Positions 1-64,000 of a stretch of 64,000 nt of DNA are shown one piece after another. A program made the position numbers and the translations under genes. Origin of the DNA: Cohnella cholangitidis (GTDB lineage Bacteria > Bacillota > Bacilli > Paenibacillales > Paenibacillaceae). Location of the stretch: assembly GCF_014107495.1 (NCBI RefSeq), contig NZ_CP041969.1:1733001-1797000 (forward strand). The letters are read 5' to 3'. Numbering within the stretch: position 1 is the first letter of the stretch; every line of letters begins with the position of its first letter. Under the pieces are notes generated by a model that saw only the letters and a program-made list of their open reading frames with translations, did not search any database and had not been told where the DNA came from.

Positions 1-384
1 AGCGGGAATGATGCTGGGCAGGTAGCCTACGATTCTGGCCGGCCCCTGAAACCACTTCAACTCGGACACCGCTATTGCCATCGCGATCGGCACCCAGAAC
101 CCGATTAACACCGCCAAGCCCATGTACACGAGCGTGTTCTTGATCGCCGTATAGAAATCGGGATTGCTCAGCACCTCGTCGTAGTTTTGCCAGCCCACGA
201 AAGTATTTCCGCTGACGAAATCCACGTTATAAAAGCTATAAGCCACCCCTTTGAAAATCGGTACCCACAAAAAGATAAAAAAGATAACGATCTCCGGTAT
301 CAGAAAGAGCATCCCCCAGAAATACCAGCGAGTCCGTTTGCGCAAGCCCGGTTTCGCGATCGGAGAATCCAATTGCAGCTCCAT
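1..384 (-). CDS. Sugar ABC transporter permease, MalF/UgpA type (partial)
   Basis: The N-terminal 128 residues of an inner-membrane permease are present; the rest lies beyond the left edge. The translation begins MELQLDSPIAKPGL, then a basic stretch (RKRTRW), a first membrane helix rich in Ile/Phe (FLIPEIVIFFIFLWVPI) and the family-typical 'AYSFYNVDF...FVGWQNYDEVL' segment, followed by a second hydrophobic helix. This matches the start of MalF-like subunits of CUT1 carbohydrate importers. The ATG at 384 is preceded by GAGGGGGAG about 8 bases upstream. It follows the binding-protein gene after a hairpin at 411-438, so it belongs to importer I. The substrate cannot be read from the sequence. 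Confidence 0.93.
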   Translation of the reverse strand, partial: MELQLDSPIAKPGLRKRTRWYFWGMLFLIPEIVIFFIFLWVPIFKGVAYSFYNVDFVSGNTFVGWQNYDEVLSNPDFYTAIKNTLVYMGLAVLIGFWVPIAMAIAVSELKWFQGPARIVGYLPSIIPA

Positions 385-410
385 GCGTACCACTCCCCCT
401 CTATGGATCA

Positions 411-438
411 GGGTCTATACTGGTTTCAGCATAGACCC
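411..438 (-). other. Intergenic stem-loop between binding protein and permease
   Basis: GGGTCTAT at 411-418 pairs perfectly with ATAGACCC at 431-438. No U-run follows, so it is unlikely to be a full terminator. A 3'-end stabilising or partial-attenuation hairpin is more likely, as is common after binding-protein genes. Confidence 0.5.
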
Positions 439-456
439 CTCTCGTTTTCTCCGCCG

Positions 457-1902
457 CTACTCGATTTTCACTTTGTCGAAGGAGCCTTTCTGAAGCTTGG
501 CTGCCGTATCGTCGAGAATTTTTTGCAGGTCTAGGTCGCCCTTGCTCGTGAACACCTTCTGGATCGTGTTGGCCATCTCGCCATAGAAGGCTTGCGTCTC
601 ATACGTCGCTTCGGGCTTCGATTCCATCAACTTGCTTAATTCCGGGGAATACTTGTAGACGTTATCATGCTTCGCCAAGATAGCCTCGTATTTCTTGCCA
701 TACTCGGAGCTATCGTTCCAGTAGTTAATCAACTGCGGGACGTAAACTTGTTTTTTGGCTTTCTGCGAAGTAATTTGCGCGTCGATCGAATCCAAGTACG
801 CATCGGTGAAATATTCGTCGACGACAAAATCGAATGCGGCTTTCTGCTGTTCCTTCGTAGCCAATCCATTGATGACTTTATAATTTCCTCCGGCTACTCC
901 GACATGCTTGCCGCCTTTCGTGACCGAAGGGATCGGATACAGCAGCACGTCGTCTTTGTTGATTCCGCCTTGATTGATCGCTCCGTCGAGCGCATTGCCG
1001 CTTCCGCACATGACCATCGCGCCGCGTCCTTGATTGAATAGCGTTAGCGCGTCTCCGTACCCTAACGCCCAGTTTTTCGGAATGACGTTCGCGTCCTTCA
1101 AGTCCTTGTAGAATTGCAGCGCCTTAAGCCCCGCTTCCGAGTTGAAGGCTGCGGTTACTTTGCCATCGGCAACGGTCTGAACCTCGCCGCCCGCGGAATA
1201 AAGGAAGTTCGTCCAGTTCCATCCCGCTTCCGTGCCTTTGCCCATCGGAATGAAGCCCGCAATGCCTTTGGCCGGATCGTTGACTGCTTTCGCCGCCTCG
1301 ATCAGTTCATCCCATGTCCAATCGAGCGGAGGCAGCGGAACGCCCTTCTCTTCGAATAGCTTCTTATTGATCGTGATCGTCATCCCGTAAGCATCGATCG
1401 GAATGCCGTACGTTTTGCCCTCGATAATGTACGGCGCCATGGCAAACTCGTTTAGATCCTTAGCGTAAGGCCAACTGGCCAGATGATCTGTCAGATCGAT
1501 GATCCACTTTTTGCCCGATAACAGTTTGCCTTCAGTCGCCCACGTAGTGAATTCGGTTTGCGCGCTGTTGGAAGCCATCTTGATCGCGATCTCCGTATTC
1601 TCATACTTCCAGTATTTAGGGGTAATCTTTACATTCGGATTTTTGGCTTCGAAGCGCTTGATCTTCGCGTTCAAAGTGGCGTTTTCCTCGGTTTTGTCCG
1701 CAGGGAACGCGTACGCTATGATACTGACAGGATCCGCATTGGCCGGAGAAGGCGATGCTTCCGCCGTGCTTCCCTCCGTTGGTTCCGATGAAGATGCCTT
1801 AGGCGACGCCCCGTTCGATGCCGACGGACTATTATTGCCGCTTCCGCATCCGGCCAGCACGATCACGAACGCCAGCATGCTCACTAGTAAGCTCTTTTTC
1901 AT
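457..1902 (-). CDS. Extracellular sugar-binding lipoprotein of ABC importer I
   Basis: Family-1 extracellular solute-binding protein of 481 residues. It has a lipoprotein signal (MKKSLLVSMLAFVIVLAGCGSG; Cys of LAGC is lipidated), then a Ser/Pro-rich linker (about residues 20-55) and the SBP_bac_1 fold, with segments such as 'TINKKLFEEKGVPLPPLDWTWDELIEAAKAV' and 'GRGAMVMCGSGNA' that recur in CUT1 binding proteins. It would capture a carbohydrate outside the membrane and hand it to the permease at 1..384. I chose the ATG at 1902; an in-frame TTG two codons upstream (1908) sits nearer to the AGGGG site and cannot be excluded. It lies directly downstream of a kinase/regulator pair that probably controls it. 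The ligand is unknown. Confidence 0.93.
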   Translation of the reverse strand: MKKSLLVSMLAFVIVLAGCGSGNNSPSASNGASPKASSSEPTEGSTAEASPSPANADPVSIIAYAFPADKTEENATLNAKIKRFEAKNPNVKITPKYWKYENTEIAIKMASNSAQTEFTTWATEGKLLSGKKWIIDLTDHLASWPYAKDLNEFAMAPYIIEGKTYGIPIDAYGMTITINKKLFEEKGVPLPPLDWTWDELIEAAKAVNDPAKGIAGFIPMGKGTEAGWNWTNFLYSAGGEVQTVADGKVTAAFNSEAGLKALQFYKDLKDANVIPKNWALGYGDALTLFNQGRGAMVMCGSGNALDGAINQGGINKDDVLLYPIPSVTKGGKHVGVAGGNYKVINGLATKEQQKAAFDFVVDEYFTDAYLDSIDAQITSQKAKKQVYVPQLINYWNDSSEYGKKYEAILAKHDNVYKYSPELSKLMESKPEATYETQAFYGEMANTIQKVFTSKGDLDLQKILDDTAAKLQKGSFDKVKIE

Positions 1903-2027
1903 TTTCAACCCTATCCCCTCTCGGTTTGATTAGTTTTACATTTTTATCATAAAGTCCCGTTATATCCCACGTCGATGTGCGATATATCGTTTGAGAAGGG
2001 ATAAATTATGATCGGCGCCTTTTTTGT

Positions 2028-3356
2028 TTAATTTTTGAGTTCCGATGGATTGACGCCGAAATGCTTCTTGAAAATTTTACTGAAGTGCTCCGGGGATTCG
2101 TAGCCGATCTCGTCGGAAATCTCGTATCTGCGCATATCCGTCGTCAGAAGCAACCGTTTGGCCTCATCCATTCGCAGCTTCGTCACGTAATCCCACAGGT
2201 TCATGCCCACGATTTTTTTGAACAAGTAACTAAGGTAATTCGGGCTTAAACGGATCGATTCCGCGATCTCCTGCAGTTTAAGCCCTTTCTGGCGGAAATT
2301 TCCGTCGATATACTGAATGGCGCTATGGATAAAAGAGTTGTTGTCGTCGATGATCTGCTTCGTGACGGGAATGCCCCCGGCGGAAGGCTGCTCCTCATGC
2401 CTGCCGAAATCGCCGATGTAGAACACGTTATGATCGCTGTGCACCCCGCTCCATCGGATCGCTTCGTTCGCTTCCCGGAAGAGCGCCACCCAGCTAGGGA
2501 TCCCTTCCCGGATACGGCTGATTCCGATCACGTTCCTCAGATGAATGAAATTCAAAAGATTGTTGTGCAGCAATTGGGCGATCATCGTCTGTTCGTTCAA
2601 TCCCGTCGGACTAGCCATCTCCTCCTGCGTGAACTGCAGCACGATCGCGATCGAGTGGCTTCCGCAATAAAAAACGATGCTGTCCCAGCGACTCAACGTC
2701 TCCTCCACGACATTCAGCGCGGCGTACCTTAACAAGTTGCGATCGCGGAAGGAGCGAATATCGGCCTCGAATAGGCCTGCTTTCGATAAGTTCAGCTCTA
2801 TGGCTAGAATGCAGTAATAAGGACCTTCGAATCGGCAACCCAAGAAGGCGGACACTTCGTCGACTTCATCGTCCGCGATCCCTTCCGACACAAGCTCGTT
2901 CAGAATATGGTTGCGATTCGACGCCATATCCTCGAAGACGAACTTCTGATTAAACGTGGAATCGGTTAACGAACGTTGCCGGGTATCCCGTTCCGTCAGG
3001 AACGAATGGACAGCCCTGACTAGCTCCGCTGGAACGACCGGCTTCACGATGTATTCCTTCACGCCGAACCGCAGCGCCTTCTGCGCGTATTCGAACTCTC
3101 CATGCGCCGACAAGACGACGATGGGCACCATCGGATTTTCCGTGAATATCGTTTCTATTAATTCGATTCCGCTCATCAAGTCCATCTGAATATCGGTGAT
3201 GATCAGGTCGATTTCCTCCAAGCGGATATAATCGAGCGCTTCGAATCCGTTATTCGCAATGAACACCTCCGCGATACCGATCCCCGAGTTCATCAATACG
3301 GTTGCGACGCCCGTGCAAATCATCGGTTCATCGTCCACGACCAGAACGTGATACAT
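2028..3356 (-). CDS. Two-component response regulator, YesN/AraC type
   Basis: A 442-residue response regulator. The receiver domain (residues 1-120) has the acidic pair VVDDEP, phospho-acceptor Asp55 in 'LIITDIQMD' and the conserved Lys in 'EYIVKPVVP'. A long middle region follows, then a C-terminal AraC-type double helix-turn-helix (about residues 340-440: 'LKLQEIAESIRLSPNYLSYLFKKIVGMNLWDYV' and 'RRYEISDEIGYESPEHFSKIFKKHFGVNPSELKN'). It starts at an ATG with GAGAGGGGAA upstream, 20 bases after the kinase gene, so the two are co-transcribed. By family analogy it activates the sugar importer I genes immediately downstream. Confidence 0.95.
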   Translation of the reverse strand: MYHVLVVDDEPMICTGVATVLMNSGIGIAEVFIANNGFEALDYIRLEEIDLIITDIQMDLMSGIELIETIFTENPMVPIVVLSAHGEFEYAQKALRFGVKEYIVKPVVPAELVRAVHSFLTERDTRQRSLTDSTFNQKFVFEDMASNRNHILNELVSEGIADDEVDEVSAFLGCRFEGPYYCILAIELNLSKAGLFEADIRSFRDRNLLRYAALNVVEETLSRWDSIVFYCGSHSIAIVLQFTQEEMASPTGLNEQTMIAQLLHNNLLNFIHLRNVIGISRIREGIPSWVALFREANEAIRWSGVHSDHNVFYIGDFGRHEEQPSAGGIPVTKQIIDDNNSFIHSAIQYIDGNFRQKGLKLQEIAESIRLSPNYLSYLFKKIVGMNLWDYVTKLRMDEAKRLLLTTDMRRYEISDEIGYESPEHFSKIFKKHFGVNPSELKN

Positions 3357-3376
3357 ACGTTTCCCCTCTCTTTCCC

Positions 3377-5152
3377 CTACTCGCTTGCATGGTCCGTAGT
3401 TGTCGGAATCGTCATGACGACGCGGGTTCCGCCCCCCGTTCGTTGCTCGAAACGCAAGCCGTAACGCTCTCCGAAATGCAGCTTGATCCGTTTGTTAACA
3501 TTCATAATACCGAACCCCTCCCGAGTATGGGTACCGTCGGCGATGGCGTTCAATTTGCCGATATCCGCCGACCTATACCCGTTATCCTCGATCGAGATCA
3601 GCACTTCATGCTCCCGGGTTTTAATCGCTATCCGCAATTGCCCTTCCTTGTCCATTTTGCGGATTCCGTGCAGGATCGCGTTCTCTACGAGAGGCTGCAG
3701 CACGACTTTCGGAATGAGATTCGGCTTGGCCTCGTCGTCGATGTCCCAATGGGTCGCGAAAGCATAGTTGTTGCGCTTCAACTGCAATCTCAAATAGGCT
3801 TCGATATGGTTAAGCTCTTCCGCGATCGGGATCAGCGTTTTCCCGCGGCTTAAGCCGATGCGCATCAACAGAGAGAGGTCCCGGATCATCTCGGCCGATT
3901 CGGCGTTGCCCTCGATCGTCGTTCGCCAGAAGATCGATTCCAGCGTGTTATACAGCAAATGGGGATTAATCTGGGAATGCAGGATGGTGAGCTCCGCTTC
4001 CTTATGCTTAAGCTCCAGTTCGTACTTATCGTGAATCGTTTGGTTAAGCCGTTTGGTCATCTCGATGAACGCATTGTTAAGCAGGCCGATCTCGTCTCTG
4101 CGACTCACCTTGTATTCGTTCGTAAGCGGTCTTCCGGGCTCGAATGATCGGCTAAGCCTGGCCAGCCTGGATAGAGGGCTCAGAATATGCCTGAAAAAAT
4201 AAATGCTCGCGACGAGCAGTACGCAGAAATAGACGATCATCAGGTAGTTGACGAGTTGTCGCATCGCTTCGTGCTCTCCGATGATAGAGCTGATCGGTAT
4301 CTTAAACAAAAGTTTAGTATCGCTGTTCATGCTCTTATGAATCGCATACAGCCACGAATCGCTCCCATCGCGATCGATATATACGCCTTCGGGGGAACGG
4401 AAAATATCCTGCGGAAGACGGAAAACCGAGCCGATGTCGAGCCCGGACGTGTTCGCCAGCACCTCATTGGCTTGATTCAAGAGGACGATTTGCCCGTCCT
4501 TCGGAATCTTAAGCGACTCCAGATCCTTCTGGAGCAGCGAATCCAAGCCCGTCATCACGATCACGCCGCTCGGCGTCCCGTCGTCCAAATCGTTGTTCAT
4601 GCTTCGTATATAAGCGGCAGTCTTGATGCCCTTCCGATTATCCCCCAGTTGGTTCATAATCCGGATAATGCCCGTTCCCCGCGCGTTAATCGCGAATTGG
4701 AACCAACTGTTCGAGGAAGTATCGCATGCGAAAAACACCCCGTTCGGCTTAACGTCGGAAGGAGGCGCGAAAGGATAATCGTCCGCTATGGCGGGAATGA
4801 ACACCGCAAAGTTGATGGCATTCTTCGAATAACTCGTCAGCAGCTTATCGAGAAGAAGATATTTCTGCAACCGATCGTACTCGCTAAGCTCGATCATATT
4901 GAACATCAGTTGGGTTTCGGGGGTGAACATCAGCTTCTCCGTCGTCCCGTCGACCGACATAATATCCCGATCCAAGGTCAGATGGCTTGTCTTGGCCAAT
5001 TCGAACAGCGTATCCCCCATCTGGTCTTCGGTGATCTCCGCTACCTTAACCGAGACGATCCAATAAGCAAGCAAGATCGGGATAACGATAAGGAAAATAA
5101 TGAACACGATCAACTTCTGAATCAAATTCATTCTCGTTAACCATTTCAACAT
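3377..5152 (-). CDS. Sensor histidine kinase, YesM type
   Basis: A 591-residue membrane sensor kinase. There is a first transmembrane helix at residues 12-33, an extracytoplasmic sensing region, a second helix near residues 295-318 (LVNYLMIVYFCVLLVASIYFF), a HAMP region, the His_kinase domain with 'LHSQINPHLLYNTLESI' (His phosphorylated) and a HATPase_c domain with N-box 'QPLVENAILHGI' and glycine box 'GFGIMNVNKRI'. This is the architecture of LytS/YesM-family kinases that sense extracellular sugars, usually together with a binding protein. The partner is the regulator 20 bases downstream. Ribosome site GGACGG before the ATG is modest. Confidence 0.95.
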   Translation of the reverse strand: MLKWLTRMNLIQKLIVFIIFLIVIPILLAYWIVSVKVAEITEDQMGDTLFELAKTSHLTLDRDIMSVDGTTEKLMFTPETQLMFNMIELSEYDRLQKYLLLDKLLTSYSKNAINFAVFIPAIADDYPFAPPSDVKPNGVFFACDTSSNSWFQFAINARGTGIIRIMNQLGDNRKGIKTAAYIRSMNNDLDDGTPSGVIVMTGLDSLLQKDLESLKIPKDGQIVLLNQANEVLANTSGLDIGSVFRLPQDIFRSPEGVYIDRDGSDSWLYAIHKSMNSDTKLLFKIPISSIIGEHEAMRQLVNYLMIVYFCVLLVASIYFFRHILSPLSRLARLSRSFEPGRPLTNEYKVSRRDEIGLLNNAFIEMTKRLNQTIHDKYELELKHKEAELTILHSQINPHLLYNTLESIFWRTTIEGNAESAEMIRDLSLLMRIGLSRGKTLIPIAEELNHIEAYLRLQLKRNNYAFATHWDIDDEAKPNLIPKVVLQPLVENAILHGIRKMDKEGQLRIAIKTREHEVLISIEDNGYRSADIGKLNAIADGTHTREGFGIMNVNKRIKLHFGERYGLRFEQRTGGGTRVVMTIPTTTDHASE

Positions 5153-5401
5153 AATCGAATCATCCGTCCTACATCCGTATTGTCAAACCTAACGCTTCGC
5201 CTGTCTCAAGCCGGCTATAGGCGTTCGAATGGAGCATTCAGATGGCCTCTACAACTAATCATAGGAGCAGCAAGTGCCGGACACGAGGTTTGATTTCATG
5301 AATAAGCGGTGTTTTGTTACGATTTCAGCGCTTCGGATACTCCAGTTTCTCAAAACCGTTACGCCTTGCTTGATGACACTCGAAAGGCACAAACGCATAC
5401 A

Positions 5402-5439
5402 GAAAAAAAGCTTCACTCACCCTCAACGGGAGGCGAAGC
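5402..5439 (-). terminator. Rho-independent terminator after the MerR gene
   Basis: Read on the minus strand, an imperfect hairpin (GCTTC...GAAGC outer stem, 5410-5439) is followed by seven T residues (5403-5409). It lies just past the stop codon at 5446. The 250 bases between here and the kinase start at 5152 show no gene. Confidence 0.7.
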
Positions 5440-5445
5440 ATTGCT

Positions 5446-6276
5446 TTATCCGTTCTTCTGAGCGTACAAGAAGTCCTTAACCGCATTGTTAATCAATAGA
5501 AGAAGGCAGGCAGCAATAGAATAAGCTATCTGGACTATGATCAGAACCGCAAGTCCGGCGGTCATCAGGTTTGAATCATAGCCTCCGGTCAGCACGTAAA
5601 AGTGGGAAAGCACGCTTAACGCCGCGCCTACCGCGAATAAGTAACGGATCCAAGTAACCCCCGCAACTAAAGCGATGGATAACGCTACCTGGATAATCAG
5701 GGCGAATAGATTAAATTGTACGAAAGACGAGAGAATCGTGCTGACGACATTTATGCCGGCAATCGTGAATACGATGGCCTTGCCCATCGCATACTGCCTT
5801 TTCTGCCGCTTCAGATAACGCTCGTATTCCCGTTCTCTCTCTTCCTTCGTCTCGCTGTCGTATTGCCCGAAATTAGGCGTGATATCCCGCTTCGGCAGGG
5901 GCAGATTCGCCGATACGCTCTTCAATCGCTGGGCCAGCTTATCTACGCCGTTCAGTCGGCTAACCTCTATTTGGGCTAGCGCTTGAAGAATTTCCGCTTT
6001 GGCTTGCACGTCCGCGCTTACGTTTATTTTATACGCTTCTACCACTTCGGCGATTTTATCCGGAGACTGTTTCATTTTCTTAATCTCGTCGATGGAAAAA
6101 AACAACTTGCGCAGGTCGGCGACCGTAGTCAGCTCCGCGATATCCCGCTCCGAATAATCGCGATACTCCCTGCCGTTAACCAGGCTCATCCGCGGTTCGA
6201 TCAGCTTCTCCTCTACGTAGAACCGAATCGTCCTTTCCGTTAATCCCGTGCGCGCGCAAACCTCTTTCATTTTCAT
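5446..6276 (-). CDS. MerR family transcriptional regulator with C-terminal membrane helices
   Basis: A 276-residue protein. Residues 1-75 form a MerR winged helix (MKMKEVCARTGLTERTIRFYVEEKLIEP...REYRDYSERDIAELTTVADLRKLFFSIDEIKKM). A helical linker (to about residue 165) follows, and then three to four hydrophobic segments (about residues 165-265) typical of membrane helices. A MerR domain tethered to the membrane is less common than one with a cytosolic sensor domain. The start at 6276 is chosen because AAGGGG lies 8 bases upstream and because the promoter -10 (6299-6304) lies between this ATG and the next upstream in-frame ATG, so the longer form could not be translated from this promoter. 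Probably autoregulated. Confidence 0.88.
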   Translation of the reverse strand: MKMKEVCARTGLTERTIRFYVEEKLIEPRMSLVNGREYRDYSERDIAELTTVADLRKLFFSIDEIKKMKQSPDKIAEVVEAYKINVSADVQAKAEILQALAQIEVSRLNGVDKLAQRLKSVSANLPLPKRDITPNFGQYDSETKEEREREYERYLKRQKRQYAMGKAIVFTIAGINVVSTILSSFVQFNLFALIIQVALSIALVAGVTWIRYLFAVGAALSVLSHFYVLTGGYDSNLMTAGLAVLIIVQIAYSIAACLLLLINNAVKDFLYAQKNG

Positions 6277-6298
6277 GGCATCATCCCCTTCTGTTCCC

Positions 6299-6329
6299 AC
6301 CTTACTTTCTTACGTAACGTAAGTGTCAA
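6299..6329 (-). promoter_or_regulatory. MerR-type promoter with 19-base spacer and palindromic operator
   Basis: On the minus strand -35 TTGACA (6324-6329) and -10 TAAGGT (6299-6304) are separated by 19 bases. The spacer contains a palindrome, CTTACGT-A-ACGTAAG (6309-6323 on the + strand). An overlong spacer filled by a palindrome is the known layout of MerR-activated promoters. It drives the MerR gene itself. Confidence 0.8.
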
Positions 6330-6347
6330 TCCTTTCGGGCAAAAACA

Positions 6348-6905
6348 TTACTCAAACCCTCCGAACTCCTCTTCGTTCGCCATGTTTTGAATGTCCTCGG
6401 CGTTGATGCTGATATATCGGTACCCGTCCGTCTCGTTCTTGCGCAGCGCCTTCTCTTTCATATACTTCGGACTCCCCTCTCCGGCATCCTCGTCGTAGAT
6501 CAGGATAATTCCGTCCGTTTTTCTTAAGAGAAGCTCGTCTCGTGCCGCGAATTGCCAAGGTCCGCTATACGGCTGTTTGCTAACGGCGCCGACATAGTCC
6601 ACGCTTTTTAATATCCCTTGATAGTACTCCTTCTTATCGTCTTTCCACTTTTCCTCCGGATTGCTGAACGCGGTAATGATCGATAATTTCAATTCGGGGT
6701 ATCGTTCCTTCAGCTCGATCGCGACATCGCACGCCCATAGATCCACGCCGTATTGCCCCGGAGTGATGACCCATTCCAACCCTTCCTCCAAGAGAGGAAC
6801 GAGCTTGGCGGCGATCGCTTTCTTGATGTAGGCAATGCCTTTATGCTTCTGATCGAAAATCCCCAGCTCGTGAGCACGATATCCTGTGATCAACACGTTT
6901 TTCAT
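6348..6905 (-). CDS. ypsA: YpsA-family (DUF1273, SLOG-like) protein
   Basis: A 185-residue protein closely resembling Bacillus YpsA: N-terminal 'VLITGYRAHELGIF', then 'IKKAIAAKLVPLLEEGLEWVITPGQYGVDLWACDVAIEL' and the C-terminal 'DGIILIYDEDAGEGSPKYM'. The Gly-rich 'ITPGQYGVDLWA' belongs to the Rossmann-like SLOG fold thought to bind a nucleotide-type ligand. YpsA is implicated in cell-division effects in Firmicutes; no reaction is established. Length is normal (about 180). It lies 70 bases upstream of the MerR gene on the same strand, but that gene has its own promoter. Confidence 0.9.
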   Translation of the reverse strand: MKNVLITGYRAHELGIFDQKHKGIAYIKKAIAAKLVPLLEEGLEWVITPGQYGVDLWACDVAIELKERYPELKLSIITAFSNPEEKWKDDKKEYYQGILKSVDYVGAVSKQPYSGPWQFAARDELLLRKTDGIILIYDEDAGEGSPKYMKEKALRKNETDGYRYISINAEDIQNMANEEEFGGFE

Positions 6906-6998
6906 ATCTATGGTTAAGCTCCTCGCCTATAAGTTGCAGGTGAAACGATATTCTTTCTTAATCTTAGCAGATTCGGCCTTACGATTCGCATGAATAGC

Positions 6999-7029
6999 GA
7001 AAAAGAACCACCTGCTCGAGATGGTTCTT
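6999..7029 (-). terminator. Rho-independent terminator after the TPR lipoprotein
   Basis: Minus-strand hairpin AAGAACCA (arms at 7003-7010 and 7022-7029) followed by TTTTTC. It lies just past the stop codon at 7042. Confidence 0.8.
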
Positions 7030-7041
7030 CTTCATTGAGGG

Positions 7042-8493
7042 TTATTTCCGTAAAATCGACAGCGAAGTAATATTCGATGATTCATCGCTTGAGTAAAAAT
7101 AAACTCCTATGTCCCCATATTGATAATCATAGTAATATTCTCCTAACATTTCATCGACGCCTTTAGACTCGGGCTCTCCCATAGCCTTCCTGATATCCTC
7201 GAACGTAAGCCGTTTCAGATGATCTTGGTATATGAGGAGAGCAAACAAGGAATCCGTGTCTTCTATAGCCGCGGAGAAGCAGAAGGCAACACCCGTCGCT
7301 TGCTCGAACTCATAGAAATCTCCGCCCTCGTAGTAGAAATCACCCGTTTGTTGACCAAGGATCGCGGAAACCTCCGATTTCTTCATCCCGAGAACCACAT
7401 CAAGCCCCGGTATGATTCCTTGGCGAATCTGCTCCGGGAAGCTCTCGTCGACTACGAGCTTTTTCGGTTTCTCGCCCTTTATTACCGCACGCCCATTCAT
7501 TGGTTTTACATTCAATTGTTCCGGGACGAACTTGCCATCCTTGAATGCATAATTCACTTCCAATTCAGCTATGTAGTCCGCATTACTCAAAGGGCCGTAT
7601 ACCATAAACGACTCTTTCAGCGTGTAGGAGCCATCACCCGTTTTCACTTCCGTGCGCTCATGGGATTTCCATCCGATATCTTGGCTTTCCTGCGCTTTTT
7701 GTTCCTCCGTCAAATCGATATAAAGATACTGCTCAAGCAAATCCGAAGAAATCAGTAGGCGGTCATCCTTAGTTACGGTCGTCGCGATATCGAACAGCAA
7801 CGTGTCCTGATTAAACAAATTCAAGTATTGTCCCTGTTGATGAGAAATCAGCGTATCGAACGAACCTCCCGCCGAACCGCCGAGCCCTACGGCAGCTTTA
7901 ACATCGGCGATCCCTTCTCCCGTGAAATCTCCGACAACGAGCTTGCCAGGCAGGCCGGCCATGATATTCGCGTCTCCGCGTTCATATGCGATCGTAGATG
8001 ATCTCGGGTCAAATACGAACAAATCGATTTTCTCGTATTCGCCGACCTCGCCGTAAGAAGCCGGATTCCCCTGCAGTACGATTAATTCGGGATGCTTATC
8101 TCCATCAACGTCCGCAACGACGCTATCGATGATTTCTTTTCCTTCATGGCGATTGGATGCTTCGAACTGCTTGAGATAGGCCTCGCGCAGTAGGGGTATA
8201 AAAACACCGCTATCGCTTGCCGCCGCAAGTCCTTGTTCTAATATACGCACGGATTGATCGGTCTGCTGTTGAAGCTTGTATATCTCTGACAGGGACAGAT
8301 AACCGTCTGCATTCGCGGTATCTTGCGCAACGACTTCATTCGCGAGCTTCAGAGCTTCATCGAATTTCTGTTCGTCCGCGTATTCCTTAGCCTTATCAAG
8401 CTTCTCCTGCAAAGTAAGTTCGCGCCCGCATCCTGCCGATATAAGCAATGTAAATCCTAATGTAAACAGAATGCGTCCGTATTTCTTATACAT
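7042..8493 (-). CDS. TPR-containing lipoprotein of unknown function
   Basis: A 483-residue exported protein. It has a lipoprotein signal ending LISAGC (Cys22), then a TPR-like helical region (about residues 28-110: 'LDKAKEYADEQKFDEALKLANEVVAQDTANADGYLSLSEIYKLQQQ'). A central part carries FG-GAP-like strands ('SVVADVDGDKHPELIVLQG', 'VGDFTGEGIADVKAAVGLGGSAGG'), and a beta-rich C-terminal region contains 'GLDVVLGMKKSEVSAILGQ' and a similar 'LTFEDIRKAMGEP' (SmpA/BamE-like repeats). I do not recognise a named family for the whole protein. It is monocistronic, with its own terminator. GGAGG lies about 10 bases before the ATG. Confidence 0.85.
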   Translation of the reverse strand: MYKKYGRILFTLGFTLLISAGCGRELTLQEKLDKAKEYADEQKFDEALKLANEVVAQDTANADGYLSLSEIYKLQQQTDQSVRILEQGLAAASDSGVFIPLLREAYLKQFEASNRHEGKEIIDSVVADVDGDKHPELIVLQGNPASYGEVGEYEKIDLFVFDPRSSTIAYERGDANIMAGLPGKLVVGDFTGEGIADVKAAVGLGGSAGGSFDTLISHQQGQYLNLFNQDTLLFDIATTVTKDDRLLISSDLLEQYLYIDLTEEQKAQESQDIGWKSHERTEVKTGDGSYTLKESFMVYGPLSNADYIAELEVNYAFKDGKFVPEQLNVKPMNGRAVIKGEKPKKLVVDESFPEQIRQGIIPGLDVVLGMKKSEVSAILGQQTGDFYYEGGDFYEFEQATGVAFCFSAAIEDTDSLFALLIYQDHLKRLTFEDIRKAMGEPESKGVDEMLGEYYYDYQYGDIGVYFYSSDESSNITSLSILRK

Positions 8494-8682
8494 ACGTAGA
8501 TTGCCTCCGAAGACTTTGGTATGGATCGATTATACAGAGCGAAAATACGGGATGAACAGTTATAATTTTCCATAAAATAAAACTGACGCTTCTCCAAAGT
8601 GACATCGGCGATCCTGAGAGTTAAGATAAAAGGATATCCGGGCATCTGCCCGCTCAGACATCCAAACACGGAGGAGAACACC

Positions 8683-9675
8683 ATGCGTTTCATAAGCAAC
8701 CGGAACATTACCGATCCGTCGCTCAATCTGGCATTAGAGGAATACGTTCTACGCTCTCTGCCCGATCGGGACGATTACTTATTGTTTTATATCAACGAGC
8801 CGTCGATCATTATCGGCAAAAACCAGAACACGGTCGAGGAAATTAACGCGGAATACGTGGAAGAGAACGGAATTCGCGTCGTTCGAAGGCTTTCGGGGGG
8901 CGGCGCCGTTTATCACGATCTCGGCAATCTGAACTTCAGCTTCATCATGAAAGATGACGGCCGCTCGTTCCATAACTTCAAGAAATTTACCGAGCCAGTC
9001 GTCCAAGCTCTTCGCAAGCTGGGAGTGGAAGCGGAATTGACGGGGCGCAACGATCTGCAGGTCGGCGAACGCAAAATATCAGGTAACGCGCAGTTCTCCA
9101 CGCGAGGCAAAATGTTCAGCCACGGAACGCTGTTGTTCGATTCGGAAATGGAGAACGTCGTCTCCGCGCTGAAAGCGAACGCCGAGAAGTACGTCTCCAA
9201 AGCAACGAAGTCCATCCGAAGCAGAGTCGCCAACATCTCGGAATTTCTGGCGGAGCCGATGACGATCGAGCAATTCAAGACGAGCCTGCTCACATCGCTC
9301 TTCGAAGGCGAGAAGGATATTCCATATTACGAATTGAGCGAGCAGGACTGGGAGAACGTCCGCAAGCTGGCGGACGAACGTTACCGGAGCTGGGAATGGA
9401 ACTACGGCCGTTCGCCGGCGTTTAACGTACGCCAGACGAAACGGATCGAAGGCGCGGGAACGTTCGACGTACGCCTGCAGGTTGAGGACGGAATCATCGC
9501 TGGAGCGACGATCTACGGCGACTTCTTCGGCAGAGGGGATATCGCGGAGTTCGCAGACAAGTTCGTAGGCGTCCGTTATGAAGCCCAGTCGCTTCGAACG
9601 CTGCTACAGGATATCGATATCGCCTATTACTGCGGTCCGGTGACGCCGGAGCAATGGCTGGAGCTCATGCTATAA
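8683..9675 (+). CDS. lplA: Lipoate-protein ligase A
   Basis: A 330-residue ligase that activates free lipoate with ATP and transfers it to the lipoyl domains of 2-oxoacid dehydrogenases or GcvH. The catalytic domain shows 'NRNITDPSLNLALEEYVL', 'EPSIIIGKNQN' and the signature RRLSGGGAVYHDLGNLNFSFI (about residues 68-88), plus the conserved 'ISGNAQF...FSHGTLLFD'. A C-terminal accessory domain follows (from about residue 240), as in full-length LplA/LplJ. The ATG at 8683 has GGAGGAG 7 bases upstream; an in-frame ATG at 8599 has no ribosome site. It stands alone, with a terminator just downstream. Confidence 0.95.
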   Translation: MRFISNRNITDPSLNLALEEYVLRSLPDRDDYLLFYINEPSIIIGKNQNTVEEINAEYVEENGIRVVRRLSGGGAVYHDLGNLNFSFIMKDDGRSFHNFKKFTEPVVQALRKLGVEAELTGRNDLQVGERKISGNAQFSTRGKMFSHGTLLFDSEMENVVSALKANAEKYVSKATKSIRSRVANISEFLAEPMTIEQFKTSLLTSLFEGEKDIPYYELSEQDWENVRKLADERYRSWEWNYGRSPAFNVRQTKRIEGAGTFDVRLQVEDGIIAGATIYGDFFGRGDIAEFADKFVGVRYEAQSLRTLLQDIDIAYYCGPVTPEQWLELML

Positions 9676-9690
9676 CGCATAGATAAAGCG

Positions 9691-9747
9691 AACGCCTAAC
9701 CCGTGCCGGGTCAATTCGATCCGGCGAGGAGTTAGGCGTTTGTTTTT
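9691..9747 (+). terminator. Rho-independent terminator after lplA
   Basis: AACGCCTAAC (9691-9700) pairs with GTTAGGCGTT (9731-9740), followed by a T-rich run (9742-9747). The loop holds a second small GC stem. Confidence 0.9.
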
Positions 9748-9783
9748 CGTACTTACTAAGGTTTCACCTATTGTAAGGGAAAC

Positions 9784-9809
9784 GAAGGCACTTTTTTGGC
9801 CTTGGCGCT
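9784..9809 (-). repeat. Short hairpin element, copy 1
   Basis: Minus strand reads GCGCCAAGGCC-A6-GTGCCTTC, a hairpin around an A6 loop. A near-identical hairpin occurs at 44352-44377 on the other strand. It lies at the 3' end of the DUF1905 gene and may help end its transcript. Function unknown. Confidence 0.4.
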
Positions 9810-9814
9810 TCAAG

Positions 9815-10279
9815 TTACTTTAATTTCTTCCCTTCCGCCAAGAGCGAGATCGACTTGGCGATCCGGGTTCGTCTCGTTTCGAGCTTCTTGGCCGCTTCTA
9901 TCCACGTCACGTATTCCTTCTGATAGGAATAAGCCAAATCGTTGAAAAAGGCGTTCGCTACCGGATGTTCTTCGAGTTCCGCTCGCAAGTCGTCCGGCAC
10001 TCCTACCGCCCTGACTTCCATATCCGATTCCATCGTCACGTGAACGACGGACCCGGTCGTTGCTCCTACGGCGTCCCGCAAAACTTTGTTAACGACCATG
10101 AAATGATTTCCCGTTCCATCCGGCATTAAGGTCCCTCTATAATCGTTTCCGTTCAATGTCCCTTTTACTTTCACATGAGATTTGCTTCCATAAGCTTCCT
10201 CTACGTTGAAGGGTACTTTCAGGAACGTCCAAGTTCCCGTCCCTTCCGGCCTGATTAATTCCGCGTTGAATCGTTGCAA
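9815..10279 (-). CDS. DUF1905 / YdeI (OmdA)-like protein
   Basis: A 154-residue cytosolic protein with two recognisable parts: a DUF1905 beta-barrel-like domain (residues 1-90: 'FNAELIRPEGTGTWTFLKVPFNVEEAYGSKSHVKVKGTLNG.YRGTLMPDGTGNHFMVVNKVLR') and a C-terminal YdeI/OmpD-associated segment ('FNDLAYSYQKEYVTWIEAAKKLETRRTRIAKSISLL'). The combination is common in Firmicutes and Bacteroidetes. The biochemical role is unknown, although some members carry a 'bacteriocin-protection' label. It starts at TTG, with GGGGGAG 5 bases upstream. It is the last of a run of same-strand genes beginning at 14028. Confidence 0.88.
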   Translation of the reverse strand: MQRFNAELIRPEGTGTWTFLKVPFNVEEAYGSKSHVKVKGTLNGNDYRGTLMPDGTGNHFMVVNKVLRDAVGATTGSVVHVTMESDMEVRAVGVPDDLRAELEEHPVANAFFNDLAYSYQKEYVTWIEAAKKLETRRTRIAKSISLLAEGKKLK

Positions 10280-10329
10280 TCCGACTCCCCCATCCAGCCT
10301 ATCCTATTCGTTTGCGCCTCAAGGTCTTC

Positions 10330-10743
10330 TCATTTGGCTCGCATCCGATTGTTTCTTGGATTATGCTCTACTTCGGCGAGCCCTAACTCTTCCATTAACG
10401 GAGGGACGTACATACCGAATCTTCCGCGAAAACCCTTCTTTAAACCGTACCAGCCGCCGATCGGATTGTCCGGGGAACGTCCCCAAGCTTCGACTGTCCC
10501 TTCTTTGGCGGGCTTCTGTTCGTCCGCGCTGCCAAGCTCAATCCAGTCTCCCTTCTCTTTCAGCATCTGATGAAGATCCGCCAGACAACGATAGTCATAA
10601 TGCAGAACCGTTTTGCCGACGGTACAAACCAATATTTCCTTTCCGTCCTTAATGTCTTTATACATCTCGTACTCCGAAGATTGAGGCGGCGTTTTCAGTT
10701 TCCATGGGTTATCTTTCGTTCCGAATTCCATTGTTGTATCCAC
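10330..10743 (-). CDS. Conserved hypothetical protein (DUF6855-like)
   Basis: A 137-residue soluble protein, beginning 'MEFGTKDNPWKLKTPPQSSEYEMYKDIKDGKEILVCTVGKTVLHYDYRCLADLHQMLKEKGDW' and ending in 'GWYGLKKGFRGRFGMYVPPLMEELGLAEVEHN'. I have seen this N-terminal pattern in small conserved proteins of unknown function, but no activity can be assigned. Start is ambiguous: GTG at 10743 lies only 3 bases after AAGGAGG, while ATG at 10731 lies 15 bases after it. The gene follows the amidohydrolase with an 8-base gap, so the two are likely co-transcribed. Confidence 0.75.
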   Translation of the reverse strand: MDTTMEFGTKDNPWKLKTPPQSSEYEMYKDIKDGKEILVCTVGKTVLHYDYRCLADLHQMLKEKGDWIELGSADEQKPAKEGTVEAWGRSPDNPIGGWYGLKKGFRGRFGMYVPPLMEELGLAEVEHNPRNNRMRAK

Positions 10744-10751
10744 GCTCCTCC

Positions 10752-11984
10752 TTATTCCGTATGTATGGATCCCGAGACGATTACGCCCTCATGTATGACG
10801 GCCTGTCTTGGCGCCCTCCTTGCTAGCGCTTCCGCGGAGCAGCTCGCTTGGGCGAGCACGAACGATGCTTTGTCACCGACTGCCGGCCAGATCCTTTTCC
10901 CATCGTCGCTTAAAGGCAGCAAGCCGCCGGTAATGAAACGAAGCGCCCGGGATAAAGAATATTCGTCCGAATAACGATAGAGCTCCGCTAAACGCCCGGC
11001 TTTCTCCAAGTTGTCTCCGTTCCCGAACGGAGACCAATGATCGGTCAGGCTATCCGTTCCGAGCTCTACCTTTACGCCTTTGCTATCAAGCATCGGGATC
11101 GGCATCATCGATCGGCCGATGGGCACGGTTGACGCGATGGAAATTCCGGCTTCGGCGAACCGCTCGGCAAGCCCTTCGGCATCCCGGGAAGACGCGCTCG
11201 CGAATCCGAAAGCGTGGCTAACCGTAACCCTGCCTTGCCATCCCGCTTCTATCGTCAAATCCGCCAATCGGTTCATCGCCGCAAGCCCCGCCGGACCTTG
11301 TTCGTGGAGATGCATATCGACGGGCGCGTTCGTCTCCGCGGCGATGTCCATCATGGCCTGCAAGGAACGCTCCATATCCCCGTCCACGACGGTCGGGTCA
11401 AGCCCGCCGACATGAGTAGCCCCTAGCCTCATCGCCTGTCTGACTAAATCCGTCGATTGAGAATGCAGAAGACCGTGCTGCGGAAAAGCGACGATCTCAT
11501 AACTCATTTTGTCTTTATTGGCTTCTAACGCAGCCTTGGCGACCTCTAATCCTCGCATGCCGCTTGTCGGCTCAATGTTCACGTGACCGCGCACGAAAGT
11601 CGAACCGTGCTTAAGCAGCAATTCCAGAATTCTCCCCGCTCTATCAGGTGCTGTCGGCAGGAGACGGGGAATCAATTCCTTCTCTTCCTCGATTCGGTCG
11701 AAAATGCTGTCCGCGGGATTAACCGCCTTCCAAGGTCCGCCATAGTACGTTTTGTCCAGATGGATATGCATATCCTTAAAGGAGGGAAGCAACAGCAGAT
11801 CTTTGGCGTCCAATCTCGTCAGCTTGTCATCCGGGGCAATTGCGCCAAACGTAATTTCCGCTATCGTCCCGTCATGAATTCGAATATGGGCGATCCGGGT
11901 TTCCGTTCCCGACACTCTGCCCTTCTCGTATTGAAATCCGGTTTCCAATCTTGCATTTTGCAGCCAATAAGAGGTTGGGTTCAT
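10752..11984 (-). CDS. Amidohydrolase, cytosine deaminase (CodA)-like
   Basis: A 410-residue metal-dependent hydrolase of the amidohydrolase superfamily. The TIM-barrel metal ligands are visible in order: HxH in 'FKDMHIHLDKTYYGG', 'FPQHGLLHS', 'MHLHEQGPAG', 'SHAFGFA' and Asp in 'LGTDSLTDHWSPFGNGDNL'. They match the layout of cytosine deaminase (HxH, FPQ, HxxE, SH, D), so deamination of a cytosine-like or other N-heterocyclic amide is the best guess. The second residue after the histidine differs from E. coli CodA, so the substrate may differ. It lies 30 bases after the small membrane protein gene and 8 bases before the hypothetical gene. Confidence 0.88.
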   Translation of the reverse strand: MNPTSYWLQNARLETGFQYEKGRVSGTETRIAHIRIHDGTIAEITFGAIAPDDKLTRLDAKDLLLLPSFKDMHIHLDKTYYGGPWKAVNPADSIFDRIEEEKELIPRLLPTAPDRAGRILELLLKHGSTFVRGHVNIEPTSGMRGLEVAKAALEANKDKMSYEIVAFPQHGLLHSQSTDLVRQAMRLGATHVGGLDPTVVDGDMERSLQAMMDIAAETNAPVDMHLHEQGPAGLAAMNRLADLTIEAGWQGRVTVSHAFGFASASSRDAEGLAERFAEAGISIASTVPIGRSMMPIPMLDSKGVKVELGTDSLTDHWSPFGNGDNLEKAGRLAELYRYSDEYSLSRALRFITGGLLPLSDDGKRIWPAVGDKASFVLAQASCSAEALARRAPRQAVIHEGVIVSGSIHTE

Positions 11985-12013
11985 ATTCGCATCGCCTTTT
12001 CTAGTTGTCGTAT

Positions 12014-12508
12014 TTATGAGAAACGTTTGTTATGGATTTGCTTATATACTTCCCCGATCATTTCATCCTTAGTAGACGGCAGAATCAGTATGCACGCGCA
12101 GATCCGCCTATAAACCTCCGCTTTGATTTTCCCGTCCAACAGAAGCTGATCCAGCAACGGAAGACGAAATTGTTCAATCGGCAAATAGGCGATAAGCTGG
12201 GCATTCCCTTGTCCAGGGTTCAGCACTACGCGAATCCCGTTCAATTGCGGATAGATCCAGGAGCCGAATTCCTCTACGATCGCGAAGTTCTCCTTGTTAG
12301 CCCGCATGATGTCCGGTTGATTCGTAGGCAACGAAACGGTATATACCATTCGATCGAAAGAAAATTTAACGTCTTCCAATTTATAACCTAATCGCATCAG
12401 TTTTCTCGAAGCGAACAGCCTTAAGGCTAAGCTGTAGTTCTTTCTATTGAATAACAATCCGATTATGAAAATACCGAACAAACAGACGGACGCTATCATC
12501 GAATTCAC
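12014..12508 (-). CDS. Small membrane-anchored protein coupled to the diguanylate cyclase
   Basis: A 164-residue protein with one N-terminal membrane helix (residues 2-20, 'SMIASVCLFGIFIIGLLF') followed by a mixed alpha/beta cytosolic part. No family recognised. It starts at GTG inside the overlap GTGA (12505-12508) shared with the stop codon of the upstream GGDEF gene, which implies translational coupling and a linked job. An alternative start is the ATG at 12499. Confidence 0.75.
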   Translation of the reverse strand: MNSMIASVCLFGIFIIGLLFNRKNYSLALRLFASRKLMRLGYKLEDVKFSFDRMVYTVSLPTNQPDIMRANKENFAIVEEFGSWIYPQLNGIRVVLNPGQGNAQLIAYLPIEQFRLPLLDQLLLDGKIKAEVYRRICACILILPSTKDEMIGEVYKQIHNKRFS

Positions 12509-14028
12509 GGCAGAACCACTCCTTCCGCATGGACGATTACCCGGTTTTTGCCGCTGCGCTTCGCTTCATAGAGAGCGGAATCGGCCATGTCCTGCAGGTG
12601 CTGAACGCTCATTCCCGGATGATAGGAAGCCAGCCCGACGCTTATCGTCAGCTTGCCCGAAGGCTGATTCTCCCCGTTGCGGAACGGATGACGTTCCACG
12701 GCGGCGCGAATGTCCTCGGCAATCTTCAGAGCCTCGTCGGGAGATACGTCCGGCAGAAGAGCTACGAACTCTTCTCCTCCGAACCGACAGGGGACGTGCG
12801 TCCCGGTAACCAAATTCGCGATGATGTTCGCTACCCCGATGAGCGCATTGTTTCCTTCCAGATGCCCGTTCGTATCGTTGTAATGTTTGAAATAATCAAT
12901 ATCCGCGATGATCAGCGACAACCTGATATCGCCCCGCTCGGCTTCAAGAGCTAGTTTATGCAACGTATCTTGGTAATAACGTTGATTGTACAGGCCGGTT
13001 AAACCGTCCGTTATCGACATCCGTTGCGTTCGCTCGTATAACCGGGAGTTCTCGATCGCTACGGAAGCCTGCGCCGCTAGCGGAACGATGCTATCGATCT
13101 CTTCGAGATCGAGCGGCTGATGGTTAACGTTATTGTCTACGACGATCACGCCGAGCATTTTACCCTGATTAAGCATGGGTACGACCGCAAAGGAAGACAT
13201 GCGGAACGTCTCCGCCAGCTGGCGTTGAACGGTGTCCGCCCAGTCGAGATCGCGAACGATGATCGGCTTCTTCTCCGTTAATGCTTGATGAAACACATGA
13301 TCCCCGGAACGCAACGGAATTTCCATCCCGCGAAGCAGTTCAATCAAGTGGAAATCGCGGAATTGAGCATCCTCCCTCAACTCGATGAAGTCTCCCAAGT
13401 TCATTCTCCTGCTCACGACGTTGTTCCAAGTTCGGATCCCCTCGTCCTTGCTCATGGATCCGATCCCTACCGCTCCTTGCAGGAAGGTCTCGTTCTCATT
13501 TACCAAGAAAAGAAGAGCCCTGTTGAATCCTAACCCGTATCCGGCGGTAATCGCGGTCAGAATAATATGAAGCAGCTTGCCGACCTCCATCGTACTCTGT
13601 ATCGCGATACTGATTTCTTTAAGGATGGATAGATGCCTGGACTGCTTGTATAGTTGACCGAGCCACACCCTGTCGGACAACTGCTTCCTTTGTTTCTGCC
13701 GGTAGAGCAGCACTCCGAAAACCGCGGCCAACGCGAGCACCATCGTCAGGTACCAGCCCGTCTCGCTCTTTGCGTACGTTAATGTTGCAGCAACGACTAC
13801 CGATGCGAATGCCCCATATATCGAGAAGCTATAGGAAACCAGAAACACGAATACCGCATATAAAATAAACGCAAATTCGCCTAACCCGCCATATAGGGAG
13901 ATCGTTTCTACCATCGCGAAAGAAACAAAGCACAAGAGAAGCCTGTTCCAGAACGGGGATAGATAAAAACGGACAAACGATCCTGCCAGTACGAACGTGA
14001 AGGTAAAAGCAAACTCAAGCGGGATCAT
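12505..14028 (-). CDS. Membrane-bound GAF-GGDEF diguanylate cyclase
   Basis: A 507-residue enzyme predicted to make cyclic di-GMP from two GTP. Hydrophobic helices occupy about residues 5-130 (four to five segments), a GAF sensory domain about residues 140-320, and GGDEF about residues 335-505. The active-site motif is GGEEF ('CRFGGEEFVALLPD'), an accepted active variant, with 'IIADIDYFKHYND' as the metal/substrate site. The inhibitory I-site RxxD is absent: the aligned residues are TGTH, so product inhibition is not expected there. ATG at 14028 has AGGAG 7 bases upstream; an in-frame ATG at 14064 lacks a site. It may feed the c-di-GMP riboswitch at 32.6 kb. Confidence 0.93.
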   Translation of the reverse strand: MIPLEFAFTFTFVLAGSFVRFYLSPFWNRLLLCFVSFAMVETISLYGGLGEFAFILYAVFVFLVSYSFSIYGAFASVVVAATLTYAKSETGWYLTMVLALAAVFGVLLYRQKQRKQLSDRVWLGQLYKQSRHLSILKEISIAIQSTMEVGKLLHIILTAITAGYGLGFNRALLFLVNENETFLQGAVGIGSMSKDEGIRTWNNVVSRRMNLGDFIELREDAQFRDFHLIELLRGMEIPLRSGDHVFHQALTEKKPIIVRDLDWADTVQRQLAETFRMSSFAVVPMLNQGKMLGVIVVDNNVNHQPLDLEEIDSIVPLAAQASVAIENSRLYERTQRMSITDGLTGLYNQRYYQDTLHKLALEAERGDIRLSLIIADIDYFKHYNDTNGHLEGNNALIGVANIIANLVTGTHVPCRFGGEEFVALLPDVSPDEALKIAEDIRAAVERHPFRNGENQPSGKLTISVGLASYHPGMSVQHLQDMADSALYEAKRSGKNRVIVHAEGVVLP

Positions 14029-14103
14029 AGCGTGACTCCTCTCGATGATATCGAAAGTATACAATTCGACGTTTTTCGAGGTTTTCCTTTTGCCTTCATT
14101 AAT

Positions 14104-14135
14104 ATAAAAAAGCCAGGGAATCGCTTCCCTGGCTT
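14104..14135 (-). terminator. Terminator after the secreted protein gene
   Basis: AGCCAGGGAA (14111-14120) pairs with TTCCCTGGCT (14125-14134) around a 4-base loop. On the minus strand it is followed by TTTTTTATATT. Confidence 0.85.
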
Positions 14136-14150
14136 TCTTGCGCGTACTCG

Positions 14151-15122
14151 TTATGCATTAGAACCCGGATATACTTTCAATTCCGAAAGCGTGAATCCGA
14201 TGTCGCCGTCCGAGCTCTTCGGCGTATCGTAAATTTTATCGAATCGAATGATGAATAAATGCGAATCTTCCGGATCGGACTCAAAGGTAATCTCCTTCGT
14301 ATCCCCGGCGTTCACCCTTACCTCGTCGTCTCCCGACCCTTCCGCGGTAACGTTGAGGTCGGACGTGCCCGTATTCTTAAACTTAAAAGTCACTTTAGTC
14401 GCATTGGATTCGGAAATGACGATTTGCGAGAAATGCGATTTATTGTTCACGAACTTACCGTTCGAGAGCTTCAGGTCTTCGTATTCCAGCATAAACAGGT
14501 CTATCAAATCCTGAGTCGTAAAATAATCTCCGCTTGCCGCAGACGAATCGTCGAGATCGAGGCCGCTATCGTCCTCGGCTGCCAGATTATCGAAATAATC
14601 CTCGCCGTACCGATCGGTCAGCAACGCGTTCAGTTTGGTTTGAACTTTGTCCGGGAGGGAATCCGCATCTTCGATCCGCTTGCTGTCTCCCGTTTTCTCG
14701 GTAACGAACTTAACGACTCCCTTGGAATTGAGCAAATAAACATAGACCGTATAATCCGCCACGGTGAATCCTTCGGGCGTTGCCGTTAATAAGTAACCCT
14801 TCAACTTAAATCCTTGGCCCAAACTCTTGGTCGCGGCGCCGTACTTCGTAATGTTCAAATTAAAATGCTTAAGGTAACCGTCGTTATCCACTATAAAATC
14901 CTTGATCCCTTCGAACGCCTCTATAGACGAGGAAGTCACTTTGATCGACGGATGCAGGATTTTTTTGATTAAAGTCAAATCCCCGGTTTCGACCGCGGTC
15001 AAATACTTCGAAATGACGGCTAACTGCGCTTTGCTCGGTGCATTGGAATTAGCGGCGAATACCGAACTGCCGTTAGCTAACGCCAAAACAAACAATAACA
15101 ATACGGAAATGGCTTTTTTCAT
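14151..15122 (-). CDS. Secreted protein of unknown function
   Basis: A 323-residue exported protein with a Sec signal peptide (MKKAISVLLLFVLALANGSSVFA|A). The N-terminal half resembles NTF2-like 'calcineurin/SnoaL' helices ('SKAQLAVISKYLTAVETGDLTLIKKILHPSIKV', about residues 30-120). An acidic linker rich in Asp/Ser follows (about 180-200), and then a C-terminal beta-sandwich ('VTFKFKNTGTSDLNVTAEGSGDDEVRVNAGDTKEITFES', about 240-300). No enzyme motif seen. ATG at 15122 was chosen because the signal peptide starts there; GAGGAG lies 12 bases upstream. It is a single gene with terminators on both sides. Confidence 0.8.
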   Translation of the reverse strand: MKKAISVLLLFVLALANGSSVFAANSNAPSKAQLAVISKYLTAVETGDLTLIKKILHPSIKVTSSSIEAFEGIKDFIVDNDGYLKHFNLNITKYGAATKSLGQGFKLKGYLLTATPEGFTVADYTVYVYLLNSKGVVKFVTEKTGDSKRIEDADSLPDKVQTKLNALLTDRYGEDYFDNLAAEDDSGLDLDDSSAASGDYFTTQDLIDLFMLEYEDLKLSNGKFVNNKSHFSQIVISESNATKVTFKFKNTGTSDLNVTAEGSGDDEVRVNAGDTKEITFESDPEDSHLFIIRFDKIYDTPKSSDGDIGFTLSELKVYPGSNA

Positions 15123-15207
15123 GTACGCTGACAACTCCTCTAGTTTAACTTCCCCGTATTTCTATACGACTTTTTCCTACATTTTCCTCTTTGTTTCGCA
15201 TGAAAAT

Positions 15208-15253
15208 ACAAAAAAAGCTATCCCATTGACCCATTCGGGTTCAGTGGGATAGC
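15208..15253 (-). terminator. Terminator after the GH78 gene
   Basis: GCTATCCCA (15217-15225) pairs with TGGGATAGC (15245-15253). The inner ACCC/GGGT stem extends it, and seven T residues follow on the minus strand. Confidence 0.85.
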
Positions 15254-15271
15254 CAAGCTTGCAGTCATGCG

Positions 15272-16948
15272 TCATTCCGTAATAACACGGATTGGTTCAG
15301 GAGCCTCGATCTGAGAGATAACCGATCCATCCCGCTGCTTCTCATGCCGTACTCGGATTTCTCCGTGCGGCGTCGGATAAGTCCCTTCCACCCAATCCAA
15401 ATCTCCAAGCCGCGGCTTGATCCGCACGGTCGCGCAACCGGGTTCGATCGTTTGCACGCCTAGCACGTATTCGGACAACCAAGCGGTCGGACCCGATGCC
15501 CAACCGTGGCAGAGGCTATGCCGGAAACCAACGTAACAGTAGTCGCCGTACGTGCCGTGGACGTCCACTTTGCCTGGCGGCGTCAATTCGTCGATCCGCG
15601 CCGCGTTCTCGAGCCAGCGGATGTCGAAGTCTTCCCAGAACGTCGTCGCTCCCAGAGCCAGCATACCGCCCCAATATTGCCTGATGACGTCCAAGCTTCC
15701 CGTAATATCGCCCGCTTCTCCCTTTGCCTTAAGCACATAATAACCAAGAAAAGTCGATATTCGGTGAGCGCCGTCTACGGAGAGCACCTCGTCGTTCACG
15801 GTGGCCGGGTCGGCCAACCCCGACAATGCCATGAGCGCCGCCGCTTGCTTGCTATTGCCATGCCCCGGAATAGGCTTGCGCAGTTTCTCTATGGCTCCTT
15901 GACACCGTTCCGCCGTTGCGTGCTCTTGCAAATGCTCGCACAAAGCTTTTCCCGCGGCTATCGCCAATAACGCCAGAGCATGAACTCCCGCTTGAACCGC
16001 TCGTTCGTTCGACCTTGTCGGCCAATCCAAAAAAGGTTCGGGCGCTTGGAAGCTGCCGTCCTCCGCAATTTGCTCGATGAGCTGCGACAGAAGCCCGGTC
16101 AAGTAGGTCCGTTGTTCGGCTAAATAACGCTTATCCCCATGTTGGAGATACCAATCATGCTGTATCAATATCCACCACATCGAATAACTCGGGAAGTTGT
16201 TCATCCATCTCGGAAGAGGAGTCTCGTCTCTGATGAGGTCCAAGCTGTCGGACACCACTTCATTGCGTCCGAACACCGCATGAATCGTGGAAATTTCCGG
16301 GTGCAAGTCTCCAACCCATACGAGCCGGTCTCTCTTGATCCCATCCCACAAGTAATTTTGCATATTCAAGTGAACGGTATACGCGCCGGTCATCCAGATT
16401 TCGTCTAGCAGCGGATCGCTGGAACGAAAGCTTCCTTTGTATTCAAGATCCCGATAGAGCGCCACGGCGCGAATGCTTTTGATCTGGATGTAGCTGTTAC
16501 GATCCAATAGATCAATTCGTACAAAACGGAAACCCGTCTGGCCGATCTCCGTTGTTCCCATGAAGCTGCTGATGGGCACGATCAGATCTCTGACCGCGTG
16601 ATCGTTCGTTGCGCTTCCCCCCTCTATTTCGCTCATGGCTTCCATGACCGATTCTCCGAAACGCACTCGGATTCGCGAGGTTTTCCTCATCTCCTCCGCC
16701 GTCCATACCGTGATCTCGATTCCGCCATGGCATTCTTTGCCGAAATCAAGCAACAGGCCGGCTGACGCTTCCTCTTCATTGCGCAACAAGCAGGCTTCGC
16801 TAGCAGTCAGAGTAGCTTGGCCATTATGTTCCCTTAACAGTACTTCCGCTCCTTCTACCGTAGCGCTCTCTTCCGAGGATTGCCAAACGATCCGCTTGGG
16901 CGTAATATAAGCCCGGGTTCGAGAGTCTTTCTTATCGCCGATTATCAT
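15272..16948 (-). CDS. Glycoside hydrolase family 78-like (alpha-L-rhamnosidase type)
   Basis: A 558-residue cytosolic glycosidase without signal peptide. An N-terminal beta-sandwich (about residues 1-170) is followed by the (alpha/alpha)6 barrel, with the family hallmarks 'LWDGIKRDRLVWVGDLHPE' (equivalent of the D-x-R-x-x-x-x-W-x-G-D acid motif) and 'LGATTFWEDFDI' (catalytic Glu). 'SLCHGWASGPTAWLSEYVLGV' marks the end of the barrel and a small C-terminal beta domain follows. It is shorter than typical multi-domain GH78 enzymes. Inferred role: removing alpha-L-rhamnosyl or similar residues from sugars brought in by the nearby importer. An AAGTATAC-type operator lies upstream (16982-17011). 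Confidence 0.88.
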   Translation of the reverse strand: MIIGDKKDSRTRAYITPKRIVWQSSEESATVEGAEVLLREHNGQATLTASEACLLRNEEEASAGLLLDFGKECHGGIEITVWTAEEMRKTSRIRVRFGESVMEAMSEIEGGSATNDHAVRDLIVPISSFMGTTEIGQTGFRFVRIDLLDRNSYIQIKSIRAVALYRDLEYKGSFRSSDPLLDEIWMTGAYTVHLNMQNYLWDGIKRDRLVWVGDLHPEISTIHAVFGRNEVVSDSLDLIRDETPLPRWMNNFPSYSMWWILIQHDWYLQHGDKRYLAEQRTYLTGLLSQLIEQIAEDGSFQAPEPFLDWPTRSNERAVQAGVHALALLAIAAGKALCEHLQEHATAERCQGAIEKLRKPIPGHGNSKQAAALMALSGLADPATVNDEVLSVDGAHRISTFLGYYVLKAKGEAGDITGSLDVIRQYWGGMLALGATTFWEDFDIRWLENAARIDELTPPGKVDVHGTYGDYCYVGFRHSLCHGWASGPTAWLSEYVLGVQTIEPGCATVRIKPRLGDLDWVEGTYPTPHGEIRVRHEKQRDGSVISQIEAPEPIRVITE

Positions 16949-16981
16949 TTTGCATCCTCCAGACCATGAATCCTTTCTATT

Positions 16982-17011
16982 AAGTATACATTATACACGT
17001 AATATATACTT
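16982..17011 (-). promoter_or_regulatory. AAGTATAC operator-like site upstream of GH78 gene
   Basis: AAGTATAC (16982-16989) and TATACTT (17005-17011) form an inverted pair. The motif recurs before the GntR/LacI-type gene, importer II and the second GH78 gene. Confidence 0.55.
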
Positions 17012-17049
17012 TATAACAAGCGAACTATAGATCGATTAATTAATAGATA

Positions 17050-17074
17050 TAAAAAAAACGCCTCTCGGCGTTTT
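17050..17074 (-). terminator. Terminator after the GntR/LacI-type regulator
   Basis: Minus strand AAAACGCC-gaga-GGCGTTTT hairpin (17055-17074) followed by eight T residues (17051-17058). Confidence 0.9.
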
Positions 17075-17082
17075 CTCAAACT

Positions 17083-18189
17083 CTATACTCCCAATGCCCT
17101 CGTCGTATTCCGCACTATGAGCTTAGGGACGATTTCGTCTTTGACGAGCAAGTTCGAATTTTTCGGAATTTCGTTCAACAAAATCTCGATAGCGCGCCGG
17201 CCGATCTGCGCGGTATTCTGGTTAATCGTGGTCAAGTGCGGATAAGTGAAAGAACTGATCCTCAAGTCGTCGTATCCGACGATGCTAACGTCATTCGGAA
17301 CGTTCAATCCCATATCCTGCGCGGCTTTAAGAGCGCCCATAGCCTTAATATCGCTCGTTACGAATACGGCGGTAGGCGGATTATCGGTGCGTTTGTATAA
17401 TTGCTTGAATCCCTCATACCCCATATTTACGTTTTCGAACGGACCATCCATTACGCACACCAGCTCCGGGTCGAAGGGGATCTGATGTTGTTGCAGCGCT
17501 AAGCGGTAACCTTGCAGACGCAAGGAAAATTCCTGATTCAGGTCCAGCATGGACTGGCCGGTCAGAATAATTCCCGTCCGCTTATGGCCGAGCGACAGCA
17601 GATGCTGGGTCGCCAGGAAACCTCCCGTCAAGTTGTCCGCGATAACGTAAGGAATCGAGAGATGAGGGTAATAAAATTGGACAGTAACCATTCGCTTGCC
17701 TTCGTTCTTCCATCTTTCCAACGATGGCTGATCGGAGTTATAAGGCGCCGTGACGAGCACGTACGCCGCATGCGGATCCTCCGGCAAAACGTAGTTTTCC
17801 CCCGTGCCGGAAGCCCAAATGTAAAAGTTAACTCCGTTCTCGTCGCACTCTTCTTTCATCGATTCCAGCATATCGCTCCAATAGCGATGGTTCAATACGT
17901 CGACGGTGAGATCATTGTATACGAAATAAACCGTTCGTATAGCGGACGGGGAGGACTCTCTGGATTCACCGTCCGTAATAAAGCTTCCTTTGCCCCGAAT
18001 GCGGTAAATGTAGCCCTCTTTAACCAATTCAGCCAACGCGCGGCGCGAAGTAATCTCGCTCGTGTTGTATATCTTAGCCAAGTCGATCTGATTCGGCAGA
18101 GGTTTATCCATCTCAAACTCGCCGCTCTTAATCTTGGATTTCATATCATCGATAATATGTTGATACATCGGCACGGATTTGTCCGACAT
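17083..18189 (-). CDS. GntR-HTH / LacI-type sugar-responsive regulator (AraR-like)
   Basis: A 368-residue regulator. An N-terminal GntR winged helix (residues 1-75: 'VPMYQHIIDDMKSKIKSGEFEMDKPLPNQIDLAKIYNTSEITSRRALAELVKEGYIYRIRGKGSFI') is joined to a periplasmic-binding-protein-like effector domain (about residues 90-365: 'RTGIILTGQSMLD', 'PTAVFVTSDIKAMGALKAAQDMGLNVPNDVSIVGYDDLRISSFTYPHLTTINQN'). This is the AraR arrangement, usually a repressor released by a sugar. ATG at 18189 has AGGGGTG 9 bases upstream. It sits between the two halves of the locus and has a perfect AAGTATACTT palindrome in its own promoter region, so it probably controls both itself and its neighbours. Confidence 0.93.
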   Translation of the reverse strand: MSDKSVPMYQHIIDDMKSKIKSGEFEMDKPLPNQIDLAKIYNTSEITSRRALAELVKEGYIYRIRGKGSFITDGESRESSPSAIRTVYFVYNDLTVDVLNHRYWSDMLESMKEECDENGVNFYIWASGTGENYVLPEDPHAAYVLVTAPYNSDQPSLERWKNEGKRMVTVQFYYPHLSIPYVIADNLTGGFLATQHLLSLGHKRTGIILTGQSMLDLNQEFSLRLQGYRLALQQHQIPFDPELVCVMDGPFENVNMGYEGFKQLYKRTDNPPTAVFVTSDIKAMGALKAAQDMGLNVPNDVSIVGYDDLRISSFTYPHLTTINQNTAQIGRRAIEILLNEIPKNSNLLVKDEIVPKLIVRNTTRALGV

Positions 18190-18217
18190 GCGATTGATCA
18201 CCCCTGATTCTGTTTTT

Positions 18218-18227
18218 AAGTATACTT
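18218..18227. promoter_or_regulatory. Palindromic operator-like site AAGTATACTT
   Basis: A perfect 10-base palindrome 29 bases upstream of the GntR/LacI-type gene start. It matches the half-site found at 16982, 23039-23078 and 25495. Confidence 0.6.
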
Positions 18228-18263
18228 TAAGAAGATAGGGTGCGCAAGCAGTCGATATCGAAA

Positions 18264-18298
18264 CAGCCTACAATTACCTGAACGGGTAACTGTAGGCT
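18264..18298 (-). terminator. Hairpin ending importer II operon
   Basis: AGCCTACA-aTTACC (18265-18278) pairs with GGGTAA-cTGTAGGCT on the other arm (to 18298). The U-run is weak (GTTTC). It lies just past the permease stop at 18324 and before the regulator promoter. Confidence 0.65.
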
Positions 18299-18323
18299 TG
18301 CATGCTTCAATGAAAACTACATC

Positions 18324-19220
18324 TTACATTTTCAAAGCGCCTTGGGTCATTCCTTGAACGTAATATTTCATCCCGAAAGCGAAGGTCAGAACTAACGGAA
18401 TCGAAGAAATGGCATACGCCGCGAATTGGGGTCCCATCTCGACCATCCCGTATTTGCTGAACGCCGTCGTTAATCCGACGGATATAACCTGAATGGAACT
18501 ATCGCGAATCGTGAGCAACGGCCATACATAGTCGTTATACACGCCGACGGAATGCATGATGAATAAGGTAGCGAGAATCGGCAGAGAGAGGGGCAGCACC
18601 ATCCGCATAAATACGGTAAGCTCCGACGCCCCGTCCATCCTGGCGGCTTCGAACATTTCGTCCGGTATTCCGGCCATCGAGCTTCGGCATAGGAAAGTTC
18701 CGAATACTTGTCCCCCTGCGGCGCTTGCGATCAGGATGACCCACGGCGTATTGGTTAGTCCCATATTCTCGTAGAGCACGTAAGCCGGAATAAGGGTCAA
18801 GACGCTGGGGATCATCATCATGGCCAACATCACGAAGAACAGCACTTCCTTGCCGGGAAAAGATTTCTTCGCGAAAATATAGCCTCCGACCGCGGACAGC
18901 GCCATCACGAGCACGCTTGCGGTTACCGCATATAGAATGGTGTTCAGCATATACCGCCATATTTTATCGTACGCGAGTCCGTAATTATCCCACTGCGCCG
19001 GCGAAGGCAACGACCAGAAGCTGCTTAGAATTTGGGAGTTGTTCTTCAGCGAGCTGACGACCATGAATAAGATCGGTACAAGCGTGAGGATGACCAGCGC
19101 GCTAAGAATGACAACGATGACGACTTGGTTAACTTGGGGGCCAAGGAACCCTTTTTTCCTGCCACCAGCCGGAGGCATGGCTGCCGCTGCCTGCGATGCG
19201 TTCGTGTTTTGCGTAATCAA
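18324..19220 (-). CDS. Sugar ABC transporter permease, MalG type (importer II)
   Basis: A 298-residue permease with six predicted membrane helices, the first at about residues 28-52 ('VNQVVIVVILSALVILTLVPILFMVV'). The cytoplasmic EAA loop, which docks the ATPase, reads 'EMFEAARMDGASELTVFMRMVLPLS' (about 190-215). The N-terminus carries an unusual Ala/Pro/Gly-rich tail. It starts at TTG, with AAGGAGG 8 bases upstream, 15 bases after the fused permease gene. With that gene and the binding protein it forms a CUT1 importer. No ATPase gene is present, as usual when one shared MsmX-type ATPase serves many importers. Confidence 0.93.
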   Translation of the reverse strand: MITQNTNASQAAAAMPPAGGRKKGFLGPQVNQVVIVVILSALVILTLVPILFMVVSSLKNNSQILSSFWSLPSPAQWDNYGLAYDKIWRYMLNTILYAVTASVLVMALSAVGGYIFAKKSFPGKEVLFFVMLAMMMIPSVLTLIPAYVLYENMGLTNTPWVILIASAAGGQVFGTFLCRSSMAGIPDEMFEAARMDGASELTVFMRMVLPLSLPILATLFIMHSVGVYNDYVWPLLTIRDSSIQVISVGLTTAFSKYGMVEMGPQFAAYAISSIPLVLTFAFGMKYYVQGMTQGALKM

Positions 19221-19235
19221 CTGCCATCCCTCCTT

Positions 19236-21152
19236 CTAGTCCTCGTTCGTTTTTAACACTTTCATATTAATGATCGTAATTGCCATGATAACAAGGAACA
19301 TCATTACGCCTAACGCGGAAGCGTATCCCAAATCATCGAATTTCGTAGCCGCGTAGTACATTTGAAGAGCGGGAACGTAAGTCGAATCCATCGGTCCTCC
19401 GCCCGTAATAATGAGAATGGCATTGAAATCTTGAATGATGCCGATCAAGCTAAGGATGATCAAGAGCTTAAATTGCCCTGACAATAAAGGCAAATGAATG
19501 GAACTGATAATTCTCGGAAGAGTTGCGCCGTCCATCTTGGCCGCTTCGATCAATTCTGCCGGAATCGACAGCAATCCCGAGTATAACACCAATAACTGAA
19601 GTATGCCGACAAACGGAAATCCTATGAAAATAATGGCCCACAATGCCGTCTTCGGATCGCCCAGCCAACCGTGGCTCAAGGAACCTAGTCCAAGCACCTC
19701 TAACAAGTTGTTAATGAGACCGACATTGGGATCATATAGGTTTTGCCAGATTAGTAACATGGCGACGACGGGAATGACCATCGACGCGACGAATGCCGTT
19801 CGCAAGCCGTATTGCAATTTCTTGCTTCTCAGATGATAGATGAGTTCCGCCACGATCAACGGAGGAATTATCGCTTTGATCAGGCCCGTAACGACGAGTA
19901 TGCCCAGATTGCCGATTCCTTTGGTTACATAAGGATCTTGGAAAATTCTTACGAAATTATCAAAACCGATGAAAACGGAACGCCCTCCGGGATTCCAATC
20001 GTATAAGGAATGGTATAGCCCCGATATGGCGGGGACGTACTGAAACACGATCAACAGACCGAAGCCGGGCAACAAACACAAGTAAATAAATTTGGACCGC
20101 CACATGGTTACGAATACGCCTAGCCGATTTTTCCGCTTCATCGCGTACAATATCGCGGCCGCAATGACGATAGCGAGCAGAATGACGGCGTAACCGATAA
20201 TTTTATTCTTTAACGCCTGCTTCTCGGCGCCTTTGACGGCGGATTCGACGTCGTATTGAAGAACGGAGCCCCGATCGGTGCCTCCGAACAGAGTTAGGCC
20301 TTCCTTGTTGAATTCGACCGCTCGTCCCGCGCTGTCGCCGCGGGATTCCCATAGCTTCTTGCCCCCGCGATCGAAGACGTAGAAATAACCCGAGAAATCG
20401 GTAACCGCGATTAACTCGCCGTTAGCGGACAAGGCCACATCCATCACGTCGTCCTTCACGGACAGTACAGAAGTCCGCTCCCCTTCTTTGCCGTAAACCT
20501 CAACCTTATATCCGGACGTACCGAGCGCGATGTCGCCTTGTTCCGATATCGCGGCCGCGGCGATTTTGCCCCCCGCTCCCAGCTTATGGACTACGTTCCC
20601 CTCGTCGTCCAGCACATAGGCGTACTGATCCGTCGCGGCCGCTAACGTCCAAGCGCCGTCCGACGATACTTCGATATCCTGGATCGTCATCCCGATCGGA
20701 ACGCTTCGAACATCCTCGCCAGTATTAGCGTCAATATACCAAACATCCGTGCTCCTCTGTACGGAAACGGCAACGATTCGGCCATCGTCGGAAGCGGCTA
20801 CGTCCTTGACCGACCTCTTCATAACGCGATCCCAGACCAACTTTCCTTGGCCGTCATACGCGTACAGATGACGATCGTCGGACGACACGAGAAGCGTGCC
20901 CGAATCGAGCAGCTTAACGCCCGTGACGGAATTCTTGGCGTCCGCCTGTAATTGTTTGCCGCCTTCCGTGTCGAATACGTAGGCTTTGGCCGCCAAGCTT
21001 CCGACGGCAATCCGGCTGCCGTCCCGAGACACGGACATGGAGCTGATACTCGCCGTTTCGTCCAAAGTCCATTTCTCTTTGGCGTGGGCGAACTGCGGAT
21101 CGATAGATAACCAGATTAGAATGACAGCAAAGGTATATATTAGTTTTCTCAT
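19236..21152 (-). CDS. Fusion: extracytoplasmic beta-propeller plus MalF-type sugar ABC permease
   Basis: A 638-residue protein. A signal-anchor (residues 1-23, MRKLIYTFAVILIWLSIDPQFAHA) is followed by six to seven WD40/PQQ-like blades (about 27-320), each like 'VSRDGSRIAVGSLAAKAYVFDTEGG', 'DDRHLYAYDGQGKLVWDRV' and 'DFSGYFYVFDRGGKKLWESRGD'. A membrane helix (IIGYAVILLAIVIAAAILYAM) leads into a complete MalF permease (about 360-638) with EAA loop 'ELIEAAKMDGATLPRIISSIHLPLL'. MalF subunits normally lack a propeller. It might bind polysaccharide, dock the binding protein or sense ligand. ATG at 21152 is supported by GAAGGGTGG upstream and by the signal peptide. Both halves are in one uninterrupted frame. 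Confidence 0.92.
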   Translation of the reverse strand: MRKLIYTFAVILIWLSIDPQFAHAKEKWTLDETASISSMSVSRDGSRIAVGSLAAKAYVFDTEGGKQLQADAKNSVTGVKLLDSGTLLVSSDDRHLYAYDGQGKLVWDRVMKRSVKDVAASDDGRIVAVSVQRSTDVWYIDANTGEDVRSVPIGMTIQDIEVSSDGAWTLAAATDQYAYVLDDEGNVVHKLGAGGKIAAAAISEQGDIALGTSGYKVEVYGKEGERTSVLSVKDDVMDVALSANGELIAVTDFSGYFYVFDRGGKKLWESRGDSAGRAVEFNKEGLTLFGGTDRGSVLQYDVESAVKGAEKQALKNKIIGYAVILLAIVIAAAILYAMKRKNRLGVFVTMWRSKFIYLCLLPGFGLLIVFQYVPAISGLYHSLYDWNPGGRSVFIGFDNFVRIFQDPYVTKGIGNLGILVVTGLIKAIIPPLIVAELIYHLRSKKLQYGLRTAFVASMVIPVVAMLLIWQNLYDPNVGLINNLLEVLGLGSLSHGWLGDPKTALWAIIFIGFPFVGILQLLVLYSGLLSIPAELIEAAKMDGATLPRIISSIHLPLLSGQFKLLIILSLIGIIQDFNAILIITGGGPMDSTYVPALQMYYAATKFDDLGYASALGVMMFLVIMAITIINMKVLKTNED

Positions 21153-21180
21153 GTCGCATTCCACCCTTCCGTCCCAAAAG

Positions 21181-21207
21181 GGCGGATCGCAGAAACCGCG
21201 ATCCGCC
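21181..21207 (-). other. Intergenic stem-loop after importer II binding protein
   Basis: GGCGGATCGC (21181-21190) pairs perfectly with GCGATCCGCC (21198-21207). No U-run follows, so partial attenuation or mRNA protection is more likely than full termination. Confidence 0.6.
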
Positions 21208-21245
21208 ATGCTACATCCCAGTCGCAGAACCGGACAGAACGAAAC

Positions 21246-22922
21246 TTAGTTTCTGACTGGCGGTTCGCGTTCGGGCGTTTCCAAATCGGACAATTCGTAC
21301 TTGAATTCTTTCAGAGCGCCGGCGAAGTTCTTGTCTACGTTGCTTTGCAGCTCGTTCAAATATTGATCGACCGTGATTTTGCCCGCGAAGTATTTCTGAA
21401 TGGAACCTACCCATTCTTGAACGGACGGTTGATAATCCCACAGTCCGCGAGCCAGATGGTTGGCGGCGCTGAAGAATCCTTCCGTGTTGCCGATCGGTTC
21501 GAAGTTGGCGAATGCTTTGCCCATTTCTTCCGGCAACGTAATATCCTTCAGCGCGGGAGAACCGGACAACGCCGCGTCCGTGCTCTTCTGAATAGCATCC
21601 AGATAGACGCCGTAACCTTCCGGACTTGTCACGTACATAAGGAAGTCGGCGCCGATCTCGTTCTGTTTGGCATCCTTGGATACGAGTCCGTAGAAACCGA
21701 TCGGAATTTGAATCGTACGGGCGGGAGCCATGACTTCGGGCCCTTCCATCGAAGGCATATTGAAGAATCCGTATTCGAACGGCTTCACGGCGCCGCCGTT
21801 GCCGTTCTTTTCGGCTTCGGCGAAATCTTTAGGAAGCTGCCAGTAAGCTCCCGGGCTGCCCATCATCGTAGCCGCTTTGCCGCTTAAGAACAAATTGTAG
21901 GCTTGCTTTTCGTTGACTCCGAAAAATCCTTCAGGGGTATAGCTGAACAACGTCTTTAAGTTTTCCGCATAAGCTTTCCATTTAGGATTACCCGCGATTT
22001 TGTATGGGCCTTCTTTGTCTTTGATCGCTTTCCATTGACGAACCTTGTTCTTCGTTACGTTACTATTCGAATCATTGTAAGCATTAGTCAGGTCGTATTT
22101 CCAATTATCGTCCATCCCCGGCAAGAAGGAGTAATCTTGCTCCTGGGAACGGATCACGTTGACGTAGTCGCGCATATATTGGTCGGCATAGATTCGAACG
22201 AGCCATCCCGCTTGACCGCTCCATACCGAGTTGGCGTCTCCACCGATCGCAAGCGGCGTGTATCCGGCCGCTTTGATTTTCTCGAATGCGGCCATTAGCT
22301 CGTTAAAGGTTTTCGGAGCTTCCGTCACGCCGACCTTCGCGAAGATTTCTTTATTATAAACCCAAACGATCTGCACCGACTCGAAATTCAAAGTATAGTA
22401 ATGGTCGTTCTCTCCGACCGCGTCCAGATTGACGCCCATCGCATCAAGGTCCAAGCTGTCCTTCCAAGCTTTGCCCGTGTAAGGATTCATTTTCTCGAAT
22501 AACGGATACATATCGACGAACTTCTTATCCTTCTGAAGACCTTCTACCTCGTTAATGGTGGCCAAATCTACGTCGGGCGTGCCCGCCGCGAACTGTGCCG
22601 TTAACCATTCTTTGTAGCCTTGCTGAGGTTTATTGTCTACCGAGACTTTCACGCCCGGTTGTTTTTTCATATACGCTTCGGCAACGGCGGTCCATAAGGA
22701 CTGGGATTGATTCGATAACGAAATGTTCAACGTTCCCGTTAATTGCGGAATCGATTCGGGACTTGATTCGGAAGATGAAGCCGGCGATTGGGATGAAGGA
22801 GCAGGAGTATCTGCAGGTTTGCTTGCCGTGTTGGCATTGTTGTTATTTCCCGAACAAGCGGACAACAACGAGATGACTAGCGTTGAACAGAGAAGCAGTT
22901 TCATCCAAGCTCTTTTTTTCAT
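21246..22922 (-). CDS. Sugar-binding lipoprotein of ABC importer II
   Basis: A 558-residue family-1 solute-binding protein, larger than the others in this window (431-481 residues). Lipobox LLSAC (Cys23 in 'LLCSTLVISLLSACSGN'), a Ser/Pro/Ala linker to about residue 62, then the binding fold with 'LNISLSNQSQSLWTAVAEAYMKKQPGVKVSV', 'VYNKEIFAKVGVTEAPKTFNELMAAFEKIKAAGYTPLAIGG' and 'GKAATMMGSPGAYW'. It would deliver an oligosaccharide to the two permeases downstream. First gene of the operon; AAAGGGG precedes the ATG. The upstream region carries a CcpA cre-like site and three AAGTATAC half-sites. Confidence 0.93.
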   Translation of the reverse strand: MKKRAWMKLLLCSTLVISLLSACSGNNNNANTASKPADTPAPSSQSPASSSESSPESIPQLTGTLNISLSNQSQSLWTAVAEAYMKKQPGVKVSVDNKPQQGYKEWLTAQFAAGTPDVDLATINEVEGLQKDKKFVDMYPLFEKMNPYTGKAWKDSLDLDAMGVNLDAVGENDHYYTLNFESVQIVWVYNKEIFAKVGVTEAPKTFNELMAAFEKIKAAGYTPLAIGGDANSVWSGQAGWLVRIYADQYMRDYVNVIRSQEQDYSFLPGMDDNWKYDLTNAYNDSNSNVTKNKVRQWKAIKDKEGPYKIAGNPKWKAYAENLKTLFSYTPEGFFGVNEKQAYNLFLSGKAATMMGSPGAYWQLPKDFAEAEKNGNGGAVKPFEYGFFNMPSMEGPEVMAPARTIQIPIGFYGLVSKDAKQNEIGADFLMYVTSPEGYGVYLDAIQKSTDAALSGSPALKDITLPEEMGKAFANFEPIGNTEGFFSAANHLARGLWDYQPSVQEWVGSIQKYFAGKITVDQYLNELQSNVDKNFAGALKEFKYELSDLETPEREPPVRN

Positions 22923-22951
22923 TCAACATTCCCCTTTGTCTGATTTGTTTC

Positions 22952-22965
22952 CTTAAGCGCTTTCA
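22952..22965 (-). promoter_or_regulatory. Candidate CcpA cre site
   Basis: Minus strand TGAAAGCGCTTAAG matches the left and centre of the cre consensus (TGWAARCGNTWNCA). It sits 30 bases upstream of the importer II start codon, suitable for catabolite repression. Confidence 0.5.
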
Positions 22966-23038
22966 GTTCATCCATGCGACTTTCTACTCAAGTAGGTATA
23001 CACAATGTCGATTATTATCGGTTTTCATCTTTTATCGT

Positions 23039-23078
23039 GTATACTTTACATTTCAAAGTATACATTATACGTATACTT
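23039..23078 (-). promoter_or_regulatory. Cluster of three AAGTATAC operator half-sites
   Basis: GTATACTT (23039-23046), AAGTATAC (23056-23063) and GTATACTT (23071-23078). The last two form an inverted repeat with 7-base spacing. The cluster lies upstream of importer II and overlaps the stop codon of the GH78 gene upstream. Confidence 0.6.
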
Positions 23079-25446
23079 AATGCAACAGCATTTTTCGTTG
23101 AGCCTCGAACGTTCCTTTTATCTTCCGATTTTCCCCTTCTTGAACCGCTTGTATATCTAATAGGCCCTCTCCCGTCCATTGCAAATCTATCGGCAAAGTC
23201 GCTTCGAATTCGTACGAGCCGTCGTCCTTCCGAGCCCAAGCAGCCTCGATTTCACCGATCGGGGTCGGAACGATCCCTCTTGCCCAGGTCAGCTCGCCTA
23301 CCGCCGAAGGACGGAAGTCGATGCGGCCGGCACCTAAATTCGATACATCCACGCCTAACACTTCCCTTGTCAGCAAGTAGGTAGGCGACGCCCCCCACCC
23401 ATGCGAGAAACTAACGGGAATGGCCGCTTGCATATAGGTCGGAGTATGCCCCATATAAGGGCTCGGAACCGTACTCGCGGGCAACGTAGGGTCGAAGGTT
23501 TCCCACCAAGTCGTGGCCCCCCGGTCAAGCATGGATCCCCAGAAAGCGCGAATTTCGTCGATCGCTTCTTCGCTGAACGGGTAAGCAAACAAGGTTTCAA
23601 GCACGATATGGTAGAAGAAAGCGCCTTTAATCGGCGGCAGTTTGCTCGCCAAATAGTAGCTTCTAATAAAGCGTTCGGCTTCTTCCGTCTCCATGACTCC
23701 CGACCAGATCGCTGCGAAGTTCGTCTGCGCGGTAATGCTATCGGATAATCCATTGCCGGTTAAGCAATCCGCGAACACGCCGTCCCGGGTGCGCATCCTG
23801 CCGCGGATCGCGGCACGAAGAGCCGTCGCTTTCCGTTCCAGTCGCTCCGCCCTTTCCGGCTCTCCCATGCAAATCGCCAGTTCGGATACCGATTTAAGCA
23901 TTTTATAATAATAGCAAGATACCGCCGTTACTTTATCCTTGCGTTCGATATCGTCGGACCAATCGATGAAGCACCACCAGCCTTCGCGGTCCGCCTTGGC
24001 GAACAGCCCGTCGTCGTCTTCCTGCAGCTCGAACCAGTCCGCCAGCCTCAGAATCGACGGCCACACTTCCGCAAGGAACTCCTCGTCCCCGCTGTATTCC
24101 ATGTATTCTTTTACCCCGAACAGCCAATGCGCGCAGAAATCCGGAAGAACGAACGTATTTCGTTCAGGTCCCGTTCCCGGAATCGAACCGTCCTCATTCT
24201 GAATGCGAGCGGACTGAAGCAGGCTCTTCCTGACGATGTCCTTATCTCCGAACGTCTGGTAGACGACCCTCGCCATCACTACGGCATCCGCAACCCATAG
24301 AGCCCCTTCCCGATGCGGACAATCCTCGAAATGGCTCTGGCTGTTGACGACCGTCGTATATTTGCCGACTTCCCAAATCCGGTTAAGCCTGTCGTCGCTG
24401 CAAGCAAAACTGCCGTTCTCTTGATAAGGATAATGCACGAACAACATCCGCAAGCTCGTCACCGTTACCGGTACGGGCGTCGCTTGGAAAGCCAGCTTCA
24501 AGTAGCGGAACGCGCGTCTTCCGAACGGTTGGAGCCTGTTCTCTCCCTTCTTCAGCATGAACGTATCCGTTAGCTCCATCTCGAGCCCTTCCCCGTAGAA
24601 CAAATGAACGACCCCGCCCTCGGGAGCCTCGATCGTCAGTTCCGGATAGCCGACGACTTCTCTGCCGTAATCGTAAGTAAGCTGCGGGTAGGAGCCTGGC
24701 GCCGAGGCATCGACCGCGAGGGGCTGAGCGGAACCGCCCATTGACTCCAACACGTAATCGGCATTGCGAATCGAACCCAGATACGCTTGTTCTCCGACAA
24801 GCGAGAGCGGCCGCAGCAACGACTCCTTCAAAGGCGGAATTTCCCTTGCCAACAGCCGAGGCCAGGTCGAGGCTGCATCTTCGGCTTCGGCTACGACGAC
24901 GGCCGAACTCCAAGCGGAATCGTCGTATTCGGGTCGCTCCCAGCCGTCTTCTTGATTAGCCAAGTAAATTTCGCGATAACCTCCCCACATGTGCATACGG
25001 ATCGAATCGCTTCTCCAGCGCGGAGAAACCCGGCATTTCCAATCGGCATCCGAAGCCAAGACGCGCTCGGGCAGCGCCGATTCGAAGCCGGAATAAAGAT
25101 CGAGCTGGCATAACAGACCTCCCGGTCCCTGTCTCTGGCCCGTAACGATAACGTCGTCCCCGAAGTTGTATGCCGTTATGGCGATTGCATTGTTTCCCGG
25201 CTTTAGCCGCGAAGCGACGTCGTAGGTATCGAAATATTGGGAGCCGTTATCGCAAGGCGAAGGCCCCCTCCCTACCTCGGCGCCGTTAACGAACAACTTG
25301 TATTCTTGATTGGCGGTAATTCGTACGATCGATCGTTCCGGAAGCGTTTGAAGAGAGAAGGTTTTGCGTGCTTCTACATACTGGTTGTTGCCCCTATCCT
25401 GCTCCCGTACCCAAATCCATTTCGCTGTCCAATTTTTGTTCGCCAT
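23077..25446 (-). CDS. Glycoside hydrolase family 78 (alpha-L-rhamnosidase type)
   Basis: A 789-residue enzyme without signal peptide. An N-terminal carbohydrate-binding beta-sandwich ('WTAKWIWVREQDRGNNQYVEARKTFSLQ...YKLFVNGAEVGRGP', residues 1-170) and a second beta domain (to about 370) precede the (alpha/alpha)6 catalytic barrel. The barrel shows 'HFEDCPHREGALWVADAVVMARV' (acid cluster) and 'LDRGATTWWETFDPT' (Glu), then 'SFSHGWGASPTYLLTREVLGV' and a C-terminal beta domain. It would remove terminal alpha-L-rhamnose in the cytosol. It has GGAGG before the ATG, operator-like motifs upstream (25495-25522) and lies just before importer II, supporting a shared rhamnoside pathway. Confidence 0.92.
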   Translation of the reverse strand: MANKNWTAKWIWVREQDRGNNQYVEARKTFSLQTLPERSIVRITANQEYKLFVNGAEVGRGPSPCDNGSQYFDTYDVASRLKPGNNAIAITAYNFGDDVIVTGQRQGPGGLLCQLDLYSGFESALPERVLASDADWKCRVSPRWRSDSIRMHMWGGYREIYLANQEDGWERPEYDDSAWSSAVVVAEAEDAASTWPRLLAREIPPLKESLLRPLSLVGEQAYLGSIRNADYVLESMGGSAQPLAVDASAPGSYPQLTYDYGREVVGYPELTIEAPEGGVVHLFYGEGLEMELTDTFMLKKGENRLQPFGRRAFRYLKLAFQATPVPVTVTSLRMLFVHYPYQENGSFACSDDRLNRIWEVGKYTTVVNSQSHFEDCPHREGALWVADAVVMARVVYQTFGDKDIVRKSLLQSARIQNEDGSIPGTGPERNTFVLPDFCAHWLFGVKEYMEYSGDEEFLAEVWPSILRLADWFELQEDDDGLFAKADREGWWCFIDWSDDIERKDKVTAVSCYYYKMLKSVSELAICMGEPERAERLERKATALRAAIRGRMRTRDGVFADCLTGNGLSDSITAQTNFAAIWSGVMETEEAERFIRSYYLASKLPPIKGAFFYHIVLETLFAYPFSEEAIDEIRAFWGSMLDRGATTWWETFDPTLPASTVPSPYMGHTPTYMQAAIPVSFSHGWGASPTYLLTREVLGVDVSNLGAGRIDFRPSAVGELTWARGIVPTPIGEIEAAWARKDDGSYEFEATLPIDLQWTGEGLLDIQAVQEGENRKIKGTFEAQRKMLLH

Positions 25447-25494
25447 TGCTTAAGTACCTCCAGCATAATCCTATATAAGAAAAATCATAATTTG

Positions 25495-25522
25495 GTATAC
25501 TTAATATTACTTTAATATACTT
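25495..25522 (-). promoter_or_regulatory. AAGTATAC-type motif upstream of the second GH78 gene
   Basis: GTATACTT (25495-25502) and ATATACTT (25515-25522) are two direct copies of the half-site, 50-75 bases upstream of the GH78 start. Confidence 0.5.
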
Positions 25523-25571
25523 TGGATGTCCATAGGATATATAGAGGGGGGTGGAAGCAAAAAATGGAAGC

Positions 25572-25609
25572 AAAAAAAAGCCCAACCCCCTGTTAAGCGA
25601 GGTTGAGCC
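25572..25609 (-). terminator. Terminator after htpG
   Basis: Minus strand hairpin GCTCAACC...GGTTGGGC (arms 25601-25608 and 25580-25587) followed by eight T residues (25572-25579). Confidence 0.9.
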
Positions 25610-25626
25610 CTATCGTTAACTTATCG

Positions 25627-27507
25627 TTATACCATGACCTTGCAAATATCGTTCGTGAATTCCACGGGATCGCCGATCGGCAAACCTTCGATGAGCAACG
25701 CTTGATTGTACAGCAAGCTTGTATACAGGTTAAGCTTCTCTTGGTCTTTCCCGAAAGCGTCCTTCAACGACTGGAACACCGCGTGGTTGACGTTGATCTC
25801 CAGCACCTTGTCGGCCTTGACGTTCGGATTGTTCGGCATCGCGTTCAGGATTTTCTCCATCTCGATCGTCACTTCGCCTTCGGTGGTCAGGCAGACCGGA
25901 TGGCTCTTCAATCTCTTCGAAGCCCGAACGCTCTTCACCTTGCCGGACAGGAACTGTTGCATAGAATCGAACAGCTCCTTGTTGTCGTTAGCTTCCGCTT
26001 CGGATTCTTTATCTTTCTCGTCCGCTTCGATGCCGAGATCTCCGCTCGATACCGATTTGAATTCTTTGTCCTTGTACGACATGATCATCTTGATCGCGAA
26101 TTCGTCGATATCGTCCGTGAAATACAAAATTTCGTATCCTTTGTCGGTTACCAATTCCGTTTGCGGAAGCTTCTCGATTCTCTCGATCGATTCGCCGGAC
26201 GCATAATAGATGTACTTCTGATCTTCGGGCATTCTCTCCACGTACTCATCCAAAGTAACGACTTTCTTCTCTTTGGAGGAATAGAACATCAACAAATCTT
26301 GCAGCACGTCTTTGTGCATGCCGTAATCGTTGTATACTCCGAATTTAAGCTGCCTGCCGAACGACTGGTAGAACTTCTCGTACTTCTCCCTCTCGTCCTT
26401 CAAGAGGCTTTGCAGCTGGCTTTTGATTTTGTTCTGGATGTTCTTGGCGATCAGCTTCAATTGCCGATCGTGCTGCAGCATTTCCCGCGAGATGTTGAGG
26501 GACAAGTCTTCCGAATCGACCATCCCTTTCACGAAACCGAAGTAATCCGGCAGCAGATCGGAGCACTTGTCCATGATCAATACGCCGTTGGAATAGAGCT
26601 CGAGCCCTTTTTCGAATTCCTTCGTGTAATAATCGAAAGGCGTATTCTCGGGAATATACAAAATGGCTTGGTATCTCACCGCGCCGTCTACGCTAAGATG
26701 GATATGTTTCAGCGGCTTGTCGAAACCGTAACGCTTCTCGTTGTAGAAGTTCTCGTAATCCGCATCGGTCAGCTCGCTTTTGTTTTTGCGCCAGATCGGA
26801 ACCATGCTATTGACGGTTTGCTCTTCGGAGTAGTCCTCGAACTCGCCCTCGGCGTCTTCCTTAGGACGTTTGCCCGTTACGTCCATCTTGATCGGATAGC
26901 GGATGAAATCGGAATATTTCTTAATGATCGCCTTCAGCCGGTACTCTTCCAAGTACTCGTCGTACTGGTCTTCCTCGGTATTGTTTTTGATCTTCAGGAC
27001 GATCTCCGTTCCTACGGAATCCTTGGCTGCCGGCTCGATGGTATAGCCTTCCGCTCCGGTAGATTCCCATTTGAACGCCTCGTCGCTGCCTAGCGCCTTG
27101 CTTGTTACGGTGATGACGTCCGCCACCATGAAAGCCGAGTAGAAGCCGACCCCGAATTGGCCGATGATATTATGCCCGTCCTGGGCTTCGTTCTCCTTCT
27201 TGAAGGCGAGCGAGCCGCTCTTCGCGATGACCCCGAGGTTGTTCTCCAATTCTTCCTTGGTCATCCCGATTCCCGTATCGGCGATCGTTAACGTTCTGTT
27301 CGCCTTGTCGGCGGTGATTTTAATATAATAATCCTCTTTGTTGAATACCAATTGGTCGTCGGTTAATGCTTTGTAATAGATTTTGTCGACCGCGTCGCTA
27401 GCGTTGGAGATCAGCTCGCGCAGGAAAATTTCCCGTTGCGTGTAGATGGAATTAATCATCATCTCAAGCAACCGTTTGGACTCTGCTTTGAATTGTTTCT
27501 TAGCCAT
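25627..27507 (-). CDS. htpG: Molecular chaperone HtpG (Hsp90 family)
   Basis: A 626-residue cytosolic ATP-dependent chaperone, the same length as Bacillus HtpG. The N-terminal GHKL ATPase shows '[21 protein letters not shown]', '[27 protein letters not shown]' and '[16 protein letters not shown]'. The middle domain has '[22 protein letters not shown]', and the C-terminal dimerisation region is complete. ATG at 27507 has AAAGGAGC 10 bases upstream; the in-frame ATG at 27534 would add nine residues not seen in the family. A CIRCE operator in the promoter region implies control by the heat-shock repressor HrcA. Single gene with its own terminator. Confidence 0.98.
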
Positions 27508-27565
27508 TAGATTGGTGCTCCTTTCGATATGCATTCCTTAACAAAGATCTGTTCGGTCGCAGCGG

Positions 27566-27592
27566 TTAGCACTCTGACCGAACGAGTGCCAA
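27566..27592 (-). promoter_or_regulatory. CIRCE element (HrcA operator) upstream of htpG
   Basis: TTAGCACTC-N9-GAGTGCCAA at 27566-27592, one mismatch from the perfect CIRCE inverted repeat. It lies between the promoter -10 and the htpG start codon. Confidence 0.9.
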
Positions 27593-27599
27593 TACTTAT

Positions 27600-27628
27600 T
27601 TTTTATCATTCCTCGATTTTAATGTCAA
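27600..27628 (-). promoter_or_regulatory. SigA-type promoter of htpG
   Basis: -35 TTGACA (27623-27628), 17-base spacer, -10 TAAAAA (27600-27605). The predicted transcript would start at the edge of the CIRCE element. Confidence 0.65.
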
Positions 27629-27655
27629 TATTGCTATAGCTTTTGGACTATCTAT

Positions 27656-27697
27656 TTAAAATAGAGCGAGGAGCTCAAGGCTTTCCCCGAGCTCCCC
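27656..27697 (-). terminator. Terminator of the riboswitch-controlled operon
   Basis: GGAGCTC (27670-27676) pairs with GAGCTCC (27689-27695), followed on the minus strand by CTCGCTCTATTTTAAAT. The stem is strong; the T-run is short. Confidence 0.55.
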
Positions 27698-27711
27698 GTT
27701 TCTCTCGCTTC

Positions 27712-28701
27712 TCAATACTGCAGCAACAGCGACACGTTCTGCCAACCCGCGCCTACTGTCCAGAAGACAAGATAATCGCCCCTGGCGACCTTGCCTTCCT
27801 TCAACGCTTCATACAGCGCCACGAACGGACTGTTCGCAGCCGTATATCCGTATCTATCGCCGATGTACGGAACTTTGTCGACATCGATCCCCAGACGTTC
27901 GGATACCAGCTTCAAATTGCCTATCGAGAATTGGGAGAACAAGAAGCTCCCGATCTCTTCTTTCGCCAAGCCGTTGCGTTCCAGCAAAATCCGAACCGTG
28001 TCTACCGCCGAATCCACGCATACGGAATCGTCGAACGGCACGAATTTGATCTGCGCGTCCTTGGCCGTATACTCCTCGCGATAGAGATTGGACAACCCTT
28101 GGGCGGGGAATAGCGAGTTGTCGATGACCGAAGTATCCGTTTGGTACACCGAATCGATGAATCCCCGGGTATCCGAGGATCTCTCCAGAATAACGGCCAC
28201 CGCCGAATCCGCGAAGTTGGAATGGTACACCGGCTCGTTCGGACTATGAACCGAGATCGAATCGGCGCCCACCACCAACGCCCGCTCGATGCGGGGATTC
28301 CCAAGCATGTAGCGGCTTGCTTGTTCGACCGCGACGAGCAATCCCGCGCAGTTCGCGTTAATATCGAAGCAGACCGTATTCAGATCCCCGCCCAACGCGT
28401 TATGTAGCTTCAGAGCATTGCTCGGGAGCAAATATTCGGGTGTCTGAGACGTGAAAATAATGAGGTCGATATCCCTTCCCGTCAGACCGGAGCTTCGCAG
28501 CACGTTATTGGAAGCTTCGATCGACATCGTCAGCGAGTTCTCGCCCGGGTCGTCGATCACGTATCTTTTGTCTCTGCCCAGCGCCCTAAGCAGTCCAGTA
28601 ACGTCAGTGCCTTGCTTTTGAAATCGTTCGATATAATAATCGTTCGCCACTTCGTTGGCCGGATGATAAATCCCGATATCGCGAATTCGGACCGCTCCCA
28701 T
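27712..28701 (-). CDS. 3-oxoacyl-ACP synthase III (KASIII/FabH)-like protein with altered catalytic triad
   Basis: A 329-residue thiolase-fold protein of FabH length. 'RIRDIGIYHPANEVAND', 'IDLIIFTSQTPEYLLPSNALKLHNALG' and the nucleophile segment 'CFDINANCAGLLVAVEQASRYM' (Cys118) match KASIII. At the other two triad positions the FabH 'PHQAN' is replaced by 'LFSQFSIGN' (no His) and 'DRHGNTSAAS' by 'DRYGYTAANS' (Asn to Tyr). This points to acyl transfer or another non-decarboxylating reaction rather than normal fatty-acid initiation. ATG at 28701 with AGGGGGGAAGAGC upstream. Last gene of the riboswitch-led operon, 30 bases after the STAS-like gene. Confidence 0.88.
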   Translation of the reverse strand: MGAVRIRDIGIYHPANEVANDYYIERFQKQGTDVTGLLRALGRDKRYVIDDPGENSLTMSIEASNNVLRSSGLTGRDIDLIIFTSQTPEYLLPSNALKLHNALGGDLNTVCFDINANCAGLLVAVEQASRYMLGNPRIERALVVGADSISVHSPNEPVYHSNFADSAVAVILERSSDTRGFIDSVYQTDTSVIDNSLFPAQGLSNLYREEYTAKDAQIKFVPFDDSVCVDSAVDTVRILLERNGLAKEEIGSFLFSQFSIGNLKLVSERLGIDVDKVPYIGDRYGYTAANSPFVALYEALKEGKVARGDYLVFWTVGAGWQNVSLLLQY

Positions 28702-28731
28702 GCTCTTCCCCCCTCGATTATGCTCCATGAA

Positions 28732-29073
28732 TTAAACTTCTACGATTTCAAGATTATTCAGTTGAACCGCGCGCCCTACCCGTGACAGCTGCATCTTCAG
28801 AATCGGATTTTTGGCGATACGCAGAACGACTTTCTTGAAGCCGTCCTTCTTATACAGTTGGAAGCAGCCTTCCAGAATCGGCAACGTATCGGGGGAGGAG
28901 ACGTTCAATTTCGTGCAGTCGATCTCAATATCGTAATCCGGAACGGAGATCGAAGCGATGCTCTTCTGATAAGCCTCTATCGACTTCATTCCATCCTCGG
29001 TCGTGAACGTTCCCTCGACTTGCGCCTTGAATACATTGTTTGCTTGATCCAATTGAATGTTAAAGCTACCCAT
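28732..29073 (-). CDS. Small STAS/SpoIIAA-like protein
   Basis: A 113-residue soluble protein. The pattern 'FKAQVEGTFTTEDGMKSIEAYQKSIASISVPDYDIEIDCTKLNVSSPDTLPILEGCFQLYKKDGFKKVVLRIAKNPILKMQLSRVGR' alternates strands and helices in the order expected for a STAS or SpoIIAA-like fold, but no signature is strong enough to be certain. It may be a regulatory or adaptor subunit. GGAGG lies 8 bases before the ATG at 29073. It sits between the thiamine-diphosphate enzyme (34-base gap) and the KASIII-like gene (30-base gap). Confidence 0.8.
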   Translation of the reverse strand: MGSFNIQLDQANNVFKAQVEGTFTTEDGMKSIEAYQKSIASISVPDYDIEIDCTKLNVSSPDTLPILEGCFQLYKKDGFKKVVLRIAKNPILKMQLSRVGRAVQLNNLEIVEV

Positions 29074-29107
29074 AATAAATTCCTCCATTTAGTCGCGAAT
29101 TTTATTT

Positions 29108-30736
29108 TTACTTCATAAGCGCCTTCAATCGGTCCAATATCGGAGCCGGCTCGCTGCCGTCCGTGTTGACCTCGATGATGCAAGGCCCGTCCAGCTCCCT
29201 GACGAAATCCGGGATGTTCCGAACGTCTTCCATCCGATCGACGGACATCGCGCGAATGCCGGCCACGCCCATCATTTCCGCGATCGAGATTCTCTCCTGC
29301 TTGTAGTCCGGTATCGTCCGGTCGTAGAGAAACTTCTGCCCCCTCACCACGTAAGAAAGCATCGCATTATTGATGATGAAGTACACGACCGGAATCCGAT
29401 ATTCCTTAGCCGTCAATATATCCATGCCGTTCATGAAGAAGCAGCCGTCTCCGGCGAATACCGCCACCGGGCGGCTCGGATCGGCAGCGTACAGCCCCGT
29501 GCCTCCGGCGATCGCGGATCCCATCGCGCCGTAATCCAGATTAATCTCGAAATCTCCGCCGTGCGGCACCTCGAGAAACTTCAATACAAAATTCGTGAAT
29601 TCCCCGATATCGCAAACGTATCGCGTATCGGAAGGCATAGTCGATTTGAGCCGTTCCAGAAACAACCTCAGCGATAGGCCGGTATGATTGCGCTCGTACG
29701 GCTCGTTCAATGCCATGCTCCGACGATAATCCGCCTTGGAAGAACGGCGGCTGTTCCGAATCAAATAGGGCAACACCTCCTTTAAATCTCCGCGAACGGA
29801 TACATCCGTCTTGAACACTTTGCCCAGCTCTTTCGGATCGCGATCGACGTGAATAACGGTTCTTCCCGCAACGAGCACCTCGTTAAAGTTGCAGGTAGAG
29901 GCTTCCCCCAAGCTTGTTCCCAAAATGAGAATGCATTTCGGTTGACTTGAATTCACGTATTCGCTAGCCGCATCGGTACTGGAAAAGCCATAGTTGCCTA
30001 GATTCAACTCGAAGTCGGTCGGAACGACGCCTTTGCCCGCCGGGGTCGTAATGATCGGCCATTGAAGCCGTTCGCTTAGCTGCATGATCTCGGAGGAAAA
30101 TCCTCTTCCTCCGCGACCTACCATAATCAACCCTTCGGAGCTTTTGTTCATCAACTCCGCCGCGCGTTCCAGCCGTTCTCTTTCAGGGATGACCGCTTGA
30201 AGTTCAGCAAGGTTTAGAGGCTCGGGCAAAGAACCGTGAACCTCGCCTCGTTGCACATCGATCGGAATCGACAAGTACACCGGGCCGCAAGGCGGCGTCA
30301 TGGCGATTCGGATCGCTTTGTCCAATTCGGTCATCACGTCGGCCTCATCCATCACCGTAGCGCTGTATTTGGTCACCGGCTTCACCATTTGCTCGCCGTC
30401 AAGCTCTTGGATTGCCCCTTTGCCCATCTGCCAACGGTTAATGTAACCCGCGATAACAAGCATTGGAGCTTTGGCGCGTTTCGCGTCCGCAATCCCGTTC
30501 ATCATGTTGCCGACGCCGACGGCACCCGCTCCCACGCAAACCGACAGCTTGCCCGACGTACTGGAATATCGGGCGGCCATGTACGCGGCCCCGGCTTCGT
30601 TCTTCGTGATGATCGGCTTAATGTCGACATCGATCAATGAATCGTACAACGGACCGACGATGCCTGCAGGTATTCCGAATAGGTATTCCACTTCATTGGC
30701 CTTCAAAACTTTTAAAATCGCCTCTGCCATCTTCAT
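29108..30736 (-). CDS. Thiamine-diphosphate-dependent enzyme (acetolactate synthase/decarboxylase type)
   Basis: A 542-residue member of the acetohydroxyacid synthase/benzoylformate decarboxylase family. The PYR domain carries the cofactor-activating Glu47 ('ITKNEAGAAYMAARY'); a central Rossmann domain (about 190-330) follows; the PP domain holds the ThDP motif GDG...NN (residues 429-457: 'GDGCFFMNGMDILTAKEYRIPVVYFIINN'). Such enzymes decarboxylate 2-oxoacids and often join the aldehyde unit to an acceptor, making acyloins or acetolactates. Here the partners are chemoreceptor, GAF and KASIII-like proteins rather than ilv genes, so a specialised product is likely. GAGGAAGG precedes the ATG. 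Confidence 0.92.
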   Translation of the reverse strand: MKMAEAILKVLKANEVEYLFGIPAGIVGPLYDSLIDVDIKPIITKNEAGAAYMAARYSSTSGKLSVCVGAGAVGVGNMMNGIADAKRAKAPMLVIAGYINRWQMGKGAIQELDGEQMVKPVTKYSATVMDEADVMTELDKAIRIAMTPPCGPVYLSIPIDVQRGEVHGSLPEPLNLAELQAVIPERERLERAAELMNKSSEGLIMVGRGGRGFSSEIMQLSERLQWPIITTPAGKGVVPTDFELNLGNYGFSSTDAASEYVNSSQPKCILILGTSLGEASTCNFNEVLVAGRTVIHVDRDPKELGKVFKTDVSVRGDLKEVLPYLIRNSRRSSKADYRRSMALNEPYERNHTGLSLRLFLERLKSTMPSDTRYVCDIGEFTNFVLKFLEVPHGGDFEINLDYGAMGSAIAGGTGLYAADPSRPVAVFAGDGCFFMNGMDILTAKEYRIPVVYFIINNAMLSYVVRGQKFLYDRTIPDYKQERISIAEMMGVAGIRAMSVDRMEDVRNIPDFVRELDGPCIIEVNTDGSEPAPILDRLKALMK

Positions 30737-30766
30737 GCGAATACCTTCCTCTCTCCTCCGATATCT

Positions 30767-31201
30767 CTAAAAAATCTCTATATGCTGTTCGACCAATCGT
30801 TCCGCATTCGCAATTTCTTGCTCGCTGAACTCATGAAGCTGCCCGATCGAGGCCACGACCACGATCCCCTCCACGTCCGCGCCTTTCATAACGGGAATAA
30901 TCAACAAACTATCGATACCGAATAGAAAAAACTCCTCCGACGAGCGCCTATCGTTTTTGACATCCTGAATAGCCACGGCGCGAGGCTCCCGTACCACGTC
31001 CGTAAGCAAAAAATCATGAGCGATATATACCGGGCTTTGCGCATGTACGCTTTTCCAGCGCTCGATGCCCAGAGCATCGGTATTGGTCTTTAATACCGGA
31101 TTAATGCGGCCGTCCGCAATCCGGTGATAAGCGATATCCTGCACACCCGTTGCTCCGCTTAAGAGCTCGAACAGATGGTTTAACCTTTCCGCGTTCATCA
31201 T
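30767..31201 (-). CDS. GAF domain protein
   Basis: A 144-residue stand-alone GAF domain: N-terminal helix 'AERLNHLFELLSGATGVQDIAYHRI', core 'PVYIAHDFLLTDVVREPRAVAIQDVKNDRRSSEEFFLFGIDSLLIIPVMKGADVEGIVVVASI' and C-terminal helix. It may bind a small ligand or a nucleotide. It starts at ATGATG with GAGGGGGTAG upstream, 9 bases after the chemoreceptor gene, so the two are probably translated together and may work as one sensory unit. Confidence 0.9.
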   Translation of the reverse strand: MMNAERLNHLFELLSGATGVQDIAYHRIADGRINPVLKTNTDALGIERWKSVHAQSPVYIAHDFLLTDVVREPRAVAIQDVKNDRRSSEEFFLFGIDSLLIIPVMKGADVEGIVVVASIGQLHEFSEQEIANAERLVEQHIEIF

Positions 31202-31210
31202 CTACCCCCT

Positions 31211-32473
31211 CTATACCTCGAATAAACCGATCTGCTCTTTGAGCTGCTTCGCTTGTTCTTGTAACTTGCGGGCCGACTGCAACGACTCTTCCATCGCCCC
31301 TAGCTGTTCCTCCGAACACGTCGCGATTTCCTTCGTTCCGGCCAGGGCGGTTTCCGTTATCGTCGCGGTTTCCCTTACCGAGCTTAGAATTTGATCGGCG
31401 CTGGAGCTTATTTCTTCGGTGACGCTGGATACCTCCTGCACCTTGTAAGACACCTGCTCCGTCAGCTGAACGATCTGGTGAAAGGACTGTCCCGCCTCCG
31501 TTACCAACCGCGTACCGGATTCCACCTCGATCATGACCTGATTCATCGCGTCCATCGACAAGCGGGAGCCGTTCCGGATATCCGTTACCGTCTTGGCAAT
31601 ATCCTTCGCCGAAGACGAGGATTGATCAGCCAACTTGCGAATCTCGTCAGCCACGACGGCGAAGCCTCGTCCGTACTCGCCCGCCCGAGCCGCTTCGATC
31701 GCGGCGTTCAGCGATAGCAAGTTAATCTGGCTTGCGATCTCCGCCATGATGACGGTTACGCGGTCGATATCCTCCGTACGCCGGTTCATCTTTCCGACCG
31801 CATCCGATGAAACGAGAGCCGTTTCGTGGATCGTCATCATCTGGGCAATCGCATGGTCGACCGTCCGATTGCCGTCGCTTGCGCGTTGGGCTACCTCCGC
31901 CGTTTCGTGCGCCAACCCCTGTGACGATTCGGCAATGTGTTCCATTCCCTTGCTGACTTCCTCTAGCGTCAGCATGTTAACCCGCGCGCTTTCGGCGATC
32001 GACTCGCTCCCCGAAGCAATCTGCCGAATGGATTCGGAAATCCCCACGACCATGTCCGTGCAAAATTCCGTATTGCTTGCCAGCGAGGATGACGTGCCCG
32101 CCACGGAATCGGATAACTCCGAGATGCGACCGAATACTTCTCGCATGTTGGCGGTATGGGGGATCGAGCCGGCATTCACCTCAACCGAGTACCCGCCGCC
32201 CGTCGGCGACGCGCCGATCCCGATGAACCGGCATAGGCGGTCCGCGATCAGATAAGAACCGACGACGCCGGCAATCCCGAACAGTACGGCAATACCGGCG
32301 CTTTGCCAAAACGCGCTCGTTCGGACGAACAGGATAATGCCGTACGCGAGCGAAAATGCCGCAACGAATAGTGCCATCGACAGCGCAAGTTTCTCAGCAG
32401 CCCTGTCCCTTAAGCGGAATAATCTCAATTTCCTTCTCCTCCAACGAAATCTGATTCGGTCATTCTCGATCAT
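31211..32473 (-). CDS. Methyl-accepting chemotaxis protein without extracellular sensor domain
   Basis: A 420-residue chemoreceptor. Two adjacent membrane helices (about residues 28-50 and 57-78) are separated by only a few residues, so there is no room for an external ligand domain. The cytoplasmic signalling domain has the hairpin-tip motif '[41 protein letters not shown]'. Input must come through the membrane, from inside the cell or from a partner such as the GAF protein encoded next. First gene of the riboswitch-controlled operon. The start is unsure: ATG at 32473 has only GGGGG directly upstream, while a strong AAAGGAGG (32500-32507) precedes a two-codon ATG-AAA-TAA. Confidence 0.9.
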
Positions 32474-32481
32474 GCCCCCGA

Positions 32482-32507
32482 TTATTTCATCCTCAACCGC
32501 CTCCTTT
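32482..32507 (-). other. Possible two-codon minigene before the chemoreceptor
   Basis: AAAGGAGG (32500-32507) is followed 9 bases later by ATG AAA TAA (32482-32490), 8 bases ahead of the chemoreceptor ATG. Ribosomes stopping here could re-initiate at 32473. It could also be chance. Confidence 0.3.
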
Positions 32508-32553
32508 GTCTTCTCTGTTTGTCCGGACCGTGCACAGAGCCATAAATGACAAC

Positions 32554-32582
32554 AAAAAAGGACTTTCTGCTTAGAAAGTCCT
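32554..32582 (-). terminator. Riboswitch expression-platform terminator
   Basis: AGGACTTTCT (32559-32568) pairs perfectly with AGAAAGTCCT (32573-32582), followed by six T residues on the minus strand. It lies between the aptamer and the chemoreceptor, with no upstream minus-strand gene to terminate, so it acts inside the leader. Confidence 0.88.
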
Positions 32583-32608
32583 AGCTGCCAATTAACGAAA
32601 ACCTAAAT

Positions 32609-32704
32609 GAATAAGATTGGCAGCCCGGCGATCATAGCGGATGCTTTAGACCCGTGGCTTTGCGTCCCAGCCTTTCGGTTGGTTTGCGTTTTACACCTTA
32701 TACA
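32609..32704 (-). promoter_or_regulatory. Cyclic di-GMP-I (GEMM) riboswitch
   Basis: The minus strand contains the conserved core of the GEMM-I aptamer: GCAAACC (32681-32687), a GAAA tetraloop in CCGAAAGG (32671-32678), GGGACGCAAAGCC (about 32656-32668), then GGGTCTAAAG and CGCCGGGCTGCC. A P1-like stem pairs GTATAAG (32697-32703) with CTTATTC (32609-32615). Nine bases at 32616-32624 are fully complementary to 32584-32592, next to the terminator, and may be part of the switch. It senses c-di-GMP and controls the five-gene operon 32473-27712. Whether ligand turns it on or off cannot be told by eye. The rest of 32705-32981 is AT-rich and holds the divergent promoters; I see no gene in it. Confidence 0.93.
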
Positions 32705-32981
32705 ATTTATGCCTGATTTAATAATCCTCTGTAATGAATATACTAATTTGTTTTTAATAAATAATCTAGCAAAATTCGATATTTTATTGTACTTTTTCCT
32801 CATTTTCCATGGGAAAATATTGAAAACGCTGTCATTTTGTAGGTCGTTTGTCATGACCGCCATAAGGACCTTTAGTTCTATCTTAATTGTCTAAGTCGCT
32901 CTGATTAATAGCGAGATCATGTTATGATTAATGCACGGCTTTTCAAGATTAACCGGATTTTGAAGGAGAACCCTTTCACTC

Positions 32982-34061
32982 ATGTCAACAAAAACAAAAT
33001 TTATTTCCTTATCCCTGCTGCTCATCGTCGGAATGATTACCGTCAGCTTATTGGCGATTCAATGGTATCCTTCTCATTTTCAATGGCTTAAGAAACCCGC
33101 ATCGCCCTATCACGGGCTGAAGCCCGGACCCCAAGAACCTAATGGCACCTACTATTCCAATCAGGTGCTCGTGCTTATGTATCATGACGTCGGTCCGGAT
33201 AACGGCGATGGGAAATCTTTATCCGTCGCTAACTTCGACAAGCAGCTGGAGCTGATGAGAGACAATAATTTTCACTGGATCACGATGGACCAATATAGGG
33301 ACTTCATTCTTCGTTCGACGCCCGTCCCGGACAATGCCGTTCTGCTAACCTTCGACGACGGGTATGAATCGCTATACGCGCATGCCTATCCTTTGCTGCG
33401 CAAATATCAAGCTCCGGCAGCGGCTTTCTTGATCGTTAATAAGGTTGGCGATCCTAAGGATGCATTCCCAAGGGTTACCTGGGAACAAGTTAAGGAAATG
33501 AATAACAACGGAATCGATTTCCACAGCCATACGTTCGATTCGCACCATTACGTCCCGACAACGTCGGAGACGGGCGGACTCAAGTCTATGATCGCCCGCC
33601 GAATGTATCTAAAGGACAAGCAGCGCCAGGAAACCGAGCAAGAGTACGAGCGGCGCGTAACGGACGATCTGAGCAAAGCCAATGACGTCCTGGAACAGAA
33701 GCTCGGCAAGCCCAACCATATATTGGCGTTTCCTTACGGGGCGTTCTCCGAACCGCTCTTGAGCATTGCGAAGCGGCTCGGCATCGACGTCACCTTGACC
33801 GTCAAAAGCGGAATGAACGCGCCCGGTCAAACGAACGGATTCCGGTTAAACGCGGGAGGGACGGACAACGATCCCACCCTGCAGCTCGCCCTCATGAAAC
33901 AGGCGGATCAACTGCTCGGCGACGGACATTTCGATGCTCCTTCCCCCTTGCGCCCATTCGCGATCATCGCGGCTTTCGGTCTTCTCGTCCTGATCGGTCT
34001 CGCTTGGATCTGGACCGGCTGGCGGTTCATGAGAGGCAAGAAGCCGCGCATAAGCCCATAA
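32982..34061 (+). CDS. Membrane-anchored polysaccharide deacetylase (NodB domain)
   Basis: A 359-residue protein with an N-terminal membrane helix (residues 7-28), a NodB-type deacetylase domain (about 60-310) and a C-terminal helix (about 325-348, 'FAIIAAFGLLVLIGLAWIWTGW'). Catalytic motifs: 'LTFDDGYESLY' (Asp-Asp), 'DFHSHTFDSHHY' (zinc His pair) and 'LAFPYGAFSE'. 'VLMYHDVG' at the domain start resembles PgaB/IcaB poly-N-acetylglucosamine deacetylases, so a cell-surface polysaccharide substrate is likely. GAAGGAGAA precedes the ATG. It is divergent from the c-di-GMP riboswitch operon and not under that switch. Confidence 0.92.
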   Translation: MSTKTKFISLSLLLIVGMITVSLLAIQWYPSHFQWLKKPASPYHGLKPGPQEPNGTYYSNQVLVLMYHDVGPDNGDGKSLSVANFDKQLELMRDNNFHWITMDQYRDFILRSTPVPDNAVLLTFDDGYESLYAHAYPLLRKYQAPAAAFLIVNKVGDPKDAFPRVTWEQVKEMNNNGIDFHSHTFDSHHYVPTTSETGGLKSMIARRMYLKDKQRQETEQEYERRVTDDLSKANDVLEQKLGKPNHILAFPYGAFSEPLLSIAKRLGIDVTLTVKSGMNAPGQTNGFRLNAGGTDNDPTLQLALMKQADQLLGDGHFDAPSPLRPFAIIAAFGLLVLIGLAWIWTGWRFMRGKKPRISP

Positions 34062-34158
34062 GCATATCATGTTGCCGTTCGCGACGGAGTTCCAAAAATG
34101 TGCGTTCGCGGATTAATGATTAATCTGTGCGAATGTACTGCCAGTGCTCCAGCCCCCA

Positions 34159-34167
34159 CATATACTA
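34159..34167 (+). promoter_or_regulatory. Candidate sporulation-type -10 element
   Basis: CATATACTA fits the SigK/SigE -10 pattern CATA-N3-TA, 44 bases upstream of the YjcZ-like gene. An AC about 16-20 bases further upstream could be the weak -35 of SigK. Supported by gene type only. Confidence 0.35.
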
Positions 34168-34210
34168 TCAACGTAAATTCAAATCCCAACAAAACAGGGG
34201 GTGGATCCGA

Positions 34211-34339
34211 ATGAGTTACCCTGTTGCTGGAGCAGGTTATGACGGATGCGGCAAAAACGTCGGCGGCGCGCAAGCAGCTGCGTTCGTGCTTGTGCTCTTC
34301 ATTTTGCTGGTTATTATTTTGAAAGCCGGTTACTGCTAA
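34211..34339 (+). CDS. YjcZ-family sporulation peptide
   Basis: A 42-residue peptide, MSYPVAGAGYDGCGKNVGGA followed by a hydrophobic helix (AAAFVLVLFILLVIILKAGYC). The Gly/Tyr/Cys-rich head and the 'FxLxVVLFILLVIxG' tail are typical of the YjcZ family found in spore-formers. AGGGGGTGG lies 8 bases before the ATG. It has its own terminator at 34355 and a sporulation-like -10. The role is unknown; probably membrane- or spore-associated. Confidence 0.88.
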   Translation: MSYPVAGAGYDGCGKNVGGAQAAAFVLVLFILLVIILKAGYC

Positions 34340-34354
34340 AATGTAAGCGCGATG

Positions 34355-34390
34355 AGCCCGCTGCTCCTAATGGAGCTAGCGGGTTTTGTT
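34355..34390 (+). terminator. Terminator after the YjcZ-like gene
   Basis: AGCCCGCT-GCTCC pairs with GGAGC-t-AGCGGGTT around TAAT (34355-34385), followed by TTTTGTT. Confidence 0.9.
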
Positions 34391-34403
34391 CGACTTGTCG
34401 CAG

Positions 34404-34432
34404 GCATAATTATCTAATTTTACGGAAAAATA
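34404..34432 (+). promoter_or_regulatory. Candidate SigF/SigG-like promoter of the catalase gene
   Basis: -35-like GCATA (34404-34408) and -10-like CGGAAAAATA (34423-34432) with a 14-base gap resemble the SigF pattern GYWTA / GGNRANANTW, apart from the first base and a slightly short spacer. Bacillus katX is a known SigF gene. Confidence 0.38.
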
Positions 34433-34488
34433 CCTTTAGCCCTGAATGAACCCATTACAATAAGCAAGGTAACTAGGAGGATCTACAG

Positions 34489-36057
34489 ATGTCGAACGAG
34501 CACGATCAAACCTTAACCAATCGGCAAGGTCACCCGGTTACGAACAACCAGAACCTGAGAACGATCGGCAATCGCGGCCCCGCAACGCTGGAAAACTACG
34601 ATTTCATCGAGAAAATCAGCCACTTCGATCGCGAACGCGTTCCCGAACGCGTCGTCCATGCCCGGGGCGCCGGCGCGCACGGTTATTTCGAAGCTTACGG
34701 TACGGTCGGCAACGATCCCGTATCCAAGTACACTCGCGCGAAGTTATTTCAGGAAAAAGGCAAACAAACGCCGGTATTCGTCCGTTTCTCCTCCGTTATC
34801 CATGGAGGCCATTCTCCGGAGACGCTTCGCGACCCTCGCGGGTTTGCCGTTAAATTTTATACGGAGGACGGCAACTGGGATTTGGTCGGCAACAACTTGA
34901 AAATATTCTTCATTCGAGACGCGATCAAATTCCCCGATATGATTCATGCTTTTAAGCCGGACCCCATCACGAACATTCAAGACGGGGAACGTTTCTTCGA
35001 CTTCTGCTCCTGTTCGCCGGAGACGTTCCATATGGTTACGTTCGTATACTCTCCATGGGGAATTCCCGCGAATTACCGCATGATGCAAGGTTCCGGGGTG
35101 AATACATACAAATGGGTGAACGACTCGGGCGAAGCCGTCCTCGTCAAGTATCATTGGGAGCCCAAGCAAGGAATCAAGAACTTGACGCAACAAGAAGCAA
35201 GCGAGATTCAGGCGATCAATTTCAACCACGCTACTCAGGATCTCTATCAAGCGATTGAGAGTGGCGATTATCCGGAGTGGGAGCTGCTCGTCCAAATGAT
35301 GAGCGACGACGACCATCCGGAATTGGATTTCGATCCGCTGGACGACACGAAGCTGTGGCCGGAGGAACAATTTCCATGGCTGCCGGTCGGTAAAATGATC
35401 CTAAACCGCAATCCGGTCGATTATTTCACGGAAGTGGAGCAAGCCGCGTTCGGAACGGGCGTACTGGTCGACGGCCTGGACTTCTCGGACGACAAAATGC
35501 TTCAAGGCCGAACGTTCTCCTACTCCGATACGCAGCGTCACCGCGTTGGAGCAAACTATTTGCAACTGCCGATCAACGCCCCGAAAAAAACAGTCGCGAC
35601 GAACCAAAGCGGCGGACAAATGCAAGTCCGTCTCGATCGCGCTCCGGGCCAGAATCCTCATATCAACTATGAACCGTCGCTGCTAGGCGGCCTGCACGAG
35701 GCAGAACAGACAGGAAAAGAATATACGCCGCTTATCGAAGGGAAACTCGTCCGCGAATCGATCGACCGACAAAGCAATACCAAACAAGCCGGTGAAACGT
35801 ATCGTCAGTTCGAGGAATGGGAAAGAGCCGAGCTGATCTCTAATCTGGTTAACGATCTTGCGAGGTGCGACAAAAGGATTCAAGATCGTATGGCCGCTCT
35901 CGCAGCCGAGGCGGACGAGGAATACGGCCGGCGATTGCGCGAGGGATTAGCCCATGCGTCTCAAAGCGGATCCAGTCGGAAACCTCTTGGCAACCGCGGC
36001 GGCGACCAAGGGCCGGACTTAGCCGTTCAAAAAGGTCATGAGGCTGAACCTTATTGA
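34489..36057 (+). CDS. katX: Catalase, KatX-like (spore type)
   Basis: A 522-residue haem catalase that splits hydrogen peroxide into water and oxygen. The active-site His57 lies in '[15 protein letters not shown]', the Asn in '[25 protein letters not shown]' and the haem-ligand Tyr in '[11 protein letters not shown]'. N-terminal '[14 protein letters not shown]' and 'YGTVGN', '[26 protein letters not shown]' follow Bacillus KatX more closely than vegetative KatA. AGGAGG lies upstream of the ATG. It sits beside a YjcZ-type gene and has a SigF-like promoter, fitting protection of germinating spores. The C-terminal 20 residues are a low-complexity Gly/Ser/Gln tail. Confidence 0.92.
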
Positions 36058-36084
36058 GGGATTCTTAACGGGACGAGTAAAACG

Positions 36085-36123
36085 ATAACCTCCAAAGCGG
36101 AATCGCTACCGCCTTGGAGGTTA
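36085..36123. terminator. Bidirectional terminator between the catalase and the binding-protein gene
   Basis: ATAACCTCCAA-aGCGG pairs with CCGC-cTTGGAGGTTAT across 36086-36122. It lies between two convergent genes and its flanks are T-rich on one side and A-rich on the other. Confidence 0.75.
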
Positions 36124-36140
36124 TTTGCCTAATGCGTTTC

Positions 36141-37442
36141 TTATTGTCTCAACCACTTCTCGATCTGAATCGCGAGCTGTTCTAGTCCGAGCTCGATAGG
36201 GACGCGGCCGCGCAGAATTCGTTCCAGCGATTCGTTGAATTCCTTGTCGATCTTCGCCCAATTCGTCACCGGCGGACGAAGGAACGAGGCGTTCAGGCTG
36301 TCCACGTAGGGACGGATCGTCGGACTGAAGCTCTCTTCCGATTGGCTCGCCTCGACGTTCGTCGGCAGCAGCCCGGTCTTGAACATGAGCTGCTGCGCCG
36401 GAGCGCCGGCCATCCATTTCATGAACGTCCAAGCCGCCTGCTTATGGCGCGAGCTGCTCATGAGCACCAAATTTTCTCCGCCGACAATGGACCCTTTCTG
36501 CCCGGGGTTGTGCGGGAACGGAGCTAACACCGTATTCGCGAGCAGTTCCGCATTGTCGTCTCCCGATACGTGGGATAATATGGAATAATACCAAGGCCCT
36601 TCATCGATCATGAGCAGCCGGCCATCCTGAACCGCTTGCCATCTCTCAAGCTTGCCCGAGAGGACGTCCTCGCTGATAATCCCCTCGTCTAGCAGCCTCT
36701 TGAGCGTATGAATCGCTTGAATGCTAGTCTCGCTATCCAAGTACCCGACGGATCTCGTATAATCCTCATTGGTAAGTTGGCCGCCCAGTCCAGAAAAATA
36801 AGGAAGGATCGACCAAGTGTTGATTCCGTTGACCCCTAATTGCCAGCCGGTTCGTTCGCTAAGGGCCACCAGCTCATCCATCGTGGAGGGAGGGTGGTCT
36901 AATCCCGCTTGCTCCAAGAGCTTCCGGTTATAGATCGCTGCTTTGGTATTCATATTAAGCGGAAGCCCGTAATAACGTCCCTCGTATTTCCCCGATTCGA
37001 GCGCCGTCTTATGGAGCTTCATCGAAACCTGAGCGAACTCGGGAAGCCTATCGATCGGATCCACGAGACCTAAATTGGCGAATTCCGGAAGCCAGGGCAT
37101 ATCCAGCCGCACGACATCGGGGCCGCTGCCCGAAGTGGTTTCGGCGATTAACGCGCCTTTAAAACTTTCATAAGGCCGTCTAACGGAAACGACGTTTATC
37201 CCGGGATAGGTCTGCTCGAACGCGGGAATGACTTCCTGCTCGAACGTCCAAGACTCTACGTCGCTATACGTATGCCACACCGTTATCTCTTCGTTCGCGC
37301 TCGGCTGCATGACCTTCTCGACGTCGCTTCTGCCGATGATGCTCTCGCTCGAACCGCAGCCGGATAGGATGACAACGCTCGTTAGCCATGCGGCGACGGC
37401 AGGGAGTATACTCCCCCGTATCCCCATCCTCCGTCTCGTCAA
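36141..37442 (-). CDS. Second sugar-binding lipoprotein of importer III, overlapping the regulator
   Basis: A 433-residue solute-binding lipoprotein (lipobox ILSGC in 'LPAVAAWLTSVVILSGCGSS'). It is clearly paralogous to the binding protein at 42808: 'EITVWHTYSDVESWTFEQEVIPAFEQTYPGINV', 'PDVVRLDMPWLPEFANLGLVDPIDRLPEF' and 'LPLNMNTKAAIYNRKLLEQAGLDHPPSTMDELV' align along their length. The best start is TTG at 37442, with AAGGAGG 6 bases upstream. That puts its first 179 bases inside the response regulator gene in another frame. Lying after kinase and regulator, it may be the ligand-presenting partner of the kinase rather than a transport subunit. Confidence 0.9.
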   Translation of the reverse strand: MTRRRMGIRGSILPAVAAWLTSVVILSGCGSSESIIGRSDVEKVMQPSANEEITVWHTYSDVESWTFEQEVIPAFEQTYPGINVVSVRRPYESFKGALIAETTSGSGPDVVRLDMPWLPEFANLGLVDPIDRLPEFAQVSMKLHKTALESGKYEGRYYGLPLNMNTKAAIYNRKLLEQAGLDHPPSTMDELVALSERTGWQLGVNGINTWSILPYFSGLGGQLTNEDYTRSVGYLDSETSIQAIHTLKRLLDEGIISEDVLSGKLERWQAVQDGRLLMIDEGPWYYSILSHVSGDDNAELLANTVLAPFPHNPGQKGSIVGGENLVLMSSSRHKQAAWTFMKWMAGAPAQQLMFKTGLLPTNVEASQSEESFSPTIRPYVDSLNASFLRPPVTNWAKIDKEFNESLERILRGRVPIELGLEQLAIQIEKWLRQ

Positions 37443-39030
37443 AGCTCTCCTCCTTGCCATCGGCCTGTCGCAGCTGGCATTCGCGGTAGTCGACCGGCGA
37501 ATGTCCGGTCATTTTCTTGAACAGCTTGCTGAAATACTTAACGTCGTTGAACCCCGCTCTCTCCGCTACCTCGTAGATTTTCATGCTAGGGTCGCCGATA
37601 AGCTCCTTCGCTTTGCCGATACGCAATCGAATCAAGTAGTCGATAAAGTTAAAGCCGGTATGGTGCTTGAACTGCAGGCAGAAGTAGTTTTTGCTCATGT
37701 GGACGTGATCGGCTAGCTGCTGAAGCGTAATTTCTCCCGTGTAATGCGCGGAGATATAGGCGATCGACTTGTCGATCAGTTGCTTGTTCCCTCTGAAAGT
37801 GTGCGAGCCCGCGGCGAACGAATTGCGGTACCCGCGAATTTGCGTCAGCAACAGCCCGACCAGCTCTTCCAGCGTTTCCGCCCGCTTTAGATCCTCGAAT
37901 CCTCCGAGCAGAACGCTCATCTCCTGCTCGTTCACGAACAAGGCCGTTATGATCTCGAAAGCTTCCCTGCGAACGGTATTCGGCGCCGTCCTTAGAGCCG
38001 GCCATCGATCCGTCCATATCCGAACGATACGATCGGTCGCTTCTTTGTCCCGAGCCTGCGCAGCCGACTTAAGATCCCTTAACAGAGAATGCGTAGGTTT
38101 AACCTCTTGCGCAGGCCGAGGCTCCGGCGGAGCATCGGTTTCCGTCAACCTATACTCCCCTTCGCCCTCATAGAATCTCCGCTGCGCGGCAAGCCCGCTC
38201 AACCGATAGACCGAACGTAACGATTCGATGGTCGAGCCTACCGCATATCCCACCGTTACGCGAATTTTTAACCGGGACGACCACGCGGAGCGGATCTCTT
38301 TGAGAAGAGGTTCCGGCGGTTCGGTGCCAGAAGCCGGAATGCCGATCACGAGCGTTCGTTCCCCTGCAAGGAACGAAATGCCGACCTCCGCCGTTTCGTA
38401 GAAAATCTCCTGCATCTCCTCTAGCAACATGCCGGCATGCAACTCGCCGTATTTCTCCTCCGTCTCCAGCAAACCGCTAATGAGTACGCTGCATAAGGCA
38501 TACCCTTCCGCCATCCAAGCGGGAACGGCCTCGGGCGATAGGCGTTCCTCCTCGTGAACGAGGGCGCGTTTGATATCCGTTTCCTGCTTTCTGCGACCAT
38601 TGGTTAATCTGGTCGCTCGGATCAACTGCCGATCATCCTCGTATTTACGCTCTTCTTCCAGGAGTCCTAGACATTTGCGGACGAGCTCGAGCAAACCTTC
38701 CGGTTCCAAGGTCGGCTTGAGCAAATAATCCACGACGCCCAGCTTGAGCCCTTGCCGAACGAATTCGAAATCGTTGTAGCTGCTGACGAGAATGACTTTC
38801 GTCTTCGGATGCCGCTCGAGCGTTCGGCGAGTCAGCTCGAGTCCGTCCATGACCGGCATCTTGATGTCGGTAATCAGAATATCGACCGGCTCGTTCCCGA
38901 TCTTCCGCCACGCTTCTTCCCCGTTAGCGAAATCGCCTGCCAGCCCGATGTTCTCGCGCCCCCAATCCACCGAAGCCCGAATGCCGAAGCGAATAAAAGG
39001 CTCATCGTCCACGATTGCGACACGATACAT
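37264..39030 (-). CDS. Two-component response regulator, YesN/AraC type (importer III)
   Basis: A 588-residue regulator. Receiver domain (1-120) with 'IVDDEP', Asp55 in 'DILITDIKMPVMDG' and Lys in 'YLLKPTLEP'; long linker; AraC double helix-turn-helix (about 420-520: 'EITLQQLADHVHMSKNYFCLQFKHHTGFNFIDYLIRLRIGKAKEL', 'YEVAERAGFNDVKYFSKLFKKMTGHSPVDYRE'). About 65 further residues, highly charged (Arg/Glu/Asp), extend past the usual end and overlap the next gene. This tail looks non-native and may come from a lost stop or a frameshift. It starts 2 bases after the kinase stop codon. Probably activates importer III. Confidence 0.93.
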   Translation of the reverse strand: MYRVAIVDDEPFIRFGIRASVDWGRENIGLAGDFANGEEAWRKIGNEPVDILITDIKMPVMDGLELTRRTLERHPKTKVILVSSYNDFEFVRQGLKLGVVDYLLKPTLEPEGLLELVRKCLGLLEEERKYEDDRQLIRATRLTNGRRKQETDIKRALVHEEERLSPEAVPAWMAEGYALCSVLISGLLETEEKYGELHAGMLLEEMQEIFYETAEVGISFLAGERTLVIGIPASGTEPPEPLLKEIRSAWSSRLKIRVTVGYAVGSTIESLRSVYRLSGLAAQRRFYEGEGEYRLTETDAPPEPRPAQEVKPTHSLLRDLKSAAQARDKEATDRIVRIWTDRWPALRTAPNTVRREAFEIITALFVNEQEMSVLLGGFEDLKRAETLEELVGLLLTQIRGYRNSFAAGSHTFRGNKQLIDKSIAYISAHYTGEITLQQLADHVHMSKNYFCLQFKHHTGFNFIDYLIRLRIGKAKELIGDPSMKIYEVAERAGFNDVKYFSKLFKKMTGHSPVDYRECQLRQADGKEESFDETEDGDTGEYTPCRRRMANERCHPIRLRFEREHHRQKRRREGHAAERERRDNGVAYV

Positions 39031-39032
39031 GG

Positions 39033-40853
39033 CTATGCCCCCTCCCGATACTCGTCGTCTTCAACGGGCTTCATCAGCTTCATCCGCACGATCGTTCCTT
39101 TCGGCTCGCCGGATAAGAGGGTGAGCTCCGAACCGGCGGGATAATACAGCCTGATCCATTCGCGAACGTGCATCAGTCCGATTCCGGTCATGCCCGCGGG
39201 TTTCGTCGTCTCGCGATCGTCCGGCTTTTCGGCGAACTCCCGCGAAATCCCTCTGCCGTTATCTTGGATCTCGATCTCGACGGCATCCGGCGAGGAGCGC
39301 GCTTGAATCCAAATATCCCCGCCGCCTCCGGTCGGCACGAGCCCGTGAAATACGGCATTTTCCACGATGGGCTGGATAAGCATCCTCGGAATTCGGAACA
39401 GCTCCGTCTCCGAGCCGATATCCAGATGCAGCCGGAACGCCGTGTCGTAACGGATCTCAAGAATGCTTAGGTATTTGCCGACGATGTCCAGCTCTTCCGC
39501 CATCGTAACGAAGCTGCCCTTCTTGCCCATGTTTGCCTCTAACAACAGCACGAGAGCGGATAATGCTTCGTAAGCTTTCGCGGATTGATTGTACATGACA
39601 AGCCATTTGATCGTACTCAGCGTGTTGAACAGAAAATGCGGATGAATACGATGCATGACCGCCCTAAGCTCCGCTTGCCTCTTGCTCTCCTGGACGTTAT
39701 GCACCTCTTGGACGAGCTCGTCGATACGCTTGATCATCTTGTTGAACTGCCGGCTCATATGACCGATCTCGTCCTGCGATCTTACCTCCGTACGTACGGT
39801 GAAATCGCCGCTCTCCGCTACTTTCATCTGAGAGGTCAGCTGAGTGATCGGTTTCGTGACGAGCCGGGCTAAGAAGAGGCCTATCAAGATAGCCACCAGG
39901 GCGAAACCTACGGCAGACGTCCAGATCAACCGGCGCATGCTCGTTAATTCGTCCGTAATCTCATGGATCGGCACGGAGCCGACGACGCTCCAGCCGTTGG
40001 CAAGCGGCTGCTTGATATTGTAATAACTGACGCCGTCCGCTTGATGTTCGAATTCCGCCGCGCTCCCATGGCCGGCCCACTCGCGCAAGCCGATGTCGGA
40101 TAGGGGCTGGCCGATGCGCTCTTCCCGTCCGTCGATGACGATGACCCCCTCGTTGTCCACGACGTAAAATCCGCCCGTCTCACCAAGACGAATTTGCCCG
40201 ATTCGGTCCACGATTTTCTTCCCGTCGAGATTCACGAGCAAATACCCGATATCGGCGAGAGACTCGAAATCCTTGATGACTCGAGTAACCGGCAAAATCA
40301 GGTCGTTGCGATCTCCTATTCCGCTATAGGGGTCGTAGTCGAGCTGCCCCCACACCGGTTCGCCGTCCTTCTGGCGGGCAAGCCGAACCCACTCCAGCTC
40401 GCGAACCGGTTGGCTGTATATTTTGGAAAATTTAAATGAACCGCTGCCCCAGCTCGTTCCTTCCTCCCTGAGCACGTAGATCGTCTTCACGAAGGAATTG
40501 GAGCCCACGAAATTGTTCAGCAAATTCGACATGTCTTCGCTGTTCCGTTTCTCTTCTTCCGGCGTCGGTTTCGTATTGCGCACGGCTTGCTGCAGCTTGA
40601 CGTCGCTGTACAGCACGTTCGAGGCATCCGTTCCCGCGACCATGATCGAGGATAACGCATCGGCCGCCTGCCGAACTAGCTGAAGCGAAGTCACCCGAAC
40701 GTTCTTTTTGACCAGCTTCGAGGAAGCCGAATAGAACAGCACGCTGGTCAGCGTGGGAATAAGGATGACCACAAGAAGGGCGAGAACCATCTTCGTTGCG
40801 AATCTTTTGCCCCACTGAAGCCGTTGTTTTCTCCGATGCTTCCAGAAGCCCAT
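39033..40853 (-). CDS. Sensor histidine kinase, YesM type (importer III)
   Basis: A 606-residue membrane kinase. TM1 is at residues 22-45 ('MVLALLVVILIPTLTSVLFYSA'). The extracellular part is Cache-like (about 46-300, including 'YSGIGDRNDLILPVTRVIKDF' and 'GGFYVVDNEGVIVIDGREERIGQPLSDI'). TM2 is at about 305-328, followed by HAMP ('RLVTKPITQLTSQMKVAESGDFTVRTEVRSQDEIGHMSRQFNKM'), the His box 'MHRIHPHFLFNTLSTIKW' and HATPase ('QPIVENAVFHGLVP', 'GIGLMHVREWIRLYY'). It signals to the regulator 2 bases downstream. GGAGGGCGATCGCC precedes the ATG. A near-perfect cre palindrome lies 48 bases upstream. Confidence 0.95.
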   Translation of the reverse strand: MGFWKHRRKQRLQWGKRFATKMVLALLVVILIPTLTSVLFYSASSKLVKKNVRVTSLQLVRQAADALSSIMVAGTDASNVLYSDVKLQQAVRNTKPTPEEEKRNSEDMSNLLNNFVGSNSFVKTIYVLREEGTSWGSGSFKFSKIYSQPVRELEWVRLARQKDGEPVWGQLDYDPYSGIGDRNDLILPVTRVIKDFESLADIGYLLVNLDGKKIVDRIGQIRLGETGGFYVVDNEGVIVIDGREERIGQPLSDIGLREWAGHGSAAEFEHQADGVSYYNIKQPLANGWSVVGSVPIHEITDELTSMRRLIWTSAVGFALVAILIGLFLARLVTKPITQLTSQMKVAESGDFTVRTEVRSQDEIGHMSRQFNKMIKRIDELVQEVHNVQESKRQAELRAVMHRIHPHFLFNTLSTIKWLVMYNQSAKAYEALSALVLLLEANMGKKGSFVTMAEELDIVGKYLSILEIRYDTAFRLHLDIGSETELFRIPRMLIQPIVENAVFHGLVPTGGGGDIWIQARSSPDAVEIEIQDNGRGISREFAEKPDDRETTKPAGMTGIGLMHVREWIRLYYPAGSELTLLSGEPKGTIVRMKLMKPVEDDEYREGA

Positions 40854-40900
40854 GGCGATCGCCCTCCGTGTACCTATTGTACAACGCCCGGAGGAGTCGT

Positions 40901-40914
40901 TGAAAGCCCTTTCA
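40901..40914. promoter_or_regulatory. Candidate CcpA cre site upstream of the kinase gene
   Basis: TGAAAGCCCTTTCA is one base from the ideal palindrome TGAAAGCGCTTTCA. It lies in the 71-base gap between the permease stop and the kinase start. Confidence 0.6.
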
Positions 40915-40924
40915 CGATATCTCG

Positions 40925-41758
40925 TCAGCCTTTAACGGCACCTTCGTTGAAGCCCGATTGCACGAATTTTTTCTGGAAAACGACGTAGATCAAAATAACC
41001 GGCAACAGCGCGATGATGGAGGCGGCGAAAATCTGTCCATAGTTCGTCGCGTATTTATCGTTGAACATCAAGATCGCGATCGGAAGCGTGCGAAGCGCTT
41101 CGCTCTTGATGATCGTCAACGCCAGGAAATATTCCTCCCACGTCCCTTGGAAAATGAAGATCGCCAGCGTCCCCATCGCCGGAAGCGACAGCGGCAAATA
41201 AATATTCCAATAGATGCGCCAGTTCCCCCCGCCGTCGATCAGCACCGACTCCTCCAGCTCCTTCGGAATACTCTCGAAAAAGCCGCGCAAGAAAAACATG
41301 TTGCCGATGACTCCCGCGGCGATGTAGATCAACCATAATCCGGCATAAGTGTTCACAAGCCCCAGGTCTTTAATGATGATGAACTGCGGAATAATGTTGA
41401 TGACCGACGGGATCATCATCGTGAGCAGGAACAGCCGGAAGACGGCCTCCTTGCCGGGAAACGCGAACCGGGCGAAGCCGTAAGCCGTCAATGAGCTCAC
41501 GAGCAGAGCCCCGACCATCGCCACCGATGTGATGAGCAAGCTGTTCGCGAAATACCGGGCAAAGTGGTTTTTTCCCCAAACGACTTCGTAATTAATCAAA
41601 TTCGGCACGACTTGAAACACCTCTTCGGGTTTAGGAAGCGAGAAAGTCGCCGTGAAGAAGCTGGTCAGAATCATATAAATAAACGGAAACACGAACAGCA
41701 GGGCGCCGGCCACGATAATGGCGTATACGGCAAGCTTAGTGAACCATGGCGTAGTCAT
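40925..41758 (-). CDS. Sugar ABC transporter permease, MalG type (importer III)
   Basis: A 277-residue, six-helix permease. TM1 is 'LAVYAIIVAGALLFVFPFIYMILTSFF'. The EAA loop reads 'ELEESVLIDGGGNWRIYWNIYLPLSLPAMGTLA' (about residues 165-197), where the usual E-A-A is changed to E-E-S-V but the Gly is kept. C-terminal 'IYVVFQKKFVQSGFNEGAVKG' is typical of MalG/UgpE proteins. GAGGGGG precedes the ATG. It lies 14 bases after the MalF-type gene. No ATPase gene accompanies the operon, so a shared MsmX-like ATPase encoded elsewhere is expected. Confidence 0.94.
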   Translation of the reverse strand: MTTPWFTKLAVYAIIVAGALLFVFPFIYMILTSFFTATFSLPKPEEVFQVVPNLINYEVVWGKNHFARYFANSLLITSVAMVGALLVSSLTAYGFARFAFPGKEAVFRLFLLTMMIPSVINIIPQFIIIKDLGLVNTYAGLWLIYIAAGVIGNMFFLRGFFESIPKELEESVLIDGGGNWRIYWNIYLPLSLPAMGTLAIFIFQGTWEEYFLALTIIKSEALRTLPIAILMFNDKYATNYGQIFAASIIALLPVILIYVVFQKKFVQSGFNEGAVKG

Positions 41759-41772
41759 TGCGATCCCCCTCT

Positions 41773-42720
41773 CTAGAAAAGGCGTTGCTTGCCTATCTTG
41801 GTCATCTGATAATAGGTCACAGTGAATACGAGCAGCCCCATCATAACGCCCATAGCCGCCGCTTCCCCGAAATGAAAATGCTTGAACGCCTCCATGTAAA
41901 TAAGGCTGGGAATGACTTGCGTCTGGTTCATCGGGCCTCCTGCCGTAATGAAGTACACCTGCGGGAAAAATCCGAACGCGCCGTTGATAAGGTTAATAAG
42001 CACGAACAACGTGATCGGGCGCAGCATCGGCAGCGTCACGCGCAAAAATTTGCGGGTCGGCGATGCGCCGTCCATATCCGCGGCCTCGTACAAATCGCGG
42101 GGGATTCCTTGGAGCGCGGCCATGTAGATGACCACGCCCCAACCTACCGTCTTCCAAATATGGAACAGCCAGATCATGATCATGGCCGACCAATAATGGC
42201 TTTTCCACGCAATCGGCTCCGAAAGAAAACCAAGGTTGAGCAAAACGTAATTGACGAACCCGCCCGATCCATCCGCGAACAAATACTTGAACAGCAGAGC
42301 CACGACGATCCAGGACGTCACGATCGGCAAATAATACAACGTCCTGAACGTCACCTTCATTCTCACGAATCGCGCATGGATCAAGGAGGCGAAAAACACG
42401 GCCAGAAACCAGTTGATCGGCACGGTGACCGCGACGTTAAGGAACGTATTCTTAAGCGCGATCAAAAATTTGCGATTCGGATCGTCGAACACGTCCTTGT
42501 AATTATCCCACCCCACCCAAGGACTCCGGGTACCGGGCAAAATGTTGAATTCCTGAAAACTGACCTTCACGTTCTGGATCATCGGATAAACCACGAAGAC
42601 GAGTACGCCGACAATGCCGATCGCGACGAACGGCAGAACGTTCAGCCATTGGGTAAGGCCGATGGTTAACCGGGATTTGCGAGGCTGCTTGGAGTTGTCG
42701 GACCCTATCGCTTGCGCCAT
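41773..42720 (-). CDS. Sugar ABC transporter permease, MalF type (importer III)
   Basis: A 315-residue permease with a Lys/Arg-rich N-terminal tail and six membrane helices, the first at about 27-48 ('VLPFVAIGIVGVLVFVVYPMI'). The EAA loop is 'DLYEAADMDGASPTRKFLRVTLPMLRPITLF' (about 205-235), and 'YFITAGGPMNQTQVIPSLIYMEAF' is the usual MalF periplasmic segment. It pairs with the MalG-type subunit 14 bases downstream. GGGAGG precedes the ATG. A strong hairpin separates it from the binding-protein gene. Confidence 0.94.
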   Translation of the reverse strand: MAQAIGSDNSKQPRKSRLTIGLTQWLNVLPFVAIGIVGVLVFVVYPMIQNVKVSFQEFNILPGTRSPWVGWDNYKDVFDDPNRKFLIALKNTFLNVAVTVPINWFLAVFFASLIHARFVRMKVTFRTLYYLPIVTSWIVVALLFKYLFADGSGGFVNYVLLNLGFLSEPIAWKSHYWSAMIMIWLFHIWKTVGWGVVIYMAALQGIPRDLYEAADMDGASPTRKFLRVTLPMLRPITLFVLINLINGAFGFFPQVYFITAGGPMNQTQVIPSLIYMEAFKHFHFGEAAAMGVMMGLLVFTVTYYQMTKIGKQRLF

Positions 42721-42748
42721 GGCTAGAGCCTCCCTTCTATCGGATGAA

Positions 42749-42787
42749 GGCGACTGCGCCGAACGGAGATCCGTTGGTGCAGTCGCC
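42749..42787 (-). other. Intergenic stem-loop after importer III binding protein
   Basis: GGCGACTGC (42749-42757) pairs with GCAGTCGCC (42779-42787); an inner AACGGA/TCCGTT stem continues it. Very stable, with no U-run. Confidence 0.65.
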
Positions 42788-42807
42788 GGTTAAGTAGCAC
42801 AAGTTTG

Positions 42808-44139
42808 TTATTCGCTTAAGAGAGCCGTCATTTGTTGGGCCGCATCGTTCAGCGCTTCCGTCGCCGTCCGATCTCCGCGAATCGCCTTCTCGAAGCTGAG
42901 GTTGAAGATCGTCTCCATCTCTCCCCATTGCGGAATCGGAGTACGGGGCAATGCGGTATTCAATTGTTCGATGAAAGGCGCGATATACGGATTTTTGGTC
43001 GTATCGATCGCATTGGCCGCGTTCTTGTTCGTCGGGACCATTCCCGCTTCGACCATGATTTGCTGCGGCTCCTCGCCCAACATCCACTTCATGAAAGTCC
43101 AAGCTTCTTCCGGATGTTTGGAATTGGAGAAGGAGACGAGATCTTCTCCGCCGACGACGGAGCGGCTGCCCCCCGGCCCGGACGGCAACAAAGCGCGAAC
43201 CGTTTTCTCGATCGGATTGAATTTGTTTTCCGCGTCTCCGAGCAGAATGCTGAAGAACCAAGGACCGTCGTCTATCATCATATATTGGCCGGATTTGAGT
43301 CCGTCCCACGATCCGGGCTCCCCGCCCAATAACGCTGGGATAACGAGCCCTTCCTCGTTCCAGCTGATTATCGTCTCCAATGCCTGAATGCTGGCCTGGC
43401 TGTTCAAGTAACCGTCTACCTTCGTATAATCCTCGTTCGTCACCTGTCCGCCCAAGCTCCAGAAGTAAGGCAGCAGACCCCAAGCATGAATACCGGAAAT
43501 CCCTATTCCTTGTTTGTTATTTCCCTTCAGCGCACGCGCGGCTTGAACGAGTTCTTCCATCGTGGCGGGCGCATGGTCGAGACCGGCTTCCTTCAGCGTA
43601 TCGGCATTGTAGACGGCGATCTTCGTATTCGTGTTCAGAGGTACGCCGTAATAATCTCCCTTATAAAAATTCGTCTGCATGGGACTCTCGAATACGCTCG
43701 CTTTCACGTCGTCGAAGCCGGGTAGATCGTTCAGCTTCTTAAGGGCTCCCTTGGAAGCGAGCTCCGGCACCCAGATGATGTCCATCCGCATCAGATCCGG
43801 CGCGGCATCGCCCGCGACCGCGGCGATAACCTGATCCTTCAATCCTTCATACGGCATCCGGGTCAGCTTCAGCTTAATGTTCGGATACGCCGATTCGAAC
43901 ATCGGTTTGATTTTCTCGACGAGCACCTTCTCTTCGGAATCGGAATACGTGTGCCAATATTCGATCTCGACCTGCTCCTCCGCGCTTGGCGACTTCTCCT
44001 CCGACGACTTCGCCGAACTCTCCGCCGGCTTCGCCGAACTCGCGTTTCCGCCCGAACTCTCCTCGCTATTGCCTCCGCTGCATGCCGCCAGTACGAATAC
44101 GAGCGCCAAGGCCACTAAACAGGATAATTGCCTTCTCAT
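42808..44139 (-). CDS. Sugar-binding lipoprotein of ABC importer III
   Basis: A 443-residue solute-binding lipoprotein with lipobox VLAAC ('MRRQLSCLVALALVFVLAACSGG'), a Ser/Glu/Ala linker (about 20-55) and the SBP fold: 'VEIEYWHTYSDSEEKVLVEKIKPMFESAYPNIKLKL', 'PDLMRMDIIWVPELASKGALKKLNDLPGF', 'PLNTNTKIAVYNADTLKEAGLDHAPATMEELV' and 'EEAWTFMKWMLGEEPQQIMVEAGMVPTNK'. The ATG at 44139 starts the signal peptide and has GGGGGGAAA 7 bases upstream; longer in-frame starts lack both. It is paralogous to the protein at 36141. First gene of importer III. Confidence 0.93.
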   Translation of the reverse strand: MRRQLSCLVALALVFVLAACSGGNSEESSGGNASSAKPAESSAKSSEEKSPSAEEQVEIEYWHTYSDSEEKVLVEKIKPMFESAYPNIKLKLTRMPYEGLKDQVIAAVAGDAAPDLMRMDIIWVPELASKGALKKLNDLPGFDDVKASVFESPMQTNFYKGDYYGVPLNTNTKIAVYNADTLKEAGLDHAPATMEELVQAARALKGNNKQGIGISGIHAWGLLPYFWSLGGQVTNEDYTKVDGYLNSQASIQALETIISWNEEGLVIPALLGGEPGSWDGLKSGQYMMIDDGPWFFSILLGDAENKFNPIEKTVRALLPSGPGGSRSVVGGEDLVSFSNSKHPEEAWTFMKWMLGEEPQQIMVEAGMVPTNKNAANAIDTTKNPYIAPFIEQLNTALPRTPIPQWGEMETIFNLSFEKAIRGDRTATEALNDAAQQMTALLSE

Positions 44140-44280
44140 CGGCCTGTTTCCCCCCATAACGTGGATTTGCTTTCGTTTCGTCTTCATTATGGAAGGAATT
44201 CCGTCGTCAAGTAACCGCTTACAGTCCGCAAATGGAGGAGATCCTTCCTGCATTGATCGTTCATCGCGGCCCTAGAAACT

Positions 44281-44330
44281 AAAAAGGTGTCAAACCTTCC
44301 GATTACCTTTCGGAAGGTTCGACACCTTTC
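44281..44330 (-). terminator. Terminator after the Gfo/Idh/MocA gene
   Basis: AAAGGTGTC-AACCTTCCG pairs almost perfectly with CGGAAGGTT-GACACCTTT (44283-44329). On the minus strand it is followed by TTTTTAG. Confidence 0.85.
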
Positions 44331-44351
44331 AGGCGTTCATTGCCGACGGTC

Positions 44352-44377
44352 TGCCAAGGCAAAAAAGTGCCTTGGCT
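44352..44377 (+). repeat. Short hairpin element, copy 2
   Basis: GCCAAGGC-A6-GTGCCTTGGC, a hairpin nearly identical to that at 9784-9809. A palindrome CGCTCGCGAGCG and a further CCAAGG copy follow within 40 bases. Function unknown. Confidence 0.4.
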
Positions 44378-44435
44378 GCGCTCGCGAGCGGTTGTGGCGC
44401 ATGCCAAGGTACTAGTAGTCACTGTGTTCCTGCGC

Positions 44436-45509
44436 TCACACGTCTTCAACCTTTATGATCGCGCCGCTCCGGTGCGCTTGAACAACGGCCTCCAACAGCA
44501 ACTGATTCCGATACCCGTCCTCCAAAGTAGCGAACTCAGGATTCGCCTCCCGTTCTCCGCGAATACGCGAAGCGAATTCGCGCCATGGATTCAAGCCTTC
44601 TTGCTCAGGCACCTCGATCGTCTCGGTGACCGTACCGCTTCCGTCTTCCCTTGGATACGTCCAGACGGCTTGCCGATCGTTGAGCGTGCTGACATGAAGC
44701 GTCCCCGCTTCCCCGTACAAGGTGATCTCATGTTGATTGCCGCAGCCGAGCGCGTTGCGCGACGTCTGGAACACGCCGACGGAGCCGTTCTCGAACCCGG
44801 CGTTGAAGCAAGCAAAGTCGTCAACGAGAACGGTGACGGCCTCGCCCGTCCGCGGATGCGCGCGTTCCGGCACGATCGTCTGCAGCATCGCTTGCAAGCG
44901 CTCCATGCGCGAACCCGTCAAGTATTCGGCGATGTCTATCATGTGCGAACCCAGATCCCCTAATACGCCAGTTCCCGTGACCGCCTCGTCGAAGCGCCAC
45001 AGGAACGGGGTGTTTTTGACCGTTGATCCCCAATCTTGCATGTATTGCACGAACAGATGGTTGATCCTGCCAAGCTTGCCTTCCTTAACGAACTTCCTCG
45101 CGAGCTGAAAAGCGGGTCCGTTGCGGTAAGAAAAGTTGATGAGGATTGGAATCGGACAAGCGCGGTACAAGGCCAACACCTCCGCCGCTTCCTCAAGCGT
45201 CCTGGTCAACGGCTTCTCCGCGAACAACGGCTTTCCCGCTTCCATGCAGGCTTTAAGGACGACGGCATGGGAATCGTTCGGCGTGACGGAGACGATCCCT
45301 TCCACCGATGGATCGTTAATCAGCGATTCAATCGACGCGTACCGTTTCCCTTCGGGTATTTCCAACAGCGCGCCGACTTCCACCAGCGCTTGGGGACTGA
45401 CGTCGCACAGGGCGGCAATCCGTACGCCCTCTACTTCTCCGAGCTTTTCAATATGATAGCGCGACATTCCCCCGAGCCCTATAATTCCAATGCCGACTGT
45501 TCTGTCCAT
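44436..45509 (-). CDS. Gfo/Idh/MocA family oxidoreductase
   Basis: A 357-residue NAD(P)-dependent sugar or inositol dehydrogenase-type protein. The Rossmann N-terminus reads 'VGIGIIGLGGMSRYHIEKLGEVEGVRIAALCDVS' (GxGxxG), followed by 'VEGIVSVTPNDSHAVVLKACMEAGKPLFAEKPLTRTLEEAAEV' with the conserved EKP motif. The C-terminal alpha/beta domain contains 'GDLGSHMIDIAEYLTG' (catalytic-region Asp/His). The substrate is unknown; it probably acts on a sugar taken up by importer III or IV. ATG at 45509 has AAGGAAGG 7 bases upstream; an in-frame ATG at 45554 has no site. Single gene with a terminator. Confidence 0.93.
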   Translation of the reverse strand: MDRTVGIGIIGLGGMSRYHIEKLGEVEGVRIAALCDVSPQALVEVGALLEIPEGKRYASIESLINDPSVEGIVSVTPNDSHAVVLKACMEAGKPLFAEKPLTRTLEEAAEVLALYRACPIPILINFSYRNGPAFQLARKFVKEGKLGRINHLFVQYMQDWGSTVKNTPFLWRFDEAVTGTGVLGDLGSHMIDIAEYLTGSRMERLQAMLQTIVPERAHPRTGEAVTVLVDDFACFNAGFENGSVGVFQTSRNALGCGNQHEITLYGEAGTLHVSTLNDRQAVWTYPREDGSGTVTETIEVPEQEGLNPWREFASRIRGEREANPEFATLEDGYRNQLLLEAVVQAHRSGAIIKVEDV

Positions 45510-45726
45510 TCCGTTACCTTCCTTCTTTGCGAGTCTATTGTATTCGATTCGCAACCGAAAGCGGGAATCCTTCTAACATGAAGTAACATCTGAATATATT
45601 CCACTTCGAGGAACAATCTCCACAGGATCCATCATTCCTTCCCAGTCAATGCTCATCTCGTCTGGTGAAGATACCGCTTGATTAGGCTTTGCGAATAAAC
45701 CGCATCGCGATCGCCGCGCAAAACCT

Positions 45727-45762
45727 GAAAGAAGCCCAAGATGATCTCATCTTGAGCTTCTC
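45727..45762 (-). terminator. Terminator after the small membrane protein
   Basis: GAAGCTCAAGATGA on the minus strand pairs with TCATCTTGGGCTTC around a 2-base loop (45730-45760), followed by TTTC. The 220 bases between here and 45510 hold no gene that I can see. Confidence 0.7.
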
Positions 45763-45771
45763 GTGAGGGTA

Positions 45772-46119
45772 TTACCTTTGATTCGCTGCCACGCCTGCCG
45801 CTTTTTTCTTTCTAACTAATTCTCTATGCCCTGCGTAACTCATCAGCGTGAAAATGAGCCCTATTACCGCAAACGCGATATGGCTTGAATCTACTCCCAG
45901 CCCCGTAACCAAAGCTAACAGCGAAGAAATCAATAGAAACACCACTGCCGTTCTAGGCATCGTGAACACGAAGGAGAAAGCTATTGATTGAAAGAACAAG
46001 ATGATCTTGGCCATCGCATTCAGAATTTCTCCGTTCTCCGCGGTCACTTCGACCGTTAACGCCTGGTACCACATAAAAATAAGATACAAAGCAAGCAATA
46101 GTCCTGTTGCCACTCTCAT
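45772..46119 (-). CDS. Small four-helix membrane protein
   Basis: A 115-residue integral membrane protein with hydrophobic helices at about residues 4-22, 36-55, 57-76 and 79-96 and a basic C-terminal tail (HRELVRKKKAAGV). No family recognised. AGGGGAA lies 11 bases before the ATG at 46119. It has its own terminator, and nothing links it to the sugar genes around it. Confidence 0.72.
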   Translation of the reverse strand: MRVATGLLLALYLIFMWYQALTVEVTAENGEILNAMAKIILFFQSIAFSFVFTMPRTAVVFLLISSLLALVTGLGVDSSHIAFAVIGLIFTLMSYAGHRELVRKKKAAGVAANQR

Positions 46120-46223
46120 TTTTACAAAGTTCCCCTCTATTTTGTGATCAAGGAAATATTTCCAACGGTTATTGTATCATGATAGATGAGATGTGCAATC
46201 CAATATTTGGAACTATGTGGATA

Positions 46224-46260
46224 CGAAGAAAACCCGAATCGGCGCTCCGGGTTTTCTTCG
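46224..46260 (-). terminator. Terminator after the GH2 gene
   Basis: CGAAGAAAACCCG (46224-46236) pairs perfectly with CGGGTTTTCTTCG (46248-46260). It can act on both strands; the nearest convergent-free use is the GH2 transcript on the minus strand. Confidence 0.8.
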
Positions 46261-46318
46261 TATTTGCCTATTTTCTTACTGTCGCCACACAGAGAGCTTG
46301 CGCGCCCCCTCTTCAGGT

Positions 46319-49051
46319 CTAGCGCTTAGCTTTAGCTTTCGAAAGTAACGAATCGACGATCCGCGTAGCGATCGGATGCGTTCCATAGTTGTTCTTCAAC
46401 TTCCAAGTCGTCACGGTTAGGCTGCCTTGCGCGCTCTGCTGAACGAGGAACGAGCCTCCCGCCTGTCCGATCCATCCTTGGAAATACCCGGAGACGATCT
46501 CGCTCGACTCCGTAATGCTCTCATTGCCGAACATATAGACGACCCGACCGATCGTTCCGCCTAATTTGTTGTAGTTGCTGAAAGGAATAATGAAGTCCGG
46601 GAACAGCCCGTCCATCTCCCAGCCCATCTCATGACGGAGAGGGACATCGGGGAAGAAGGACGGATCGACGTAATTAAAGGAAGATGTACGATCCCAGCTC
46701 TCTCCCCGTACAAGTTCGCGGAAAGTAAATTGCCCCTTATCGGATAGGCCGTCGCCTTCTTCCGCCAAGAACACCACATGTCCGCCGTTCCGGTAATATT
46801 CCAGCACCGAATTATCCAATACGGACGTCACGACAACATCCGAAGTAGAAAGTTCATCGGTCAACGCCCTGCCGTTCGCTTCAAGCCGGGAAGCGAAATC
46901 GGCACCCATTCGGTATGCGCACACCTTAACGCTGTCGGATTGGCTTCTCGGCGTAAACGTCAACTCTTCTTCGTTGCGCGCCGCGAATTCCCCATCTAGT
47001 TCAACCGATAGTTTCAACGTATAGAACGCGGATTGGCCAACCTGCGGAACGGTGAACCGAATCGCTTGCGACTTTCTGACGTGCGCGGACTTTCCTTCAT
47101 TCAGCGGAATGCTGCCCGTTAAATCCGTACCTTCGATCTCCCAATTCAGAACGCCTTGAAGGGGACGAAGATCGTGATTGGAGATGACGATATCCCATGC
47201 CTGCGACTCTCCGCTCCAGACGTTCCGATTGACTCCGTCGGCCATGACGACCAGGCTTCCGTTGAAATCCGCGGCCCGTTCCATGCCTAACTTCAAGCTT
47301 CTCGTGTAATCCATCCAGCCGTTCGTTTCCCATTCGATATCCGTAAACTCGGTCACGACGTATCCGTTAATCTGCGGACGCTTGCGCATCTCTTCGATCA
47401 GGGATTTGACCGCTCTGAACATTCTCCGCTGGGAATGGACCGACAGGTTCTCCAAATCGCCGAACACCCGGTCCAATTGATATTTCTCGAAATTCCGATA
47501 AGCCGTCAGAGGCATCTTAAAGTCCTCGCGGTGCGTATCGTCGCCGAGGTTCGCGAACCAAGACGGCTCGCCTTCGTAAAACTCCAGCAGCTTCTTCACG
47601 CTGGGAAGTCCCCATACCCCGAACTCGGATACAATAATCGGTTCTCCCTTAGGCGCGTACCCCGTCACGTAATTTTGCTCCGGATGGCCCGCCATATACT
47701 GATCGATATCGGACTTCCACTCCTGAATCTGTTCCGGCACGACGAAATAGCGGTGATAGTCGTTAATGTCCGTCTTCACGTGAATCCAACCGGAATTGTC
47801 GCAGATCAGCCGGGTAGGATCCAATTGCTTGATTTCATCGTACAGCGCTATGACGTGCTCTTGCTTCTCCGCGTCGTTCGCCAAATCCCATTCCAAGCCC
47901 CACTCTTCGTTATATAACGACCAAATCAGAATGGACGGATGGTTAAAATCGCGTTCGATCATGCCTACCAGCTCGTCGTGGAATCTTGTGCGGCTTTGCG
48001 CCGACCACTTCACGACGTTAGGCGGCTCCGCCCAGATCAGCATGCCCATTCGATCCGCCCAATAGAGATAACGAGGGATTTCGATCTTAATATGCTTGCG
48101 CAGCAGATTAAATCCCATTTCTTTGCCGAGTCGAATTTCGTTCCGGATCCATTCGTCCGATGGAGCGATGAAGATCGTATCCGGATAGAATGCTTGGTCT
48201 AACGCCCCGCGAACGAAGAGCGGCTGACGGTTAAGATATAATTGCCCGTCGGCAAACTCGATTTTCCTCATTCCGAAATAAGTGCTGTATTCGTCCAAGA
48301 CAACGCCGCTGCCGCTATCTTTTATTTTAATGATCAGATCGTATAAATGAGGAATATCCGGCGACCATAGAATGGCGTCTTTAAGAGGGATGGCGCGTTG
48401 CATCCGACCGTCCGTCAGTGCCTCTTCCTCAACGGCGAGAGGGAGCTCCGGATTCAGGTGGTCCGTAATGAAATATTCGACGACATAAGATTTTTGCAAC
48501 GGACCGGAAACCGTCAACCGGACCTCCGCAATTTCCTTATCAATGTCAGGCAAGACATAGGCTCGTTGAATATAGCATTCCGAACGTAACTCCAACGACA
48601 CTTCTTGCCAGATTCCGCTAATGCGCGTATACCAACTGCCTTGCTTGCCGATCGGGATTTCCGCGTTGTCCTGCGGATCGAATACCCTGACGGTCAATCG
48701 ATTCGTTCCATTCGGATTGAAAGCTTTGGTAATCTCGAATTCAAAAGGCGTAAACCCGCCTTCATGCTCCCCGATATACGTTCCGTTCAACCAAACCCTC
48801 GCTTGGAAATCGACCGCGCCGAACGTCAGATACAAATTCCGCCCCGCTGGGATCTCGACCCCGTCGAATGATTTCTCGTACCAAGCGGTACCGCAATAGT
48901 GCACGTGCTCGTCTTCTCTTTGCCAAATATGCGGAACTTCGACTTCCCGGGATTCCGCTAATGCGCTCGCGTACCAAGCTTGTCTCTCTCCGTGATCGTT
49001 ACGGTCGATCCTAAAACTCCATGCTCCGTTTAAACTCTGTTTCTCTCTCAT
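46319..49051 (-). CDS. Glycoside hydrolase family 2 (beta-galactosidase/beta-glucuronidase type)
   Basis: A 910-residue cytosolic glycosidase. A GH2 sugar-binding jelly roll (about 1-170: 'LNGAWSFRID', 'GRNLYLTFGAVDFQARVWLNGTYIGEHEGGFTPFEFEIT') and an immunoglobulin-like domain (170-270) precede the TIM barrel (270-600). The acid/base Glu is in 'HPSILIWSLYNEEWG' and the nucleophile Glu in 'PIIVSEFGVWG'. About 300 further residues form extra beta domains and a GATase-like segment ('GGHVVFLAEEGDGL'). The bond cleaved cannot be fixed from sequence alone. It lies 12 bases after the importer IV permease gene, so it probably breaks down the imported sugar. Confidence 0.93.
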   Translation of the reverse strand: MREKQSLNGAWSFRIDRNDHGERQAWYASALAESREVEVPHIWQREDEHVHYCGTAWYEKSFDGVEIPAGRNLYLTFGAVDFQARVWLNGTYIGEHEGGFTPFEFEITKAFNPNGTNRLTVRVFDPQDNAEIPIGKQGSWYTRISGIWQEVSLELRSECYIQRAYVLPDIDKEIAEVRLTVSGPLQKSYVVEYFITDHLNPELPLAVEEEALTDGRMQRAIPLKDAILWSPDIPHLYDLIIKIKDSGSGVVLDEYSTYFGMRKIEFADGQLYLNRQPLFVRGALDQAFYPDTIFIAPSDEWIRNEIRLGKEMGFNLLRKHIKIEIPRYLYWADRMGMLIWAEPPNVVKWSAQSRTRFHDELVGMIERDFNHPSILIWSLYNEEWGLEWDLANDAEKQEHVIALYDEIKQLDPTRLICDNSGWIHVKTDINDYHRYFVVPEQIQEWKSDIDQYMAGHPEQNYVTGYAPKGEPIIVSEFGVWGLPSVKKLLEFYEGEPSWFANLGDDTHREDFKMPLTAYRNFEKYQLDRVFGDLENLSVHSQRRMFRAVKSLIEEMRKRPQINGYVVTEFTDIEWETNGWMDYTRSLKLGMERAADFNGSLVVMADGVNRNVWSGESQAWDIVISNHDLRPLQGVLNWEIEGTDLTGSIPLNEGKSAHVRKSQAIRFTVPQVGQSAFYTLKLSVELDGEFAARNEEELTFTPRSQSDSVKVCAYRMGADFASRLEANGRALTDELSTSDVVVTSVLDNSVLEYYRNGGHVVFLAEEGDGLSDKGQFTFRELVRGESWDRTSSFNYVDPSFFPDVPLRHEMGWEMDGLFPDFIIPFSNYNKLGGTIGRVVYMFGNESITESSEIVSGYFQGWIGQAGGSFLVQQSAQGSLTVTTWKLKNNYGTHPIATRIVDSLLSKAKAKR

Positions 49052-49063
49052 GCTTCTCCCCCA

Positions 49064-49906
49064 TTACTTGATGCCTGTCATTGAGATACCCTTGATGATA
49101 TGGCGTTGAAATAGCAGGAACACAAGCAACGCCGGAAGGCTTGCCAATACGTTCGATGCCATAGGAACCGCCAGGTCGGTTGCGAAAATACTTTGGAAGG
49201 TCGGTATGCCTACGGGAAGCGTCATCATTGAATTGTCTTGCGCCACGAGCATCGGCCACAGCAGGTTGTTCCAAGATTGTATGAAAATAAAAATGCTCAC
49301 CGCGGCCATGGAGCTGCGCGATAACGGCCAAATCATTTTCCACCAAATTCTGAACATGCCGGCGCCGTCTATCTTCGCGGCTTCCAACAGTTCTCCCGGC
49401 AACTGATCGATGAATTGCTTAAGAATGAGGAAGGCAAGCGGAAGCATCATGCCCGGCCAGATCAGCGCGCTGTAGCTGTTGGACCAGCCCATTGCCGTAA
49501 CCATCTCGAACAGCGGAACGACGATCGATTCCACCGGCACCATCATCCCCATCAAGATGACGGCAAAGATGATCGTCTTGCCCTTAAACTGAATTCGCGA
49601 CACGGCGAACGCGGCCCACGAGCTGAATACGACGGTAACCGCCGTCTGCACGACGCCGACGATAACGCTGTTCAACGTCCATCTCCACATCATCGCCGTC
49701 CCGTCCGGCTTTAGAACTTTCGCGAAGCTATCCAGGGAGAACGGCGAATTGAATAACTTGCTTAACACCGTTACCGTAGAGCCGGGCTGCTTGAACGCGG
49801 AGATAAGCATCCAGAGCAAGGGAGCGATCATCAGCAGAGCTAACGCGTAGCTGAACAAATACGCCCCTAATCTTACGCCGTTTATTCTAGGTTTCGTATG
49901 ACTCAA
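49064..49906 (-). CDS. Sugar ABC transporter permease, MalG type (importer IV)
   Basis: A 280-residue permease with six helices, the first 'LGAYLFSYALALLMIAPLLWMLISAF' (about 11-36). The EAA loop is 'ELLEAAKIDGAGMFRIWWKMIWPLSRSSMAAVSIF' (about 170-204), and the C-terminal 'LVFLLFQRHIIKGISMTGIK' is characteristic of the family. It starts at TTG, with GAGGTGA 6 bases upstream, 17 bases after the MalF-type gene, and is followed 12 bases later by the GH2 gene. Confidence 0.94.
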   Translation of the reverse strand: MSHTKPRINGVRLGAYLFSYALALLMIAPLLWMLISAFKQPGSTVTVLSKLFNSPFSLDSFAKVLKPDGTAMMWRWTLNSVIVGVVQTAVTVVFSSWAAFAVSRIQFKGKTIIFAVILMGMMVPVESIVVPLFEMVTAMGWSNSYSALIWPGMMLPLAFLILKQFIDQLPGELLEAAKIDGAGMFRIWWKMIWPLSRSSMAAVSIFIFIQSWNNLLWPMLVAQDNSMMTLPVGIPTFQSIFATDLAVPMASNVLASLPALLVFLLFQRHIIKGISMTGIK

Positions 49907-49923
49907 CTTGATTCACCTCTTGT

Positions 49924-50808
49924 TTATTTCTTGCTCATGAGCAGCTTGAATTGAACCAAAGAGATCAGGGCGATCGTCAAGAACAGAACGAACGATACCG
50001 CGGAAGCGTAACCCGAATCCCATTGCCGGAAGGCGATTTGATAAATATAGTGAACGAGCGGCGTCGTGGAAGTTCCAGGCCCGCCTTTCGTAATGAGCCA
50101 GGTTTGACCGAAGAGCTTAAACGAGTTGATCGTCTGCAGGATAATGACTAACGTCGTAACCCCTTTCAGCGATGGCATCGTAATATAGCGGAATTTCGCC
50201 CACCGGTTGGCTCCGTCGATATCCGCCGCCTCGTACAAGTCCTCGGGAATTTCTTGCAATCCTGCAAGGAACATAATCATATTGAATCCTACCGTCCACC
50301 AGATCGTCGCGATCAAGATGGACAGCCAACCCATTCCCCAGCTTCCGAAGAAAGAAAATCCCATCGTAGTGCCGAACGAACTTAGCGTTTCCGCGATTAA
50401 TCCCGTACGGGACTGCAAAATAAATACCCAAATGCTCCCCATAACGGACACGGACAGCATAAACGGCATAAAATAAGCGGTTCTAAGCAGCGTCGTTCCT
50501 CTAAGCTTCATATTGACCAGCAACGCCATCGCCAGGCCCAGAATGACGATCGAAGGCGTAGAGATCAAGATAAAGTACAACGTATTCCAAAAAGAACTCC
50601 AAAACTTATCGTCATCCAGCATATATCGATAGTTATCCAGACCGACAAAGGTTTTCGGAGCCCCTAAAGTGCCCGTGGTTAAGCTTGTCGTAAATCCTTT
50701 AATGATCGGATAAATCCAGAACCACAAATAAATAATCATGAAAGGAGCCAAAAAAGCCAGCGCGGTCAAGTAATTTTTCAGGATGAATGGGCTTTTGGAT
50801 TGCTTCAA
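49924..50808 (-). CDS. Sugar ABC transporter permease, MalF type (importer IV)
   Basis: A 294-residue permease. TM1 is 'YLTALAFLAPFMIIYLWFWIYPII' (about 12-36), followed by 'GLDNYRYMLDDDKFWSSFWNTLYFILIS'. The EAA loop is 'DLYEAADIDGANRWAKFRYITMPSLKGVTTLV' (about 187-218) and a 'FGQTWLITKGGPGTSTTPLVHYIYQIAF' segment follows. It starts at TTG (50808) with AAGGAG 10 bases upstream. A strong hairpin lies between it and the binding-protein gene. Confidence 0.94.
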   Translation of the reverse strand: MKQSKSPFILKNYLTALAFLAPFMIIYLWFWIYPIIKGFTTSLTTGTLGAPKTFVGLDNYRYMLDDDKFWSSFWNTLYFILISTPSIVILGLAMALLVNMKLRGTTLLRTAYFMPFMLSVSVMGSIWVFILQSRTGLIAETLSSFGTTMGFSFFGSWGMGWLSILIATIWWTVGFNMIMFLAGLQEIPEDLYEAADIDGANRWAKFRYITMPSLKGVTTLVIILQTINSFKLFGQTWLITKGGPGTSTTPLVHYIYQIAFRQWDSGYASAVSFVLFLTIALISLVQFKLLMSKK

Positions 50809-50835
50809 AATGTTCTCACTCCTTCAAACAAAGAC

Positions 50836-50866
50836 GATGCGGGACAACAGTACCCTATCCCGCATC
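50836..50866 (-). other. Intergenic stem-loop after importer IV binding protein
   Basis: GATGCGGGA (50836-50844) pairs perfectly with TCCCGCATC (50858-50866); a second copy of CCCGCATC follows at once, allowing an alternative fold. No U-run. Confidence 0.6.
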
Positions 50867-50883
50867 ATCCCGCATCTCAATGA

Positions 50884-52179
50884 TTATTTGCTCAGCAGTT
50901 TTTCCGCTTTCTCTTGCGCATCTTTCAACCCGTCGTCGATCGATTTGTTGCCGTAGTTGATTTGAACGAGCGATTCAAGAACCGCATCGTTGATAGCGCC
51001 CAATTTCGGCGTATCCGGCATGTACTTCACGTCGTTCATAACGGCCGCGTATCCTGCGCGATATGGCAACGCTTTGTATTCTTCCGTCTCCAATACGGAC
51101 GGCTTGGATGGAACGTGACCCGCTTTGGCCCACATTGCGCCGTTATCCGCTAACCAGTTGGCGAATTTGACGGCGGCTACTTGTTTCGCGCGGTCGTCTT
51201 GTTTAGGAACGATCAGCGTATGGGAATCTCCCCATGCCGCGGGCTGCGAGAACAATTGCGGGAATGGAACGGCAGCAAAGTCCAAGGACGTTTCTTTCTC
51301 GAAGTTGCCTGTCGCCCATACGCCGGTGAACGTAACGGCCGCTTTGGAAGTTTTGAAGATATCGTAGCTATTGTCGCCGATATCCGGAAGCGTTAAGCCT
51401 TCGTCCAGCCATGTTTTCATAAGCTCCATCGCTTTTTTGCCTTCAGGCGTATTGATTGTCGCTTGACCGTCTTTCATGTAAGTTCCGCCTTGTTGTTGGA
51501 CGAGCGCGTACCAAATCCAATACGTGAAAATGTTGTTGCTTCCGATGATCATAGGCGATACGTCTGCCGGCAATTTCTCTTTTAACGTTCTCAGCATTTG
51601 CGTAAAGCCTTCAGCGCCCGGCTCCATCTTGATCGTTCCGTCTTCGTTAAGCAAGCCGGCATCGCCAAGATACTTCTTGTTGTAGTACATGACTACCGCA
51701 TGCGTATCCAGCGGAACCGCCACATGTTGACCGTCGCGGATAACGGAGGTTTCTTGATTTTTGGAATAAGAAGCCCAATCGAGCCCTGCATCCTTAGCCA
51801 ACTCGTCCAGCGGTTCAACCATGCCGGTCGGAATCAGTTCAGCCAAGTGCGATACGTGCGCAACGGCTACATCCGGCGCGGACTTGGCAATAAGAGAAGA
51901 CAGAAGCTTCGGATAGTAGTTCTCCCAGTTGTTGTTCATGAATTCGACTTTGATCTCGCTTTGGGACTCGTTGAATTTCTTGACCATGCCCTCCATGAAT
52001 TCTCCGTCCGATCCGCTGAACGGCACCCAATACTTAAGCTCGATTGCCTTGCCGGTGCCTCCGCCGGCATTTGAAGCGTTTTCATTACTCGGCTGCGAAT
52101 TATTTCCGTTCGAACAACCAGCCAATACGAGTCCGAGAATGAGTGTGAGAATAAGAAGACCATTCAACTTTCTTTTCAT
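50884..52179 (-). CDS. Sugar-binding lipoprotein of ABC importer IV
   Basis: A 431-residue solute-binding lipoprotein with lipobox VLAGC ('MKRKLNGLLILTLILGLVLAGCSNG') and an Asn/Ser/Gly linker. The SBP fold includes 'IELKYWVPFSGSDGEFMEGMVKKFNESQSEIKVEFM', 'MYYNKKYLGDAGLLNEDGTIKM', 'FKTSKAAVTFTGVWATGNFEK' and 'AAVKFANWLADNGAMWAKAGHVPSKPSVLE'. It is the first gene of importer IV, followed by both permeases and a GH2 glycosidase. GGGGGC precedes the ATG. An inverted repeat upstream (52210-52263) is a candidate operator for the ArsR-type regulator at 52450. Confidence 0.93.
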   Translation of the reverse strand: MKRKLNGLLILTLILGLVLAGCSNGNNSQPSNENASNAGGGTGKAIELKYWVPFSGSDGEFMEGMVKKFNESQSEIKVEFMNNNWENYYPKLLSSLIAKSAPDVAVAHVSHLAELIPTGMVEPLDELAKDAGLDWASYSKNQETSVIRDGQHVAVPLDTHAVVMYYNKKYLGDAGLLNEDGTIKMEPGAEGFTQMLRTLKEKLPADVSPMIIGSNNIFTYWIWYALVQQQGGTYMKDGQATINTPEGKKAMELMKTWLDEGLTLPDIGDNSYDIFKTSKAAVTFTGVWATGNFEKETSLDFAAVPFPQLFSQPAAWGDSHTLIVPKQDDRAKQVAAVKFANWLADNGAMWAKAGHVPSKPSVLETEEYKALPYRAGYAAVMNDVKYMPDTPKLGAINDAVLESLVQINYGNKSIDDGLKDAQEKAEKLLSK

Positions 52180-52209
52180 ACTTTTGCCCCCTAAGTCATG
52201 AATATGTGA

Positions 52210-52263
52210 ATTACAAAACTTATATTACATCTTTTCATGTTTTATATCAATATATTTTGTAAT
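52210..52263 (-). promoter_or_regulatory. Inverted repeat upstream of importer IV
   Basis: ATTACAAAA (52210-52218) and TTTTGTAAT (52255-52263) are perfect inverted arms in a very AT-rich region 31-84 bases upstream of the binding-protein gene. ATTACAA recurs at 53384-53390 just upstream of the ArsR-type regulator start. Confidence 0.45.
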
Positions 52264-52325
52264 AAAAAATAGAGAGTTAAAATCGGATTTAAACAAGAAG
52301 ATCACCTATATTAAAGCCAATGTTA

Positions 52326-52363
52326 AACAAAAAGAAAAACCGTTTACAGTTTTTCTTTTTGTT
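52326..52363 (-). terminator. Terminator after the ArsR-type regulator
   Basis: AACAAAAAGAAAAAC (52326-52340) pairs perfectly with GTTTTTCTTTTTGTT (52349-52363). On the minus strand the 3' arm itself supplies the U-rich tail. Confidence 0.85.
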
Positions 52364-52449
52364 ATTCCACTATCTATTTAGTTGTTATAAAAGGAATGAA
52401 GAAACAAGACCATTCAGGCCATGGCATTCATGGTCCGTTCCGCAATGCC

Positions 52450-53364
52450 TTACTTGCTGTAGCGCACGTTCATAATCACGCCTTGCCGATAATTTCCGAA
52501 GTTCGGCCCGAACAGATTAAGTCCCCCTGCGTTAACGGCATCTTCTTTTACGCCTATTCTCAAAGAGACGAAAGGTTTGTCGTTCAAATTCAAATCGTTG
52601 ATCGACACGTCGGAAATTTTGGTTCCATCGAGAAAGCTTCCGTTGTGGTTGATTTTCCAGTGCTTGAGAAGCCCGTATTGGGTAAAGTTAGTGTTCCACC
52701 ATTCCGGAGTAATAAACCCCCGCTGCCCTCCGAAATCTCCGGGCGAAGTCCAGGTGCCTATGTCGACGTTATTAACCCAAAGCGTAATATCGGAAGGCCA
52801 ATCCAGCTTATGGTAAGGGGCTTCCGAACAAATTTCCGCGCTGAATTCGATCTCCGTAGCCTTAGTGCCGTAAGGAATCCGGTTAGGATATCGATATTCT
52901 ACGAAGCCGAGACGGAAATAAAGCAATTGCGCTTCCCTTCGTCCGGGCTCATAGAAAGAACGGGGGTCGTCTTGAATGCCGATATAATCGGTATCACCGA
53001 CTAATCCGCAGCTCGGCTCGGCCTGACAATCCACATATTCGCCGATCGGCATGTCGATCGTGATCACGTTCTTGTCCTTCTCCTTATCCTCCGTAAACAG
53101 ATCGATCACTATTCGGTCGTAGTTCTTGGAGTTGATCTTCTGCGTCCCCCGTCCGGGCACCAGTTCGGTAATGATCAGCTTCACGTCCTCCAGCTTCTTG
53201 ACGTTCACCGCGGTCGTTGAGAAAGGCAATCCCAGTTTTTCCGCTAATTCATTTACGTTATGTGGACCCGTGCTTAGGATTTTCAGAATGTTCATGCGGT
53301 GTTCATTGGCAATCACTTTGCCGATTTCAACCGCTTCATCCATCGTCAGCTGCAATACTTTAAT
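52450..53364 (-). CDS. ArsR-type winged-helix regulator with C-terminal sensor domain, probable ATT start
   Basis: A 304-residue regulator. Residues 1-75 form an ArsR-type winged helix ('MDEAVEIGKVIANEHRMNILKILSTGPHNVNELAEKLGLPFSTTAVNVKKLEDVKLIITEL'). The rest is a beta-rich domain ('GEYVDCQAEPSCGLVGDTDYIGIQDDPRSFY...WPSDITLWVNNVDIGTWTSPGDFGGQRG') of a type seen beside carbohydrate importers in Paenibacillus. GGAGG (53373-53377) is followed 8 bases later by ATT AAA GTA TTG, giving the expected family N-terminus. No ATG/GTG/TTG lies at a good distance: the next candidates are TTG 9 bases and ATG 21 bases further in. Probably controls importer IV downstream. Confidence 0.82.
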   Translation of the reverse strand: MKVLQLTMDEAVEIGKVIANEHRMNILKILSTGPHNVNELAEKLGLPFSTTAVNVKKLEDVKLIITELVPGRGTQKINSKNYDRIVIDLFTEDKEKDKNVITIDMPIGEYVDCQAEPSCGLVGDTDYIGIQDDPRSFYEPGRREAQLLYFRLGFVEYRYPNRIPYGTKATEIEFSAEICSEAPYHKLDWPSDITLWVNNVDIGTWTSPGDFGGQRGFITPEWWNTNFTQYGLLKHWKINHNGSFLDGTKISDVSINDLNLNDKPFVSLRIGVKEDAVNAGGLNLFGPNFGNYRQGVIMNVRYSK

Positions 53365-53477
53365 GTCGAACACCTCCGGTTTTATTACAACAATTCTTAA
53401 TATAATCAATATAGCTTGAAAAAGGATTATTGTCATCTTTGCGTTGATTCGGGAGGAAACGCAGGAATAACGAGAGA

Positions 53478-53533
53478 AAATAAAAACAGGGTTCTCCGCC
53501 AAGCAGATCTAGCTCCCGCTTGATGGATAACCC
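53478..53533 (-). terminator. Terminator after the trpA remnant
   Basis: On the minus strand GGGTTATCCATCAAG pairs imperfectly with CTTGGCGGAGAACCC (arms 53519-53533 and 53489-53503), followed by TGTTTTTATTTT. Confidence 0.65.
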
Positions 53534-53580
53534 TTTTGACTTGCATGCCTCTATGGGATCAAACCTGATTTGTTAAACGC

Positions 53581-53946
53581 TTATAAACTTACCGACTTCA
53601 GAAACCGCTCAACGCCAGGAAGCCCATCTCTCTCCAACACGTTCAGCAATTGCGTTCCAATAATGGCGATATCGCATTTCCCTTGCAGGAAAGCCACATC
53701 TTCGGCGTTCTGTATTCCGAATCCGACAGCAACCGGCGTATTGGCGAAGCAGTGTACCCGGTTCAAAACTTGGTATTCTCGACAAGCATTCATATAGGTA
53801 CCGCTCTCCTCCGGATAAGCATCCGGAACGATCAACCCGCGGATACCGATATCCGCGCATTCCCTTACAAGCTCCTCGATCCCATACTGAACCAAAATAT
53901 TGTAATACGTCATGAAAAGAAAAGACCGGCTTCCGCATTTACGCAA
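53581..53946 (-). pseudogene. trpA: Remnant of tryptophan synthase alpha subunit gene
   Basis: A 121-codon frame resembling two separate parts of TrpA (about 265 residues when whole). 'FMTYYNILVQYGIEELVRECADIGIRGLIVPDAYPEES' matches strand/helix 4-5. After 'YMNACREY' it jumps to 'TPVAVGFGIQNAEDVAFLQGKCDIAIIGTQLL', the phosphate-binding C-terminal part. The first 95 or so residues, with the catalytic Glu and Asp, and an internal block of roughly 55-60 residues are missing. The reading frame is kept across the internal deletion, but the protein cannot be an active synthase. No other trp gene is nearby. A 55-base palindrome sits at the truncated 5' end. Confidence 0.8.
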
Positions 53947-53951
53947 TTCCT

Positions 53952-54006
53952 ACTTAAAATGCACTAGGCAGAAGAATGAGTCTCTTCCCACTAGCGCATT
54001 TTAAGT
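53952..54006. repeat. Imperfect 55-base palindrome between the trpA remnant and the protease gene
   Basis: ACTTAAAATGC (53952-53962) and GCATTTTAAGT (53996-54006) are perfect inverted arms; CTAG and GAAGA/TCTTC pairs continue inward. It may be the 3' hairpin of the protease transcript or the scar of a lost mobile element. Confidence 0.55.
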
Positions 54007-54035
54007 CGTAAAGCCATTTTCACGGTAGATAGGGT

Positions 54036-55118
54036 TTAGAAAGACTTAACCTGCGAGCTACCCAATAATTCCTCCAATACATTTTTGATCGTCGATGTCG
54101 GAATGGCAAACCCGATTCCTTGGGCTTCGGAGTTCACTGCCGTGTTAATGCCGATAACTTCTCCTTGCTCGTTGAGCAGCGGTCCGCCGGAATTGCCTGA
54201 ATTAATGGAAGCATCGGTTTGCAGCAAATGCTCGTATTTATGCTCGCCTTGTTCGTCGGCAATCGTAATCGGCCGTTCCTTCGCGCTAAGCACGCCCATC
54301 GTAATCGTATGGTCTAATCCGTATGGATTCCCGATCGCGATAACCCAATCCCCGATACTCGCTTGATCCGAATCGCCGAGCGTCAGCGCGGGAAATGTTT
54401 TCCCGTCCGGACTATCTACCTTCAATACCGCTAAATCGAGTTCGTAACTGGAGCCTACGACCTTCGCGGTAAGCGGTTCATCGTAGCCATGCACGGTAAC
54501 CTTAAGCTCCGCGGCGTCCGCGACGACATGCTCGTTCGTTAGAATATATCCGTCTATATTAAAGAAAAAACCCGTTCCCGATCCTGTCAGCACCGGTTCG
54601 CTGCTTCGTTGCTGCAGCTGCTGTCTTTGTTGACCGTTCCCGCGGCCTCCGAAAAGGAAATTCGTCCCGTTCCGCGCCGAGTTGGTTTGCGACGCGTAAT
54701 TTTCGATTTTCACGACCGCCGGATTCGCCTTTTCATACACGTCCGCGATATTGCCGCTAGTACCGACGGATGCCATAACGACTCCAGAATTCTGTTTTGA
54801 CGGAGCTCCGCTTGCGCTCGTCGTCGTTCCCGCGTTGCCGCTGAACAGATTTTGTTTATCCGCCGCGTAGGAAAGTCCTCCGATAAGCATTGCGCCAACC
54901 AAGAACGACGCGAATAACGTTTTGAACGAAGGGCCGTCGGTGCCTCTGTTATCATGATCGTCGCCCTGCTTAGGCTGCGTACGACTCATTGCAGCCAATT
55001 CATTCTCATAAGATGCCTTCATCGTCGATAAGTTCTTCGCGGAATCGTAATGATATACCGTGACCGGCTCGCTTGGGCGATCCGTTTCATTTGTTTCTAG
55101 AGTATTATTTTCGTTCAT
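54036..55118 (-). CDS. Membrane-anchored HtrA-like serine protease without PDZ domain
   Basis: A 360-residue S1C protease. A cytoplasmic N-terminal tail (about 1-66) and one membrane helix (about 67-87, 'FKTLFASFLVGAMLIGGLSYAA') are followed by a low-complexity linker (Gln/Gly-rich) and the trypsin-like domain. The catalytic His is in 'YILTNEHVVADA', Asp in 'SYELDLAVLKV' and Ser in 'TDASINSGNSGGPLLN'. The chain ends at 'GIGFAIPTSTIKNVLEELLGSSQVKSF', where HtrA/DegP proteins usually go on into a PDZ domain of about 90 residues. It would cut misfolded or signal proteins outside the membrane. ATG at 55118 has GGGAGG 9 bases upstream. Confidence 0.93.
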   Translation of the reverse strand: MNENNTLETNETDRPSEPVTVYHYDSAKNLSTMKASYENELAAMSRTQPKQGDDHDNRGTDGPSFKTLFASFLVGAMLIGGLSYAADKQNLFSGNAGTTTSASGAPSKQNSGVVMASVGTSGNIADVYEKANPAVVKIENYASQTNSARNGTNFLFGGRGNGQQRQQLQQRSSEPVLTGSGTGFFFNIDGYILTNEHVVADAAELKVTVHGYDEPLTAKVVGSSYELDLAVLKVDSPDGKTFPALTLGDSDQASIGDWVIAIGNPYGLDHTITMGVLSAKERPITIADEQGEHKYEHLLQTDASINSGNSGGPLLNEQGEVIGINTAVNSEAQGIGFAIPTSTIKNVLEELLGSSQVKSF

Positions 55119-55304
55119 AGCGATCATCCTCCCGTTGCTTTCTATGACTCTATCATGGAGGATGTACCTTAAACGGAACTTAATCTAAACTAAAGGATAC
55201 ATAAGAAGATACGAACAAATGTTTTTATTTATTTAAAAATTTTGCTATATTATACTTAGAAATACTGCTACGAATACCCCATTCTCTTACTATGAGGTGA
55301 AGCT

Positions 55305-55901
55305 GTGGAACAGTTAAGAGAAATGCTCAAGGAAGTATTGCAGGAATCGCATAACGAGTTGAAATCAACGCTTCGGCAAGAGCTTAAGTCTACATTGGAA
55401 CAAGAACTGCAGACCACGTTGAAGCAAGAGCTTAAGTCTACATTGGAGCAAGAACTGCAGGCTACGTTGAAGCAAGAGATAAAAGCCACGTTAAAGCAAG
55501 AGATAAAGTCTACAATGCAGGATGAACTAGCGCCCATTCACGGTCGACTGGACAGTCTGGATAGCCGTATGGCTTCTATGGAAGGTCAAATGCTATCTAT
55601 GGACGGTCGAATGACGTCTATGGAGGTTCAAATGCTATCTATGGACGGTCGAATGACGTCTATGGAGGTTCAAATGATTTCTATGGACGGTCGAATGACG
55701 TCTATGGAGGGTCAGATGACTCAAATTAAAGATCAGTTAGATCGAATGGAACAGGCCCAAAACGAGGATGTCGTATCCATGTTGCAAGAAATAGATAAGA
55801 AAATAACGAAGCGTACGGATCGGCACGAGCATCAAATCAGCGTTCTGAATGATAGATTACTGACTGTCGAAGCCGACGTTCACAAGCTGCTAACGACTTA
55901 G
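55305..55901 (+). CDS. Repeat-built coiled-coil protein
   Basis: A 198-residue soluble, highly charged protein that is almost all coiled coil. Residues 17-70 are six copies of an 8-residue unit (TLKQELKS/TLEQELQA-like). Residues 78-137 are heptad repeats in 14-residue pairs (SMDGRMTSMEVQML-like). A non-repeated C-terminal helix (to 198) resembles 'QISVLNDRLLTVEADVHKL' tails of phage and cell-wall coiled coils. No function recognised. It starts at GTG with GAGGTGA 4 bases upstream. The DNA repeats are nearly identical, so length variation between strains is likely. It is divergent from the protease gene. Confidence 0.85.
   Translation: MEQLREMLKEVLQESHNELKSTLRQELKSTLEQELQTTLKQELKSTLEQELQATLKQEIKATLKQEIKSTMQDELAPIHGRLDSLDSRMASMEGQMLSMDGRMTSMEVQMLSMDGRMTSMEVQMISMDGRMTSMEGQMTQIKDQLDRMEQAQNEDVVSMLQEIDKKITKRTDRHEHQISVLNDRLLTVEADVHKLLTT
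55374..55517 (+). repeat. Tandem repeat, 48-base unit, three copies
   Basis: Copies at 55374, 55422 and 55470 within the coiled-coil gene; the first two are nearly identical, the third diverged. Each encodes two 8-residue units. Confidence 0.85.
55548..55715 (+). repeat. Tandem repeat, 42-base unit, about four copies
   Basis: Near-identical copies start at 55590, 55632 and 55674, with a diverged copy at 55548. Each encodes 14 residues, two heptads. Confidence 0.88.
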
Positions 55902-55911
55902 GTTCTGTTTA

Positions 55912-55955
55912 AACGATAATACCTCCATCTTTCGATGGAGGGTATTATCGTTTAT
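55912..55955. terminator. Bidirectional terminator after the coiled-coil gene
   Basis: AACGATAATACC-TCCATC pairs with GATGGA-GGGTATTATCGTT around TTTC (55912-55952), followed by TTATCG on the + strand and by AAACAG in reverse. Confidence 0.8.
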
Positions 55956-56025
55956 CGCCTTCTCCTCGCTGTAGATCCATTCGCAAAGAGTGACCACCCT
56001 ACCTTGAATCGCTCTAACAAGTTTG

Positions 56026-56373
56026 TTAACTGTCCGATCTATGTTCGGACGGCCGAGCCAGCTTCATGAACGCCTCGTTAACGTTCTTCATCCGAGTCTC
56101 CACCTTTTTGGCCGCCGCATCCAACGTATAACCGTCATCCATTAGTTCCTTGACCAGAAGGATCTTCTTCACGCTTAAATAATCGTATTTCCTCGTCGTG
56201 CCTTCGGCTTCTTTCACCGATTGAATAATCCCCTTGTCTTCCCAATAGCGGAGCTGCCTTGTCGGCACGCCCGTAATTTCCGAAACTTCGCCGATCCCTA
56301 CGACTAATTTGCTCAACAGGTCGAAATCGACCAGAAAACTCAATTCCTCATTCGAACTCAATAGGATCACCAT
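56026..56373 (-). CDS. MerR family transcriptional regulator (short)
   Basis: A 115-residue regulator: a MerR winged helix ('VVGIGEVSEITGVPTRQLRYWEDKGIIQSVKEAEGTTRKYDYLSVKKILLVKELMDDGYTLDAAAKKVE', residues 24-95) with a short tail and no separate ligand domain. Family members keep the same 'SFLVDFDLLSKLVVGIGEV' lead-in, which supports the long start at 56373, although the ribosome site there is weak. It is divergent from the tautomerase gene; the palindrome in that promoter (56448-56464) is its likely operator. Confidence 0.9.
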   Translation of the reverse strand: MVILLSSNEELSFLVDFDLLSKLVVGIGEVSEITGVPTRQLRYWEDKGIIQSVKEAEGTTRKYDYLSVKKILLVKELMDDGYTLDAAAKKVETRMKNVNEAFMKLARPSEHRSDS

Positions 56374-56437
56374 CGCTATATGTCTTTGAGCATGATTTTA
56401 CTACACCCGGTCATGCGTGACAACAAATGCAATTATA

Positions 56438-56465
56438 TTGACAACGATTGTAATTTGGTTACAAT
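56438..56465 (+). promoter_or_regulatory. Tautomerase promoter with palindromic MerR operator
   Basis: -35 TTGACA (56438-56443) and -10 TACAAT (56460-56465), 16-base spacer. The palindrome TTGTAA-N5-TTACAA (56448-56464) fills the spacer and overlaps the -10. Confidence 0.65.
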
Positions 56466-56519
56466 TAATGTTGTGCAGATACATTTGACTGCAACTTTAT
56501 TTCAAAGGAGTTATTAACA

Positions 56520-56747
56520 ATGCCGATTATCAACGTGGATTGCTGGGAAGGGTTCAACGAAGAACAGAAGAAACAATGGATCAAGGAGTTAACCGATGCG
56601 ACCGTGAATCTTTTTAATATTCCTCCGGATAAGGTGTTGGTCATTCTGCGGGAAACATCGGTAACGAATTGGGGCCAAGGAGGAGTCGCAGCGTCGGACC
56701 CGGACTTCTTGGAGAAGAGCAGAGCCACGTCATACGCCGGTTCATGA
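56520..56747 (+). CDS. 4-oxalocrotonate tautomerase family protein
   Basis: A 75-residue tautomerase: 'MPIINVDCWEGFNEEQKKQWIKELTDATVNLFNIPPDKVLVILRETSVTNWGQGGVAASDP'. Pro2 becomes the N-terminal catalytic base after Met removal. Enzymes of this family interconvert enol and keto acids; the substrate here is unknown. AAAGGAG lies 9 bases before the ATG. Its stop overlaps the ATG of the next gene (ATGA, 56744-56747). Divergent from the MerR gene that probably regulates it. Confidence 0.92.
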   Translation: MPIINVDCWEGFNEEQKKQWIKELTDATVNLFNIPPDKVLVILRETSVTNWGQGGVAASDPDFLEKSRATSYAGS

Positions 56748-57194
56748 ACATAACGACGGATGAGGAACATTATGGGGATGCGCTGGAACGCGCTTTGAGG
56801 CTGATCGAAGTTCCGTCCGGCTATTCTCTAACGAACGTACGCAGCGCGTACCAGAACGATGACGAGGCATGGATTTACCGCTACGAGAAAAGCTCGGGAG
56901 AAAACGGAGGGTTGGGCGGCGAACATTATTCGTTCGTTATCCGCAAGAGCGACGATAAGTTGCTTGGCTCTACTTGGCTGGATAGCCGATTGTCCGTTCC
57001 TCCTCTACCGAACAAGACAATAACGGAGCAGACGGCACGACGAAACGATCGCCGTTAACCGCGAAGGGAGACGTCTTCCGATAACGATCCCGGGGATGAA
57101 GTACAAATGTTATGCCAAACTCAGCGATGACTATACATGGGTCGTTGTCGGAACAGGCGGATCAATCGTCACTTTCGAGCAAGGAATCAAATGA
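56744..57194 (+). pseudogene. Frameshifted hypothetical gene downstream of the tautomerase
   Basis: The frame from ATG 56744 encodes 'MNITTDEEHYGDALERALRLIEVPSGYSLTNVRSAYQNDDEAWIYRYEK...GGEHYSFVIRKSDDKLLGSTWLDSRLSVPPLPNKTITEQTARRN' and then hits a stop at 57056. Shifting frame by one base near 57043-57046 (an extra A) restores 'TIAVNREGRRLPITIPGMKYKCYAKLSDDYTWVVVGTGGSIVTFEQGIK' to a stop at 57192. The joined product of about 149 residues looks native. It is coupled to the tautomerase by an ATGA overlap. The shift is a real mutation or a sequence error. Confidence 0.8.
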
Positions 57195-57238
57195 GTTAAC
57201 GGAAGAGTGACGGAGAAGTGGCTGCACGACGGATGGTT

Positions 57239-57263
57239 GGAGGGGTAGCAGCCCCTCTTTTTT
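57239..57263 (+). terminator. Terminator of the tautomerase operon
   Basis: GAGGGG (57240-57245) pairs with CCCCTC (57252-57257), followed by six T residues. Confidence 0.85.
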
Positions 57264-57290
57264 CCGTCGACGATCATAATGTCAGTATGA

Positions 57291-57683
57291 TCATGGTTTT
57301 TTCTTTTTCGCTTTGCTTTCCGCTTTTTCGATATTTTGGGCAACCCTAAATTTCACGATCCTGCTTATTAATTCGTAAGGAAGCGGCTTGTCTATCGGAA
57401 ATTGCACCGATCCCTTTGCTCCTTTATACGTCGATAACTCCTGCTGGAATGCCTCGATTCCGCTAGCCCCCGGATAGAATCCGATGTGCTTTTGATAAGC
57501 CGCGAAGTGTACCAGATTGCCATGCAAATCGAAAGTCGGCATTTGATAGCTAATCTTTTCCCTTGCTTCGGGTGCCGATTCTTTAATGACTTTTCTTAAC
57601 TGATTAAGAATGGCCTGAACTTCGGAAGGGAATAGGGATATGTATTCATCGGTGGATTCATAAGCGGTTTTGACTTCTTTCAT
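57291..57683 (-). CDS. DUF1801 family protein (YdhG/frataxin-like iron chaperone)
   Basis: A 130-residue cytosolic protein of the YdhG/YjhT-like DUF1801 family: 'TVDEYISLFPSEVQAILNQLRKVIKESAPEAREKISYQMPTFDLHGNLVHFAAYQKHIGFYPGASGIEAFQQELSTYKGAKGSVQFPIDKPLPYELISRIVKFRV'-type pattern (here starting MKEVKTAYESTDEY). Some members (Fra in Bacillus) act as frataxin-like iron donors, so iron handling is possible but not shown. The C-terminus is Lys-rich. ATG at 57683 has GAGGAG 8 bases upstream. Single gene. Confidence 0.9.
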   Translation of the reverse strand: MKEVKTAYESTDEYISLFPSEVQAILNQLRKVIKESAPEAREKISYQMPTFDLHGNLVHFAAYQKHIGFYPGASGIEAFQQELSTYKGAKGSVQFPIDKPLPYELISRIVKFRVAQNIEKAESKAKKKKP

Positions 57684-57772
57684 AACTAATCTCCTCTCAT
57701 TGAAGCACATCGCTCACCTACTAAACAAATTCGTTACGCGATCGCAATCCCCTCCCCAAGAAAGTCCGCGAT

Positions 57773-58324
57773 CTAGTGAATATATTCTTCTCTCAAAATG
57801 GAATAATGCGCGCTGTCAACCAATACGCCGTTTGCCGCATGGTTTTTCCGAAGGATCCCTTCCAGGGTCATCCCTAACCTAATCATGACTTTCCCGGAAG
57901 CCGGATTATTAACGTCATGCATCGCATAGACTCGCTCTAGACCCAGCACTTCGAAAGCTAATTTCAATATTAATTTTCCAGCTTCCGTCATATAGCCTTG
58001 TCCCCAATAATGCCTATTCAGAGTAAAACCCAACTCTCCGCTTTTATTGGCTTCGTTTACCCTGAACTCGATCGTGCCGATCATTTTATTGCTTTCTCGC
58101 AACACGATCGCGTATTTCCCCAGATGTTCTTTCACATAATAATTGACTATTAATTGAATCGTTTGATTCCTATCCTTAGGCTTCGCAAAAATAAATCGCG
58201 TAGTTTCTTCATCGGATGTGTATTCGAACATATCCTCCGCGTCTTCAAGAGTAACCGGGCGCAATTCGATGCGCTCGCCTGCCATTCGCATATGCGTAAC
58301 CAACAAATACGTTAGGTTCTCCAT
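57773..58324 (-). CDS. GNAT acetyltransferase, RimJ/RimL type
   Basis: A 183-residue N-acetyltransferase: 'GERIELRPVTLEDAEDMFEYTSDEETTRFI', then 'MIGTIEFRVNEANKSGELGFTLNRHYWGQGYMTEAGKLILKLAFEVLGLERVYAMHDVNNPASGKVMIRLGMTLEGILRKNHAANGVLVDSAHYSILREEY'. 'WGQGYMTEA' is the acetyl-CoA pyrophosphate loop. It probably acetylates a protein N-terminus or a small amine; the substrate is unknown. GGAGAG lies 7 bases before the ATG at 58324. Confidence 0.92.
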   Translation of the reverse strand: MENLTYLLVTHMRMAGERIELRPVTLEDAEDMFEYTSDEETTRFIFAKPKDRNQTIQLIVNYYVKEHLGKYAIVLRESNKMIGTIEFRVNEANKSGELGFTLNRHYWGQGYMTEAGKLILKLAFEVLGLERVYAMHDVNNPASGKVMIRLGMTLEGILRKNHAANGVLVDSAHYSILREEYIH

Positions 58325-58452
58325 CGTTCACTCTCCAGATTAATTTGTATATCCAAAACATTTCCAATTGAAGAACAGTTTTATGCATACCCCTAGACAA
58401 GTGCATACTCAAGCATCCGCATCCTCTCATATGCTAGGGAAGTTGAGGGGAG

Positions 58453-59217
58453 GTGGACAGCATCGGTTATAAAAGCACTTCGATTAGGAGCAAATGGGTT
58501 AAAACGAAATGGCTGCTTAAAAGCGCGAATATGCGAAAATACGTCCCTCAAACCTTGCCTTTCAGTCGCGGCAGTCTTAGCAGTATGCTCGCTCGATATT
58601 CGACCGTCTATTTCAAGCCAACCGGCGGTACGGGCGGTTTTAATATTATACGAATCCAAAAGCGGGAACAAGGCTATCTCCTGCAACACAACTCGACGAA
58701 AACCCGCTACTCGTCATTCAACGCACTCTATCTGCAGTTGAACAAACGCGCCAAAGTTCGCTCCTATTTGCTGCAGAAGGGGATCAAGCTTGCTACCACG
58801 AAAGGCAGACCCTTCGACATTCGCGTGATGGTTCAAAAAACGAATAAGGGCACTTGGAAAAATACCGCTACCTTCACGAAAATAGGAATACCGGGCAAAG
58901 TCGCGACAAACTACCACCAAGGCGGCAGGCTGGCATTTTTACGGCAGACGCTGTCAGGCGCAGGGTATAGCAAGACCGCTATCGAACGGAAGGAAAACGA
59001 GCTGGCGAAGCTCGGCAAATCCGTTGGAAGACTATTTACCACACGCATAAAAGGATTTCGGGAGCTCGGACTCGACGTTGCTCTGGACAACAAAGGCAGA
59101 GCCTGGATTCTGGAAGTCAATACAAGACCCCAGTTCTATCCTTTGAAGAATATGAGGAACAAAGCGATGTATCGTCGCATTATTTCCTACGCCAAGAGTT
59201 ATGGAAGGAAGAAATAA
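58453..59217 (+). CDS. YheC/YheD-family ATP-grasp protein (endospore coat-associated type)
   Basis: A 254-residue ATP-grasp protein of the short YheC/D type: 'SKWVKTKWLLKSANMRKYVPQTLPFSRGSLSSMLARYSTVYFKPTGGTGGFNIIRI', 'RPFDIRVMVQKTNKGTWKNTATFTKIGIPGKVATNYHQGG' and the metal-binding 'LGLDVALDNKGRAWILEVNTRPQF'. Bacillus relatives are linked to the spore coat; the ligated substrate is unknown. It starts at GTG 58453, with GAGGGGAG immediately before it, which is unusually close; no better in-frame start exists upstream. Confidence 0.85.
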   Translation: MDSIGYKSTSIRSKWVKTKWLLKSANMRKYVPQTLPFSRGSLSSMLARYSTVYFKPTGGTGGFNIIRIQKREQGYLLQHNSTKTRYSSFNALYLQLNKRAKVRSYLLQKGIKLATTKGRPFDIRVMVQKTNKGTWKNTATFTKIGIPGKVATNYHQGGRLAFLRQTLSGAGYSKTAIERKENELAKLGKSVGRLFTTRIKGFRELGLDVALDNKGRAWILEVNTRPQFYPLKNMRNKAMYRRIISYAKSYGRKK

Positions 59218-59222
59218 ATACA

Positions 59223-59269
59223 GAGGCTTAGCATTAAGGCTGTTATATCCCGCCTTTTCGCTAAGCCTC
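59223..59269. terminator. Bidirectional terminator between convergent genes
   Basis: GAGGCTTAGC (59223-59232) pairs with GCTAAGCCTC (59260-59269), with an inner AAGGC/GCCTT stem. It separates the YheC/D-type gene (+) from the SLH protein gene (-). Confidence 0.7.
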
Positions 59270-59283
59270 CGTTCCGGCTTTCT

Positions 59284-61449
59284 TTATTTGCTCTTATGCG
59301 CCAACAGTTTCAGAAGAACCGTCACGGCTTCCGCTCTTGTCGCCCCGACATTAGGATCGAATCGATTCGAACCTTTGCCCTGTAGATAGCCAATTTTATT
59401 AATGGCTGCAATTGCGCCTTTCGCCCATTTTGGAATGTCCTTATCGTCGGCGAAACCGGTCGAGGCATTCGCTTCCAATGACAGACCTGCCGCATGCGCC
59501 ACCATCATCGCCATCTCGGCTCGGGTAATGGCCGCATTCGGACGGAATGTCCCGTCGGCGTAGCCTTTAATATAACCGGCCTGCACCGCTTGCCCGACCG
59601 CGCTCTTCGCCCATGCGCCGATCATCGCCGCATCGGTGAAAGCCGGTTTCGATTCGGCGCCTTGCCGCTTCGCCGCATTCATCAACATCACCGCGAATTC
59701 CGCGCGCGTCACGGTATTGTTAGGCTTAAACGTTCCATCCGAATATCCCGTGACGATCCCGTAAGCTACCGCTTGCTTAATCGGAGCCTCGGCCCAGTGA
59801 CCGGCGATGTCGTTCAAGTTAATCGTCGGTTTCGGGTTTGCCGGAGGTTGCTGCGCGGCGAACACGGCAAACTTCGTAAAGTGATTAACCTTCACGGCAA
59901 TGCGGTTTCCGCTCACCTTGCCCTCGGGCACTTCTACCCAGCTTTTCTTCTCCTCGTCATAGTAGTACACAACCGCCGTTTCGTTGCTCTTCAGTTTCGC
60001 GGAATCGAAAGTAATGGTTATCGTGACCGGATTCTTGAAGTTATCCGGGAAATCCTTCAGAATCTCGTATACCTTGCTTATTAGAACGCCGTTATTTCCG
60101 AGAATCTTCTGCAAATCCGTTACATTGTCTATCGTTACTTTTAATGGTTTGTCTGTCGCGTTGGCCGGAATCGATAAGATGATCTCGTCGTTCAAACCAA
60201 CCTCGCCTGCTTGGCCTGCCGAAAGCGTCAACCTGCCGTTAGTCGATGTAACGAGGGGATTGGTTGGAGCTGCGGAACCCCCGCCGCCTCCACCGCTACC
60301 GCTTCCATTCGGCGCCGAGTTCACCGTTACCGTATACATCACCTTCGTCGTACCGTCTTGCGCTGTAACGATAACCTTCTTGCCCGTCGACAGCGTAGTC
60401 GCTACGGTCGTTCCGTCCGCGTCGTAGACTTCGAACGTCGCATTCGCTGCGGGCGTGATCGCGGCCTTGAACGCGGTTAAAGTCGTGCCGTACGGAACGT
60501 TCGTAATCGTCCCGTTTGCCGATCCTCCCGTGCTGACAAGACCGATCGAAGACGTCAAGGTTGCCGCGCTGCTTAACGGCCCATTCACCGTCACCGTATA
60601 CGTCACCTTCGTCGTACCGTCCTGCGCGGTAACGATCACTTTCTTGCCCGTCGACAGCATAGTCGCTGCGGTCGTTCCGTCCGCGTCGTAGACTTCGAAT
60701 GCGGCACCCGGTGCCGGCGTGATCGCTGACTTAAATGCGGCTAGAGTTGTGCCATAAGGAACGTTCGTGATCGTCTCGTTCGACGTTCCTCCCGCGCTCG
60801 CTTGACCGATCGAAGAGGTCAAAGTAGCAGAGTTACTTAACGGCGCATTCATCGTTACGGTATACGTCGCCGTCGATATGCGGTCTTGCGCGGTTACGAT
60901 CACCTTCTTGCCCGTCGCAAGCCCGGTCGCTACGGTCGTTCCATCCGCGTCATAAATTTCGAACGTCGCGTTCGAAGCCGGAACGATCGCCGCCTTCAGC
61001 TCCGCCAATGTAGTCACGAACGGAACGTTCGTAAGGCTTTCGTTCGTCGTACCTCCCGTGCTTACGGTTCCTATCGCGGAGGACACCGTCGCTACCGCGC
61101 TCGCGGGATTCCATTCCGCGTACAAAGCGACATTGGAAGCGAGCAGAATGGGGTCTCCAGGCAAATAGGAATCGCCTTCCCCGTCCGCTTGCGTGTTCCA
61201 TCCGCCGAACAAGCTTCCCGTTTTTCTTAAATCCAGCGTTCCCGAATAAATGTCGACGGTTGTTCCCGGCATGAAGGAGGCGCTGTCCGGAACGGTACCG
61301 ACTAAACTTCCGTTCTTGTCATAGCTAATGAAGGCTTGAATGTCCCGCAAATAAGGATAACCCCCGTTAAGCGAGGAATCGATCGCCCAGCGATCCGCAA
61401 AATCCCAGACGTTCAAGCTGTCTTGTTCATAGGTGCTTCTATCTTTCAT
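59284..61449 (-). pseudogene. Surface protein, 3' part: Flg_new repeat, three 88-residue repeats, three SLH domains
   Basis: The C-terminal 721 codons of a surface protein whose N-terminal part is in another frame at 61446..63431. The order is: end of the GLUG region ('MKDRSTYEQDSLNVWDFADRWAIDSSLNGGYPYLRDI'), a Listeria-Bacteroides (Flg_new) repeat (about 40-115, '...FGGWNTQADGEGDSYLPGDP...LYAEWN'), three 88-residue beta-sandwich repeats (116-377), a Gly-rich hinge, a ZU5-like domain (about 405-545) and three SLH domains (about 550-715: 'HWAEAPIKQAVAYGIVTGYSDGTFKPNNTVTRAEF'). SLH domains hold the protein on pyruvylated cell-wall polymer. No ribosome site lies before 61449, so this is not an independent gene. 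Confidence 0.85.
60319..61104 (-). repeat. Three tandem 264-base coding repeats
   Basis: Each unit encodes 88 residues ('SATLTSSIGQASAGGTSNETITNVPYGTTLAAFKSAIT...FEVYDADGT...LSTGKKVIVTAQDGTTKVTYTVTVN'). Units 2 and 3 are nearly identical in DNA; unit 1 is diverged. Confidence 0.85.
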
Positions 61450-63431
61450 CTGCGCGGTCGGCTTGCCCGTTCCGCGCCCGAAGCGGATTGCCCGGTTGCT
61501 TCCGCATCGTAGAAACTATTCGTGATGTCGCTAGCGATGCTTTTTCCGATTAAACCGCCAAGGTCTATGCTAAACTCGTCTTTTCCGTTCACGGATCCTG
61601 AGGCGTAGCTGTTGCGAATTTCTCCGTCAACGCTGTTATCGTTGTAGCCGATTAAGCCGCCGACGCTATAATGTCCGCTCACCGCGGAGGAAGCGTAGCT
61701 GTCGTTAATTTCTCCATAATAGTTGAGGCCGATTAAACCGCCGACGTCCCCGGCTCCGGTCCCCATTCCCGAAGCATAGCTGTAGCTGACCTTTCCATAG
61801 TAGTTGACGCCGACCAAGCCGCCTATCTCCGAACTATTGATCCCCGTCACGTTTCCCGTAGCGAAGCTGTGAACGATCTCTCCATAGTTGCTCGTGCCGA
61901 CTAATCCGCCCGCGTCTTTTCCGCTCACGTTCCCCGTGGCGTAGCTATAGCGGAGCGTTCCGTTGAAAGTTCCCGCCAAGCCCCCGATAGAGTTCATTCC
62001 GCTCACGTCAGCCGAGGAAAAGCTGTTGCTGATCTCCCTCACGGAGCTGCCGCCGAACAAGCCGCCGACATAGTTGGCTCCGCTCACTCTTCCCGTAACG
62101 GAGCAATTTTCTACGGAGGCGCCATTATTGCCAACCAAGCCGCCTACGTAAGATCCGCCGGTAATATTCACGTCTCGCAGCTTCGCGTTCTTGATAGAAC
62201 CGGTCGTCTCCGTCCATCCGAATAAACCTACGTTGTTCCCTCCGGAATTGATCGTTAGCCCCGAGATGATATGTCCGTCCCCGTCGAAGTGCCCGTAAAA
62301 AGGGTCGGTATTGGCGCCTATCGGATCCCAGTTCGGATATCCGCTCAAATCGATATCGGCTATCAATCGATAATGCTTGTTGATCCTCATGTCCGTTCTA
62401 ACGCCATCCAACTGCTCGGCAGTCGCAATCAGAAAAGGGTCGGTCGACGTACCCGTTCCGGATTGCGGTCCCTCGTACAGCTTGTTGACGGTTTGGCTTA
62501 CCGTTGCGTTCGAATAGCCCGTTGCCGCTATCGCGAGACTGTGCGTGCCTTTAGCGAGCACGCCGGCTTTGATCGTGATTATCCCCGGTCCGACCGTAAA
62601 TTGCGTCCCTTCCGTTAACGGGCTTGCTCCGTTCTCAACCGCGGTAATCGCTCCGCGCCATAGAGGATCGTCCGCGAAAGAGATCTCGAGGTCGTTCACG
62701 GTATAGTTATCCGTCACGTCCGGGCTTAACGCGGGGGGACTGAAGCGGATCGGATCAATCTCGATCGTCCGGTTGTGCAGCTGGCCCGAGCCGTCTACGA
62801 ATGCCCCGCTCTCTATCCTAATGGCGTTGTCCGCGCCCGATAACGCGTTTTCGAAATAGATTTCAAGCGTGCTCGAGATCGGGGTAGAGGTGGCGTTCAC
62901 CACGGCGTCGTTCAAACCTAGCGGCTCGTAGCTGCCTCCGCTCGTCTTTTTAACGGTAATCTTGCTCTTCAGATCATTCGTCGTTCCCGCTTGCATGGCA
63001 TATACGCTAAAAGTAACCGTCACGACCTTGTTGAGGTCGCTGACCGTCGTCGTGATTTCTCCGCTATCCAGCTGCGGGCTGCGGTAGTAACACTTTTTCG
63101 CGACTCCAAATGCGGGATCCGCGCCGCCGAAAGAAGCCGTCGAGCAATCTATGCTGTTCGTGGCGACCTTAGTTCGATAGCCGATCGTAGTTTGGCTATT
63201 GTCGTCGTATCCCCAGTACCGGACTTCCATCGTTCCCGGGAAGGCGCAAGTCGTCCCCTCGTCCGCGCAATAAGTCCAACCGGGACTTCCGTCCGGTCCG
63301 ACGTTGCCTCCGCTTGCCGACGCATTCGCCGACAGCGAAGACGAGAACAAACTAAGTAGCATCAATCCAACCAACAAACGAATCGTAAACCCTCTCAACG
63401 CTCGCGCAGAACCTAATTTTAATTGAAACAT
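61446..63431 (-). pseudogene. Surface protein, 5' part: signal peptide and GLUG repeats
   Basis: The N-terminal 660 or so codons of the surface protein. It has a signal peptide (MFQLKLGSARALRGFTIRLLVGLMLLSLFSSSLSANASA), two beta domains (the second X2/DUF1533-like, 'YTVNDLEISFADDPLWRGAITAVENGASPLTEGTQFTVG'), then about eight GLUG repeats ('YVGGLVGNNGASVENCSVTGRVSG', 'DAGGLVGTSNYGEIVHSFATGNV' and so on). It ends 'NSFYDAEATGQSASGAERASRPRR', where the true sequence should read on as 'GRGTGKPTAQMKDRSTY' in the next frame. Restoring one base at about 61471-61482 joins both parts into one protein of roughly 1,380 residues. Start: ATG 63431 (AAGGAG 13 bases upstream) or ATG 63455. Confidence 0.85.
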
Positions 63432-63534
63432 ATTCGTTCGCGGACTCCTTTTCATCCATCTTTCTGGCACAGTTTACCTAGAAGTTTACTGCGGCCCAAT
63501 AAAAGAATAATGAAAGAATTCGCGCTAAAAGGAA

Positions 63535-63572
63535 CAAAAACCGCGTAGCGTCGTGCCTTCGCGGTTTTTGTC
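63535..63572. terminator. Terminator-like hairpin upstream of the surface protein gene
   Basis: ACAAAAACCGCG (63535-63546) pairs perfectly with CGCGGTTTTTGT (63561-63572). It lies between two divergent genes, so it has no obvious transcript to end; it may be a leader structure. Confidence 0.6.
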
Positions 63573-63679
63573 GACTGCGAAAATTTATTTTATTATCGAA
63601 CGCTGACAACCTGCTGTCAGCTATAGTTGCTTATAATAGCTATTAAAACCGATCTAGAATCCAGAGGTGACCGGAACGA

Positions 63680-64000
63680 ATGATAATCGATAAAATCGTG
63701 CAAGTTCACAATCGGCAAGAGTGGAGAAAGTGGTTGAGCGACAATCACGGTACGGAAGATTATTGTTGGTTAGTTTCAACCACTCCTTATTCCGCAAGTT
63801 ACATAGATTTTGTCGAAGAAGCCTTGTGTTTCGGCTGGATCGATAGCACCAAAAAAGGGGATGGTACTCAAACGGCCCAACGCTTTTCGCCCAGGACAAA
63901 AAAGAGCAACTGGACAGAACTTAATAAGGAACGCGTCCGACGGTTAGATAAATTAGGTTTAATGACGGAAGCGGGAAAAAGAGTATTGCCCGACATGAAC
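63680..64000 (+). CDS. YdeI/OmpD-associated family protein (partial)
   Basis: The first 107 residues of a YdeI-family protein, cut by the right window edge: 'QEWRKWLSDNHGTEDYCWLVSTTPYSASYIDFVEEALCFGWIDSTKKGDGTQTAQRFSPRTKKSNWTELNKERVRRLDKLGLMTEAGKRVLPDMN'. The motif 'EALCFGWIDS..K..D....QRFSPR..KS.W.ELNKERV' defines the family, whose role is unknown (some carry a 'bacteriocin-protection' label). AGAGGTGA lies 9 bases before the ATG at 63680. The DUF1905 protein at 9815 carries a related C-terminal segment. Confidence 0.9.
   Translation, partial: MIIDKIVQVHNRQEWRKWLSDNHGTEDYCWLVSTTPYSASYIDFVEEALCFGWIDSTKKGDGTQTAQRFSPRTKKSNWTELNKERVRRLDKLGLMTEAGKRVLPDMN

Follow-up and report, generated by a model that had tools for sequence, protein, structure and literature searches.

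Acyloin-type biosynthesis by a ThDP-dependent enzyme and a KASIII-like protein is already known. In the carbazole pathway, as described for that system, a ThDP enzyme turns indolepyruvate and pyruvate into an acid, which a KASIII-like enzyme then joins to an acyl-ACP (PMC7466098), and the acyloin core of sattazolin in Clostridium beijerinckii is reported to be made by homologues of NzsH (PMC9822442). The xcl locus of Xenorhabdus bovienii likewise places KASIII-like proteins beside a ThDP enzyme, and two of them, XclB and XclC, are listed among ester-forming condensation-like enzymes (PMC4425429). Here we describe a locus in Cohnella cholangitidis, within a 64,000-nucleotide stretch of contig NZ_CP041969.1 (hereafter the window), that resembles these systems in its ThDP/KASIII-like pair, the CqsB3/CqsB1 pair of carbazole synthesis and the NzsH/NzsJ pair being compared by description. 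Unlike the carbazole pathways, it has no cyclase, aminotransferase or ACP gene among its five genes. We read the locus as a riboswitch-controlled unit that makes small molecules of the acyloin type and that, in one form, also has a chemotaxis branch, and give this reading a probability of about 0.5.

The five genes point in one direction, on the minus strand, and follow an aptamer and a terminator in the order chemoreceptor, GAF, ThDP, STAS and KASIII-like. The preliminary description had put a GEMM-I aptamer and terminator ahead of this group, and the observation was confirmed: the aptamer (32615..32697, minus strand), in the 5' leader, matched the covariance model RF01051 at 74.9 bits against a curated cut-off of 35 and could be aligned with 20 further aptamers. 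It ends 141 bases ahead of the start of the chemoreceptor gene, and an intrinsic terminator, AGGACTTTCT..AGAAAGTCCT with a T run, lies 5' of that gene (32549..32582, minus strand). A terminator-like hairpin also stands 3' of the last, KASIII-like gene (27667..27698, minus strand).

The ThDP-dependent enzyme (29108..30736, minus strand) carries three TPP Pfam domains, and its nearest solved relative is CsmA (8x3z; 391 bits), with BbmA (256 bits) and acetolactate synthase I (171 bits) further away. The KASIII-like protein (27712..28701, minus strand) is identified by PF08541 and PF08545, by PDB profile matches and by alignments, in which the cysteine is kept and the histidine and asparagine of FabH are replaced by serine and tyrosine; cysteine, serine and tyrosine are invariant across 11 aligned sequences. 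An ordinary FabH was rejected as its identity on account of these two replacements. The protein is 97% identical to its counterpart in Cohnella mopanensis, and three other KASIII matches in its own genome reach 25–29% identity. It also differs from CqsB1, which is reported to condense by decarboxylation (PMC7466098), whereas the window protein lacks the FabH histidine and asparagine. An acyl group may be loaded on the retained cysteine and then moved onto the product of the ThDP enzyme, so that the KASIII-like protein would transfer the acyl onto a ThDP-made hydroxyketone. By this analysis, the likely product of the gene set is a small ketone-like molecule bearing an acyl group. A ketone-like metabolite had been proposed beforehand, and the proposal fits the closest characterized relatives: CsmA, the ThDP/KASIII-like pairs of carbazole synthesis and the KASIII-like acylases of xenocyloin synthesis.

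Between these two enzymes lies the gene for a protein with a predicted SpoIIAA-like STAS fold (28732..29073, minus strand). No STAS profile in Pfam or NCBIfam matched any of 19 members of its family at E values up to 0.1; a CRAL_TRIO_2 hint, found in one of the 19, was discarded. Unlike STAS proteins of the SpoIIAA/SiaC type, it has neither a kinase nor a phosphatase among the five genes and instead stands beside a gene for a KASIII-like partner, again with no STAS profile match of its own. It may be a dedicated partner of the KASIII-like protein, perhaps a regulator or a docking subunit for a carrier protein. In an unlikely alternative, the KASIII-like protein and a carrier-protein-binding STAS protein serve lipid or acyl-carrier metabolism as an acyl transferase pair, the ThDP enzyme is an optional supplier and nothing diffusible is made. 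The resemblance of the STAS protein to ACP is confined to the level of the fold, however, with higher scores for many STAS domains; 61 of 80 loci (the best 80 of 230, see below) have an adjoining ThDP gene, of one of three kinds, and housekeeping lipid steps would rarely be placed under riboswitch control.

The X. bovienii cassette, which we take to be the xcl locus itself, has the gene order ThDP-KASIII-KASIII, resembles the xenocyloin locus in layout and encodes a 54% relative of the window KASIII; with the Pectobacterium cassette, the range is 53–54%. In both cassettes the first KASIII-like protein lacks the cysteine and has no counterpart in the window, and two KASIII-like genes stand where the window has one KASIII-like and one STAS gene. 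PqsB also lacks the cysteine and is found beside PqsC. Neither the X. bovienii nor the Pectobacterium locus yielded a match to the aptamer, the chemoreceptor or the STAS protein. Pairwise identity among ThDP enzymes from the three settings is only 21–29% (21% between the window and X. bovienii), and the products may therefore differ.

To describe how the gene set is distributed, we call loci type I when a ThDP enzyme of the window type accompanies STAS and KASIII, and type II when another ThDP enzyme does, so that the co-presence of the three genes within either type is true by definition. The STAS protein had a match in 115 of 295 genomes of the family, in a patchy pattern (six of 37 in the same genus, its own genome included). 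In a first set of 40 regions, hand-picked mostly by score from 39 of these 115 genomes, a KASIII gene lay near the STAS gene on the same strand in 38; one region (L085) has it on the opposite strand and another (L090) has none. A second set was drawn from KASIII relatives found in 230 stretches of a separate collection, of which the best 80 were used: 15 type I loci, 44 type II, 17 with STAS and KASIII without an adjoining ThDP gene and four with KASIII but no STAS. The last comprise the ThDP-KAS-KAS cassettes of Xenorhabdus and Pectobacterium and two loci in Paenibacillus. Type II loci hold another ThDP enzyme, a CMD-like protein (identified by eye), STAS and KASIII. Most of the best 80 of 230 loci come from Cohnella and Paenibacillus and the rest, save Xenorhabdus and Pectobacterium, from other Bacillota; a STAS-fold gene lies near KASIII in 76 of the 78 Bacillota loci. 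The 17 loci of this set in which no ThDP gene adjoins the STAS-KASIII pair count against our preferred explanation.

Flanking genes vary among most type I loci. The exceptions are L097 and L100, which share their flanks, L103 and L105, which are similar downstream, and the window and L091, which both have htpG on the 3' side. The expectation of conserved clustering in related genomes was borne out, the core recurring in Cohnella and Paenibacillus among mostly different neighbors.

Riboswitches accompany many of these loci. In the first set, the Rfam GEMM-I model matched upstream of 11 of 17 type I loci and four of the six type II loci scanned (L074 and L087–L089 were omitted from the scan). 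In the second set, a model made from the aptamers of that same locus set found GEMM-I upstream of eight of 15 type I and 18 of 44 type II loci, leaving 26 of 44 type II loci without; a match at L164, 4.7 kb from the STAS gene, was excluded from the counts. Among type I loci for which upstream DNA was present, no GEMM-I was found at the Rfam cut-off at L061, L062, L064 and L065, nor at E values up to 5 at L096 and L102–L105, whose genomes are partly those of the preceding list. L094 and L101, on the contigs of L054 and L059, are truncated near the operon. The type I and type II loci without GEMM-I also count against the explanation we prefer.

The first two genes of the window operon would supply its chemotaxis branch. 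The methyl-accepting chemotaxis protein (31211..32473, minus strand; MCPsignal, 1.1e-42) has, judged by eye, two close membrane helices and no ectodomain, and comparison of N-termini suggests that it is soluble in some relatives. Its missing ectodomain led us to reject a role as an external sensor. It is followed by a lone GAF-domain protein without cysteine (30767..31201, minus strand). The preliminary description had the chemoreceptor sensing the product of the pathway, a claim that found no direct support: a ligand domain is missing from the receptor, and at some type I loci either the receptor or the GAF gene is absent. The GAF protein might instead respond to a metabolite in the cytoplasm, perhaps the product itself, and relay the signal to the ectodomain-less chemoreceptor.

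The chemotaxis branch is dispensable, which counts against our preferred explanation, since the chemoreceptor gene is absent from type I loci L066, L067 and L096 and the GAF gene from L061/L103 and L064/L102. The same absences favor a second alternative, possible though short of an even chance, in which the enzymes and STAS protein form the biosynthesis unit, whereas chemoreceptor and GAF protein are merely co-regulated with them when the cell decides on motility and have no tie to the metabolism. It draws further support from type II loci, where the riboswitch stands directly ahead of the ThDP gene with no receptor behind it, and from two other aptamers of the window's variant that precede CheX-like genes (by eye). 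Against it, the majority of type I loci not truncated by a contig end have GAF and chemoreceptor genes near the enzymes, and 33 of the 44 type II loci (best 80 of 230) likewise have a chemoreceptor gene upstream, a raw count that shared synteny among related species may inflate. These upstream receptors are of two kinds, 86–96% identical to the receptor of L071 or about 28–33% identical to that of the window. Co-regulation of this kind is compatible with the enzyme part of our preferred explanation.

The window aptamer is like c-di-GMP-I (GEMM-I) riboswitches in fold, score and leader with terminator, as well as in A47 and C92, and unlike them in having C at position 20 instead of G; we take the numbering to be that of Vc2, in which position 20 contacts a base of the ligand. 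The aptamer also exceeded the curated cut-off of RF03167 (c-di-GMP-I-GGC; 64.3 against 59 bits). By our own reading of the consensus, the hallmark of that class is a G replacing A47, and the GGC-type variant was rejected, as the window has A in GACGCAAAG where the consensus GACGCGAAG has G. Among the 12 type I leaders with a scorable aptamer, seven have C20 (the window, L051, L056, L057, L058, L060 and L092), three G20 (L052, L053 and L055) and two A20 (L066 and L067); L063/L099 was excluded from these counts as its aptamer is degenerate (38 bits) and the script's letter disagrees with the alignment. All 18 type II aptamers of the second set (best 80 of 230 loci) have G20. In a midpoint-rooted FastTree phylogeny of ThDP and KASIII, in which one deep node has a support of 0.63, C20 falls in three lineages. 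Counting exact matches only, which leaves out leaders that deviate elsewhere, the C20 pattern has a single match in each of 14 genomes out of 295, six of these matches being in this operon, and 180 of the 295 genomes contain the G20 pattern. The remaining eight C20 aptamers lie upstream of genes for six secreted or surface-like proteins and of two CheX-like genes (by eye).

A change at a contact base raises the prospect that C20 moves recognition to another cyclic dinucleotide and that the leader is no c-di-GMP sensor, which we consider quite improbable. Rare GEMM-I variants are reported to sense c-AMP-GMP (PMC7266159), the structure of a G20A aptamer has been reported with 3',3'-cGAMP (PMC6274999), and the rarity of C20, its concentration in this operon and its presence in three lineages lean the same way. 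However, A47 and C92 are retained, the same operon stands under G20 aptamers in other Cohnella, and A47 is described as more conserved than G20 and C92 (PMC9049102), which makes G20 a weak criterion of membership. Since the other C20 aptamers precede surface-like and CheX-like genes, ordinary themes of c-di-GMP control, sensing of c-di-GMP, perhaps with altered affinity, is the simpler reading. Judged from its sequence, c-di-GMP is the likely ligand of the window aptamer. The proposal of c-di-GMP control therefore stands in part: a GEMM-I leader does head the genes, whereas c-di-GMP is no more than its likely ligand, given the changed contact base. In the most far-reaching version, which we regard as doubtful, the C20 variant would govern, throughout the lineage, production of an acylated alpha-hydroxy ketone by the ThDP enzyme and the triad-less KASIII with its STAS partner; one and the same transcript would also code for the GAF protein, as an intracellular sensor, and for the ectodomain-less chemoreceptor, the two steering the cell by how much of its own product is present.

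The GEMM-I RNA would act on transcription termination, and ligand binding perhaps favors the terminator (OFF). In the window leader, ATTGGCAGC (32584..32592, minus strand; leader positions 139–147) is a perfect complement to the aptamer 3' strand GCTGCCAAT and abuts the terminator stem; the same motif occurs in the L051 and L092 leaders. GACTTTC forms the 5' arm of the terminator in nine of 13 type I leaders, as read from leader listings. In type II leaders, the terminator 5' arm has CCTG near its start in 17 of 18 and the aptamer 3' strand has CAGG in all 18. The best pairings chosen by script, given here as raw counts, show a 6-base overlap of anti-strand and terminator arm in four of 18 type II leaders and none in 14, and a 3-base overlap in two of 13 type I leaders (L093 and L053) and none in 11, the window included. 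The leaders without overlap weigh against our preferred explanation. An overlap is present in the L071 leader, and the terminator hairpin of L053 forms when folded apart and is lost in the fold of the full leader. The CCTG/CAGG pairing and the overlaps in type II hint at an OFF switch. In the window leader, ATTGGCAGC instead abuts the terminator, and the anti-strand and terminator hairpins coexist in the minimum-energy fold, so that either sign of control would fit.

The gene set had been put forward as one with no described counterpart. A search of the open-access literature for its parts found no such system, although the enzyme pair itself has known relatives; the locus is set apart from these by the putative STAS partner, the KASIII without its triad, the riboswitch control and, in one form, the chemotaxis genes. 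The family offers a KASIII subfamily that retains the cysteine, lacks the classical histidine and asparagine and has a STAS-fold neighbor, as well as naturally occurring GEMM-I aptamers that are altered at a ligand-contact base and suited to binding assays. If our reading is true, it would link signaling of the c-di-GMP type to the synthesis of acyloin-type natural products and, in one form, to chemotaxis.

Immediately 3' of the operon lies an htpG-like gene (25627-27534, minus strand), preceded by a CIRCE-like repeat on the minus strand at 27566-27592, TTGGCACTC-N9-GAGTGCTAA. Elsewhere, the operons of three loci with window-like ThDP enzymes continue beyond KASIII with a second STAS-like gene (55-57% identical; L060, 5305-5643; L066, 8131-8592; L067, 7483-7860). 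In Metabacillus malikii (region L168), a ThDP gene resembling that of type II loci (41%) and a CMD-like gene, at 1437-3500 on the minus strand, have a STAS-KASIII pair about 6 kb away on the opposite strand.

At 5828 kb in the source genome, two GEMM-I aptamers stand in tandem (region L016, 1031-1230) and the gene 3' of them encodes a secreted-looking protein. By eye, the proteins encoded 3' of six GEMM-I aptamers with C at ligand-contact position 20 outside the operon (L177-L180, L183 and L184) are secreted or surface-like, with long Thr/Pro-rich tails, and may form an adhesin set. Adjoining the riboswitch in the window is a divergent polysaccharide deacetylase gene (32982-34061, plus strand), PgaB-like with a score under the PgaB model's curated cut-off, which is possibly another biofilm-related gene.
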